From positions 1-36,672 of IMG/VR virus record IMGVR_UViG_3300033233_000099: DNA of 36,672 bases; one strand, given 5' to 3'. Made by a program: the position numbers and the translations under genes. The stretch is from a virus. A model generated the notes under the pieces. The model did no database searches. It was not told where the DNA came from and saw only the letters and a list, made by a program, of their open reading frames with translations. Numbering within the stretch: position 1 is the first letter of the stretch; each line of letters starts with the position of its first letter. Below are positions 1 through 36,672 of this stretch, piece by piece.

Positions 1-149
1 CCGGCCGGCCGCATCCGGTCAGCCCCGGCGAGGCCGAGGCGATCATCGCCTGGCGCGCCGCCGAGGCGCAGGCGCTCGCCGACGGCGAGGACATCCGCCG
101 GGCGCGGGCGGCCCTGCTCATGTGGGCGCCGCCCGAGGTCCGAGCATGA
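1..149 (+). CDS. Partial gene, C-terminal 48 aa; may be the other half of the membrane protein at the right end
   Basis: The 5' part lies outside the window. The readable frame begins at position 3 and stops at the TGA at 147-149, overlapping the next gene's ATG at 146. The fragment is Ala/Glu/Arg-rich and looks helical. If the window is circular, the open codon left at the right end (one base) plus bases 1-2 restores the frame with the gene starting at 36531, giving a 96-residue protein with one N-terminal membrane anchor. A small membrane protein just before lysis genes would suit a spanin or other lysis accessory, but that is inference. Confidence 0.6.
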   Translation, partial: GRPHPVSPGEAEAIIAWRAAEAQALADGEDIRRARAALLMWAPPEVRA

Positions 150-769
150 CCGACCAGGTCAACCGCCTGCCGAGCCTCGTGCCGCCGTTCCGTCAGCTCG
201 GCTTCCCCGGCGCTCCGTGCGGCGGGCGCTCCTGTTGTACCGATTCGGTGGGGGCTGAGATCGTCCGGGCCGAGACGGGCCGCACGATCACCCTGGCCGC
301 CTTCCGGGCCGCTGCCCGCCCGGGTGATCCGACCCCGTGCGGCGGCCTGACGCCCGGCCAGTTCCTGCGCGGCCTGCGCGCGTTCGGGGTCAAGGGCTAC
401 GACTACGTCCCGAACGTCACCGCGTCCGATGTCCTCAAGGCGACCGATCGTGGCATCGTCCTGACCGGCGTGGGCTACTACGCCTACCCGACCCGGGCCG
501 AGTGCGAGATCGGGGGCAAGACCGATCTGCCGTTCCGCGGCGCCCATGCCATCGCGGTCTTCGGTCGGCGGTTCCGCGACGGGCGCTGGATCTGCTGGGT
601 CCGGGACCCCGACCATCACTGGGATGGCCGGGATGCAGACGGGACGCCGGCGCCGCCCTACGACCGGTTCGAGACGCGCTACCTGGCCCGGGCGATCCGG
701 GCGCTCATCGGCGTCTCGACCCCGGTCGGAACCTGGACGACGACGTTCATGGTCGCCAAGAGCGACTAG
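146..769 (+). CDS. C39/papain-like cysteine peptidase fold protein, possible endolysin
   Basis: 207 aa from the ATG at 146, which overlaps the preceding stop; an upstream ATG at 122 is in frame but would overlap the previous gene more. Residues fit a papain-like fold: a Cys cluster at 25-31 (CGGRSCC) at the start of a helix, His134 in a GAHAI strand and Asp154 in a VRDPD strand, the usual Cys-His-Asp order. There is no signal peptide, and no cell-wall binding domain is visible. The gene sits two genes before a holin-like protein, so it may be the murein-degrading lysis enzyme. A structural or self-processing peptidase is the alternative. The family call rests on motif layout only. Confidence 0.5.
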   Translation: MTDQVNRLPSLVPPFRQLGFPGAPCGGRSCCTDSVGAEIVRAETGRTITLAAFRAAARPGDPTPCGGLTPGQFLRGLRAFGVKGYDYVPNVTASDVLKATDRGIVLTGVGYYAYPTRAECEIGGKTDLPFRGAHAIAVFGRRFRDGRWICWVRDPDHHWDGRDADGTPAPPYDRFETRYLARAIRALIGVSTPVGTWTTTFMVAKSD

Positions 770-784
770 CGGAAGGAGGCTGAG

Positions 785-1099
785 ATGCAGCCGGAGTTTC
801 TTGGTGAGTGGATCACGGAGGGGCGGATCATCCACGTTCGGACGCCGGGGCTTGATCACTGTCAGCCTGCGGTGATCGTTCGTCACTGGGGCGGTGGCGT
901 GATCAATGCGCTCGTCTTCCGTGACGGCAGTAACGACCGTGAGGAGGACTGGCTGAAGCCGCTCGATGGGGCGCTCGTGGTGTGGCGGACATCGATCGTT
1001 CATCAGTCACAGGCGGGAGACGACGAGCACTCTTGGCACTTCCCTGAGCGGCCGCCGGCAGGCTGGCCGGAACGGATCGAGGAGGAGGTTCTAGCATGA
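785..1099 (+). CDS. Conserved phage protein of unknown function
   Basis: 104 aa, preceded by a strong ribosome binding site (GGAAGGAGG, about 6 nt upstream). The sequence has a pattern I recognise from many phage hypotheticals: a short beta-rich protein with PAVIVRHW, a LVFRDGSND segment and a C-terminal HSWHFPE motif. No catalytic residues are apparent. Third-position usage is looser than in the neighbours (several T-ending codons), suggesting separate acquisition. It lies between the peptidase and the holin-like gene and overlaps the latter by 4 nt, so it is probably co-expressed with the lysis genes. Confidence 0.7.
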   Translation: MQPEFLGEWITEGRIIHVRTPGLDHCQPAVIVRHWGGGVINALVFRDGSNDREEDWLKPLDGALVVWRTSIVHQSQAGDDEHSWHFPERPPAGWPERIEEEVLA

Positions 1100-1464
1100 T
1101 CGAACGGTACCTGAACGACCCGCTCGTCGCGCCGCTCTGGGCGCTCGCGGCTCTCTCGCTCGCGGTCTTCGTCCTCACGGTGTGGCGGGCGATCGAGGCC
1201 GGGGCGTTCGACCTCGCCAAGCTGCCGCGCCTGCTCGACACGCTTGTCCTGCGCCGGCTCGTCCCGCTCGCGCTCCTGGGCGCGACGGCCTACGCGGTGA
1301 CCGACCCGACGACGAAGGACGCCCTGATCGTCGCCTACAGCGGCGGGGTCGTCGCGGCTGCGGCAGCCGAGGCGATGCAGCTCCTCGACGCCGTCCTCGG
1401 GCGGACGTTCCCGGACATCCCGATGAGCGACACGACGCCGCCCGCCGTCGACTCGGCCGGCTGA
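1096..1464 (+). CDS. Holin-like membrane protein
   Basis: 122 aa starting in an ATGATCG context that overlaps the previous stop (TAG at 1097-1099). Two or three hydrophobic segments are visible, at about residues 13-30, 50-66 and 76-92, with charged loops and a polar C-terminal tail. The size and topology match phage holins, which permeabilise the inner membrane at the end of infection. Its place after a peptidase gene and before the terminase supports the lysis role. No family-specific motif was recognised, so an antiholin or other small membrane protein is possible. Confidence 0.6.
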   Translation: MIERYLNDPLVAPLWALAALSLAVFVLTVWRAIEAGAFDLAKLPRLLDTLVLRRLVPLALLGATAYAVTDPTTKDALIVAYSGGVVAAAAAEAMQLLDAVLGRTFPDIPMSDTTPPAVDSAG

Positions 1465-1465
1465 C

Positions 1466-1705
1466 GTGGCGCCAGCGACCCTCACCCGCCGCTACCTGCG
1501 GGCCCGCAAGCTGTCGAGCCCGGACGTGGCCGCGCGTTCGACCGCCGAGGTCCTCGACGAGTGGCGAACGCTCCGCCTGCGGACGGCACTTGGACGGACC
1601 TTTCGTCAGACCGAGCGTGTCACGATGCGCCGGCCCCGGTGGATGCCCCGGCGACTCTACCGCTGGCTGATGTCAACAATCGTCTTCGAGGCTCCGATCG
1701 AATGA
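1466..1705 (+). CDS. Small basic hypothetical protein
   Basis: 79 aa, GTG start two bases after the holin-like stop. It is rich in Arg with a predicted helix around the TAEVLDEW segment. The end overlaps the next gene by an ATGA junction, which argues that it is translated. No function recognised. Confidence 0.5.
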   Translation: MAPATLTRRYLRARKLSSPDVAARSTAEVLDEWRTLRLRTALGRTFRQTERVTMRRPRWMPRRLYRWLMSTIVFEAPIE

Positions 1706-1965
1706 ACCGCCCGAAGCTCGTCGCAGTCCCGGATCAGCTCGATGCGGCGCTCGCGGCCGCCGCGGAACCGCCGCCCGTCCGCCTCGGCCAGGTCGACGTC
1801 ACCCTGTCAAGCGGGCGAGCCGCGCGCCTGATCGTGCCTGTCGATCTCTCCGACACCGAGATCCTCGATCTGCTCGCGGCGCTCTCGAACCAGATGCGCC
1901 AGGCCGCGCTCGCCGCCCGATCCGAGGGGCCGGGCAGTCGGATCCTCGTTCCGAGGAGCGGATGA
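1702..1965 (+). CDS. Small hypothetical protein
   Basis: 87 aa. The ATG at 1702 forms an ATGA overlap with the previous stop and is preferred over an in-frame upstream start at 1561 that would run through the previous gene. It has a beta-rich centre (VRLGQVDVTLSSGRAARLIVP is one continuous stretch, residues about 26-46) and a C-terminal helix. Another ATGA-type overlap couples it to the terminase small subunit. No function recognised. Confidence 0.5.
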   Translation: MNRPKLVAVPDQLDAALAAAAEPPPVRLGQVDVTLSSGRAARLIVPVDLSDTEILDLLAALSNQMRQAALAARSEGPGSRILVPRSG

Positions 1966-2642
1966 AGGCGCGCGCCGAGCATCACCTGAGGACCGTGAGT
2001 GAGGGTGATGGCTCGGCAGATCGGACGCAGCGTGTACTCGCGGGCGCTGCGGACCCCGGCCGACACTGCGGGGCCCAGTCGAAGCGGACGGGTCTGCCGT
2101 GTCGGCAGCCGAGGGGCTTTCGCACCGACCATCCGGGTGCCGGGCACTGCTGGCTCCATGGCGGCCGCACGCCGCACGGCGCCCAGTATGCCCGCCGCGA
2201 GGCTGCCGAGCGAACGCTCGACCGACTCGGCGTGCCGCGTCAGACACAGCCGGAGCAGGCACTCCTCGAGGTGGTCTGGGAGGCGGCGGGCAACGTCGCC
2301 TTCCTGCGCGCTCAGTGCTCGGCGCTCGGGGTGAACGTCGTCGGCGACGTCAACGCGATCGCCCAGCGCGAGGGGGTCGTGCTCAAGATCGGCGAGGACG
2401 TCCTGCCGATCGTCCGCCTGTACGGGGAGTGGACCGACCGGCTCGCGAAGTACGCGAAGGCCGCGGTCGATGCCGGGCTCGCGAAGCGCCAGGTCGAGCT
2501 CGCCGAGCAGACCGCCGACGCGATCGTCGGGATCATCACGGCCGTCTTCGACGAGCTCGGGCTCGACGAGGCACAGCGGGAGCGGGGCCGCGTGATCGCC
2601 GGGACGCGCCTGCGGCTCCTGGCGAGCGGAGCGGTCGCATGA
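1962..2642 (+). CDS. terS: Terminase small subunit-like protein
   Basis: 226 aa. Near residues 36-67 is a Cys/His cluster (CGAQSKRTGLPC, then HC and HGG) of the kind seen at the N-terminus of many small terminase subunits of actinophage and metagenomic phages. The C-terminal half is a long helical oligomerisation-like region. It directly precedes and overlaps the large terminase by 4 nt. The expected role is recognition of the packaging site on concatemeric DNA and delivery to the large subunit. Confidence 0.7.
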   Translation: MKARAEHHLRTVSEGDGSADRTQRVLAGAADPGRHCGAQSKRTGLPCRQPRGFRTDHPGAGHCWLHGGRTPHGAQYARREAAERTLDRLGVPRQTQPEQALLEVVWEAAGNVAFLRAQCSALGVNVVGDVNAIAQREGVVLKIGEDVLPIVRLYGEWTDRLAKYAKAAVDAGLAKRQVELAEQTADAIVGIITAVFDELGLDEAQRERGRVIAGTRLRLLASGAVA

Positions 2643-3946
2643 TCGGCTACGCCCCGGACCCGCTCGCGATCGCTGCCGAGCGGCTCCTGGCGCCGGTCCG
2701 GCGCTGGACGCCCGAGCCGCACCAGCGCCCGCCCGCTGGCGACTGGGACTACTGGTTGCTGATGGCCGGTCGCGGGGCCGGGAAGACGCATGCCGGTGCC
2801 CATTTCGTCGATGAGCACATGAGCGGGCCCGCCTGCTCGCCCTCGATCCCGGGCGGTCACCGTGCGGCTGTGATTGCACCGACCCTTGATGATGCTCGGG
2901 AAACGTGCGTGCGAGGGGTGTCAGGCCTGCTCGCAGCGAACGAGGCGATCCGGTTCAACGTCAATCGCGGGGTCGTCTCGTGGCCGAACGGCGCCGAGGC
3001 CAGGATCTTCGGTGCTTACCAGCCCGACGATCCGGACCGCCTCCGCGGCCCGCAGCACTGTCTCGTCTGGGGCGAGGAGCTCGCCGCCTGGCGCCAGCTG
3101 GACGAGACGTTCGACATGATGCGTTTCGGCCTGCGGGTCGGACGCCATCCGCGCGCCGTGTTCACGACGACCCCGAAGCCACGGCCTCGGATCAAGGCCC
3201 TCCTCGCCGATCCCCGGACGGCGGTCACACGGGCGACGACCCAGGACAACCCGTACCTCGACCCGGCCGTCCGCGCCGCGCTCTTCGATCGCTATGCGGG
3301 TACGCGGCTCGGGCGCCAGGAGCTCTCGGCCGAGCTCCTCCTCGACCTGCCGGGTGCGATGTGGCAGGCCGAGTGGATCGAGCGTGGACGGATCACGCCC
3401 ACTGACCTGCCGGCCCTCGTCCGGGTCGTCGTCGCGGTCGATCCGGCCGTCACCGCGGCCGAGGACGCCGATGAGACGGCGATCGCGGTCGCCGGGATCG
3501 GGGAGGACGGCGGCTACTACGTCCTGGCCGCGGATGGCTACCACCTCTCGCCTCATGCCTGGGCGAGCAGGGCACTGGCCGCATACGACGCGCGCTCGGC
3601 GGACGTCATCGTCGCCGAGGTGAACAACGGCGGGGACATGGTGATCTCAACGATCCGCGCGGTCCGGGCCGAGGTGAACGTCCGCAAGATCAGCGCCAGC
3701 CGGGGCAAGGCCCTGCGGGCCGAGCCGATCGCGGCCCTCTACGAGCAGGGCCGAGTCCATCACGTCGGAACCTTCGAGGTCCTCGAGGACCAGCAGACGA
3801 CGTTCCCGGTCGCGAACGAGCACGATGACCGGCTCGATGCCGTCGTCTATGCCCTGACCGAGCTCACCGAGGGCGGATCGGGGTTCGGCTCGTTCTACCG
3901 CGAGGAGGCCGACCGGCTCCGGGCGGCGCGGGAGGTGGCGGCATGA
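2639..3946 (+). CDS. terL: Terminase large subunit (ATPase-nuclease packaging motor)
   Basis: 435 aa from the ATG at 2639, which overlaps the small-subunit stop. Walker A is AGRGAGKT at residues 43-50, with a Walker B-like VWGEE at about 143-147 followed by the coupling motif TTTPKP. The RNase H-like nuclease domain shows its acidic residues in order: Asp268 in VAVDPA, Glu in IVAEVNNGGD (about 325-335) and Asp in HDDRLDAV (about 395-402). Both enzyme centres look intact. It pumps DNA into the prohead and cuts the concatemer. A longer in-frame reading starting at 2099 is rejected because it covers the small-subunit gene in another frame. Confidence 0.95.
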   Translation: MIGYAPDPLAIAAERLLAPVRRWTPEPHQRPPAGDWDYWLLMAGRGAGKTHAGAHFVDEHMSGPACSPSIPGGHRAAVIAPTLDDARETCVRGVSGLLAANEAIRFNVNRGVVSWPNGAEARIFGAYQPDDPDRLRGPQHCLVWGEELAAWRQLDETFDMMRFGLRVGRHPRAVFTTTPKPRPRIKALLADPRTAVTRATTQDNPYLDPAVRAALFDRYAGTRLGRQELSAELLLDLPGAMWQAEWIERGRITPTDLPALVRVVVAVDPAVTAAEDADETAIAVAGIGEDGGYYVLAADGYHLSPHAWASRALAAYDARSADVIVAEVNNGGDMVISTIRAVRAEVNVRKISASRGKALRAEPIAALYEQGRVHHVGTFEVLEDQQTTFPVANEHDDRLDAVVYALTELTEGGSGFGSFYREEADRLRAAREVAA

Positions 3947-4242
3947 GCACCACGAAGCGCGGGCTCGCATTCCGCGTGTCGGACTCGTGGCCGCTCGTCT
4001 GGTCCACCGATCACGCAGAGATCAGGTGGCAGTCCGGCACGGTCCCCGCCGAGGGCGTCAACGGCCACCAGCCCCAGGAGGTCCTCGAGCTCGTCGCCGA
4101 ACGGCTGCGCGAACTCAACGAGACCGTTCCGAGTCGCGAGACCAGCCTGGCGATCACGAACGTCGAGCAGGCGATCCTGTGGCTCGACGAGCGCACGCGC
4201 GATCGCGTGGCGCGTGGCGTCGAAGGGACGCACGAGCGATGA
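3943..4242 (+). CDS. Small phage protein with Acb2/Tad1-type helical hairpin pattern; candidate cyclic-nucleotide sponge
   Basis: 99 aa, overlapping terL by 4 nt and the portal gene by 4 nt. The N-terminal half is beta-like with a GVNG turn (about residues 38-41). The C-terminal half is a helical hairpin carrying RETSLAITNVEQAILWLDER and ends in a GVEGTH tail. I recognise this as a common phage accessory family. The alternating ALT/E-A/W hairpin resembles the C-terminal hairpin shared by Acb2 and Tad1, proteins that sequester CBASS or Thoeris signal nucleotides. That functional link is inference; a structural role linked to the portal cannot be excluded. Confidence 0.55.
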   Translation: MSTTKRGLAFRVSDSWPLVWSTDHAEIRWQSGTVPAEGVNGHQPQEVLELVAERLRELNETVPSRETSLAITNVEQAILWLDERTRDRVARGVEGTHER

Positions 4243-6074
4243 CGGTCGCGACTCGCCCGCCCATGACCGAGCGTCTCCGCGCCGCGGTTGCGGCCCTCCG
4301 AGGCGATGACCTCGCGAAGGCCTCGCGAGCTGCGCAGGCTGTCTCGACGACCGGCCTGGCCGATCTGGCGGCCCAGCTCGTGGCGGGCAATCAGGTCGTC
4401 CCCTTCGGCCCCGGGGCGCCGATCGCGCCGGCGCTGCCCGAGGAGGAGGAACCACGGCGCTGGGACTACCCGGTCGGGTTCAACATCCCGACGGCGCCAC
4501 GGACCTACGAGCCGATCACGTTCACGCTCCTGCGCCAGCTCGCCCGCAACTACGACGTGGCCCAGCTCGCGATCCAGAAGCGGATCGATGGTCTGCGCCG
4601 GCTGCGCTGGGATGTCCGTCCGAAGCCGATCGCAGGGATGACCCGTGCCGAGTCCCGGGCCCGGCGCACTCGCCTTGAGGATGAGGTTGCAGCGGCGAAG
4701 GGGCTGCTCTCAACGCCCGACCAGGAGCATGATTTCGTCGACTGGCTGGCGCGCTGGGTCTACGACCTGTTCACGATCGACGCCGCCACGCTCTACCTGC
4801 GCCCGACCCTTGCCGGGGAGCTCTATGGCCTCGAGGTCATCGACGGGGCGACGATCCGCCCGATCATCGATGGCCACGGCCGTCCGCCGGCCCCGCCGAT
4901 GCCGGCCTACGCCCAGGTGATCAAGGGGATGACTCGCGAGCTGCTCACGGGCGACCAGCTCGTCTATGCCCCCTTCTGGACGCGTGCGGACTCACCCTAC
5001 GGCCACCCGCCGATGGAGTGGATCCTCCTCGCGGTCAACCGGGCCCTCCGCCGCCAGACGATGGACCTCAGCCTCTACACCGAAGGGACGCTGCCGGTCG
5101 CGTTCCTACGCCTCGCGGCCGAGACGCCGATGGGCCAGATCAAGGAGTTGCGCAGCTACCTCGATGAGCTGCTCGCAGGCAACGATGTCACCCGGGCGCG
5201 GGTGATCCCGATCCCGGGCGGGACCGGCACGGGGCTTGACCGGGTGAACCCCGAGCCGACGACCGAGGCCGAGGAATGGCTGATGCACATCACCTGCGCC
5301 GCCTACGGCGTCAGTCCGACCGAGCTCGGCTTCACCCCGAAGGGCTCAGGACTCGGCGGGAAGGGCTTCGCCGAGACGCAGACCGACGCCTCGATTGCGC
5401 GAGACATCGGCCTCGCGAACCACATCGCGGCCAAGCTCAACCGCGTCCTCGCTGCCACGCCGCCCTATGGCCTCGGCAGCCCCGAGCTCGAGTTCTTCTG
5501 GGAGGACCTCGAGAAGCAGGAGGACCGGCTCGCCGAGGCGCAGGCGCTCCAGGTCTACTGGCAGATCGGGGCGACGACCTCGGACTGGATCGCGGAGAAC
5601 GTTCTCGACCAGGATCCCCCGGGCCTCGGACCGGTGATCGCCTACGGGACGACCGTCATGCCCCTCGCCGACTTCCTCGGCGCCCCAGCCGGCGCGGATG
5701 CGGGGCCGCCCCCCGAAGCGCCGAGCGCTGCTCCGGGCGAGGTCACGGCCACCGAGAGCACCGACGAGCCCGTCGTGAAGGCGGCGAGCACCGACCTCGC
5801 GCGCTGGGAACGCAAGGCCCTCCGCGCCCTGCGCGACGGCCGGGACCCGACCCGCTTCGAGTCGTCCGCGATCGCGCCGCCCGAGCGGGCCTTCCTGCGC
5901 GACGCGCTCGCGAAGGCGGGCACGGCCGACGATGTGCGCGCCGCGTTCGAGCTCCTGAAAGCTGGTGGATCCGCCCGCCCTTTACCCGGGCAGCGCTCCG
6001 CAACCGGCTCCGGGCGCTCTACCGGGCCTGGTTCCGACGGCAGGGCCGAGCGGTGGCTGACGCGATGGGCGTGA
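4239..6074 (+). CDS. Portal protein (zero-frame product)
   Basis: 611 aa from an ATG in an ATGA overlap. After a variable N-terminal arm, the core begins near residue 85 with the portal-typical TFTLLRQLARNYDVAQLAI and continues through tunnel-loop and stem-like segments to about residue 480. A Pro/Ala linker is followed by a helical extension (residues about 500-580). The dodecameric portal is the DNA entry gate of the capsid. The last 30-odd codons in this frame (Gly/Ser/Arg-rich, with rare codons such as TTA) look like out-of-frame translation. The coding signal moves to the -1 frame at the slippery site at 5978, so a longer portal-MuF fusion is probably made as well. Confidence 0.9.
   Translation: MTVATRPPMTERLRAAVAALRGDDLAKASRAAQAVSTTGLADLAAQLVAGNQVVPFGPGAPIAPALPEEEEPRRWDYPVGFNIPTAPRTYEPITFTLLRQLARNYDVAQLAIQKRIDGLRRLRWDVRPKPIAGMTRAESRARRTRLEDEVAAAKGLLSTPDQEHDFVDWLARWVYDLFTIDAATLYLRPTLAGELYGLEVIDGATIRPIIDGHGRPPAPPMPAYAQVIKGMTRELLTGDQLVYAPFWTRADSPYGHPPMEWILLAVNRALRRQTMDLSLYTEGTLPVAFLRLAAETPMGQIKELRSYLDELLAGNDVTRARVIPIPGGTGTGLDRVNPEPTTEAEEWLMHITCAAYGVSPTELGFTPKGSGLGGKGFAETQTDASIARDIGLANHIAAKLNRVLAATPPYGLGSPELEFFWEDLEKQEDRLAEAQALQVYWQIGATTSDWIAENVLDQDPPGLGPVIAYGTTVMPLADFLGAPAGADAGPPPEAPSAAPGEVTATESTDEPVVKAASTDLARWERKALRALRDGRDPTRFESSAIAPPERAFLRDALAKAGTADDVRAAFELLKAGGSARPLPGQRSATGSGRSTGPGSDGRAERWLTRWA
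5978..6018 (+). promoter_or_regulatory. Programmed -1 frameshift signal: CCCTTTA plus downstream hairpin
   Basis: The heptamer C CCT TTA occupies 5978-5984 and is in the canonical X XXY YYZ phase of the portal frame (codons CGC CCT TTA). TTA is a very rare codon in this window. After a 7-nt spacer, AGCGC at 5992-5996 pairs with GCGCT at 6014-6018, and CCG at 5998-6000 pairs with CGG at 6011-6013, with one bulged T. Slippage by -1 continues in the frame of the MuF protein, where GC-rich third positions and a helical Arg-rich sequence start at once. The predicted fusion is 582 portal residues plus 232 MuF residues (814 aa). Confidence 0.65.
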
Positions 6075-6682
6075 TCGCGAAGGCCGCCCTCGAAAGCGGC
6101 ACGCTCGACCGCTACCCGTGGGGCGCTGACATCATCGCCCTCGTCGAGCCGACGGCGGAACTGCTCGCCCTCGCCCGGGCCCTCGGCTACCGCGAGGCGT
6201 TCCGGGGCGACCTCCGGACCGGCTTCGATGTGGCGAATGCGCGCGCCGCGGACTGGGCACGCAGCCGAGCCGGCGAGCTCGTCGCCGAGATCGACGGGGT
6301 CACCCGCGATCGCGTCGAGACGCTCCTGCGTGGCCTCCTGGGCGACGCCTTCGACAACCCCGACGTCTCCGCGGCCGACATCCGCTCGGCGCTCCTGGGC
6401 GAGTTCGACCAGATGAGCGTATCCCGGGCCGACCTGATCGCCGACACCGAGATCGCGACTGCCGCCGGCAAGGGCGCCGCCGACGCGTTCGCCGATACCG
6501 GCGTGGCGGCCGTTCTGATCAGCGACGGCACCGAGTCCGACGAGGCGTGCGCCGAGGCCGACGGCCAGGTCTGGTCAGTCGAGTACTACGCCGCGAACGT
6601 GCTTGAGCACCCCAACTGCGGCCGGTCGGCCACACCCCTCTCCGAGGGGGAGTATGACCCGGCCGAGGTGATCGACGGATGA
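6053..6682 (+). CDS. MuF/SPP1 gp7-like minor head protein
   Basis: If independently initiated, it is 209 aa from the GTG at 6053, or 205 aa from the ATG at 6065. Coding potential in this frame extends upstream to about 5980, where no start codon exists, which favours expression as the -1 frameshift extension of the portal. The C-terminal third carries the MuF signature: SRADLIADTE, then ISDGTESDEAC and LEHPNCGR, with Cys and His spacing of the family. MuF proteins bind the portal inside the prohead and can be ejected with DNA. Here no extra toxin or ADP-ribosyltransferase domain follows. Confidence 0.75.
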   Translation: MADAMGVIAKAALESGTLDRYPWGADIIALVEPTAELLALARALGYREAFRGDLRTGFDVANARAADWARSRAGELVAEIDGVTRDRVETLLRGLLGDAFDNPDVSAADIRSALLGEFDQMSVSRADLIADTEIATAAGKGAADAFADTGVAAVLISDGTESDEACAEADGQVWSVEYYAANVLEHPNCGRSATPLSEGEYDPAEVIDG

Positions 6683-6695
6683 ACGAGGTGACCCG

Positions 6696-8276
6696 ATGAC
6701 AGATCCGATCCGACCGACCGTGACCCTGTTCGGCCCATTCGAGAAGGTGGCCAAGCAGCCAGATGGATCGATCCTCGTGGACTTCACGGTGACGACCGAG
6801 GCCGTGGACGATCAGGGGGAGATCGTCGACTACGACGCGGTCAAGAAGGCCGCTGCTGACTACATGCAGTGGGCGGCGCTGCGCGAGATGCATCAGCCCT
6901 CGGCGGTTGGCACGACGCTCGAACTCCAGACCGACGACGCGACCAGGAAGATCACCGGGCAGGGTCACGTCGTGGACCCGATCGCGGTCCTCAAGGTCGA
7001 GAGCGGCGTCTACAAGGGCGTGTCGATGGGCGGCCGAAAGCTCGCCGTCCAGATGCAGAAGATCGGCGGCAAGTCGGTCCGCAGGATCACCGATCTGGCA
7101 TGGACGGAGCTGTCGCTTGTCGATCGGCCATCGAACCCCGACGCGTCTCTGACGCTCGCGAAGCGCTCCGAGGAGGACCTCATGGGTACTGACACGACCA
7201 CCGCGGCTCCCGAGGCCGGGATCGACACCTACACCGGGCCCGATGGAGCACTCCTGGCCAAGGCCTCCGACGGTCCGCCCGAGGGCGGCGTCGATCGCGA
7301 GGACATCCCGGCCGAGGACTTCGCCGGCAAGGACAAGAGCTTCCCGATCGTCACGCCATCGAGCGTCTCCGACGCTGCCGCCTCGATCGGACGTGCCGGC
7401 CCGGACAACTACTCGACCGACGAGCTCCGGCGACGGATCATCGCGATCGCGCGCCGCAAGGGGCCTGAGTTCGTCGCCAAGCTCCCGGAGGCCTGGCAGA
7501 GCGATGAGGACGCGGCCAAGGCGACCAGGACGGGCGACCTGCACAAGAGCGCGGCAGATGACGTCGCCCACGCGACGATGGTCCTCAACTGCATCAACGA
7601 GCTGATCGAGTCCGAGGCGGCCGAGGGCGAGACGGACGACGTCGCGTTTCTCCAGGGCGCGCGGGCCGCGCTCCTCGCCTTCATCAGCTCGGAGTCCGAC
7701 GAGGTCGGAACCCCCGAGGATGTCGCCGCGGCCGAAGCCGAGAAGGTCGCCGGGGATGTCGGCGCGCCGATGGCCGAGGAGGTCGCCGTGCCGATGGCGT
7801 ACAGCTCGCAGGGCGGCGATCTCGCCGCCTCGACCATGCCCGATCGGACCGCGATCGAGGCGATCGTCGAGGAGGTCCTCGCGAAGCGCGCCAGGGCAAC
7901 CCCAGAGCCCACGACATCGGAGGAACCGCCGGCGACCAGCGTCGACGAGCTCCTCGCCAAGACCACCAGGCTCATCGAAGGCCAGTTCGGTCGGTTCGCC
8001 ACACGCGCGGACGTCGACGCGATGAAGGCGGAGATCCTCGAGGCGGTGAAGCCCGTTCAGGAGGACCTCGCAAAGATCGCGCGGATGCCGGCGCCCGGTG
8101 GACCGCTCCGGTTCGCACTCGATGGCGACCGCTTCGCCGACGAGGCGAAGTCGCCCTCGACCGAGGCGGAGGTCCTCGCCAAGGCGGCTCGTCGGGAGGG
8201 CATCGACCCGCACGTGCGGGAGGAGCTCGGCCGGCTCGCCGCCGCGGCCCAGATCGCCGCCGAGAGGGGGCGCTAG
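6696..8276 (+). CDS. Prohead protease fused to scaffold-like domain (XkdF-like)
   Basis: 526 aa with a GAGGTG ribosome binding site. The N-terminal ~150 residues match the XkdF-like serine protease family: His66 in EMHQPS, Ser110 in YKGVSMGG and the closing SLVDRPSNPDA motif. Residues about 190-300 contain a small helical segment (STDELRRRIIAIARRKG). The acidic C-terminal part (about 380-526) has helical and coiled-coil stretches typical of an internal scaffold. The likely role is to guide capsid assembly and then to cleave scaffold and capsid delta segments. Cleavage sites cannot be placed from sequence alone. Confidence 0.75.
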   Translation: MTDPIRPTVTLFGPFEKVAKQPDGSILVDFTVTTEAVDDQGEIVDYDAVKKAAADYMQWAALREMHQPSAVGTTLELQTDDATRKITGQGHVVDPIAVLKVESGVYKGVSMGGRKLAVQMQKIGGKSVRRITDLAWTELSLVDRPSNPDASLTLAKRSEEDLMGTDTTTAAPEAGIDTYTGPDGALLAKASDGPPEGGVDREDIPAEDFAGKDKSFPIVTPSSVSDAAASIGRAGPDNYSTDELRRRIIAIARRKGPEFVAKLPEAWQSDEDAAKATRTGDLHKSAADDVAHATMVLNCINELIESEAAEGETDDVAFLQGARAALLAFISSESDEVGTPEDVAAAEAEKVAGDVGAPMAEEVAVPMAYSSQGGDLAASTMPDRTAIEAIVEEVLAKRARATPEPTTSEEPPATSVDELLAKTTRLIEGQFGRFATRADVDAMKAEILEAVKPVQEDLAKIARMPAPGGPLRFALDGDRFADEAKSPSTEAEVLAKAARREGIDPHVREELGRLAAAAQIAAERGR

Positions 8277-8304
8277 CCCCACCGTTTCACCCGGCCTGCC
8301 CGAG

Positions 8305-8342
8305 TGCGAGTGAAGGCAGGAGCACCGGTCCCCTTACTCGCA
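8305..8342 (+). promoter_or_regulatory. Hairpin in the major capsid gene leader
   Basis: TGCGAGT at 8305-8311 pairs with ACTCGCA at 8336-8342, and AAG at 8313-8315 with CTT at 8333-8335, leaving one bulged G. The stem ends right at the capsid ribosome binding site (GGGAGA at 8343-8348). A competing hairpin is CCTGCC at 8295-8300 with GGCAGG at 8315-8320. Together they suggest an mRNA stabilising or processing element before the most strongly expressed gene. The function is inferred. Confidence 0.4.
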
Positions 8343-8355
8343 GGGAGAACCACAC

Positions 8356-9801
8356 ATGGCCATGAACGCCCCGACCGGGGTGACCGCCGAGACGCTCGCG
8401 GCGGTTGCCGCGGCCCTCGCGTCCCCCGGCGCGGTGACGGCGTCGGACGCCGTCCTCGCCAAGGCATCCACCCAGGGCATCAGCACCACGACCGGGCTCA
8501 CCGGCTATCTCCTGGAGGGGCCGGCGAAGAACCTCTTCCCGGTCCTCTCGCCGCTCCGCAACCGCTTCACGCGTCATCCCGCGCCGATCGGCGCGACGGC
8601 GGTCAACTGGAAGGCGATCACCGCGATCAACGCGGCCAAGGTCAAGGCCGGTGTCGGCGAAGGCCTCCGGAACTCGGTCGTCACGACGACCGAGGTCGAC
8701 AAGAGCGCGACGTTCAAGGACTTCGGCCTCGACGACAAGGTCACGTTCCGCGCGATCGACGCCGGGCGCGGGTTCGAGGACGTCCGGGCCATGAGCACCG
8801 CGAACCTGCTGTCCGCGGTCATGGTCGAGGAGGAGAAGCTCATCCTCGGCGGCAACACGAGCGCGATCGGCGCGCCGGCGAGCACGACCCACGTGGACAC
8901 CGCCACGGCGGGCTCCCTCACGGCCGCCACGACCTATGACTACGCCGTGAGCGCGCTCACGCTCTACGGCTACCTCAACGGCGCGACCGGGCGCGGCGCT
9001 GCCGATGCGCCCGATGAGAGCGGGCCGCGAACCGGCTCGCACACGACCGGCGCGGGCAAGACCGCGTTCGCGATCACCTGGCCGGCCGTCCGTGGCGCGG
9101 TCGCCTACAACGTCTACATCGGCACCTCGGGCGGCACGAAGTACTACGTCGCCACCACGACCGTACCGACCTACGAGTTCACCGCCCTGGTCGGATCCGG
9201 CAACACCGTGAACTCGGCCGACCAGACGGCCGACGCGCTGTCCTTCGATGGGGTGATCCCCCAGATCAGCGCCTCGGGCGCCGGCGCGTACTGGAAGGAC
9301 CTCGCGGCGGCGACGCTCACCGGCGACAACGCCGGAGGGATCGTCGAGATCGACGCGATGCTCCAGACCCTGTGGGACAACAGCCGGATCAGCCCCACGA
9401 TCCTGACGGTCAACAGCCAGCAGGCGAAGGACATGCTCGCCAAGGTCGCTGCCAACGGCTCGACGACCACGCTCCGCCTCACGGCCGCGGTCGATGCAAG
9501 CGGGGTCATCCGAGGCGGCCTGCGCCTGGGGAGCTACCTCAACAAGTTCACTGGGTCGGACGTCGAGGTCTTCACCCACCCCTACCAGGCCCCGGGCACG
9601 ATCCTCGCGCTCTCCGAGCACCTCCCCTACCCGAACAACAACGTCCCGAACCCCTTCGAGCTCGAGGTCCTGCGGGAGTACACCCAGTATGACTGGGCGC
9701 TCGTCGCGCGCCAGTACGAGTTCGGCGTCTACGCCACCGAGTGCCTGAAGGTCTACTTCCCCGCTGGTTGCGGGGTGATCACCGGAATCAAGGCCGGCTG
9801 A
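8356..9801 (+). CDS. Major capsid protein (HK97 fold) with an Ig/Fn3-like insertion
   Basis: 481 aa. The N-terminal ~165 residues (helical arm, then FPVLSPLRNRFTRHPAPIG and VNWKAI) and the C-terminal ~185 residues (LQTLWDNS, TILTVNSQQ, VEVFTHPYQ, EYTQYDWALVARQYEFGVY) form a split HK97-type capsid protein. Residues about 180-290 are different: Thr-rich TATTYDYAVSALT, WPAVRGAVAYNVYIGT and TVPTYEFTALV are strand patterns of a fibronectin type III or similar beta-sandwich domain, probably displayed on the capsid outside. Expression is set off by its own leader hairpin and a strong hairpin after the stop. It follows the protease-scaffold gene, as expected. Confidence 0.85.
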   Translation: MAMNAPTGVTAETLAAVAAALASPGAVTASDAVLAKASTQGISTTTGLTGYLLEGPAKNLFPVLSPLRNRFTRHPAPIGATAVNWKAITAINAAKVKAGVGEGLRNSVVTTTEVDKSATFKDFGLDDKVTFRAIDAGRGFEDVRAMSTANLLSAVMVEEEKLILGGNTSAIGAPASTTHVDTATAGSLTAATTYDYAVSALTLYGYLNGATGRGAADAPDESGPRTGSHTTGAGKTAFAITWPAVRGAVAYNVYIGTSGGTKYYVATTTVPTYEFTALVGSGNTVNSADQTADALSFDGVIPQISASGAGAYWKDLAAATLTGDNAGGIVEIDAMLQTLWDNSRISPTILTVNSQQAKDMLAKVAANGSTTTLRLTAAVDASGVIRGGLRLGSYLNKFTGSDVEVFTHPYQAPGTILALSEHLPYPNNNVPNPFELEVLREYTQYDWALVARQYEFGVYATECLKVYFPAGCGVITGIKAG

Positions 9802-9813
9802 GTCGGCTGACCA

Positions 9814-9837
9814 GGGGCCGGCCGCGTGGCCGGCCCC
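9814..9837 (+). terminator. Perfect 10-bp hairpin after the major capsid gene
   Basis: GGGGCCGGCC at 9814-9823 pairs perfectly with GGCCGGCCCC at 9828-9837 around a GCGT loop, 12 nt after the capsid stop. No T-run follows, so it is either an attenuating terminator of a kind tolerated in high-GC hosts or a 3' stabiliser of capsid mRNA. Downstream late genes must still be transcribed, so partial read-through is likely. Confidence 0.6.
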
Positions 9838-9858
9838 CAAGCCTGAAAGGAGCAACCG

Positions 9859-10239
9859 ATGGCCGAGCTGATCGCCCTGCGCTACGTCGGCGAGGGCGCG
9901 TTCCGCCCGAGCCTGCCAGCTCGGGATCTCGACCAGGCCGACATCGCCACGACCGCTGGTGCGCAGAAGCGCAGTGTCGAGGAGCTCGTCGCCGAGGCGC
10001 TCGGTTCCGGGCTCTACCAGGGCGTCTACGCCGAGCCCATCGCGGTGGGAGCCGCCTGGGAGGGGATGACGAAAGCCCAGCTCCTCGCCTTCGCGGCCGA
10101 GCACGGTGTCGAGGTCGATCCGAAGGCCACGAACGCGGTCATCCGCGCCGCTCTGCTCGCCGCGGCCGAGACCGCGACGACCGTCGCATCGGCAACGCCG
10201 GCGGACGAGGCCGCGACGGACGAGGTCCCGACCGCATAG
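9859..10239 (+). CDS. Small head protein with SAP/HeH-like C-terminal helix pair
   Basis: 126 aa with an AAAGGAG ribosome binding site. The first ~50 residues include a short pattern (FRPSLPARDL, then ALGSGLY) that recurs in the 69-aa protein starting at 12264. Residues about 75-100 (MTKAQLLAFAAEHGVEVDPK) have the helix-extended-helix look of SAP or LEM-like motifs, known in other phage head proteins. The C-terminus is Ala/Thr-rich. Its position after the capsid gene suggests a head completion or decoration role. The exact role is unknown. Confidence 0.6.
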   Translation: MAELIALRYVGEGAFRPSLPARDLDQADIATTAGAQKRSVEELVAEALGSGLYQGVYAEPIAVGAAWEGMTKAQLLAFAAEHGVEVDPKATNAVIRAALLAAAETATTVASATPADEAATDEVPTA

Positions 10240-10241
10240 CC

Positions 10242-11186
10242 ATGACCAACGCGTACTGCACCCTCGCGGACATTCGCTCCCGCCTGGCGGGCGTCGGGCA
10301 GAACATCGGCCCGCAGTACGACCAGGTGATCGCGGACAAGATTCTCGAGGTCTCCGCGGATCTCGATCGCCAGGTCGCGCAGGCGCGCGGGATCAGCGGT
10401 GCCTGGTCGTTCCTCGCGGACTCGCAGTACGCCTCCTGGATCGTCACCCTCTCCGCCATCACCGCCCCGACCGGCGGGACCTTCACACTCACGCACGCCG
10501 GTCAGACCACCGCGGCGATCGCCTACAACGCGGCGGCCTCGGCGGTCCAGTCCGCCCTCGAGGCGCTCACCTCGATCGGGGCCGGAAACGTCGTCGTCGC
10601 GGGCGCCGCCGGCGGCCCGTACAACGTCACCTGCGCCGGCACGAAGACGGGCCCCCAGACCGCACTCACGGGCACCTCGGCCCTCACTGGACCGGCGACG
10701 TCGATCACGATCACGGTGCAGACCCAGATCGAGGCCGTCGCTGCCTCACCCTCGGAGCGGCTGTTCGCCGCACCGGCCGGCGGCCGGCGGCTCCTGCCGA
10801 TCGACGACTGCGTCTCGATCGCGGCCGTGAAGATCTACAGCTCTCCTGGCGTTCTCTCGCGGACGCTCGTGGCCACGACCGACTACCTGCCATGGCCGCT
10901 CCGGGGCAGCCCGATCACCGGTCTCCTCTGGCCAACGGGTGCCTGGCCAGAGCTGCCCTGGCTGATCGGGGTCTCCTCGCGCTGGGGGTACGGGACGGCT
11001 GTCCCGTTCGATGTCCGGGAGGCCACCGCGATCGAGGTGATCCGCAGCTACCTCGGCGACAAGGCGGGCAACGACGACCGGCTCGGGATGACACCCTTCG
11101 GCGCGATCATCACCGCCAAGGCCTTCACCTCGAAGCTGCATCAGCTCGTCAGCGACTACTCGATGGGTGCGGGGATGCTGCGATGA
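10242..11186 (+). CDS. Head-tail connector (adaptor) with a beta-rich insertion
   Basis: 314 aa, starting 2 nt after the previous stop. The first ~70 residues (TLADIRSRLAG, VIADKILEVSADLDRQV) and the C-terminal part (ISSRWGYGTAVP-like region, then ATAIEVIRSYLGDKAG) look like a gp6/gp15-type adaptor. Between them, residues about 71-163 are a Thr/Ala/Gly-rich beta domain (GGTFTLTHAGQTT, GPYNVTCAGT, SITITVQT) not needed for the connector fold. The insertion resembles surface-exposed beta modules of virion proteins. It acts at the neck, below the portal. Confidence 0.65.
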   Translation: MTNAYCTLADIRSRLAGVGQNIGPQYDQVIADKILEVSADLDRQVAQARGISGAWSFLADSQYASWIVTLSAITAPTGGTFTLTHAGQTTAAIAYNAAASAVQSALEALTSIGAGNVVVAGAAGGPYNVTCAGTKTGPQTALTGTSALTGPATSITITVQTQIEAVAASPSERLFAAPAGGRRLLPIDDCVSIAAVKIYSSPGVLSRTLVATTDYLPWPLRGSPITGLLWPTGAWPELPWLIGVSSRWGYGTAVPFDVREATAIEVIRSYLGDKAGNDDRLGMTPFGAIITAKAFTSKLHQLVSDYSMGAGMLR

Positions 11187-11779
11187 GCGACACAATCGAG
11201 GTGATCGGGCTCGCCCGCGCCACCGCGCTCTTCGACTCGGCGCGCGTCGGCCGCCAGTTCGGCACCGGGCTCTACCGCGCCGGCCAGGAGGTCGCCGGTG
11301 CGATGGCGCGCTCAGCGAAGGCACACCACGACACCGGACGGCTCGAACAGCAGATCCATGCCCAGCCATTCGGCGAGGGGTTCGCGACCGAGGTCCACGT
11401 CGGGATCAGCACCGGCCTCGCGCCCGAGGGCCGGCCGCTCGCCTTCGGCTGGAAGAGCACGAGCGGCAAGCAGCCTCCGACCCAGGCGATCGCCGAGTGG
11501 CTGAGTCGCCATCCTGGGGCCGCCAGTGGCCTCACGAACCGGGCTGGTAAGGCGCTCGTCTTCCGCACTGCCGCGGGCTTCGTCCGCCGCCGCGGGACGG
11601 TCGCCGAGGTCACGGGGGAGTCGGCGCTCCGAAGCCGGGCCTTCCTGATCGCCCGGGCGATCGGCCGCCGGGGCTACAGCTTCGGGCGCCACGACTGGTT
11701 CCACATCGGGATCGACGAGGCGCGCCCGAAGCTCGCCGCGATCGTGCGCAGCTACCTGACAGGGCAGGCCGAGCGATGA
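11183..11779 (+). CDS. Neck / head closure protein (HK97 gp10-like)
   Basis: 198 aa, ATGA overlap with the connector. The N-terminal helix is followed by KAHHDTGRLEQQI and HVGISTG segments, typical of HK97 gp10-type head-tail joining proteins, with a polar basic tail. It lies between the adaptor and a tail completion candidate, the usual place. The assignment rests mainly on position and these short patterns. Confidence 0.55.
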   Translation: MSDTIEVIGLARATALFDSARVGRQFGTGLYRAGQEVAGAMARSAKAHHDTGRLEQQIHAQPFGEGFATEVHVGISTGLAPEGRPLAFGWKSTSGKQPPTQAIAEWLSRHPGAASGLTNRAGKALVFRTAAGFVRRRGTVAEVTGESALRSRAFLIARAIGRRGYSFGRHDWFHIGIDEARPKLAAIVRSYLTGQAER

Positions 11780-12252
11780 GCAGTACGAGCTCTCGGCTCG
11801 CCGAGATCGTCGACCAGACTGCGGCGATCGCCGCCGGCATCGCCGGCGTCAGCGCCGTCTGGGGCGTCGGCTCCGGGCTCGTGTCGGACCCGCTCCGGCC
11901 CGGATTGATGATCGAGCCTGCGCAGGCCTCGCCGGTTGGCGAGATGGTCCACGTCAGCGACCTGCCCGATACCGGGCGGATCGACTACGCCGCGATGACC
12001 GGGGTGGTCGAGGTCACCTGGGTGATCCCGATGCGCCTCTTCCTGCCACGCAACGACCTCGCCAACTTCCGACGGCGCTCGGCACCGATGTACGCCGCCT
12101 ACATCAGCGCCTTCGCTGCCCACCAAAGCCTCGGCGGCCTCGCCCGAAACCTCGGCCAACTGACATTCGCCACGCTCAGCAACGACGACTGGGCGTGGAT
12201 CGAGATGAAGCTCACGGTCGTCGAACGACTCAACCTTGCCACCGGCGCATAG
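11776..12252 (+). CDS. Tail completion / terminator-like protein
   Basis: 158 aa, overlapping the previous gene. A first helix (RLAEIVDQTAAIAAGI) precedes a mixed alpha/beta body with VVEVTWVIPMRLFLP and a C-terminal strand LTVVERLNL. Size, order and alpha/beta pattern fit siphophage tail terminators such as gpU, which cap the tail tube at the head-proximal end. No unique motif is visible. Confidence 0.5.
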   Translation: MSSTSSRLAEIVDQTAAIAAGIAGVSAVWGVGSGLVSDPLRPGLMIEPAQASPVGEMVHVSDLPDTGRIDYAAMTGVVEVTWVIPMRLFLPRNDLANFRRRSAPMYAAYISAFAAHQSLGGLARNLGQLTFATLSNDDWAWIEMKLTVVERLNLATGA

Positions 12253-12263
12253 GAGGCTGGCCC

Positions 12264-12473
12264 ATGTCGCAACTGCACTACACGGCCACGGACGGGCGGT
12301 TCCTCAACGGGGTCCCGGCCGCCGACTTCGAGACCGACGACCCCGACGTCATCGCGGTGTGCCTCGCGTCCGGACTCTACGAACGCGCGGACGCGAAGCC
12401 GAAGCGGGCGGCCACCCCCGCGCCAGAGACTCCGGCGGCTGCGCCGGTGACGGAGGACCCGAACAATGCCTGA
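12264..12473 (+). CDS. Small virion-region protein, partial paralogue of the 9859 gene
   Basis: 69 aa with an AGGAGG ribosome binding site. The FLNGVPAADF and LASGLYERA segments parallel the N-terminal part of the 126-aa protein at 9859-10239, followed by a disordered Ala/Pro/Thr-rich tail. It overlaps the major tail protein gene by 8 nt. Function unknown. Confidence 0.55.
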   Translation: MSQLHYTATDGRFLNGVPAADFETDDPDVIAVCLASGLYERADAKPKRAATPAPETPAAAPVTEDPNNA

Positions 12474-13446
12474 CGGGCTGATCGCCCTTACCGGCTGGCA
12501 GGCCGGGCTCGAAACGACCCGGGGGACGCTCGTCGCGGCGACCCGGATCCAGCCGATGACCGCGACGATGCGCTACATCATCGACCGCTACGCTCCCCAG
12601 GAGGACCGGAACAGCTTCGAGGACTTCTACCGCTCGGCCCAGACGAAGGCGCACGTCGAGATCAACGGCGCCGTCGCCTGGGCGACGTTCGAGGACGCGC
12701 CCTGGTTCGCCCAGCTCTTCGTCAAGGGCGGGGTCAGCGGCGTCCTGTCCAACACGACCGTCTACACGTACACGTTCGTCCCGACGCCGGCGGCCGACGA
12801 CCTCAAGACCGCGACGCTCGAAGGGTTTACTGACACCGCGGCCTGGGCGGTTCCGTTCACCGTGGGCAAGAAGCTCGAGGTCACCTACCAGCGTGGCCAG
12901 CCGGTCCAGTTCAACATGGACTTCTGGGGCCAGCGGATGGTTAGCCAGGCGAAGACGCCCGCGCTCAGCCAGCGGCCGACCGAGGACATCACCGACGGCC
13001 TCACGACCGCCTACATCGACACCGCCACGATCGGCACGACGGTCGCGGCGAACGTCCTCGACGGGAAGCTCACGCTCGACAACGCGTGGGAGCCGATCTA
13101 CCCGCTCAACGGGACGCAGTACCCCTCCAAGTTCATCCGCAACCGCCGCCACATCGTCGGCGAGGTGACGATCGAGTTCGACACGACGACCGAGTACGAC
13201 GCGTTCGTCGCCGGGACGGCCCGGAAGATGCGCCTGAAGTCGGTCGGCACGACGATCGCCGGATCGAGCCCGGCGACCCCGAAGTCGATGACCTGGGACT
13301 TCTATACGGCCGGCTGGGACACCTACGACTTCGGCCGCCAGGGCGGCATCTGGACGGCGAAGCTCGCCGGTCGCTCGACCTACGACTCGACGGCCGGGTC
13401 GTCCTGGTCGCTCGTCTGCGTCAACGACCTCTCGACGCTGCCGTGA
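12466..13446 (+). CDS. Major tail protein (tail tube)
   Basis: 326 aa. The N-terminal pattern (LTGWQAGLETTRGTLVAATRIQP) is typical of siphophage tube proteins. It is followed by strand-rich sequence with Thr and aromatic repeats and VTIEFDTTTEYDAF. Its placement directly before the G/GT frameshift pair and the tape measure is the classic order. It polymerises into the hollow tail tube. Confidence 0.75.
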   Translation: MPDGLIALTGWQAGLETTRGTLVAATRIQPMTATMRYIIDRYAPQEDRNSFEDFYRSAQTKAHVEINGAVAWATFEDAPWFAQLFVKGGVSGVLSNTTVYTYTFVPTPAADDLKTATLEGFTDTAAWAVPFTVGKKLEVTYQRGQPVQFNMDFWGQRMVSQAKTPALSQRPTEDITDGLTTAYIDTATIGTTVAANVLDGKLTLDNAWEPIYPLNGTQYPSKFIRNRRHIVGEVTIEFDTTTEYDAFVAGTARKMRLKSVGTTIAGSSPATPKSMTWDFYTAGWDTYDFGRQGGIWTAKLAGRSTYDSTAGSSWSLVCVNDLSTLP

Positions 13447-13925
13447 GCGAGCTCGTCGTCGTCGAGCTCCCCTCCGGCGGCCGTGCCTGGTGCCGGACAA
13501 AGCTCGGTCATGGGCGGGCGAAGATCGTCCGGCGGGCGTTCCGCCGGACGATCCCCTCGGGTGCCCTCGATGCGATCCTCGCCGCCCGCGCGGCGCAGTC
13601 GTCGGATGGCACCGCACCGTCGCAGATCCGCCTCGACACGCCGGACCTGATCGCGGCGGCCGACGCCCTCGAGGATTACGAGGCGGTCCTCATCCGCGAG
13701 GTCGTCGTGCGCTGGCAGGACGTCTTCGCGGCCGACGACCCGACCCGTGCGCTCGCCTTCCCCGACGACATCGAGGAGCTCGACGAGGCCGACTTCGAGG
13801 CGCTCTTCACGGGCGCGTCGGCCGCCTACGAGGGGGGCCGGGCAAACCCTCCGAATGGGAGGCCGACATCTTCCGGCTCGTCAGCTCCGGAGTCGCCCTC
13901 CCCGACCACGCCCCTGACGACCTGA
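13443..13925 (+). CDS. Tail assembly chaperone G
   Basis: 160 aa, GTG start inside a GTGA overlap with the tube gene. The first ~130 residues are helical with an acidic end (DDIEELDEADFEALFTG), matching G-type chaperones that coat the tape measure during tail assembly. After the slippery site the zero frame gives a low-complexity Pro/Ser/Thr tail of 28 residues. The main functional partner is the longer GT product made by -1 frameshifting. Confidence 0.75.
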   Translation: MSELVVVELPSGGRAWCRTKLGHGRAKIVRRAFRRTIPSGALDAILAARAAQSSDGTAPSQIRLDTPDLIAAADALEDYEAVLIREVVVRWQDVFAADDPTRALAFPDDIEELDEADFEALFTGASAAYEGGRANPPNGRPTSSGSSAPESPSPTTPLTT

Positions 13926-14071
13926 AGGATGCGTGGCTGATGCTGAAGTTCGGCTGGCAGCCCGCCTCGTACCGGGATCTCGACGAGATGCCCGAGCCGG
14001 TCCTCGACTACATCGACGCGATCCAGGGCAAACGCGCTGAGATCGCCCGGATCGAGAAGGGGCGTTCGTAG
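13443..14071 (+). CDS. Tail assembly chaperone GT (-1 frameshift fusion)
   Basis: Predicted 209 aa: 132 residues of G up to the GGC codon at 13836-13838, then 77 residues from 13838 in the -1 frame. The T part reads EADIFRLVSSGV, AWLMLKFGW and YIDAIQGK, a compact helical segment with full GC-rich third positions, whereas the zero frame there looks non-coding. The T part has no convincing start codon of its own near the junction. In lambda and many siphophages the G and GT ratio controls tail assembly. The stop TAG overlaps the GTG of the tape measure gene. Confidence 0.75.
13832..13862 (+). promoter_or_regulatory. Programmed -1 frameshift signal GGGGGGC with hairpin
   Basis: G GGG GGC at 13832-13838 is in X XXY YYZ phase of the G frame (GAG GGG GGC). 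A 9-nt spacer is followed by a 5-bp stem: CCTCC at 13848-13852 with GGAGG at 13858-13862 around GAATG. Continuing in the -1 frame gives the expected T domain. Confidence 0.75.
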
Positions 14072-16431
14072 TGTCGAACGAGGTCCTCGAGCTGATCCTC
14101 CGGGCGCGCGATGAGGCGTCGGCCGGGCTGCGCAACGTCCAGGCCCAGCTCACCGGGATCGCCGAGAAGGCGCGCCTGGGCGAGCGGGCAATGGGCGCGC
14201 TCCACAACGTCCTCACCGGCATCGGCCAGGGCCTCGGGATCGCCGCCTTCTTCAAGTTCGAGGAGGTGATCAGCCGGCTCACGAGCGCGATCCCGGACCT
14301 GATCGGGCAAGGGATGCGTTTCGGAGAGACGGTCCACAACCTGACCGAGATGACCGGGGCCTCGGCCGAAGAGGCGAGCCGGCTCCTGGGAACGCTCGAG
14401 TTCCTCGGCGTGAGCACCGAGGCGCTCGGGATGAGGATGGGGATCCTCAGTCGGAACGTGATCGAGAACGAGGACCTCCTGCGCAAGCTCGGGATCAGCA
14501 TCCGCGACAGCAACGGCCACTTCCTCAACCAGATCGAGATCATGTACCGCCTGCAGGCGGGGCTCTCCGGCGTCCAGGACGGCACCGCGAAGCTGCGAAT
14601 CGAGCAGGCGATCTTCGGCCGCCGGGCCGCGGACATGGCCGAGTTCTTCAATCTGACCGCGACCCAGGCGAAGCTCCTGCGCGCCGAGATGGACCGGCTC
14701 GGGATCACGATGTCCGAGGATGCGACCGCCCAGGCCGAGGCGGCCCGCAAGGAGTTCAACCTGCTCGGCCTTGCCGTCCAGGGCGTCGCAAACCGGCTGA
14801 TCAGCGACGTCGCACCGGCGCTTATCGGTGCCGTCGACGCGATCGCGCGCTGGGTCAGCGAGAACGGCAAGGCGATCGCCGCGTTCGCGGCCAACGTCGT
14901 CAACTTCGTCCTCGGGATGATCACCGCCCTCACCGGCGCCTCGTTCGCGACCGTGACGTTCACGACCGCGCTCGGGCGGATCCCGACGCTCGCCAACGAC
15001 GCCCGCACGAACGTCGATGGCCTGACCGGCGCGACGAGCGCGAACACCGATGCGATCGATCGCAACATCGCCCGGATCGAGAAGCAGATCCAGGCGATCG
15101 AGGCGCGCGACCGAGCCCAGCAGCGGAGCTTCGAGCGCGCGATGAGCCGGCTCCAGGACGAACTCACCAGCCAGCTCGATGCGATCGACGCGGCCGAGAA
15201 GGCACAGTCCGACCTCGAGGCGCAGGCCCGCCTCACCCGGGAGCTGGCAGCGGCCGAGCGCGATCTCGTCGCCGCCCAGCGAAGCGGCGATCCGGCGGCG
15301 ATCGCCGAGGCCCGCCAGCGCGTCGCCGACATCGTCCAGCAGCAGCAGGACGCCCAGATGCGCGCCGCGGACGACGCCCGCCGGGCCCAGATCAGATCGG
15401 TCAAGGACTACGTCTCCGCGATCGAGCGAGCCGAGACCGAGTGGACATCGAAGAAGGGACTGCTCGAACAGCTCAAGAAGGACGAGGCGATCCTGAACAG
15501 CAAGATCGCCGCCGAGAAAGCGCGCGGCGATACGGTGGCGGTCGCCGACGACGAGATCCGCCTCGAGGCCGTGAAGACCGCCGAGGCCCGCGCCCAGGCG
15601 GCGATCCGGAATCAGACCCAGGAGGATGCCCTGGCCAAGGAGAAGTCGCGTCTCGAGGATCTCAAGAAGTCGATCGGGTCGGTCGGCGCCGTGATCAAGG
15701 GACTGATCGCGCCCTGGCTCGATGTCGGCAAGACGGTCGAGGCCACGACTGCCGCGGGCCGCAACGACATGCGCCACTTCGGCGAGTCGATCGATGGCCC
15801 GGGCGGCCTTGTCGGCTCGCTCGATGCCGCGCGAGCAGCCGGACTCAGGTTCGGTGCGGACATGCGCAAGACGTTCGAGGGGCTGATCGCGATGGTCGAG
15901 AAGCTCCAGGTCTCGATGCGCGACTTCGGGCGTGCGGCCGAGGCGATCATCGTGGGGATCACGACCAAGCTCGCCGGTCTACCGGGCTTCCTCGTGACCG
16001 GGCTCGCCGGTGACACTCCGACCCCCAAGGGGGCCGGGCAGAAGGACATCGACTTCCTGAAGCGCCAGCCGCCCAACGAGCCCTACGACTTCGCCCGGTT
16101 CGGGACGTATGGCGGGGTCCTCCACCAGGGGATGACGAACGCGCAGGCCGTCGAGGCGCTCGTGGCCGCCGGGTTCGGGTACATCACCCACCGGGCCGAG
16201 GGCGGCTGGGTCGGCCTCTACGGGCCCGAGCTCGTCCGCGCCGGCGAGCGCGGGCCCGAGCGGATCGTCCGCGCCGAGGACATGCCCCACGGCGGCAGGC
16301 TCGCCGGTGGCTTCTCGGGGACGATCAAGATCTACCTCGACGGTCGCGAGATCCGCGGCATGGTCAGCCGCATCCTCTTCGAGGAGGAGCGCGCCTATGC
16401 CGGGCCCGCCCGCGCCGGGTCGGCCTTCTGA
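14071..16431 (+). CDS. Tail tape measure protein
   Basis: 786 aa from a GTG overlapping the GT stop. Residues 1-60 are helical (ARDEASAGLRNVQAQL), with hydrophobic membrane-like helices around residues 50-80 and 265-300. A long charged coiled coil, rich in Gln, Ala and Glu, spans about 330-540. The C-terminus has the GGWVGLYGPELVRAGERGPE pattern commonly seen at tape measure ends. It sets tail length; at roughly 0.15 nm per residue this implies a tail near 118 nm, an estimate from a general rule. No lytic transglycosylase motif was found in it. Confidence 0.85.
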   Translation: MSNEVLELILRARDEASAGLRNVQAQLTGIAEKARLGERAMGALHNVLTGIGQGLGIAAFFKFEEVISRLTSAIPDLIGQGMRFGETVHNLTEMTGASAEEASRLLGTLEFLGVSTEALGMRMGILSRNVIENEDLLRKLGISIRDSNGHFLNQIEIMYRLQAGLSGVQDGTAKLRIEQAIFGRRAADMAEFFNLTATQAKLLRAEMDRLGITMSEDATAQAEAARKEFNLLGLAVQGVANRLISDVAPALIGAVDAIARWVSENGKAIAAFAANVVNFVLGMITALTGASFATVTFTTALGRIPTLANDARTNVDGLTGATSANTDAIDRNIARIEKQIQAIEARDRAQQRSFERAMSRLQDELTSQLDAIDAAEKAQSDLEAQARLTRELAAAERDLVAAQRSGDPAAIAEARQRVADIVQQQQDAQMRAADDARRAQIRSVKDYVSAIERAETEWTSKKGLLEQLKKDEAILNSKIAAEKARGDTVAVADDEIRLEAVKTAEARAQAAIRNQTQEDALAKEKSRLEDLKKSIGSVGAVIKGLIAPWLDVGKTVEATTAAGRNDMRHFGESIDGPGGLVGSLDAARAAGLRFGADMRKTFEGLIAMVEKLQVSMRDFGRAAEAIIVGITTKLAGLPGFLVTGLAGDTPTPKGAGQKDIDFLKRQPPNEPYDFARFGTYGGVLHQGMTNAQAVEALVAAGFGYITHRAEGGWVGLYGPELVRAGERGPERIVRAEDMPHGGRLAGGFSGTIKIYLDGREIRGMVSRILFEEERAYAGPARAGSAF

Positions 16432-18242
16432 TGTCGGTCAGGATCACGATCGGCGGGGTCGACCGGACGCTCGCGATCCCGTTCGACCGCGGCGGGAGCT
16501 CGCTCACGATCACCGAGACGGCCCCTGGTTCCTCGACGGCCCACCTCGAGATCCTCGACGAGACGAACTCGATCAGCATCCCGGACCTCGCCCCGATCGT
16601 CATCGCCGATCTGACGAACGGGAAGAACATCTTCCAGGGCTACCTGCAATCGCTCACGATCACGATCCTGGCCGTCGGCCGGGTGATCGCCTGCGACTTC
16701 GTCGACCTGAACGCGATCCTCGACACGACCCTCGTCGGGGTTCCGGATGGCACGAACTGGTCAGCGGACGACATCGCCGGCGTCTACACCGCGATCGATC
16801 CGAACGCGCAGGTCGTCGCGGGCTCGGACGCCTCGAACGTCCAGGCCCTCTTTGCCGCCTACTGGCGCTACAGCGTCTCGATCGATACGACGAGCTACGT
16901 CACGACGATCAACCCCTCGGTCGGGAACCCGCCGACCTACTGGGACAGGATCACGCTCCGCCAGGCACTCGACGACCTCGCCGCGATGTCGAGCCCGGCA
17001 ACCTACTACTGGATCGACGCCGACGCGAAGCTCCACTGGACGAACCGCCCGCAGACGGGCGCCCCCTCGGGCGGCTCGACAACGACGACCGGCAACCTCC
17101 TGCGGCTCTTCCCTCAGGGCGTGACGACCTCACCCCCGGCGCCGTACACGCTCACCGACGACCCGAACCCGGGGCCCGGCGCGATCGGCTACGAGCGCTT
17201 CGAGTTCACGAAGGACTTCAAGGGCTATGCCGAGAGCCTGTACGCGAACGGCGCGACCGGCTACACGTACACGCCCGAGGTTCCCCCGCCGACGACCCCG
17301 GGGCACTACATCGCGACGTTCTCCCAGGCGACCCTGATCTACAGCCGCCACCCCGACGGGTCGATCGCCCAGCCAGGCACGATCTACGGCTCATCGGGCC
17401 TCCAGCACTACGTGAACCCGACCTACGTCAAGCCCTCCTCCTCGGGCGGGGGCAACTTCTGGGAGATCAAGACGAGCACCCCGACCGTCTTCCCGGCCGG
17501 CTGGCTGATCCGGATGACCGACCCGGCGGTGACCGTGATCCCGGTCCGCTCGACCCCGATCCCGGCCACGGTCGGCGTCGGCGGCTCGGGCTGGGTGGCG
17601 GGCGGGTCGCCGTCCTGGCTCAGTCGCTACGTCGATCTCCCCGACGCGCAGACGCAGGGCCAGCGCGACGGCCTCGGCCTGGCGGCGCTCCTGGCGGCGA
17701 ATACGGCGCTCGTGCGTGGATCGTGCGAGGTCACGTTCGCCTCGGTCCTCTTCCGGGCCGGGATGGCACTCACGATCACGAACGTCCCCGCCGGCCTCTC
17801 GAATGCGGTCTACCCGATCCAGCGGGTGACGACGACGTTCCTGTCGGGGACCGACCTCCGTCACGCCGTCCTCGAATGGGGCAACGCACCGCTGGGCTCG
17901 CTCGGGCTCCGGCGCCAGGCGACCCGGAAGGCGAACCAGCAGAAGGGCGCGACCCAGCATCTGCTCCGGGTCTCGAACGTCCAGCCGCCGGCCGGCGGGA
18001 CCGTGTCGATCACCGCCCAGCTCGTCAACGACGCCGGCGAGCCCTGGGCGATCCCGGGCAAGGTCGTGACCTGGACAGCCGTCGTGAAGAACTCGGCCGG
18101 CACCGACGTCACGGCCACGACCGTCTTCTCGTTCGACCCGGAGACGAGCGTCACCGATGCGCGCGGGTCAGCCTCGACCAGGCTCACGGTCGATACCATC
18201 CTCGGGCTGTCCTACACCGTCATCGCAAGCTCGCCCGACTGA
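16431..18242 (+). CDS. Tail tip / baseplate protein with C-terminal bacterial Ig-like domain
   Basis: 603 aa, overlapping the tape measure stop by one base. The N-terminal ~130 residues (VRITIGGVDRTL, ITETAPGSSTAHLEILDE, ADLTNGKNIFQGYL) are a beta-rich tail-tip hub pattern. The middle is long and beta-rich with IDADAKLHW. Residues about 505-603 (VSNVQPPAGGTVSITAQLV, GKVVTWTAVV, ARGSASTRLTV, SYTVIASSPD) match Big_1/invasin-like Ig domains used in adhesion. It probably covers both distal-tail and tail-associated functions, since no separate distal tail gene lies between it and the tape measure. Confidence 0.65.
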   Translation: MSVRITIGGVDRTLAIPFDRGGSSLTITETAPGSSTAHLEILDETNSISIPDLAPIVIADLTNGKNIFQGYLQSLTITILAVGRVIACDFVDLNAILDTTLVGVPDGTNWSADDIAGVYTAIDPNAQVVAGSDASNVQALFAAYWRYSVSIDTTSYVTTINPSVGNPPTYWDRITLRQALDDLAAMSSPATYYWIDADAKLHWTNRPQTGAPSGGSTTTTGNLLRLFPQGVTTSPPAPYTLTDDPNPGPGAIGYERFEFTKDFKGYAESLYANGATGYTYTPEVPPPTTPGHYIATFSQATLIYSRHPDGSIAQPGTIYGSSGLQHYVNPTYVKPSSSGGGNFWEIKTSTPTVFPAGWLIRMTDPAVTVIPVRSTPIPATVGVGGSGWVAGGSPSWLSRYVDLPDAQTQGQRDGLGLAALLAANTALVRGSCEVTFASVLFRAGMALTITNVPAGLSNAVYPIQRVTTTFLSGTDLRHAVLEWGNAPLGSLGLRRQATRKANQQKGATQHLLRVSNVQPPAGGTVSITAQLVNDAGEPWAIPGKVVTWTAVVKNSAGTDVTATTVFSFDPETSVTDARGSASTRLTVDTILGLSYTVIASSPD

Positions 18243-18243
18243 C

Positions 18244-18960
18244 ATGCCGATCATCGGTTCCGCCCAGCTCGTCAACGTCAATGGCTCCGGCGGCGCGGGC
18301 GTGTCCGGCAACCCGGTCGGCCCCGTCGAAACCGGCGTCTTCGAGGCCGACGCGTTCCAGGAGGATGCCTTCCAGATCAGCGCGATCACGGCTGGGATCA
18401 CCGGCTGGAGCGGGGCAATCGTCGTCAAGCAGTTTCTCGGCGTGCCCGGTCAGCCGGTTGGCTCGGGCATCTGGGGGCGGAGCGAGTCCTTCGGCGTGCG
18501 GGGGGCCGGCCTGCTCATGCCGTACCAGTCGCCCGGCTGGAAGTATCAGATCGTCGCACGCAATGCGCTGCCCGGCTTCCAGGCGATTGGCTACGACGAC
18601 TCGGCGTGGCCGACCGGGACAGCCGGGTTCGGCTCGGGCGGAGCCTGCCCATTGCAATCGAAGGTCGGGACAACGTGGCCGGTCAACACCGACTGCCTGC
18701 TCCGCAAGGTGATCTCCATCCCGGGGGGCGGTGTGACCAACGTCCGGATCTGGCTCGCGATCGATAACGACGCGTATGTCTACTGGAACGAGGTGGGCGT
18801 CTTCCAGACCGGCCACGAGAACTGCCCCGCCTATGACGACTTCAGCTTCGTCGTCCCGGACGCCGCGATCGTCGCGGGCGACAACGTCCTGGCCGTCCGC
18901 GCAATCGATCGCGGCGTCGAGAGCTTTGTCGATCTGCGGCTCGCCGCTACCGTCGCCTAG
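18244..18960 (+). CDS. Tail protein with jelly-roll, carbohydrate-binding-like domain
   Basis: 238 aa. The N-terminal ~60 residues are Gly-rich. Residues about 95-238 have the galactose-binding-like sandwich pattern found in beta-galactosidase N-terminal and lectin domains: IGYDDSAWPTG, LLRKVISIPGG, IWLAIDNDAYVYWN, then VAGDNVLAVRAIDRG and a closing strand. It is placed between the tail tip and the fibre genes, so a host-glycan binding role is likely. No catalytic residues of a glycosidase are recognisable. Confidence 0.6.
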   Translation: MPIIGSAQLVNVNGSGGAGVSGNPVGPVETGVFEADAFQEDAFQISAITAGITGWSGAIVVKQFLGVPGQPVGSGIWGRSESFGVRGAGLLMPYQSPGWKYQIVARNALPGFQAIGYDDSAWPTGTAGFGSGGACPLQSKVGTTWPVNTDCLLRKVISIPGGGVTNVRIWLAIDNDAYVYWNEVGVFQTGHENCPAYDDFSFVVPDAAIVAGDNVLAVRAIDRGVESFVDLRLAATVA

Positions 18961-18977
18961 ATCAGAAGGAGCACACC

Positions 18978-19883
18978 ATGGCGAACCCAAACTTCCCCTC
19001 CGACGGCCAGGCCGAGCGGATCGACGCCCTCGTCGATCTCTCGGGCGTGACTTACATGAAGCTGGCGATCGGGACGAAAGCGGTCGCCGGCGCCTCGAAC
19101 GCGGCCGCCTGGCATGGTGTCGCGACCCACGTCGATCTTGCGACGTTCGCCGCCTCCGACGGCGTCGTGCTGGGCGCAGGCTACGACGGCACCGCGGTCC
19201 GCAAGGTCCTCGTCGACACCGGTGGCCGTCAGATCATCGTCGGCGCGGCGGCGGCCGGCTCTGCCGTCGCGGGGAACCCGGTCCTCGCCGGCGGCACGGA
19301 CGGCACGAATGCCCGCGCCCTCCTGCTCGATGCGAGCGGCCGTCAGATCGTCCTCGGGGCTGGAGCGAACGGCGCCGCGCTCGTCGGCGCCCCGGTCCGG
19401 GTCGCGGGATCGGACGGCACGAACACCCGCGACATCGCCACCGACGCCGGGGGCCACCAGCAAGTCGTGACTGGCGCCGTCACCGACGGGGCCGGGACGT
19501 ACACGACCCTCCGGACCCCGAACGTCTTCAAGACCGCTGCGGCGAGCGCCTCAGGGAACACCGCGCTCTGGACTCCGACGTCGGGCAAGAAGTTCCGGCT
19601 CATGCGGCTCATCGTCACCGTCCCGGCGAACGTCTCGCTCGCGGCCGGCGCCGTCTTCACGATCAGCTTCCAGGACGCGACGACGGCGATGCCGCTCGCG
19701 TTCGACATCTACGTCCCGACAACGGCAGTGACGACGACCGCCGGCGTCGCCTTCTCCTCGGGCTGGATTGACCTCGGCAACGGGCTCCTCTCGGCGGCCG
19801 CGAACAATGTTCTCAACGTCAACCTCTCGGCCGCGCTCGCCACCGGGACCTGCCGGGTCACGGCCGCAGGCGTCGAGGAATAG
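18978..19883 (+). CDS. Virion protein with tandem DGTN repeats
   Basis: 301 aa, AAGGAG ribosome binding site. After a short helix, residues about 60-165 hold three imperfect ~37-residue repeats, each with DGT, a Leu-Asp turn, GRQI-V and an A-V/G-P step. The DNA repeats share these codons but have diverged. The C-terminal ~130 residues form a Thr/Ala/Val-rich beta domain (KKFRLMRLIVTVPA, FTISFQDATTA). Such repeat proteins are common beside fibre genes in metagenomic phages and may form a beta-helical shaft or baseplate part. No enzymatic motif seen. Confidence 0.6.
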   Translation: MANPNFPSDGQAERIDALVDLSGVTYMKLAIGTKAVAGASNAAAWHGVATHVDLATFAASDGVVLGAGYDGTAVRKVLVDTGGRQIIVGAAAAGSAVAGNPVLAGGTDGTNARALLLDASGRQIVLGAGANGAALVGAPVRVAGSDGTNTRDIATDAGGHQQVVTGAVTDGAGTYTTLRTPNVFKTAAASASGNTALWTPTSGKKFRLMRLIVTVPANVSLAAGAVFTISFQDATTAMPLAFDIYVPTTAVTTTAGVAFSSGWIDLGNGLLSAAANNVLNVNLSAALATGTCRVTAAGVEE

Positions 19884-19887
19884 CCCG

Positions 19888-20799
19888 ATGGCCGTCACGC
19901 ACGCCAAGACGAGCACGAAGTCCGACGGCGCCGACGCCAGTCTGATTCGGCCCTCCGACTGGAACGCGGCCCACGTCGGAACGAACGATCACGGCCACAC
20001 CGCGACCGGCGACGGTGGCAGCCTCGCGGTCGCCGGCGGCTATGCGCCCCTCTCGTCGAGCCTGCTCGTGCCCGTCGCCTACCTGGGAAGCGGGACGCCC
20101 GACGCGACGAAGTTCCTCCGGGGCGATGGGACATGGCAGCCCGTCTCCGGTGGCGGAGGCGGGTGGCCGCCCGCTTTCGGGGCCGCTCCCACCGTTGTCG
20201 AATCGGTGGCCTGGACCAATGCCACGAGTGCGTCCATGGCTATTTCGCTAGCGAGCATCCCGCAAACGGGCGACGTGATCTTCATGGCACAGACATCGAA
20301 CCAGTACGACGCAATACTCCCGAGCGGCGGCGGGGCTACTTGGACGCTGGTCGATGGTGTCAACACGTTCAACGCCGACCGCGATGGGACCTATCTCTGG
20401 ATGGGGATTGTCGGCGGTTCGCCCTCGGCAGCGTGCACCGCCAAGTGGTCTGGCCACAACATTGAGGCCGTGGCCCTAATGAACGTTAGGGGCTTGAGCG
20501 GCGTCGTGGAGCGCTCGTTCTCTCAGGCCCTGCTGATTCCAGCCGTCTACGCTGGTGGACCGGCCCCGCTGTGGCCAATCCTGGGAACGATTGCCATTGC
20601 TCTCGCGTCGTCCCGCTCGGGCACATCTATGGGGACCGTCGGAGGCGGATACACGACCGCGCAAGCGGCGAACGTTGGTCCGGGCTATCAGAGCCTCGTC
20701 TACAAGATCACATCCCAGCTCGTCAACTGCGCACCGACATGGCCGACACTCCAATCAGGGAACTCGACGCTGAACTGGATCCATGCGCTGATCTATTAG
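19888..20799 (+). CDS. Tail fibre / receptor-binding protein
   Basis: 303 aa, starting 5 nt after the previous stop. The N-terminal ~85 residues carry patterns of fibre attachment regions (SDWNAAHVG, YAPLSSSLLVPVAYLGSG, KFLRGDGTWQPV). A Gly-rich linker (GGGGG, near 20150) leads to a C-terminal ~210-residue domain with clearly relaxed codon use (many A/T-ending codons), suggesting a swapped host-range module. The gene ends by overlapping the last codons of the convergent minus-strand glycosyltransferase gene. Confidence 0.75.
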   Translation: MAVTHAKTSTKSDGADASLIRPSDWNAAHVGTNDHGHTATGDGGSLAVAGGYAPLSSSLLVPVAYLGSGTPDATKFLRGDGTWQPVSGGGGGWPPAFGAAPTVVESVAWTNATSASMAISLASIPQTGDVIFMAQTSNQYDAILPSGGGATWTLVDGVNTFNADRDGTYLWMGIVGGSPSAACTAKWSGHNIEAVALMNVRGLSGVVERSFSQALLIPAVYAGGPAPLWPILGTIAIALASSRSGTSMGTVGGGYTTAQAANVGPGYQSLVYKITSQLVNCAPTWPTLQSGNSTLNWIHALIY

Positions 20800-21686
20800 G
20801 GGTCGTTGGCGACATCGGCCGCGCCAGCGCGGCCCCCTGGAACGAGCGCAAGCAAGATCGGGACCCACCCGTAGTCGAGGTAGTACGGCGTCGCGAGTAC
20901 AGAAGCGATCCCGAGGAGACGTGGCCACCTGATCGATGCGACCGTCAGGCAGGCGCCCGCGAAGAGCGCCGCGTAGACGATCACGGGCGGCAGGCTCTGG
21001 AGGTTCTGCATCAGGCCGAATACGCGACCCCCCGACAGAAGCGCTCCCGCAAAGCTTGGTATCAGCAAGGTCGCCCCTCCGAAAGCGAGCACCAGGCCGC
21101 TCGGCCGCCGGGCCTCCTTGACGCGCCACAGGCCCCATGCCAGGACCGGAACCAACGTCGGCTTCGGGATGAGGATGAAGAGCAGGGCGTAGAGGGTGAT
21201 GGTGCGAGCGGACGGCCAGCGAATGACGGCGATCATCCCCGCCAGGATGAGCGTGGATACGTTGGCCACCGATAGATCGAGAACGACAAGAGGATTGAGG
21301 AGGATGATCGCACCGATCCAACCAAGCCCACGGACCGAGACGGCAAGGAGTGCGAGCTCCGTGAGACGCCAGCCCAGGGCGACCAACGGAAGAGGCAGGA
21401 AGGACAGGGGCTCCATGAAGACGGCGAACAGCGGCGAGTACCGATAGAGCGCCCCAATCGGAGGCTGCGCGAAGGCATATGGATCCTGCTCGGCAGCGGC
21501 GCGACGGCCTGCCTCGAGGTAGACGCCCAGATCGAACGAGTTCCACAGGGAACTTCTCGCCATGCCGATGGCCATCACGGCCGAGCCGATCGCAACGATT
21601 GGCAATGCCCACCGTCGGACGAAGGCCCAGTCGATCTTCCCGGCCATCCCCTCCCCGGCGCAGGCAGTCCTCGTGCCTCCGGCCAT
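20796..21686 (-). CDS. GT87-type (DUF2029) membrane glycosyltransferase
   Basis: 296 aa, multi-spanning, with about seven to eight hydrophobic segments. The first external loop has FDLGVYLEAG (Asp52) followed by DPYAF and YRYSPLFAVFM, the signature of GT87 polyprenol-phosphate mannosyltransferase-like enzymes. It is shorter than usual family members (about 400 aa), the C-terminal helices being fewer. Such enzymes transfer sugars from lipid carriers to envelope glycolipids outside the membrane. In a phage it could change the receptor on lysogens. A second possible start is Met14. Codon use is less GC3-biased than in the structural genes. Confidence 0.7.
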   Translation of the reverse strand: MAGGTRTACAGEGMAGKIDWAFVRRWALPIVAIGSAVMAIGMARSSLWNSFDLGVYLEAGRRAAAEQDPYAFAQPPIGALYRYSPLFAVFMEPLSFLPLPLVALGWRLTELALLAVSVRGLGWIGAIILLNPLVVLDLSVANVSTLILAGMIAVIRWPSARTITLYALLFILIPKPTLVPVLAWGLWRVKEARRPSGLVLAFGGATLLIPSFAGALLSGGRVFGLMQNLQSLPPVIVYAALFAGACLTVASIRWPRLLGIASVLATPYYLDYGWVPILLALVPGGRAGAADVANDP

Positions 21687-21723
21687 CCTCCCCTCCCCTG
21701 CTGATCCACTGCTGTGAGCAGGA

Positions 21724-22191
21724 TCAGCGCGAGCGCCGACCCACCGCGAATCCGCTCCCGAAACCGCCCGCCAGTCCAGCCCCGATCGGGATGAGCTCCT
21801 TCAGGGTCGAGTCGTGTCCATTGAGCGCGAGTACCAGGATCACCATCACACCGAGGACGAGGACCGCGAGGAAGACGATGGTGCTTTGCAGCCGCGAGTC
21901 CCTCTTGTCCTTGAAGGTGTAGGACATCTCCTGCTCCTGGAGATCCAACACCTTGCTGATGTGCGTGCTGGTCATCTTGGCGGCGATCGGGTTCGGCATC
22001 GGCCCGACCGAGAGCATGGTCGTGATCGCCGTTATCAGCTGCTGTCGCTGCTCCGGCGGCAGGTGCTCCAGGACCTCAGACGGGATGACGCCCTCCGCCG
22101 CAGTGTCGACCGCCTGACCTGCACCCTCGTCGGACGAGGGAGTCTCGTCCTCCGCCCTTACGGCAGGAAGGTCAGCACTGGTGTCCGCCAT
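21724..22191 (-). CDS. Two-helix membrane protein, DUF2335-like
   Basis: 155 aa. An acidic N-terminal region is followed by a helical section with GPMPNP (near residue 63) and then QEQEMSYTFKDKRDSR. Two hydrophobic helices follow (about 103-123 and 135-150), with a basic end. The GPLP-type motif, followed by an amphipathic helix and a C-terminal hairpin of membrane helices, resembles the DUF2335 family. Function unknown; membrane-linked exclusion or toxicity is possible. It lies in one minus-strand block with the glycosyltransferase (37 nt downstream) and an unknown gene (4 nt upstream). Confidence 0.6.
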   Translation of the reverse strand: MADTSADLPAVRAEDETPSSDEGAGQAVDTAAEGVIPSEVLEHLPPEQRQQLITAITTMLSVGPMPNPIAAKMTSTHISKVLDLQEQEMSYTFKDKRDSRLQSTIVFLAVLVLGVMVILVLALNGHDSTLKELIPIGAGLAGGFGSGFAVGRRSR

Positions 22192-22195
22192 CGAT

Positions 22196-22561
22196 TCAGC
22201 GACCCAGCGCGGGACGAATGTGGCGCCGAACGTGCTGGCTCATCAAGAATGAGCGAGATCCGCGCCATCGACTGGCGCCGTGGATCACGTCAGGATCCAG
22301 GAAGTGGCAGATGGCGTCGCTGACGTACCGCTGAACGCTCGCCGCAGCGATCCGCTTGAGCAGTTCCGTGGCCTCGGCTTCGGACAAGTAGTTACCACGC
22401 TGCAGCTCGAACACGGTATGCAGGCTTTGGCGCAGGAGTTCATCGGGCGGCCTGCTCGCAGCCTCGATCGCTGTCAGCCAGCCTTCAATGACAGGATCTC
22501 GTTCGGGCGACGGATCGGAGGCACTGGTGGCCCGTTCGCGATCGGCCGACACCACGGCCAT
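22196..22561 (-). CDS. Hypothetical protein, first gene of minus-strand cassette
   Basis: 121 aa, preceded on its strand by a strong ribosome binding site (AGAAGGGAG). It is predicted helical in the centre (RQSLHTVFELQRGN, EAEATELLKRIAAA) and basic at the C-terminus. No family was recognised. Only 4 nt separate its stop from the next gene start, so the two are probably co-translated. Confidence 0.55.
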   Translation of the reverse strand: MAVVSADRERATSASDPSPERDPVIEGWLTAIEAASRPPDELLRQSLHTVFELQRGNYLSEAEATELLKRIAAASVQRYVSDAICHFLDPDVIHGASRWRGSRSFLMSQHVRRHIRPALGR

Positions 22562-22817
22562 CGTTCGCTCCCTTCTCAGCCGAGATGTGATGTCCGTCCG
22601 GCGGCCGTTATCATGCCACGGCCTTCAAGAACTGTGCATGGCCGAGAGCCACGTCTTCTCCTCCCCTCTCGTCCTGTCATCCCCAGCCGATGGTCCCGGT
22701 CGGTCCGCGACCCCTTGCGTCACGCAGGCACCGCCGGGACTGTGGGCTCAAGGCCCGATGTCCGGGCCAGTCCACTGGGGGTTCCCATGTCCGAGCCCAC
22801 GCGTCCCGTCGATCCGA
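22562..22817. other. 256-base intergenic region between cassette and repressor
   Basis: No convincing gene. It must contain the upstream signals of the minus-strand cassette and the 3' end of the repressor message. A 6-bp hairpin (GGCCCG at 22752-22757, CGGGCC at 22763-22768, 5-nt loop) lies about 50 nt beyond the repressor stop and could terminate that message, though no T-run follows. A weak TGATAA-like -10 box for the cassette is readable on the minus strand near 22609, without a good -35 box. Confidence 0.4.
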
Positions 22818-23213
22818 TCATCGCCGTGACCCGAGAGGAGCGGCGGGCTCTGTGGACGCTCCGCCTTCTCCAGGCTGCCGGGCTGCTAGCAGCACCTCCG
22901 CCGCGCGCACCATGGCCGCCGCCGCATCCTGATCTCGTTCGCGGGCGAGACGCATCTCTTCGACCAGATCGCGGATCGCCCTGATCAGCTCGGCCATGTC
23001 CGAGGCCTCCGGCCGAGTCGGAGCCGCCACTCCGAAGAGCGTCTCGAGTTTGGCGATGTGCTCGGCCGAGATGCTTCGACCAGCTTCCCAGCCGCGCACC
23101 GTCGACTCAGCGACATCGAGCAATCGCGCGATGTCGGCTGGAGTTAGCGGCGTCGCCATCCGCTTGCGCTGCTCGACGAGCCATGCCGCGAGTGGCGGCT
23201 TTGGCCTTCTCAT
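22818..23213 (-). CDS. HTH (XRE/CI-like) repressor
   Basis: 131 aa from the ATG at 23211-23213. The frame is open further upstream, but that part crosses the switch region and the divergent gene. An N-terminal helix-turn-helix is clear: TPADIARLLDVAESTVRGWEAG, near residues 20-41. The C-terminal half is a charged amphipathic helix (LIRAIRDLVEEMRLARERD) suited to dimerisation. There is no LexA/CI-type peptidase domain, so SOS cleavage is unlikely. Divergent placement to a second small HTH gene indicates the immunity repressor. Confidence 0.8.
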   Translation of the reverse strand: MRRPKPPLAAWLVEQRKRMATPLTPADIARLLDVAESTVRGWEAGRSISAEHIAKLETLFGVAAPTRPEASDMAELIRAIRDLVEEMRLARERDQDAAAAMVRAAEVLLAARQPGEGGASTEPAAPLGSRR

Positions 23214-23303
23214 GGGCCTGAGGCTAGCGCAAGACGTGGCCAACTGAGCAACATTTATACGGCGGGCTTGACACACGTTGCGCCACGTGGCAGATTCCGC
23301 CAC
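23214..23303. promoter_or_regulatory. Divergent immunity switch region with operator palindrome
   Basis: A 90-base control region. GCCACGTGGC, a perfect 10-bp palindrome, lies at 23282-23291 inside the spacer of the rightward promoter. ACGTGGC recurs at 23234-23240 on the repressor side, and GCAAC at 23248-23252 is inverted as GTTGC at 23277-23281. On the minus strand TATAAA (23259-23254) is a good -10 box for the repressor, about 40 nt before its start; its -35 box is weak, as expected for an activated or autoregulated promoter. Confidence 0.55.
23268..23296 (+). promoter_or_regulatory. Rightward early promoter, leaderless
   Basis: TTGACA at 23268-23273, a 17-base spacer, then CAGATT at 23291-23296. 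Transcription would start about 7 nt later, at or next to the ATG at 23304, so the first message would be leaderless. No ribosome binding site precedes that ATG, which agrees. Confidence 0.6.
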
Positions 23304-23498
23304 ATGGACGGAATGACCCTGAAGCTGCGACGGGTTGCAGCCGACGTGAAGCTCAAGGACCTCGCCGCAGCGATGGGCGTCAGCATCTCCCGCGCCTCGC
23401 ACATCGAGTCGAGCCGCGTGGTGACGCCCGAGGCCGCCGAGCGGTACCAGCGCGCGTTGGCCACGTTGACCACAAAAACCACCCGCGGGGCCGCCTGA
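23304..23498 (+). CDS. Cro-like HTH regulator
   Basis: 64 aa from the ATG at 23304 (a second ATG lies at 23313). An upstream TTG start at 23268 would be inside the -35 box and is rejected. The helix-turn-helix reads LKDLAAAMGVSISRASHIES (about residues 18-37), followed by a short helix and a basic tail. Its small size, divergent orientation to the repressor and first position in the early operon are Cro features. It would compete for the palindromic operator. Confidence 0.7.
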   Translation: MDGMTLKLRRVAADVKLKDLAAAMGVSISRASHIESSRVVTPEAAERYQRALATLTTKTTRGAA

Positions 23499-23499
23499 G

Positions 23500-23754
23500 A
23501 TGCCCCGCCCGGTGCCCCTTGCCGAGCACGCGATGGAGACACAGGTCGCGCTTCGCGAGCTGCGCCGGGTCACCGTGCCGCTCTGGCAGGCGGCGGCCGC
23601 GACCGGGGACTGGACGCTCATGAGCCGCTGCCACGAGCTGGCGGCGACGCTCCGCTCGGCCGAGCGCCAGGCGCGCTCGATCGCCGGGCTGGCCGAGCTG
23701 ATCGCCTGCCCGGACGCCCCGGCCCGCAGCCCTGGTCACGGACGGGCAGCATGA
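23500..23754 (+). CDS. Small helical hypothetical protein
   Basis: 84 aa, 1 nt after the Cro-like stop. It is Arg/Ala-rich and predicted helical (VALRELRRVTVPLWQAAAA, ATLRSAERQARSIAG). It overlaps the next gene by ATGA. No function recognised. Confidence 0.5.
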   Translation: MPRPVPLAEHAMETQVALRELRRVTVPLWQAAAATGDWTLMSRCHELAATLRSAERQARSIAGLAELIACPDAPARSPGHGRAA

Positions 23755-24011
23755 CCCCCGAGACGGCGGCGCTCCTCCAGGCCGGCAAGCTCTCGCAGAC
23801 CTGCCCGTGCGGGATCACCGAGGCGGCCAGCAGCTACTGCACGCGCTGCCTGCGCCCGATGGGCGAGGCGGACTGGTACCGCGCCGAGGCATCGGAGGCG
23901 CAGCGGGCCGCCCTCGCCAGATCGCGCGGGGCCGGATTTGGCCAGTCAGGACGCCCGGAAGGCCGCGTCCGCGACTCCATGCCCGCTCAGCCCGGACTGG
24001 GGCTGTCATGA
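23751..24011 (+). CDS. Small zinc-ribbon protein
   Basis: 86 aa. CPCG at about 18-21 and CTRC at about 30-33 form a two-knuckle zinc ribbon, followed by a helical, Arg-rich tail. Role unknown; such proteins often bind nucleic acid or proteins. Confidence 0.5.
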   Translation: MTPETAALLQAGKLSQTCPCGITEAASSYCTRCLRPMGEADWYRAEASEAQRAALARSRGAGFGQSGRPEGRVRDSMPAQPGLGLS

Positions 24012-24106
24012 CGGCCTGGTACGCCGACTACCTGCTCGCCTGTCGCCGGCTCGCCACACGGCGGGTGATGCGCCGCTGGGCGGTCCGGGAGTGGTGGCGC
24101 CGATGA
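24008..24106 (+). CDS. Very small basic protein (32 aa)
   Basis: ATGA overlap at its start and GATGAG overlap at its end link it tightly to its neighbours. It is Arg/Trp-rich and amphipathic. With no recognised family it is supported mainly by operon packing. Confidence 0.4.
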   Translation: MTAWYADYLLACRRLATRRVMRRWAVREWWRR

Positions 24107-24249
24107 GCCCCGCCGACATCCTGACCGTGCTCGACGCCCTGCTCTGGGCTGCGCTCCGGGTCGCGATGGCCGTCGCCTTCCTCGCCTGCCTGGCCTACCT
24201 CGTCTCCGCGTCCGTCGCCGAGATCGTCCGCTGGCGGGCGCGGCGATGA
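24103..24249 (+). CDS. Small single-span membrane protein (48 aa)
   Basis: A hydrophobic helix of about 24 residues (LLWAALRVAMAVAFLACLAY) is followed by a charged C-terminus ending in RARR. Both ends overlap neighbours. It could act in exclusion or signalling; function unknown. Confidence 0.45.
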   Translation: MSPADILTVLDALLWAALRVAMAVAFLACLAYLVSASVAEIVRWRARR

Positions 24250-24581
24250 GCGCCCTGGAGTTCTTTCGCCGGGGTCGCAGCGAGGACGACTTCGCTCATG
24301 TCTCTGGCTATCGCATCGCTCGGACCCGGCCACGGATCGTATGCGCCGACGGCTACAGCCTGAGCGTGCAGGCCGGTGCGCTGCTCTATTCGACGCCCCG
24401 TGATGACTGCGGCCCGTGGAGCCATGTCGAGGTCGGATTTCCTGACGCGTGTCCTGAGCCGTGGGAGACATGGCGACAGTACGCCGACGAGGAGGAACGC
24501 CCGACGCGAACCGTCTATGCCAACGTCCCCCTCGAACTCGTCGAGGCGCTCGTCGCTCTTCATGGCGGAGAGCGGCGATGA
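24246..24581 (+). CDS. Conserved phage protein, unknown function
   Basis: 111 aa. The core (RIVCADGYSLSVQAG, then HVEVGFPDA and a YADEEE-TVYANVP section with a closing HGG) matches a widespread family of phage hypotheticals found in early regions. It looks alpha/beta with a compact fold. Looser codon use than its neighbours. Function is not known to me. Confidence 0.7.
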   Translation: MSALEFFRRGRSEDDFAHVSGYRIARTRPRIVCADGYSLSVQAGALLYSTPRDDCGPWSHVEVGFPDACPEPWETWRQYADEEERPTRTVYANVPLELVEALVALHGGERR

Positions 24582-24739
24582 GCATCGTCTTGTTCGCCTG
24601 GCCGCTCATGCGCCATCGGTACGCGCGGCCCGACGATGATGCCCGGCTCGCCTGGACGGGATGTGGCATCCGCTTCGCTTGGGGTCGGCCGAGCGCCCGT
24701 CTTCGTCCGGCGGTGAATTGCCCGCGGTGCTGGCGATGA
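24578..24739 (+). CDS. Small Trp/Arg-rich protein (53 aa)
   Basis: ATGA overlaps at both ends. WTGCGIRFAWG and a C-terminal CPRC are visible, perhaps a metal-binding pair. No family recognised. Confidence 0.45.
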   Translation: MSIVLFAWPLMRHRYARPDDDARLAWTGCGIRFAWGRPSARLRPAVNCPRCWR

Positions 24740-24915
24740 TCTGTCGGCACTGTGGGATCGACCTCCGCGGCCACTCCGGGGAGCTCGACGGAGGGCGTTG
24801 GCTCGTCCCGACCTCAGCGGCGCGGGTCGCCCCTCAGGCCGGCACGAGCCGGATAAGCAGTGGCCGCCCGCGCCGACGTGGAGGCCGGGGCGGGCGGCCA
24901 GGAAGCGAGGAAGTG
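24736..24915 (+). CDS. Zinc-ribbon start, possibly frameshifted remnant
   Basis: From the ATG at 24736 the frame gives CRHCG and then GGRW, typical of small phage zinc ribbons, but after about 24800 coding character (HEPDKQW, GC-rich third positions) moves to the -1 frame. In its own frame there is no stop before 25305, so it would fuse to the next gene. Either a decayed ribbon gene or an N-terminal extension of the following protein. Confidence 0.3.
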
Positions 24916-25305
24916 ATGGAGCAGAGCATCAGCGTGATCGCAACGCTCGACGACGTCGAACCGGTCGTGTTCGGCGGCACCTACGGCGACGAGTGGAGTC
25001 TCGGCCTGGGGGATCTCGAGCTGCGGTTCCCGGTCGATCCCGAGGAGCGAGCGCGGATCGCCGCGGCAATGATCGAGTGCCTCCAGCAGGTCCAGGCCGA
25101 GGCGCTCAAGCGGGCGGCCGAGCGGGTGCGGCTGACAGCCTGCGGCACGGTCGCATGCGAACCGGGGCGCCATCGGCCCGACTGTGGCTGGGCGCGCATC
25201 GACATCGGCGAGGACTACCGCCCGGCCTATGCCTCGCCTCTGCCGCAGGCCGAGCTGGACGAGAGCGAGAGCGAGCGGCGAGCCGCTTTCGGGGTGGCGT
25301 CATGA
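24916..25305 (+). CDS. Hypothetical early protein
   Basis: 129 aa from the ATG at 24916, which has a GCGAGGAAG ribosome binding site; an in-frame ATG at 24736 would add 60 residues. The beginning is beta-like (ISVIATLDDVEPVVFGGTYG), then comes a helix (IAAAMIECLQQVQAEAL). A segment with two Cys (TACGTVAC) and a HRPDCGW motif suggests a metal site. It overlaps the recombination protein gene by 4 nt. Function unknown. Confidence 0.55.
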   Translation: MEQSISVIATLDDVEPVVFGGTYGDEWSLGLGDLELRFPVDPEERARIAAAMIECLQQVQAEALKRAAERVRLTACGTVACEPGRHRPDCGWARIDIGEDYRPAYASPLPQAELDESESERRAAFGVAS

Positions 25306-26369
25306 GCGTCCCGAAGACCAACCAGGAGCCGGCCGCGAGCGCGATGGTCGTCGCGGAGCCATCCGCGCCAGTGGTCTACAACCTCGACGAGTTCCCGGAG
25401 GCGCGGTACAACCGCCTGATCCCGACCCAGACGATCCGGATGCCGAGCGACCTTCTGGTCCCGGTCGTCCAGGTCGTGCAGCTCGACTACGAGGCGGACA
25501 CGTACAAGTCGCCCGACGTTCCGGCCGGCCACCGCGCTCCCAACGCCCGCGGCCTCTCCAAGCTGTCGACGGCCGCAGGGGTGAGCTTCTTCGACGAGCG
25601 GCGCGAGGATGATGGCAGCGATCCGGATCTGATTCGGGTGAGCGTCATGGCCTCGATGCTCCTGCCGACCGGACAGCGGATCACCGCCCAGGGCACCAAG
25701 CAGGTCAACCTCAACCACCTGTCCTGGGCGAGCCCGGCCCAGCGTGCGAAGTACAAGTCGTTCTTCTACGAGCACGTGAGCACTCGGGCCCGCAACCGGG
25801 CGATCCGGGCACTGCTCTCGCTGCGCTCGAGCTACCCCGAGGCCGAGATCCGGCGGCCCTTCGCGGTCGTCTCCTACGCGCCGAACATGGACCACCCGGC
25901 CGTCCAGGAGCGGATGCTCGACTCGATCGCCCCGCGGGCGGTGGCAGCACTCTACGGGCCCGAGCCCTCGAAGCAGCTCCACGCCGGCGAGCCGGTGATG
26001 GCCGTCCGCGAGATCCCGTCCGATGAGGATGAGCCGTCGCATATGGCCGACCAGACGGCCGACGCCGAGCCCGCCTGGATGGCGGCCGCGCCGCAGCGGA
26101 CGCTCGCGGACGTGCTCCGCGAGTCGGCCGACGCGAGCGAGCTCGCAGGAGCCGCGACGCGCGAGCAGGCGACACGGCTCGGCGAGATCTTCGCCGGCAT
26201 CGACCGCACCGTCGTCGGGGCGGGCATCGTCGCGGTCTGGGGCCGCGACGCCCTCCGCTCGATCAGCGCCGCCCAGGCCGAGGCGATCGCCATCGCCGCC
26301 GACAGCCTCGGCGACGGGTTCGCCACCGCGTGGCAGGCGATGGCCACCGGGAGGGAGGCCTCGGCGTGA
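25302..26369 (+). CDS. Single-strand annealing protein-like recombinase
   Basis: 355 aa, ATGA overlap. The conserved core lies between residues about 30 and 215: RALSKLSTAAGVSF-like Leu-Ala helix (here ARGLSKLSTAAGVSFFDERR), a strand with SVMASMLLPTGQRIT, then TRARNRAIRALLSLRSSYP and RRPFAVVSYAPNMDHP. I know this layout from phage proteins of the annealing/recombination type (Sak/RecT functional class). The C-terminal third is variable and Ala-rich. The SbcD and SbcC homologues directly downstream fit a nuclease-annealase recombination module. The biochemical activity is inferred. Confidence 0.55.
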   Translation: MSVPKTNQEPAASAMVVAEPSAPVVYNLDEFPEARYNRLIPTQTIRMPSDLLVPVVQVVQLDYEADTYKSPDVPAGHRAPNARGLSKLSTAAGVSFFDERREDDGSDPDLIRVSVMASMLLPTGQRITAQGTKQVNLNHLSWASPAQRAKYKSFFYEHVSTRARNRAIRALLSLRSSYPEAEIRRPFAVVSYAPNMDHPAVQERMLDSIAPRAVAALYGPEPSKQLHAGEPVMAVREIPSDEDEPSHMADQTADAEPAWMAAAPQRTLADVLRESADASELAGAATREQATRLGEIFAGIDRTVVGAGIVAVWGRDALRSISAAQAEAIAIAADSLGDGFATAWQAMATGREASA

Positions 26370-26794
26370 GCGGCATCGTCTATCTCCACGCCGAGACGGC
26401 GGCCGATGCGCTGATCGTCCTCGACGCATCCCGGCGCACCTACATGGCGCTCGGCCGGGGCGGCTCGCACTACCACCTGATCGCGCCGCTTGAGCAGTGG
26501 CACCCGCTCGTCGGGGACGGGCGTCGCCACGCCGGCCAGCTCGGCTGCACCTGCCAGGCGGGGACGTTCAGAGGGACGTGCTACCAGGTCAGCCGGGCCG
26601 AGGCCTTCGAGGGTACGGCGGAGCCGCCCCACCAGCCGTTCTCGGACCTCTCGAAGATCGACCGGCCGATGGTCGACGAGCACGGAGACGCCATCGGGTT
26701 CCTCGCCGTTCCGCCGGGCACCGACGAAGAGGAGCCTGCCTGGCTCGACAGTCCGGCGGGCGCCGGGGAGTCGGTGGAGGCATTCCGTGGGTAG
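26366..26794 (+). CDS. SWIM-like zinc-binding protein
   Basis: 142 aa, GTG start in a GTGA overlap. Residues about 60-75 read CTCQAGTFRGTCYQ, the CxC-x(n)-C-x-H layout of SWIM fingers, with Gln at the final His place. SWIM fingers occur in DNA-binding and recombination-associated proteins, which agrees with the neighbours. The remainder is an N-terminal alpha/beta part and an acidic C-terminus. Confidence 0.5.
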   Translation: MSGIVYLHAETAADALIVLDASRRTYMALGRGGSHYHLIAPLEQWHPLVGDGRRHAGQLGCTCQAGTFRGTCYQVSRAEAFEGTAEPPHQPFSDLSKIDRPMVDEHGDAIGFLAVPPGTDEEEPAWLDSPAGAGESVEAFRG

Positions 26795-27938
26795 CCTGAC
26801 CCGGATCGCCTTCACGGCCGACTGGCACGTCGACGAGTACGGGTCCCGGGTGGATCCGGCGTCGGGCCTGAACGCCCGTCTCCAGGACTACCTGACGACG
26901 GCGGCGTTCGTCGTCGACCAGGCCGGATCTGCCGGCGCCGCGGCGCTCGTGATCGCGGGCGACTTCACCGAACGCCGCCACCCGTCGCCGTGGCTCGTGG
27001 CCCGGATCGTCGAGGTTCTCGACCGCTCCCCCGAGCTCGTCCTCGCGCTCAAGGGCAACCATGACAGCGCCAAGGCCGGCCGCTCGATCGTCGATGTACT
27101 CGGCGGCCGGTTCGGGGTCATCGGCGTCAGCTCGCCGCGGATCGTCGAGGTCGGGGACGTCTCGATTGCGTGCATGCCGTTCCTCGACCGCCACTGGCTC
27201 CGCGCACAGCCGGGTTTCGAGTCTGTCCCCGACGCCGAGGTCTTCCGTGTCCTCGGCGAGCAGTTCATCGGGATCGCCGCCGGGCTGTATGCCCAGGCCC
27301 AGCGCGACCATCCGGGCGGCGCCTGCGTCCTCGTCTGCCACCAGACGCTCGCCGGCGCGCAGATGAGCGAGACGCAGCGGGCGTTTCTCGGCGACCTCGG
27401 ACTCGTTGTCGACGCGCGTGCCCTCGCGGCGATCGGCTTCGAGGCCGTTGTCGCCGGCCACCTCCATCGCCACCAGGTGGTGATCCCCGGCGATCGCCCG
27501 GTCCTCTACGCCGGCTCGATCGAGCGGGTGGACTTCGGCGAGGAGAGCGAGCCGAAGGGCTTCATCGTCGCCGATGTCGGCCCGGGCCGGTTCGAGTGGC
27601 AGTTCATCGAGACGCCGGCGCGCCAGTTCGTGACGATGCGGGACATCGGCGAGGTCCTCAGCACCGAGCGTGAGGACGCCCACATCAAGGACGCCATCGT
27701 CCGCGTGCTCGATCTTGACCCCGCGGCAGACGTCGGCGTCATCCGGGCGAACCTCGAAGCCGCCGGCGCCTTCGAGATCACCGAGATCCGGAGGCGGTCC
27801 GTCGAGCCGACGACGACCTCCGCCGGGATGTCCGAAGGCCTGAGCGCGGAGCAAGCGCTCGAGGCCTACTTCGACGGCGACCCGGATCGTGCCGCGCTCA
27901 TCGAGCGCGGCCGGGCAATCCTCGCGGAGGTGGGCTGA
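26787..27938 (+). CDS. sbcD: SbcD/Mre11-type nuclease subunit
   Basis: 383 aa from the GTG at 26787. All phosphoesterase motifs are present: Asp12 and His14 (TADWH), GD at 58-59 (IAGDF), Asn91-His92-Asp93 (GNHDS) and GHLHRH at about 224-229, giving the two-manganese active site. The C-terminal ~100 residues are the capping and SbcC-binding region. Together with the ATPase gene at 28356 it would form an end-processing exonuclease/endonuclease, like T4 gp47 with gp46. It makes DNA ends for recombination-dependent replication. Two tiny zinc-ribbon genes separate the two subunits. Confidence 0.85.
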   Translation: MGSLTRIAFTADWHVDEYGSRVDPASGLNARLQDYLTTAAFVVDQAGSAGAAALVIAGDFTERRHPSPWLVARIVEVLDRSPELVLALKGNHDSAKAGRSIVDVLGGRFGVIGVSSPRIVEVGDVSIACMPFLDRHWLRAQPGFESVPDAEVFRVLGEQFIGIAAGLYAQAQRDHPGGACVLVCHQTLAGAQMSETQRAFLGDLGLVVDARALAAIGFEAVVAGHLHRHQVVIPGDRPVLYAGSIERVDFGEESEPKGFIVADVGPGRFEWQFIETPARQFVTMRDIGEVLSTEREDAHIKDAIVRVLDLDPAADVGVIRANLEAAGAFEITEIRRRSVEPTTTSAGMSEGLSAEQALEAYFDGDPDRAALIERGRAILAEVG

Positions 27939-28189
27939 TGCCCTGGGATCCATTCTCGATGCCGATCGTCGACCCGGCCTCGCTCGACTGGACGTTCCCG
28001 GCCGGCTATCGCCTCTCGGGCTTCGGCGAATGCCGCAGCTGCAACGCCCCGATCGCGTGGCTCGAGAGCGAGCGGACCGGCAAGCGCTCGCCCTGGAACC
28101 CTGAGGGGACGTCGCACTTCGCAAGCTGCCCGAACGCGGCCGCCTGGCGCGACTGGTCGGCGAAGAAGGCCCGGAAGGCGGGCGCCTGA
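27938..28189 (+). CDS. Small zinc-ribbon protein
   Basis: 83 aa, overlapping sbcD by one base. ECRSC near residues 31-35 and ASC near 62-64 suggest a Cys3-type metal site. The tail is basic and Lys/Arg-rich, suited to nucleic acid contact. Role unknown; embedded between the two nuclease subunits. Confidence 0.5.
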   Translation: MPWDPFSMPIVDPASLDWTFPAGYRLSGFGECRSCNAPIAWLESERTGKRSPWNPEGTSHFASCPNAAAWRDWSAKKARKAGA

Positions 28190-28356
28190 TGGGCGAGGTC
28201 TGCCGACGCTGTGGCGGGCGGGGCTACGTCTGGACCGGTGCCGAGCGGCTCCTGTGCGGTGCGTGCTGGGGGACCGCGCGCGAGCGGCCGCGCGAGCAGT
28301 GGCTGCCACGGCCGTGGCCGGCGGTGTCCGACCCATCCAGGACGAGGGGGCATTGA
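28189..28356 (+). CDS. Tiny zinc-ribbon protein (55 aa)
   Basis: CRRCGGRGY and CGACWG form two CxxC knuckles like half of a DnaJ central zinc finger, followed by a Pro-rich tail. ATG overlaps the previous stop and the stop overlaps the next ATG. Confidence 0.5.
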   Translation: MGEVCRRCGGRGYVWTGAERLLCGACWGTARERPREQWLPRPWPAVSDPSRTRGH

Positions 28357-30578
28357 TGAAGCTCGATCGGATCACCCTCCGTGGCTTCCTGAGCCACCGC
28401 GACACGGACTGGGCTCCGAACGGCGCGCGCCTGGCGACGCTCGTCGGGGCGAACGGATCGGGCAAGTCAAGCCTTCTCGACGCCGTGGCCTACGCCCTCT
28501 TCGACGACGCCCGGGCACGGACCGACGATCTCGTCACGCTCGGGGCGACCGACATGAGCGTCGTCGTCGAGTTCGCCTTTGCCGGCGAGCGCTACCGGGT
28601 GACCCGTGGCCGCACGATGAAGGCGGGCGGGAAGAGCTTCCTCGAGCTGGCGATCGCGGCCGCCGATGGCTGGCGGCCGCTGACCGCGGACAGCATTCGC
28701 GAGACCCAGGAGCGGATCGCCGATCTCCTGCGCATGGACGCCGCGACATTCCGCACCGCCGCTTACCTCGGCCAGGGGCGCGCGAACGCGTTCGCCGAGG
28801 CGACGGCCGCGGAGCGCAAGCGGATTCTCGGCCAGGTGCTCGGACTTGACCGCTATGCCCGTGGCGAGGCCCTTGCGCGGGAGAAGGTGCGCGAGCTCGA
28901 GGGCCGGATGGCGGCCGAGCGCGGCCAGGTCGATCGCCTCGATGTCGAGCTCGCCCGAAGGCCGGATCTCGAGGCAGCGCTGGCGGAGCAGCGCGCCGCG
29001 GCCGAGCTGCTTGCGCGCCGGATCCGCGAGACAGACGACGAACGGAATGCCCGCCAGGCGCGGCTGACAGCGCTCGCAGCCGAGCTCGCCGCCGGCGAGG
29101 CGGCCGCGGCCGAGCTCGCGCGCATCGATGCGCAGCTGGCCAGCCTGCGCGAGCGGTACCGGCGGACGACCGAGCGCGTGGAGGTGAGCCGCCGGACGAC
29201 CGCGGAGGCAGAGCTGGTCATCGCCGGCGCCAGCGCGATCGAGGCGGCGGCGGCGCGACTGCCCGAGCTTCGCGCCGAGCTCGAGCGGGCGGAGGCGGCC
29301 GAGCGCGACGCCCACTCCATCGAGCGCGAGATCACGACCCTGCGCGAGCGCATCAGCGCAGCCGCCGCGGAGCACGAGCGCCTGGCGGCGGGCTGGCAGG
29401 CACGCTACGAGGCGGCCCGGACGCAGACTGACGAGCTCGCAGCGGCAGTGGCGGCCCTGGCGCCAGTCACGTGCCCGAACTGCGGGACCTCGATCGTCAT
29501 CGACCAGGCGGGCCTCAAGGAGCGGCTCGCGGCTGCCCGCAAGCGGTTCCTCGAGCTCGAGGGGAGCCGCCCGGCGCGCCCGCTGTCGATCGACCGCGAT
29601 GCTGCCACCCTGCTGCTCGCCGAGCAGCGCCGAGCCGGCCTGGTCACCGATCCTGACCGTCTGCGCGAGCTCCGGCACGCCACCCTCGAGGCAGAGCGCC
29701 TCGTTGCGCGGGCTGAGGGCGTCGCGGCAGCCCGGGCAACGATCGAGCGCGAGGCGGCTGCCCGGGCAGCCGCAGCGGCCGAGCTCGCCGAGATCTCGGC
29801 GGCCGGCGAGTGGGCCGCAACCGAGCGGATGTCGGCTGCCGAGCGCGTTGCCGCGGCCGAGCCGCTGCGCGCGGAGCGCGACGCGGTCAGGTCCGTCCTC
29901 TCGCAGCTCGAGCGCTCGCTCGCGGCGGTTGAGAACGAGCGGCGAGGGATCGAGCGCCAGATCGCGGCGACCGAAGCCGAGCTCGAGCGACTCGATCGGG
30001 TCCGCTCCGAACGTGACGAGCTCGCCGAACGGATCCGGGCAGCGGAGGTCGAGCTCGGACGACTGCGCCGGCTCGTCGTCGCCTTCGGCGTCACCGGGAT
30101 CCCGGCCCGGATCATCGAGGGAGTGCTGCCCGAGCTCGGCGTCTATGCGAATGAGCTGCTCGGCCAGCTCCGACCAGGGATGACGCTCGACATCCGGGCG
30201 CAACGCGCAAAGCGCGACGGCAAGGGCGTGGTCGAGGCGCTCGACCTGGTCGTCCGTGACGACGTCGGCGAGCGGCCGCTAGCCCTGTTCAGTGGCGGGG
30301 AGCGGATGAGCGTCTCGCTCGCCATCGCGGTCGGCCTCAGCCGGCTCGTCGCGCGGCGGGCAGGGACCGCGATCCGGACGCTCGTGATCGACGAACCCGA
30401 CGGACTCGACGCCGAGGCGCGCCGAGCATTCGGTCAGGCGCTGCGGATCCTCGCCCATCACGGCGAGCTCGAGCGAGTCGTGCTCGTCAGTCACCACGAG
30501 GACCTCGCCGACGTCGGGGACGCCATCTATCGGGTGACGAAGGGGGCCACCGGCTCCCTCGTGGAGCAAGTCGCGTAG
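28356..30578 (+). CDS. sbcC: SbcC/Rad50-type ATPase
   Basis: 740 aa, shorter than cellular SbcC (around 1000 aa). N-terminal Walker A is GANGSGKSS at about 31-39, and the Q-loop is YLGQGRA near 131-137. Two long antiparallel coiled-coil arms flank one zinc hook, CPNC at residues 373-376. The C-terminal half has the ABC signature LFSGGERMS near 644, Walker B LVIDEP near 675 and the His switch VSHHED near 710. All ATPase parts are intact, so it should work with the SbcD partner on DNA ends. The short arms are typical for viral versions. Confidence 0.9.
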   Translation: MKLDRITLRGFLSHRDTDWAPNGARLATLVGANGSGKSSLLDAVAYALFDDARARTDDLVTLGATDMSVVVEFAFAGERYRVTRGRTMKAGGKSFLELAIAAADGWRPLTADSIRETQERIADLLRMDAATFRTAAYLGQGRANAFAEATAAERKRILGQVLGLDRYARGEALAREKVRELEGRMAAERGQVDRLDVELARRPDLEAALAEQRAAAELLARRIRETDDERNARQARLTALAAELAAGEAAAAELARIDAQLASLRERYRRTTERVEVSRRTTAEAELVIAGASAIEAAAARLPELRAELERAEAAERDAHSIEREITTLRERISAAAAEHERLAAGWQARYEAARTQTDELAAAVAALAPVTCPNCGTSIVIDQAGLKERLAAARKRFLELEGSRPARPLSIDRDAATLLLAEQRRAGLVTDPDRLRELRHATLEAERLVARAEGVAAARATIEREAAARAAAAAELAEISAAGEWAATERMSAAERVAAAEPLRAERDAVRSVLSQLERSLAAVENERRGIERQIAATEAELERLDRVRSERDELAERIRAAEVELGRLRRLVVAFGVTGIPARIIEGVLPELGVYANELLGQLRPGMTLDIRAQRAKRDGKGVVEALDLVVRDDVGERPLALFSGGERMSVSLAIAVGLSRLVARRAGTAIRTLVIDEPDGLDAEARRAFGQALRILAHHGELERVVLVSHHEDLADVGDAIYRVTKGATGSLVEQVA

Positions 30579-30593
30579 CAGGAGGAGGTCGTC

Positions 30594-31193
30594 ATGGCCA
30601 GGCCATTCCGCGCCAAGAGGAGCAGGGAGCCGGCCGCGCCGGTCGTCTACGAGCTGAGCCCCGAGATCGAGACGGTCATGGCTCGGCTCGTGCGCCTCAA
30701 CCCCGTCCAGTTCGGCTGGTCGAACAACTTTCGGATCGGCTGCGTCATCGTCCGCGGCGCGAAGCCGAAGAACGAAGGCGGTTGCCTCGTCCTCGCCCGG
30801 TTCGTGAAGGTCGCCCCGCTCTGGCATGGCCTCACCGGGTACGACGCGATCATCCGTGTCGAGGACTGGGCCTGGAGCCATCTCGAGCCGAGCGAGCAGG
30901 AGGCCCTGATTGCCCACGAGCTGTGCCATGGCTCGATGAGCGACCAGGGTACTCTCCGCGTCCTCAAGCACGACCTCGAGGAGTTCGGCTTCGTCGTCCG
31001 CAGGTACGGAGCCTGGCAGGAGAGCATCGCCCTCTTCGACAAGCAGCTCTCGATGTTCGAGCCCGGTCTCGGGACGGCGACGACAGGCGCGCAGACCTCG
31101 CTTGACGACGACGCCGGGCCGACGGCCATGTCCGAGGCCGCAGAGCGCGTCGCCCGCCGCCGAGCCGAGCGAGTCGGCGTCCCGCTCTCATGA
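30594..31193 (+). CDS. Putative phage metallopeptidase
   Basis: 199 aa with a GGAGGAGG ribosome binding site. The zinc-binding HELCH motif is at 108-112 (Glu109 catalytic). Downstream, LKHDLEEFGFVVRRYGAW (about 125-142) gives the third ligand candidates, a pattern I know from the putative phage metallopeptidase family. The C-terminal 40 residues are disordered. No signal peptide, so it acts inside the cell. Its target is unknown. A host protease or defence protein is a guess, not supported by sequence. Confidence 0.65.
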   Translation: MARPFRAKRSREPAAPVVYELSPEIETVMARLVRLNPVQFGWSNNFRIGCVIVRGAKPKNEGGCLVLARFVKVAPLWHGLTGYDAIIRVEDWAWSHLEPSEQEALIAHELCHGSMSDQGTLRVLKHDLEEFGFVVRRYGAWQESIALFDKQLSMFEPGLGTATTGAQTSLDDDAGPTAMSEAAERVARRRAERVGVPLS

Positions 31194-31600
31194 GCGCCGG
31201 CCTGCCCACCTGGTTGGGCACGCTCCTCCATGCCGCACCAGCGACGCCGGAAACCTGCGCCCGCTGTGGGTCGACGCGCCACCTGATCCGGGGCGATGGG
31301 ACCGTCGTCTGCGCGGCCTGCATCCTGCGCTACGGCGACATCGTCCGGCGCCCCGAGCGCCTGACGCAGGGCGAGGCGCTCCTGCTCGCCGCCGCCCACG
31401 GCGACGTGACCGCGCTCGGGTTCGACGCGTGCGTCCACGGTCCGATGGATGGCGAGCCGCGGGTGCTCGCCTGGTGGCACTACCAGCCGACGTGGCGCTG
31501 GATCGCGCCCGGGTGGCCGGAGGCCGGGGAGCCGGCGAGCGAGGACCTCGACGCGGTGATCGCGCAGCGGCTGGCGGAGCTGCGGAGGCACGAGCGATGA
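31190..31600 (+). CDS. Zinc-ribbon hypothetical protein
   Basis: 136 aa. CARCG and CAAC (about residues 23-27 and 41-44) form a zinc ribbon in the N-terminal third. A helical Ala/Leu-rich centre and a Trp-rich C-terminal part (WWHYQPTWRWIAPGW) follow. Overlaps both neighbours by ATGA. Function unknown. Confidence 0.5.
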   Translation: MSAGLPTWLGTLLHAAPATPETCARCGSTRHLIRGDGTVVCAACILRYGDIVRRPERLTQGEALLLAAAHGDVTALGFDACVHGPMDGEPRVLAWWHYQPTWRWIAPGWPEAGEPASEDLDAVIAQRLAELRRHER

Positions 31601-31914
31601 GCGCCGGCGCCCGCCTAATCCGCGTCGCGGAGGATTTCGTCGAACGTATGCGACTGCGCACGGATGAGGGATGGCTGATCACCGTCACGTGGGGCGAACC
31701 TGACACCGATGGCGTCTACGAACCCATTTTCACTGCCACCGACGACGGTTGCGTGCTTGTGCGGGCAGGGGTGCTCGACCGTCTGTGCAAGATCGAGGCG
31801 GCGGCCCGTCTCGTGTCGGAGTGGCACGACAGCATCGGCACCGGCCCGATCGAGGAGCTGGATGCCGAACTCGGCGAACTCCATGCCCTGACGCACCCGG
31901 AGGCCGAGCGATGA
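31597..31914 (+). CDS. Hypothetical early protein
   Basis: 105 aa, ATGA overlaps at both ends. Alpha/beta with WLITVTWGEPD and FTATDDGCVLVRAGVLDRL segments, then a helical acidic C-terminus. Some A/T-ending codons. No family recognised. Confidence 0.5.
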   Translation: MSAGARLIRVAEDFVERMRLRTDEGWLITVTWGEPDTDGVYEPIFTATDDGCVLVRAGVLDRLCKIEAAARLVSEWHDSIGTGPIEELDAELGELHALTHPEAER

Positions 31915-32222
31915 GCGCCGAGCAGGCCGTCCTCGGGCGCCTGCGGGCCGGAGAACGGCACACGATCGAGGAGCTGCGCTGGTCCGCGGCTGGACGCCTG
32001 AGCCGCCGCGAGGTCGAGGCCGCGATCCTCGCCCTGCGCCTCGCCGGCGTGCCGATCTGCTCGGACGGGACCGGTGTGTGGCTCGGGACGCCCGACGAGC
32101 TGGCGACCTGCATCGAGCGCCTGCGGGCAAGGGCGCGGACGCAGCTCATCACCTGCCGGGCGCTGCGCCGGACCCTACGCCGGATGGAGGGACAGATGGT
32201 CCTGTGGAGGCTGGCCGGATGA
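31911..32222 (+). CDS. Winged-helix-like DNA-binding protein
   Basis: 103 aa. LRAGERHTIEELRWSAAGRLSR followed by EVEAAILALRLAGVPI and a GVWLGT wing has the three-helix plus wing layout, and the C-terminal helix (RLRARARTQLITCRALRRTL) is basic. I have seen similar small proteins in phage replication regions. It may regulate or assist replication; its position upstream of the replisome organiser agrees. Confidence 0.55.
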   Translation: MSAEQAVLGRLRAGERHTIEELRWSAAGRLSRREVEAAILALRLAGVPICSDGTGVWLGTPDELATCIERLRARARTQLITCRALRRTLRRMEGQMVLWRLAG

Positions 32223-32524
32223 GCGTCGAAGGACTGCACACGGCTCTCATCCTTGACGACGGCCGGCGGGTTCCAGTCGCGCCTCGGAGGATCCGCTTCG
32301 AGGGGACGCGGTTCATCTTGATCGAGCTCGGACCGTGGGGGGCGGAATCCGATTGCATCGTCGTTGGCGCCAGCATGAACGGCCTCGAGATCGGTGCCGC
32401 CCCGACGACGCTGAGGCGCCGAGACACGCTCACGATGGCGCTCACGATCGGCCTGGAAATCCCCGAGTACCGGCTGCCGCCATCAGCGAGCGCCGCGTTG
32501 GTCACGAAGGACCAGGACCAATGA
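32219..32524 (+). CDS. Hypothetical early protein, beta-rich
   Basis: 101 aa, ATGA overlaps. Strands ALILDDGRRVPVAPRRIRFE and RFILIELGPWG suggest a small barrel. Codon use is looser than neighbours. Function unknown. Confidence 0.45.
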   Translation: MSVEGLHTALILDDGRRVPVAPRRIRFEGTRFILIELGPWGAESDCIVVGASMNGLEIGAAPTTLRRRDTLTMALTIGLEIPEYRLPPSASAALVTKDQDQ

Positions 32525-32724
32525 CGGGCGGCCGGATGAAGCACGCACGACAGCGGCTGCCGCTCGTGCCGGCCCGTCCACCGCGGGACATCCCGGCGAT
32601 CAGCGAGGAGGACCTGATGCGCGGCTACGGCCTGATCGAGCCGATGAGCTTGCTTGAGGTGCGCCAGCGGATCCACGCCGCGCGCGTTTTGGCGGCCGAG
32701 GCGGAACGGAAGGCGGTGCGCTGA
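32521..32724 (+). CDS. Small hypothetical protein (67 aa)
   Basis: Basic N-terminus, then a helical C-terminus (MSLLEVRQRIHAARVLAAEA). ATGA overlap with the previous gene and one-base overlap with the replisome organiser. No function recognised. Confidence 0.45.
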   Translation: MTGGRMKHARQRLPLVPARPPRDIPAISEEDLMRGYGLIEPMSLLEVRQRIHAARVLAAEAERKAVR

Positions 32725-33722
32725 TGCCGAAGCCGAGGCGCGATCCATACGTCGCGGTGGATGCCACGATCCGGCGGAACGCGAAACTCGCGGCCTTGCC
32801 GTCAGACACCGCGCGCCTGGGCTGGCTCTATGTCGGCCTGGGGGAGGCGAAGCTCCAGCGTCCGGCTGGGCGGTTCGCGTCGAGGGCCCACTGGGCCGAG
32901 GTAGCCGGACGATTCGGGCGCTACCTGGGCGACTACCTCTCGGTCGGTCTCCTCGAAGAGGCGCCGCACCTCTGTGACCGCTGCCGGGCGGGCTGGGGCG
33001 AGCTCCCGGCAGGCGCTCTCATCGTCCACGACTGGAAGCGCCATCAGACCGATCCCGGGGCGGCAGAGCGGGCTGAAGCATGGCGAGAGAACGATGACCG
33101 AACGGCGAAAGACACTCCATCGAACGACGAACGACCGCCGACAGAACGCGGATTGAACGGTCTCTCACGCGCGCGGACGCGCGATCCCGCGGGACCCCGC
33201 GCGGCGAACAGGAAGAGGAGAGAGGAAAGAGAACGTAGTGAATCTCAGGTTCCTACGGCCGTACCCGCGCGCAAGGCTGCGCGACCTTCTCGGGTCCGAG
33301 AGTTCAGTCGGGCTGGCGACATCGACCTGCGCGGTCCGTTGCTCGACGCGCGCCAGGCAAAGGCGTGGGAATCGTTCGGCCCGGAATGGGACGGCGTCAA
33401 GGCGGCCTGGCTCGGCCGTGGGCTGCGGTACCCGCCGTCGGGCTCGGTCGAGGATGAAGGCGACGACTCGCAGCGCTCGATCCTCTGGCAGATCCTCGAT
33501 GCAGCGCCGGCGGACCTGCCGCGCTGGATCGCCGAGGCGCCCAAGGGTCTCACGGGCGCTCGTCTGGTCGGCTACCTCCTCGAGCGCTGGCATGAGGCGC
33601 GGGATGTGTCGATCGAGCGGTCCGAGGCGGATGAGATTGCCTGGCTTGAGGCGAAGGGCGATCAGCGAGCGCCTCTGCCCGACGCGACCGCTGTGCTCGT
33701 GACCGGGGCGGTGTCACGGTGA
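32724..33722 (+). CDS. Replisome organiser / replication initiator-like protein
   Basis: 332 aa. The N-terminal ~115 residues (DTARLGWLYVGLGEAKLQ, WAEVAGRFGRYLGDYLSVGLLEE, then LIVHDWKRHQTDP) form the winged-helix domain of DnaD/replisome-organiser type phage proteins. Residues about 120-195 are a low-complexity, Arg/Asp/Glu-rich linker. The C-terminal domain (residues about 205-310) has ILWQILDAAPADLPRWI and a helical end, perhaps for helicase loading. The linker DNA carries periodic GAACG boxes and palindromes, as in lambda gene O, where the origin lies inside the initiator gene. Confidence 0.6.
   Translation: MPKPRRDPYVAVDATIRRNAKLAALPSDTARLGWLYVGLGEAKLQRPAGRFASRAHWAEVAGRFGRYLGDYLSVGLLEEAPHLCDRCRAGWGELPAGALIVHDWKRHQTDPGAAERAEAWRENDDRTAKDTPSNDERPPTERGLNGLSRARTRDPAGPRAANRKRREERERSESQVPTAVPARKAARPSRVREFSRAGDIDLRGPLLDARQAKAWESFGPEWDGVKAAWLGRGLRYPPSGSVEDEGDDSQRSILWQILDAAPADLPRWIAEAPKGLTGARLVGYLLERWHEARDVSIERSEADEIAWLEAKGDQRAPLPDATAVLVTGAVSR
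33089..33235 (+). other. Candidate replication origin (iteron-like array inside the initiator gene)
   Basis: GAACG occurs at 33089, 33100, 33122, 33129, 33144, 33155 and 33231. Leaving out 33129, the first six give spacings of 11, 22, 22 and 11 bp, in phase with the helix turn and not a multiple of the codon length. Just downstream are CGCGCG/GCGCG inverted repeats (33168-33183), the palindrome TCCCGCGGGA (33185-33194) and a 24-base purine tract (33210-33233). The stretch encodes a linker under weak protein constraint. Confidence 0.5.
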
Positions 33723-33994
33723 GCGTGGCAAAGGCGTGCCTGCTCTGCGGCCACGAGGGACCTGGCGTCAGCATCCGGCTGGTCGACTGGGCCGAGCCGC
33801 TCGGCGGCCGTGCGTTCGAGACGCTGCCGCGCTGCTTCGACGCCCAGGCCTGTCGGGCCCGGGTCGAGGCCGCCGGGGACCGCTGGGAGGTGCGCGACGC
33901 GACCGTGCCAACCGTGGAGCCGATGGCGTCGCCAGAGCCGACGACGGCCGTTGCTGGGCCGGCCGAGGCGGAGGTGCCGTCATGGCTGCCGTGA
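33719..33994 (+). CDS. Small zinc-ribbon protein
   Basis: 91 aa, GTG start in a GTGA overlap. CLLCG at 8-12 and CFDAQAC (about 39-45) form a split metal site, then an acidic and Pro/Ala-rich tail. Function unknown. Confidence 0.5.
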   Translation: MSVAKACLLCGHEGPGVSIRLVDWAEPLGGRAFETLPRCFDAQACRARVEAAGDRWEVRDATVPTVEPMASPEPTTAVAGPAEAEVPSWLP

Positions 33995-34284
33995 CGGGCA
34001 TCCCGATGACCGAGGCCCAGTTCCAGCGCGCGGTGCTCGACCTCGCCCACATTCTCGGCTGGTCCGTCTACCACCCGATGCTCTCGAAGTGGTCCGAGCG
34101 TGGCTGGCCGGACCTCGCCCTCGTCCGTCCACCGCGTCTCGTCTTCGCCGAGCTGAAGAGCGAACGGGGCCGCACGAGCCCGCACCAGGACCACTGGCTC
34201 GCGCTGCTCGGAGCGGTGCCGGCCGTCGAGGTCTACCTCTGGCGGCCGAGCGACATCGAGCGGATCGCCGAGCTGCTCCGATGA
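33982..34284 (+). CDS. VRR-NUC family nuclease
   Basis: 100 aa from the ATG at 33982; the GTG at 33991, in a GTGA overlap with the previous stop, is an equally good start. PD-(D/E)xK residues are visible: Glu11 in MTEAQFQ, Asp44 in GWPDL and Glu57-x-Lys59 in FAELKS, followed by the family's QDHWLALL helix. Stand-alone VRR-NUC domains of this size act as structure-specific nucleases, including Holliday junction resolution. It would resolve recombination intermediates before packaging. Confidence 0.8.
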   Translation: MAAVTGIPMTEAQFQRAVLDLAHILGWSVYHPMLSKWSERGWPDLALVRPPRLVFAELKSERGRTSPHQDHWLALLGAVPAVEVYLWRPSDIERIAELLR

Positions 34285-34514
34285 CCGGTGAGCGGCGCGT
34301 CGAATGGGACGCCTGGGCGGCCGAGCGCCTGGCCGAGGGCTGGCATCCGCGAGCCGTTGCCGTCGCCTGCGGCGTCTCGGTCCGCACGGCCTACCGCTGG
34401 CGCAAGGCGGTCGGGACGGTGAGCGTCAGCGTCGGCGGCTGGTCGGCGACGTTCCTTGCCCGGGTCGACGGTCCGCCGGTCCGGGTATCGGACTGGACGA
34501 GAGAGGAGGGCTGA
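34281..34514 (+). CDS. HTH protein, homeodomain/resolvase-like
   Basis: 77 aa. ERLAEGWHPRAVAVACGVSVRTAYRWR (a continuous stretch of residues about 15-41) is a plain helix-turn-helix. The rest is beta-like. It could be a late or early regulator. Overlaps the nuclease gene by 4 nt. Confidence 0.6.
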   Translation: MTGERRVEWDAWAAERLAEGWHPRAVAVACGVSVRTAYRWRKAVGTVSVSVGGWSATFLARVDGPPVRVSDWTREEG

Positions 34515-34517
34515 GCG

Positions 34518-34832
34518 ATGTACGAGTACGCGGCCACGGTCCTGCGCGTCGTCGACGGCGATACGGTCCATGCCGAGGTCGATCTTGGGCTCGATATCCG
34601 GGTCCGGGTGACGCTCCGGCTGGCGGGCATCAACGCCCCGGAGATCGGGACGCCGGAGGGGATCGCGGCGAAGGCGTGGCTCGTCGACCAGCTCGGGAGC
34701 GGGCCGCTCGTCATCCGCACGGTCAAGGACCGGCGGGAGAAGTTCGGGCGCTACCTGGCGACCGTCCTGGTCGATGGGCGGGACCTGAACCGGGCGATGA
34801 TCGACGCCGGGCACGCGGTGGCATACCCGTGA
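34518..34832 (+). CDS. Thermonuclease (SNase)-like protein
   Basis: 104 aa. The OB-fold nuclease pattern is clear: VLRVVDGDTVHAEVDLG, then RLAGINAPE with the catalytic-site Arg, and EKFGRYLATVLVDG with the second Arg. It lacks a signal peptide, so it acts in the cytoplasm. It is near the minimal size of the family. In phage it may degrade host DNA or process ends. GTGA overlap with the next gene. Confidence 0.8.
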   Translation: MYEYAATVLRVVDGDTVHAEVDLGLDIRVRVTLRLAGINAPEIGTPEGIAAKAWLVDQLGSGPLVIRTVKDRREKFGRYLATVLVDGRDLNRAMIDAGHAVAYP

Positions 34833-35026
34833 GCGCCTGGAACCGCCCGATGCGCCCCTGGCGTCCGGCCGACCTGCGCTGCGCGGGCTGCGCCAAGCCC
34901 GTCCGCGGCGACCAGGAGGCCAGGATGGTCGGCGCCGAGGTCTACCACCTCCGCTGCGCCCCGCTGAGTCCCCGCTCGCCCGAGCTGGAGGCCCGGATCG
35001 CCCGCCGGCAGAGGCCGACGCCATGA
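34829..35026 (+). CDS. Small zinc-binding protein
   Basis: 65 aa, GTG start. CAGC near 18-21 and HLRC near 40-43 form a LIM-like or ribbon metal site with an Arg-rich tail. Function unknown. Confidence 0.5.
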   Translation: MSAWNRPMRPWRPADLRCAGCAKPVRGDQEARMVGAEVYHLRCAPLSPRSPELEARIARRQRPTP

Positions 35027-35559
35027 TCCGCGCCGCCTTCCTTGCCGCCCTGCTCCTGCTCGCCGCCACCCCCGCCGACGCCACGGCTCCACGGCCCGCG
35101 CCCGATCCCACGGCGCTCCTCCACCCGGTCGAGCTGCCGGGGGCGGATGGGCCAGATCGGACGCGGACCGGGGCGCCGCCTGAACGTCGGGCCATGGGTG
35201 AGACCGGACCGAGCATCACGGCGTCGTCCCACGGGCAGGCTCTGGCATCTCACCCCGCCATCCTGCCCACCCCCTCGCCGGAGCTCGGAACTGCCTCCTG
35301 GTACTCCGGCTCACGCGGCTGGCATGGCGTCCCCCACGTCGCGCTCCCCTCCGGCCGCTGGACCGGCGAGATCGGGGCGCATGCCGCCGTGTGCATCTTC
35401 GAGGGTGGGCGTAGCCGGTGCGCGACGCTCCCGGTCGTCGATTGCCTGTGCGGCGGCATCCCCGGGCGGATCGTGGACCTGTCGATCGAGGCCGTGGCGC
35501 TGCTCGGGCTCGACCCCTCCCGCGGGCTATGGCGGGCAAGTGTGGAGGTGATCCGATGA
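35023..35559 (+). CDS. Secreted RlpA-like double-psi beta-barrel protein
   Basis: 178 aa, ATGA overlap. Residues 1-21 form a signal peptide (LAALLLLAATPADA). A Pro-rich spacer leads to the barrel, about residues 88-178: GTASWYSG, HAAVCI, VVDCLCGG, RIVDLSIEAVALLGLDP. This is the RlpA/expansin-like fold, which in some members cleaves or binds peptidoglycan strands. The barrel has an extra Cys pair (CLC). In the circular reading it lies four genes before the peptidase of the lysis region, so it may help to breach the cell wall. Catalysis is not proven. Confidence 0.65.
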   Translation: MIRAAFLAALLLLAATPADATAPRPAPDPTALLHPVELPGADGPDRTRTGAPPERRAMGETGPSITASSHGQALASHPAILPTPSPELGTASWYSGSRGWHGVPHVALPSGRWTGEIGAHAAVCIFEGGRSRCATLPVVDCLCGGIPGRIVDLSIEAVALLGLDPSRGLWRASVEVIR

Positions 35560-35783
35560 GCGACCTGCGCGAGGCGATCGAGGCCAGCATGAACGACATC
35601 GGGCTTGGCTGGGAGGAGCGGCTGGACCGCTCCGAGGAGCGCATCCGGGCAGCGATCCTGGCCAACATCGATCCCGCGCGCAGCTTCACGGCGTCGATGC
35701 TAGCCGCGATCGCGGCCGATGACCCCTGGGCCGCAGGTTTCCGTGCCGGCTGGCAGGCAGCACGAGAGGCGGCGCTCCGATGA
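35556..35783 (+). CDS. Small helical hypothetical protein
   Basis: 75 aa, ATGA overlaps. Helical and amphipathic with a WAAGFRAGWQAAREAAL end that recalls small phage proteins of unknown function. Confidence 0.45.
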   Translation: MSDLREAIEASMNDIGLGWEERLDRSEERIRAAILANIDPARSFTASMLAAIAADDPWAAGFRAGWQAAREAALR

Positions 35784-36286
35784 ATAGCACGCCGATCGAC
35801 ACCTACGCCGGCCAGTGCATCCATGGCGTCCCTTACGGTCCTGGCTGGTCGTGCGGGCTGTGCCCGAACGCGGCGGAAACGAGCTCGCCGACGCAGACCA
35901 TCTTGGTCAGCCAGGCGTTCTGCGGCGGCTGTGCCGCGCTCAGGGACACCCGGGCAGAGGCCGCCCGCCTCGCCGAACAGCTCGAAGCCGCCGACGCGAA
36001 GCTCGCCGAACGGGAGGAGGAGATCGAGCTGCTACGGGAGGCGCTGGCCGGAATGCTTCGCCAGTTCGCCTACTGGACGGCAGACGGAGGCCTTACGACC
36101 GGCGGTTTGTCGGCGCTCGAAAATGCTTTCGACGCGCTCGGCTGGGACGACCCGCACCCCGACCCTGCGGGGCGCTGCGAGGAGCCCGGCTGCATGCGGC
36201 AGCGGTCCTGCGGTATGCCGACGCCGGACGGATACCGCTGGCTGTGCGGTGAGCATTACCGGCTTGCCCGGAGGGCCGACCGATGA
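35780..36286 (+). CDS. Zinc-binding coiled-coil protein
   Basis: 168 aa. N-terminal Cys pairs (CGLC, CGGC at about 24-27 and 51-54), then a coiled coil of about 35 residues (RLAEQLEAADAKLAEREEE), and a C-terminal Cys cluster (CEEPGCMRQRSC, then CGEHY). It shares its coiled-coil segment with the next gene. Role unknown. Confidence 0.5.
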   Translation: MNSTPIDTYAGQCIHGVPYGPGWSCGLCPNAAETSSPTQTILVSQAFCGGCAALRDTRAEAARLAEQLEAADAKLAEREEEIELLREALAGMLRQFAYWTADGGLTTGGLSALENAFDALGWDDPHPDPAGRCEEPGCMRQRSCGMPTPDGYRWLCGEHYRLARRADR

Positions 36287-36394
36287 GCCGCCTGCTCGAT
36301 GCGATCGAAGCCCTGCGCGCCCGCGCCGAGGCCGCCGAGACCGAGGCTGCCCGCCTGGCCGAGCAGCTCGAAAACGCCGACTCCCGCTTGGCCG
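35957..36394 (+). repeat. Duplicated coiled-coil segment (two copies)
   Basis: The stretch at 35957-36008 and that at 36343-36394 encode AARLAEQLE followed by AD/LAE in the same register, with mostly silent differences. The start contexts at 36268-36297 and 36517-36545 are also nearly identical (GGCCGACCGATGAGCCGCCT). This indicates a local tandem duplication. Confidence 0.6.
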
Positions 36395-36534
36395 AGCTGG
36401 AGGAGACCGTCGATCGGCTGCGGGCAGCCCCGTGCCCATGCGGCGAGTACACGATGTCCGGCGCGCGGATTTCCCTCGCTCCGAAGCAGACCGGCGTAAT
36501 CGTCAGGTTGCGGTCCCCGGAGGCCGACCGATGA
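36283..36534 (+). CDS. Coiled-coil hypothetical protein
   Basis: 83 aa, ATGA overlap. Residues 5-48 are a heptad-type coiled coil similar to that of the previous gene; CPCG follows, then a beta-like end (TGVIVRLRSPEADR). It may pair with the preceding protein. Function unknown. Confidence 0.5.
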   Translation: MSRLLDAIEALRARAEAAETEAARLAEQLENADSRLAELEETVDRLRAAPCPCGEYTMSGARISLAPKQTGVIVRLRSPEADR

Positions 36535-36672
36535 GCCGCCTCCTCCTCCTCCTCCTCGCCGCCGTCCTCCTCGTCCTCGCCCTGCTCCTCCACCGCCGCG
36601 AGCCGGAGCTCGAGGGCCGCTGGATCGACGAAGGCGACGACGGCTTGCCGCCGGCGGACCCGCGGCTGCTGT
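36531..36672 (+). CDS. N-terminal part of a small membrane-anchored protein (cut by window end)
   Basis: 47 complete codons. MSR followed by six Leu and a hydrophobic helix to about residue 20, then a polar acidic part. The helix is coded by repeated CTC. The last base leaves a codon open that is completed by bases 1-2 if the window is circular, joining the 48 residues at the left end (96 aa in total). A single anchor with a short soluble domain next to lysis genes would suit a spanin-like role, unproven. Confidence 0.55.
   Translation, partial: MSRLLLLLLAAVLLVLALLLHRREPELEGRWIDEGDDGLPPADPRLL

Follow-up and report, generated by a model that had tools for sequence, protein, structure and literature searches.

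A probable programmed -1 frameshift joining portal and MuF at a slippery heptamer in an IMG/VR viral sequence, with comparable heptamers at the portal-MuF junctions of many relatives

The stretch of DNA analysed here, referred to as the window, covers positions 1 to 36,672 (36,672 nt) of the IMG/VR virus record IMGVR_UViG_3300033233_000099; at the junction between its portal gene and a MuF domain encoded in another frame, the following features are found:

4239..6074, plus strand: portal gene in the zero frame (core and C-terminal helical segment), 611 aa, from ATG 4239 to TGA 6072-6074
5964..5967, plus strand: GGTG, a possible weak Shine-Dalgarno-like stimulator, 10 nt 5' of the heptamer
5978..5984, plus strand: slippery heptamer C CCT TTA (CCCTTTA), in the X_XXY_YYZ phase of the portal frame
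5984..6682, plus strand: MuF domain in the -1 frame, 232 aa, with the first post-slip codon at 5984 and the stop at 6680-6682
5992..6018, plus strand: predicted hairpin 3' of the heptamer (5992-5998 with 6012-6018), no better than chance
6053..6073, plus strand: competing start codons inside the MuF ORF, GTG 6053, ATG 6065 and GTG 6071, the last overlapping the portal stop

The product of the zero-frame gene is identified as a phage portal by its profile match to phrog_2662 (E 2.8e-39), PF04860 reaching 35.6 bits, under its curated cut-off of 39.1. The ORF carrying the MuF domain, open from stop to stop over 5240-6679 in the -1 frame relative to the portal, matches phrog_595, phrog_2468 and phrog_4728, together with the C-terminal part of phrog_2662 (PHROG head-morphogenesis). 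No Pfam match to PF04233 (MuF / SPP1 gp7-like) was obtained for the window MuF itself, and its homologue in the relative L013 scores 21.4 bits against this family, under the cut-off of 29.6; a profile of the window's MuF group aligns with the MuF of L061 (hhalign 97.6%, E 2.6e-12), which in turn matches PF04233 at E 3.7e-17. Profile homology and the position after the portal thus join the window MuF, as a predicted member, to the PF04233 proteins. The AlphaFold model of MuF (mean pLDDT 70.6) gave no significant match in the PDB; the N-terminal helix encoded from 5984 is predicted with low confidence, and is similar in relatives.

The heptamer lies as a previous sequence-only reading of this DNA had placed it, in the X XXY YYZ phase of the portal frame, where it reads C CCT TTA; its TTA, which that reading had called a rare codon, is used for none of the 59 leucines encoded upstream in the portal gene, and CCT (0/51 Pro) and TTT (0/14 Phe) are equally absent 5' of the site. 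The passage of coding character from the portal frame to the -1 frame, claimed to take place at the same position, was recovered in GC3 (60-nt bins), which leaves frame 0 for frame -1 within 5940-6060. It also holds that the -1 frame contains no start codon between the heptamer and 6053, the first being GTG 6053; upstream of the heptamer, the nearest start in the -1 ORF is 702 nt away, and a sequence scan detected no Shine-Dalgarno match of at least 4 bases before GTG 6053, ATG 6065 or GTG 6071. By arithmetic, a slip at the heptamer would give a fusion of 582 + 232 = 814 aa. Both strands taken together, the 36.7 kb window has 7 sites of the form XXXYYYZ with YYY = AAA or TTT; a GGGTTTA at 12823-12829 precedes the likely tape measure gene (14071-16428) by about 1.2 kb.

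Relatives were collected from five productive scans of viral contigs and genomes, three of which contributed the best 80 of 289, the best 80 of 81 and the best 80 of 589 relatives; with five named phages and the window itself, the set amounts to 307 loci and holds some contigs twice. The MuF ORF alone (viral scan) and the window portal alone (genome scan) found no relatives, and alignments were used in their place. The MuF profile first built by iteration strayed into portal sequence, and a core-only profile replaced it; two named relatives, L009 and L011, in which the strayed profile had shown no MuF, count as fusions under the core-only one. By frame relation, the 307 loci comprise 100 in-frame fusions, 62 -1 overlaps, 16 with a separate MuF, 3 +1 overlaps, 106 with no MuF detected and 20 truncated by the contig end. 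Removal of near-copies by shared 16-mers (L057 stays, although close to L055) left 235 distinct loci: 81 in-frame fusions, 42 -1 overlaps, 8 with a separate MuF, 3 +1 overlaps, 86 with no MuF detected and 15 contig-truncated, these last being left out of the counts. All five loci of the separate class with MuF in the -1 frame were dropped as copies, L015-L017 and L098 of the contig-truncated L014 and L243 of L194; L243 (a MAG; 6407-7660) has the A10 junction of L194, but a break in its MuF frame precedes the MuF domain. The in-frame portal-MuF fusion is the commonest arrangement among the relatives (81 distinct), and all five named phages have it; only L009 among them carries a heptamer in the junction window, while in L007 and L008 a CCCAAAA lies farther upstream. 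L008 (Mufasa8, NC_049478; 2134-5136) is annotated as a MutT/NUDIX hydrolase, its ORF holding portal and MuF matches, and a Nudix-like segment can be seen by eye in the related L007. The frameshift-type loci come from IMG/VR contigs and two MAGs.

An in-phase XXXYYYZ heptamer (YYY = AAA or TTT) is present in 37 of the 42 distinct -1 portal/MuF overlaps; the one nearest MuF is AAAAAAG in 14 loci, AAAAAAA in 6, CCCTTTA in 5, GGGAAAA in 5, TTTTTTC in 3, AAAAAAC in 2, and CCCTTTC and CCCTTTT in 1 each, whereas hetero heptamers (X different from Y) are absent from the two remaining phases of the overlap at all 42 loci. In the final 200 nt of the portal ORF, an in-phase heptamer is found in 38/42 -1 overlaps (38 and not 37 because the two counts searched slightly different stretches) versus 8/86 loci without detected MuF, 0/8 with a separate MuF and 0/3 +1 overlaps. 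The three +1 overlaps are L005, L060 and L262; L005 has a CCCTTTC in another phase. Among the 86 loci without detected MuF, L278 (Rhodoblastus acidophilus DSM 142; 6491-6521 onward) has in-phase CCCAAAA and GGGTTTA near the portal end and is the only one whose -1 frame stays open, for about 127 codons past it. In 35/37 loci the 200 nt upstream of the heptamer hold no start codon of the -1 ORF; downstream, 60 nt or more separate the heptamer from the first ATG in 36/37 and from the first ATG, GTG or TTG in 26/37, the other 11 having a start within 60 nt (GTG or TTG; ATG in one). The -1 relation is by itself no evidence, because ATGA-type overlaps are also -1; five -1 overlaps lack an in-phase heptamer (L051, L074, L138, L152 and L183) and were kept in the count as exceptions; they mostly have a short overlap or a start at the portal stop, and Shine-Dalgarno matches are seen in L138 (GGAGG, alongside an out-of-phase AAAAAAG) and L152 (AGGAG). 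As regards the heptamers themselves, the parts of a study in E. coli available to us place V_VV.A_AA.R and H_HH.U_UU.Y among the most efficient shift motifs, and C_CC.U_UU.A and A_AA.A_AA.C among the motifs chosen for shifting above 0.10% without stimulators (PMC4066793); every heptamer type of the family is covered by a motif or rule called shift-prone in those parts, which fits a role in slippage.

The proposal that the heptamer should be kept in related phages was followed up in the group closest to the window, and CCCTTTA was found identical and in phase in L013, L018, L092 and L099, with CCCTTTC in L012 and L093 and CCCTTTT in the more distant L136. Portal identity to L013 is 50% for the window, 47% for L012, 45% for L015 and 42% for L018, so that the same heptamer appears conserved in phase at about 40-50% protein identity, other putative slippery heptamers taking its place in more distant relatives. 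In the five CCCTTTA genes TTA encodes 0/287 other portal leucines, yet it is present in each heptamer; CCT is rare in the window (0/51), L013 (1/50) and L092 (4/75), but it is not avoided in L018 (11/70) and L099 (13/73), a point against the codon argument. The frame in which sequence is conserved was compared over 21 pairs from 7 loci: in the 60 codons upstream of the site the zero frame is best conserved (mean local score 108.5 vs 52.7 for -1 and 63.0 for +1), while in the 24 codons downstream the -1 frame takes a modest lead in gapped alignment (33.4 vs 27.6 and 28.7), the pair L013-L099 lacking this lead. An ungapped anchored comparison downstream gave the -1 frame no advantage (BLOSUM -0.38 vs 0.04), probably because of indels, and local alignment was used in its place.

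Two relatives of this group depart from the common arrangement. In L015, MuF has its own separate ORF about 0.9 kb further on and the heptamer is gone, CCCGCTG replacing the CCCTTTA of L099, with which the DNA after the heptamer position aligns closely. In L012 the MuF body starts about 2 kb downstream, at an ATG preceded by GGAGGAGG, without the N-terminal helix; an in-phase CCCTTTC is still followed, in the -1 frame, by the codons of the lost helix and then by a stop, so that in this contig (6755-9785) about 2 kb with other ORFs splits an orphan MuF N-terminal stretch from the rest of MuF. The portals of L002, L004 and L015 contain, by eye, a ParB-like segment before the conserved helical tail of the C-terminal region.

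Of the elements that might stimulate a slip, the hairpin at 5992-6018 pointed out by the sequence-only reading is present in the fold of 5985-6030, but a part as stimulator is not supported: its stability in that fold is not significant (z -1.14, with 22 of 200 shuffles as stable), and two longer fold windows gave other structures with z -0.10 and -0.30. Across the 37 frameshift loci, the 50 nt 3' of the heptamer have a mean z of -0.43 vs -0.15 to 0.21 at six other positions, a slight trend which is too weak to support a claim of downstream structure in the family. An upstream Shine-Dalgarno is likewise not supported as a general stimulator, since at least 5 matching bases occur in 4/37 loci with 3.1 expected; GGTG is found 10 nt before the heptamer in 7/8 CCCTTTN loci. 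The heptamer, with its otherwise unused TTA, may be the main determinant of the slip.

Taken together, a programmed -1 ribosomal frameshift at C_CCT_TTA, from which a 611-aa portal and an 814-aa portal-MuF fusion would result, is very likely, in agreement with what had been claimed for this DNA and now with the comparison with relatives; the support is strong because the heptamer is kept in phase, with other slippery heptamers at this position in more distant relatives, because coding in the -1 frame begins at the heptamer, because usable starts are few and because the heptamer is lost in L015, where MuF is separate. According to the proposed mechanism, CCT in the P site and TTA in the A site would re-pair to CCC and TTT; a minority of ribosomes would thereby pass from the portal frame to the MuF frame, most of them ending at 6072-6074, and one start site would give rise to two proteins with their first 582 residues in common. 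Both proteins may enter the same portal ring, a structure of 12 subunits, and the slip rate would therefore set the number of MuF domains per ring; a fixed MuF copy number on the portal ring is what we infer.

Other origins of the junction have to be weighed against this frameshift. Were the heptamer incidental, ribosomes could reinitiate after termination near the portal stop, at ATG 6065 or GTG 6071, or start at GTG 6053, and so make MuF as a separate protein; the three starts, one of which overlaps the TGA at 6072, are indeed available. This is nonetheless improbable, given that no Shine-Dalgarno was found for any of them, that the predicted N-terminal helix from 5984 would be lost, that in L013 the first available start would remove conserved MuF sequence (the YPWG..PTAELLA block), and that the heptamer and its TTA codon are left unexplained. 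It is quite improbable, too, that a sequencing or assembly indel has split an in-frame portal-MuF fusion: the 81 distinct relatives that are in-frame fusions speak for it, as does phrog_2662, a single protein model spanning both portal and MuF, but the -1 junction with its in-phase heptamer is repeated in L013, L018, L092, L093 and L099, which are well diverged mutually, and independent contigs repeat junctions (L093-L096, L061/L062, L143/L144/L150). Errors, moreover, would be expected to yield +1 and -1 junctions in similar numbers, whereas 3 distinct +1 overlaps are observed against 37 -1 overlaps with an in-phase heptamer, and the portal end carries no such heptamer in any of the three.

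Transcriptional rather than ribosomal slippage on homopolymers might make the frame change in many relatives, A-runs of 9-10, long enough for RNA polymerase slippage, being present in 21/37 frameshift loci; these 21 loci could reflect transcriptional slippage or, in single cases, homopolymer errors. It is implausible at CCCTTTN and GGGAAAA (12 loci), and less plausible at runs of 6 (4 loci); it therefore does not fit the window, where its probability is almost negligible and where neither transcriptional slippage nor a homopolymer error is plausible.

One-frame relatives had been named in advance as evidence that would speak against a frameshift, and 81 distinct ones do exist; because 46 of them keep a heptamer in the portal phase at the junction, in the roughly 190-275 nt that precede the MuF domain, they fit a two-product scheme better than they refute it. 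When synonymous codons are resampled from each gene's own usage, 7.4 such cases are expected instead of the 46 observed, 3.0 instead of 16 for hetero heptamers alone, and 1.8 instead of 20 among the 45 fusion genes above 60% GC, the rows being related and hence not independent trials; fourteen control windows elsewhere in the same ORFs total 39 heptamers vs 39.6 expected. In the other two phases, heptamers are found in the junction window of 29/81 and 14/81 fusions because long A-runs fit several phases, the hetero ones being mostly in phase. The distance from site to MuF resembles that in frameshift loci, and a -1 slip in a fusion would meet a stop 2-55 codons on, with a portal without MuF as the predicted product; a truncation tuned by a near stop was rejected, as the next -1 stop lies at chance distance (mean rank 0.50, n=46). 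Isolate genomes with an in-frame junction heptamer include Chromobacterium haemolyticum (L240), Limnobacter litoralis (L246), Trinickia mobilis (L249), Alkanindiges illinoisensis DSM 15370 (L254), Acinetobacter soli (L255) and Methylobacterium terricola (L270), the L254 locus being a prophage region; Arthrobacter liuii (L305) is without one.

Mapping the frameshift label onto a FastTree portal tree of 131 rows, from which a length filter leaves out L018, L099 and L152, takes 18 changes, and starred branches force no fewer than 14 of these; the two arrangements, frameshift and fusion, have therefore replaced one another repeatedly, unless some of the A-run cases are sequence errors. A two-product scheme may extend across the family, and we hold it rather more probable than its contrary that the slippery site is a family-wide two-product device whatever the gene arrangement, one which would add MuF where this lies in the -1 frame and release portal from the fusion, lineages having swapped repeatedly between the two while mixed rings were kept.

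If true, the addition of MuF to some portal subunits by a frameshift would directly answer the question of how the low copy number of MuF is set; a mixed ring could be reached interchangeably by gene fusion or by ribosomal frameshifting, and it would be suggested that two proteins come from many of the genes annotated as portal-MuF fusions. That both products may enter one ring is helped by two points, since SPP1 gp7 is present in about three copies per virion according to the text available of PMC4493119, and its analogue in TP901-1 is predicted, in the portions of the same source and of an SPP1 review at hand, at the inner face of the portal (PMC4493119; PMC6316719).

Comparable devices are known from other genes. 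The tail assembly chaperones G/GT of lambda-like phages are reportedly produced by a -1 shift, a description attributed to Xu et al. 2004; as in the window, an XXXYYYZ -1 shift near the end of a virion-assembly gene gives a short and an extended protein, but the proteins are tail chaperones there, and portal and MuF of the head here. In dnaX (tau/gamma), a -1 slip within the longer ORF leads to the shorter product, which makes it a model for the in-frame relatives, although it is a cellular gene, whereas here the slip would release portal from a fusion.

A portal-to-MuF frameshift was not found described in those parts of the open-access literature that the search covered; in the accessible part of the PRFect paper, MuF is named once, with VIP2 fusion genes (PMC10885494). 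The nearest case is Brevibacillus phage Emery, whose gp4 is given, in the section of its report at hand, a slippage predicted by FrameD and unverified, from 58.9 to 82.5 kDa, and is called a head morphogenesis protein (PMC4168068). As in the window, the Emery sequence (KC595516), where gp5 is joined from two pieces, has an in-phase heptamer (TTTTTTA at 4718) and a MuF-type sequence in the -1 frame behind the first ORF, which in Emery matches PF04233 (E 3.5e-12); unlike the window, the slippage is described in that section as that of a head morphogenesis protein and not as one from portal to MuF (PMC4168068). The first ORF of Emery has weak portal matches (Portal_T4, E 4.8e-4, below the cut-off), and Emery is absent among the tblastn matches listed for the portals of the window, L245 and L141; in this phage (L308, 3171-5350) gp4 looks like a portal by the weak Portal_T4 match and its position after the terminase, MuF being only in the -1 extension.

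For the head, a longer minor form of a protein made by a -1 shift is also the rule of the T7 10A/10B type, with the difference that the major capsid protein, and not the portal, is extended; in phage Privateer, whose capsid is of this type, the passage available of PMC7881722 gives two bands, the longer form being detected by mass spectrometry. The Microbacterium phages EA3/EA5/EA8/EB have portal-MuF gene fusions in frame, and the frameshifts named for them, in the part of the source at our disposal, are those of the tail chaperones (PMC7302621); the same two proteins are joined as in the window, with no change of frame, and the same holds for Arthrobacter phage Sonali, an in-frame portal-MuF fusion whose portal is homologous to that of the window.

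Follow-up and report, generated by a model that had tools for sequence, protein, structure and literature searches.

A candidate replication origin of helically spaced boxes inside a putative initiator gene of an uncultured phage

Results

The window analyzed here is the whole of one IMG/VR virus record, 36,672 bases in length and approximately 70% GC. Structural-type genes lie on its left and the early region on its right. The early region contains SbcD-like and SbcC-like nuclease genes, a phage metallopeptidase gene, a gene here called P0001, an ORF of 91 aa, a VRR-NUC nuclease gene, and an SNase-like gene; coordinates of the features around P0001 are given in Table 1. The SbcD-like and SbcC-like genes (PHROG 100 and PHROG 77) occupy 26787-30578, ahead of the candidate origin region. 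The 91-aa gene had no family match, and short proteins resembling its product were present in contigs of the relatives described below. Among the proteins scanned, no helicase or helicase-loader gene was recognized beside P0001.

Table 1. Positions of features in and around the P0001 gene, numbered from the first base of the window.
Feature	Position	Strand	Remarks
Candidate replication initiator gene P0001, 332 aa	32724..33722	+	N-terminal DNA-binding-like domain, predicted disordered linker, C-terminal helical domain
Candidate iteron array, seven 11-bp slots	33089..33165	+	register reading, self-identity, chance tests
Slot boxes GAACG, GAACG, GACAC, GAACG, GACCG, GAACG, GAACG	33089, 33100, 33111, 33122, 33133, 33144, 33155	+	
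Off-register GAACG, 7 bp from neighboring box	33129..33133	+	
GC-rich palindromic stretch separating the array from the weak duplex	33171..33207	+	forms weak hairpins when single-stranded, z -1.8
Candidate DNA-unwinding element	33206..33265	+	contains 24-base purine tract 33210-33233 and GAACG at 33231
91-aa gene after P0001, conserved-looking cysteines	33719..33994	+	
VRR-NUC nuclease gene	33982..34284	+	query that led to relatives L010-L028

A preliminary description of this DNA had reported six GAACG boxes within 71 bp, five of them at spacings of 11, 22, 22, and 11 bp, with no codon periodicity and with an extra copy further on, followed by GC palindromes and a purine run. All of its coordinates were correct: GAACG begins at 33089, 33100, 33122, 33129, 33144, 33155, and 33231, the first six copies lie within 33089-33159, the copy at 33129 is out of the register of the other five, each codon phase of the 332-aa ORF is represented among the boxes, and the palindromes (33178-33201) and the run of 24 purines are present after the boxes. 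Each of the 22-bp gaps contains a degenerate box in register (GACAC and GACCG, respectively), and the array is therefore read as seven 11-bp slots. Identity of the array segment with itself peaked at shifts of 11, 22, 33, and 44 (0.48, 0.51, 0.49, and 0.46), with most other shifts at 0.2-0.3. The array corresponds to codons 122-148, i.e. the end of the last helix of the N-terminal domain and the start of the linker, approximately 365 bp into the gene and 3′ of the part that encodes the DNA-binding domain.

The window has 81 copies of GAACG on the + strand and 67 on the - strand, and the density of the box elsewhere was not similar to that in the array. The cluster is the densest 71 bp of any 5-mer in the window, the sole tie being a TCCTC run at 36541. 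This run is part of a dense TCCTC/CTCCT stretch with a 9-bp period on the + strand (36535-36591), which sits in glutamate- or leucine-rich reading frames and is probably a coding repeat. The window contained no second case of five copies in seven slots, whichever 5-mer and whichever period from 8 to 14 bp was taken, and 60 simulated windows that took account of codon phase never produced more than four. Synonymous shuffles of the P0001 gene served as a null that preserved the protein; six GAACG in 71 bp was reached with P = 0.001 (0 of 5000 shuffles when genome codon usage was applied), and any 5-mer with five copies in an 11-bp register with P = 0.003 or 0.0002. Because the shuffle probabilities fall between 0.0002 and 0.003, the peptide accounts for part but not all of the repetition; that is, the relevant P is about 1e-3 and not 1e-6.

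The 60 bp at 33206-33265, beginning forty bases 3′ of the array, has the lowest nearest-neighbor stability of all 60-bp segments in the 36.7-kb window, with a GC content of 0.52-0.55 compared with a mean of 0.70. The minimum of cumulative GC skew was located at about 27.5-28 kb, away from the array, although this position counts little against the array since the skew itself is weak.

The P0001 sequence had no match in Pfam, PHROGs, NCBIfam, PDB, or 50,697 phage records, direct scans of viral contigs and genome contigs for relatives found none, and a PDB fold search returned nothing significant. A structure predicted from the single sequence was poor, but one based on the family alignment was usable, with a confident N-terminal domain at about residues 7-130, a confident C-terminal domain at 206-312, and a disordered linker between them at about residues 131-205, in which the stretch modeled as disordered runs from about residue 136 to 200. 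The linker had been guessed beforehand to be flexible, which agrees with this predicted disorder. In the model, the N-terminal domain appears winged-helix-like. Foldseek comparison with viral models gave weak matches that included DUF1376, HTH, and ‘replicon initiation’ proteins; those to mycobacteriophage DUF1376 and HTH proteins (probability 0.95 and 0.60) were at the level of fold, with E-values of 0.01-0.02 and no match in sequence.

Direct searches having failed, relatives of P0001 were reached through neighboring genes. A gene near VRR-NUC in contig L018 has the C-terminal domain of P0001 in common (52% over 90 aa), contig L011 carries a gene similar to it, and from these two genes we built a set of 27 distinct viral contigs carrying a gene of this kind. 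The family gene encodes an N-terminal domain ending in W..WQEGD, followed by a linker and a C-terminal part that both vary. Identity of the P0001 C-terminal domain with the members that have this domain was about 50% (E 1.4e-27 for L067 and 2.1e-27 for L044). For the N-terminal domain alone, the match to the family was weak (hhalign probability 18%) and there was no hmmsearch hit, but conserved positions align. The closest full-length homologue, L072, which was found in a final scan, is 36% identical, N-terminal domain included. As compared at the sequence level, the tie of P0001 to the family appears to rest mostly on the C-terminal domain and on L072. The part of the L072 gene (L072:1712-2785) outside this homology is an HNH endonuclease domain (PF01844, residues 146-188), inserted after the N-terminal domain and ahead of the box array, so that a putative replication initiator would here be fused to a nuclease.

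Weak matches to PHROG 3926, ‘replication initiation protein’, were obtained for the N-terminal domains of 8 of 12 relatives, the best at E 0.002, and a single relative matched PHROG 13246, ‘replisome organizer’. Searches with the family of genome contigs and of the 50,697 annotated phage records were empty; the initiator family is unnamed, with no member detected among annotated phage records. Eight contigs have the metallopeptidase gene of the window. Compared directly along their full length, none of them gave a match to P0001, and in two (L008 and the contig of L002/L064) an initiator of the family was detected only by way of the family. The L008 metallopeptidase is 69% identical to that of the window. 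Contigs L002-L009, which share this metallopeptidase gene, have differing replication genes, for example an ORF for a DnaB-like helicase in L002, and this suggests module exchange among them.

With no motif preset, GTAAC was the most enriched 5-mer of the 27 family linkers, which contained 65 copies, compared with a single copy elsewhere in the genes. In 26 of 27 relatives the linker that follows the N-terminal domain contained GTNAC boxes, the exception being L047, which had none in its linker. Successive boxes were spaced at 11 bp 30 times and at 12 bp 28 times, and never at 9, 10, or 13 bp; distances between all pairs of boxes peaked again at 22-24 and 33-36, and there was a minor spacing class of 7-8 bp, comparable to that of the off-register GAACG in P0001. 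The 58 spacings of 11-12 bp observed compare with a mean of 21 and a maximum of 26 under a synonymous null. This box-spacing test was used in place of autocorrelation with gene-wide synonymous shuffles, which is a poor test for the family because shuffling puts GC-rich codons into the linker. The boxes of relatives occur in all codon phases, so that it is the DNA and not the peptide that is conserved, and comparison of the boxes with the protein, as the preliminary description had proposed, showed that relatives keep the box spacing in the linker while the linker peptide differs.

When the whole records of the 27 relatives (950 kb) were searched for three GTNAC boxes at 11-12 bp, such triple arrays were found in 15 records, every one inside the initiator gene. 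The window had no GTNAC triple array, its own array having GAACG in place of the GTNAC of the family, and no GAACG array was found in a second genome. L008 has exactly seven TAACG boxes, at spacings of 12, 12, 12, 11, 12, and 12, and this core is one base apart from GAACG. The linker of L072 has GTGAC/GTCAC boxes, arranged at L072:2330-2375 as inverted pairs GTGAC-nn-GTCAC, 7 bp apart, and not as one box per 11 bp. The DNA that follows the N-terminal domain was, in most relatives, among the weakest few per cent of the locus.

Short runs with a 6-bp period (TAGGCGTAGGCG, AGCGGAGGCGG, GGCGTCAGGCGTCAGG) were seen by eye 3′ of the boxes in the linkers of L056, L063, L050, L048, and L065. A second block of 6-bp periodicity was considered as a general family feature, but it was not general by a simple periodicity test and its 5-mers were not clearly enriched, and it was left out of the mechanism proposed below.

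Discussion

The patterns detected make it quite probable that 33089-33265 is a phage replication origin, with iterons and an unwinding element situated inside the gene of its own initiator. That an origin lies within this gene had been suggested in the preliminary description and is supported here because P0001 shares a homologous C-terminal domain and its architecture with a family whose linkers carry boxes at 11-12 bp, the array is confined to the gene, and the weakest duplex of the window is adjacent. The parts that did not agree were the skew minimum, which is elsewhere, and the likeness to lambda, which extends to the layout only. As the array adjoins this weakest duplex and nearly all relatives have a similar array in the same place, the phage probably starts to copy its DNA there. 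By analogy with lambda O and SPP1 gp38, we propose that the winged-helix-like N-terminal domain of P0001 would bind along one face of the helix, contacting the seven boxes at intervals of one turn, that the resulting nucleoprotein complex would strain and open the adjacent purine-rich duplex, and that the C-terminal domain would recruit the replicative helicase or its loader.

An alternative, which we consider unlikely, is that the boxes are transcription control sites of the replication operon, bound by the winged-helix-like protein or by another phage regulator, with no origin present. Arrays of short helically phased sites would fit regulators too, as would the predicted fold of the N-terminal domain. 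Operators are usually positioned upstream, however, and this array lies well inside the gene. In 26 of 27 relatives its position, as defined by the protein, is the same, and in the window the least stable duplex comes after it. Less likely still is that the array is coincidental, or repetition driven by the protein in a charged linker of low complexity. The peptide (ENDDRT, SNDER, TER, LNG) does contribute, and synonymous shuffles attain the observed value about once in 300 to once in 1000, but the boxes occur in all three frames, the array is unique in the window, and relatives whose linker peptides are entirely different show the same spacing, so that this explanation is already largely refuted by the family sequences. 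A packaging (pac), partition, or recombination site located by chance in the P0001 gene is the least probable explanation, since the array accompanies an initiator-like gene across contigs of differing gene content, even though phage pac and centromere-like sites are likewise arrays of short repeats and nuclease genes come after P0001.

The layout of the candidate origin resembles that of known systems. In lambda, the origin is in the middle of gene O and consists of iterons and an unwinding region, with the N-terminal domain of the O protein binding DNA and the C-terminal domain binding P (PMC6022878, PMC7466680). An origin within the initiator gene, as in lambda O and the O genes of Stx phages, is thus common to these phages and, as a candidate, to P0001; the DNA-binding N-terminal and the C-terminal parts of O are joined by a flexible linker, as predicted for P0001; and repeated initiator sites are followed in lambda by an easily unwound region and in the window by a weak duplex. 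The details differ, in that lambda has four iterons (Stx phages six) with 18-bp inverted repeats, compared with a box of 5-6 bp each 11 bp in seven slots, and a 39-bp AT-rich region, compared with a weak duplex at a purine tract in a genome of 70% GC. The earlier term “lambda-like” holds for the layout but not for the protein, P0001 having no sequence match to lambda O in Pfam, PHROG, NCBIfam, or PDB.

SPP1 oriL lies in gene 38 (G38P) and has direct repeats and an AT-rich unwinding element (PMC6316719), and the phage 80alpha origin has been placed by inference in ORF20 (PMC5499656). In both, the replisome organizer gene houses the origin, as proposed for P0001, but P0001 had no PHROG or Pfam match to these proteins, and SPP1 has a second origin while none was found in the window. 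There is also a resemblance to the family in L008, L042-L067, and L072, which has the architecture of P0001, a homologous C-terminal domain (L044, L067, L072), and, like the P0001 gene, linker boxes at helical spacing with a weak duplex 3′ of them in most members. Family boxes are GTNAC(G), commonly 11-12 bp apart, compared with GAACG strictly at 11 bp in the window. We lean slightly toward the view that the box drifted from GTAACG/TAACG to GAACG together with the initiator while the helical spacing was kept, and it would therefore be the spacing, rather than the sequence of the box, that is the conserved feature of the origin.

It is rare for the origin of an uncultured phage to be located. 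The candidate described here is probably a variation on a known layout, in a family of which the annotated phage records yielded no member, and it could be read from sequence by a simple rule, namely boxes spaced 11-12 bp apart within the linker part of an initiator gene together with an adjoining weak duplex. A protein of previously unassigned role thereby gains a likely role as initiator, and the array in its gene provides exact mutations for testing. The pairs of boxes and initiators across the family form a natural series in which to follow joint change of an initiator and its sites.
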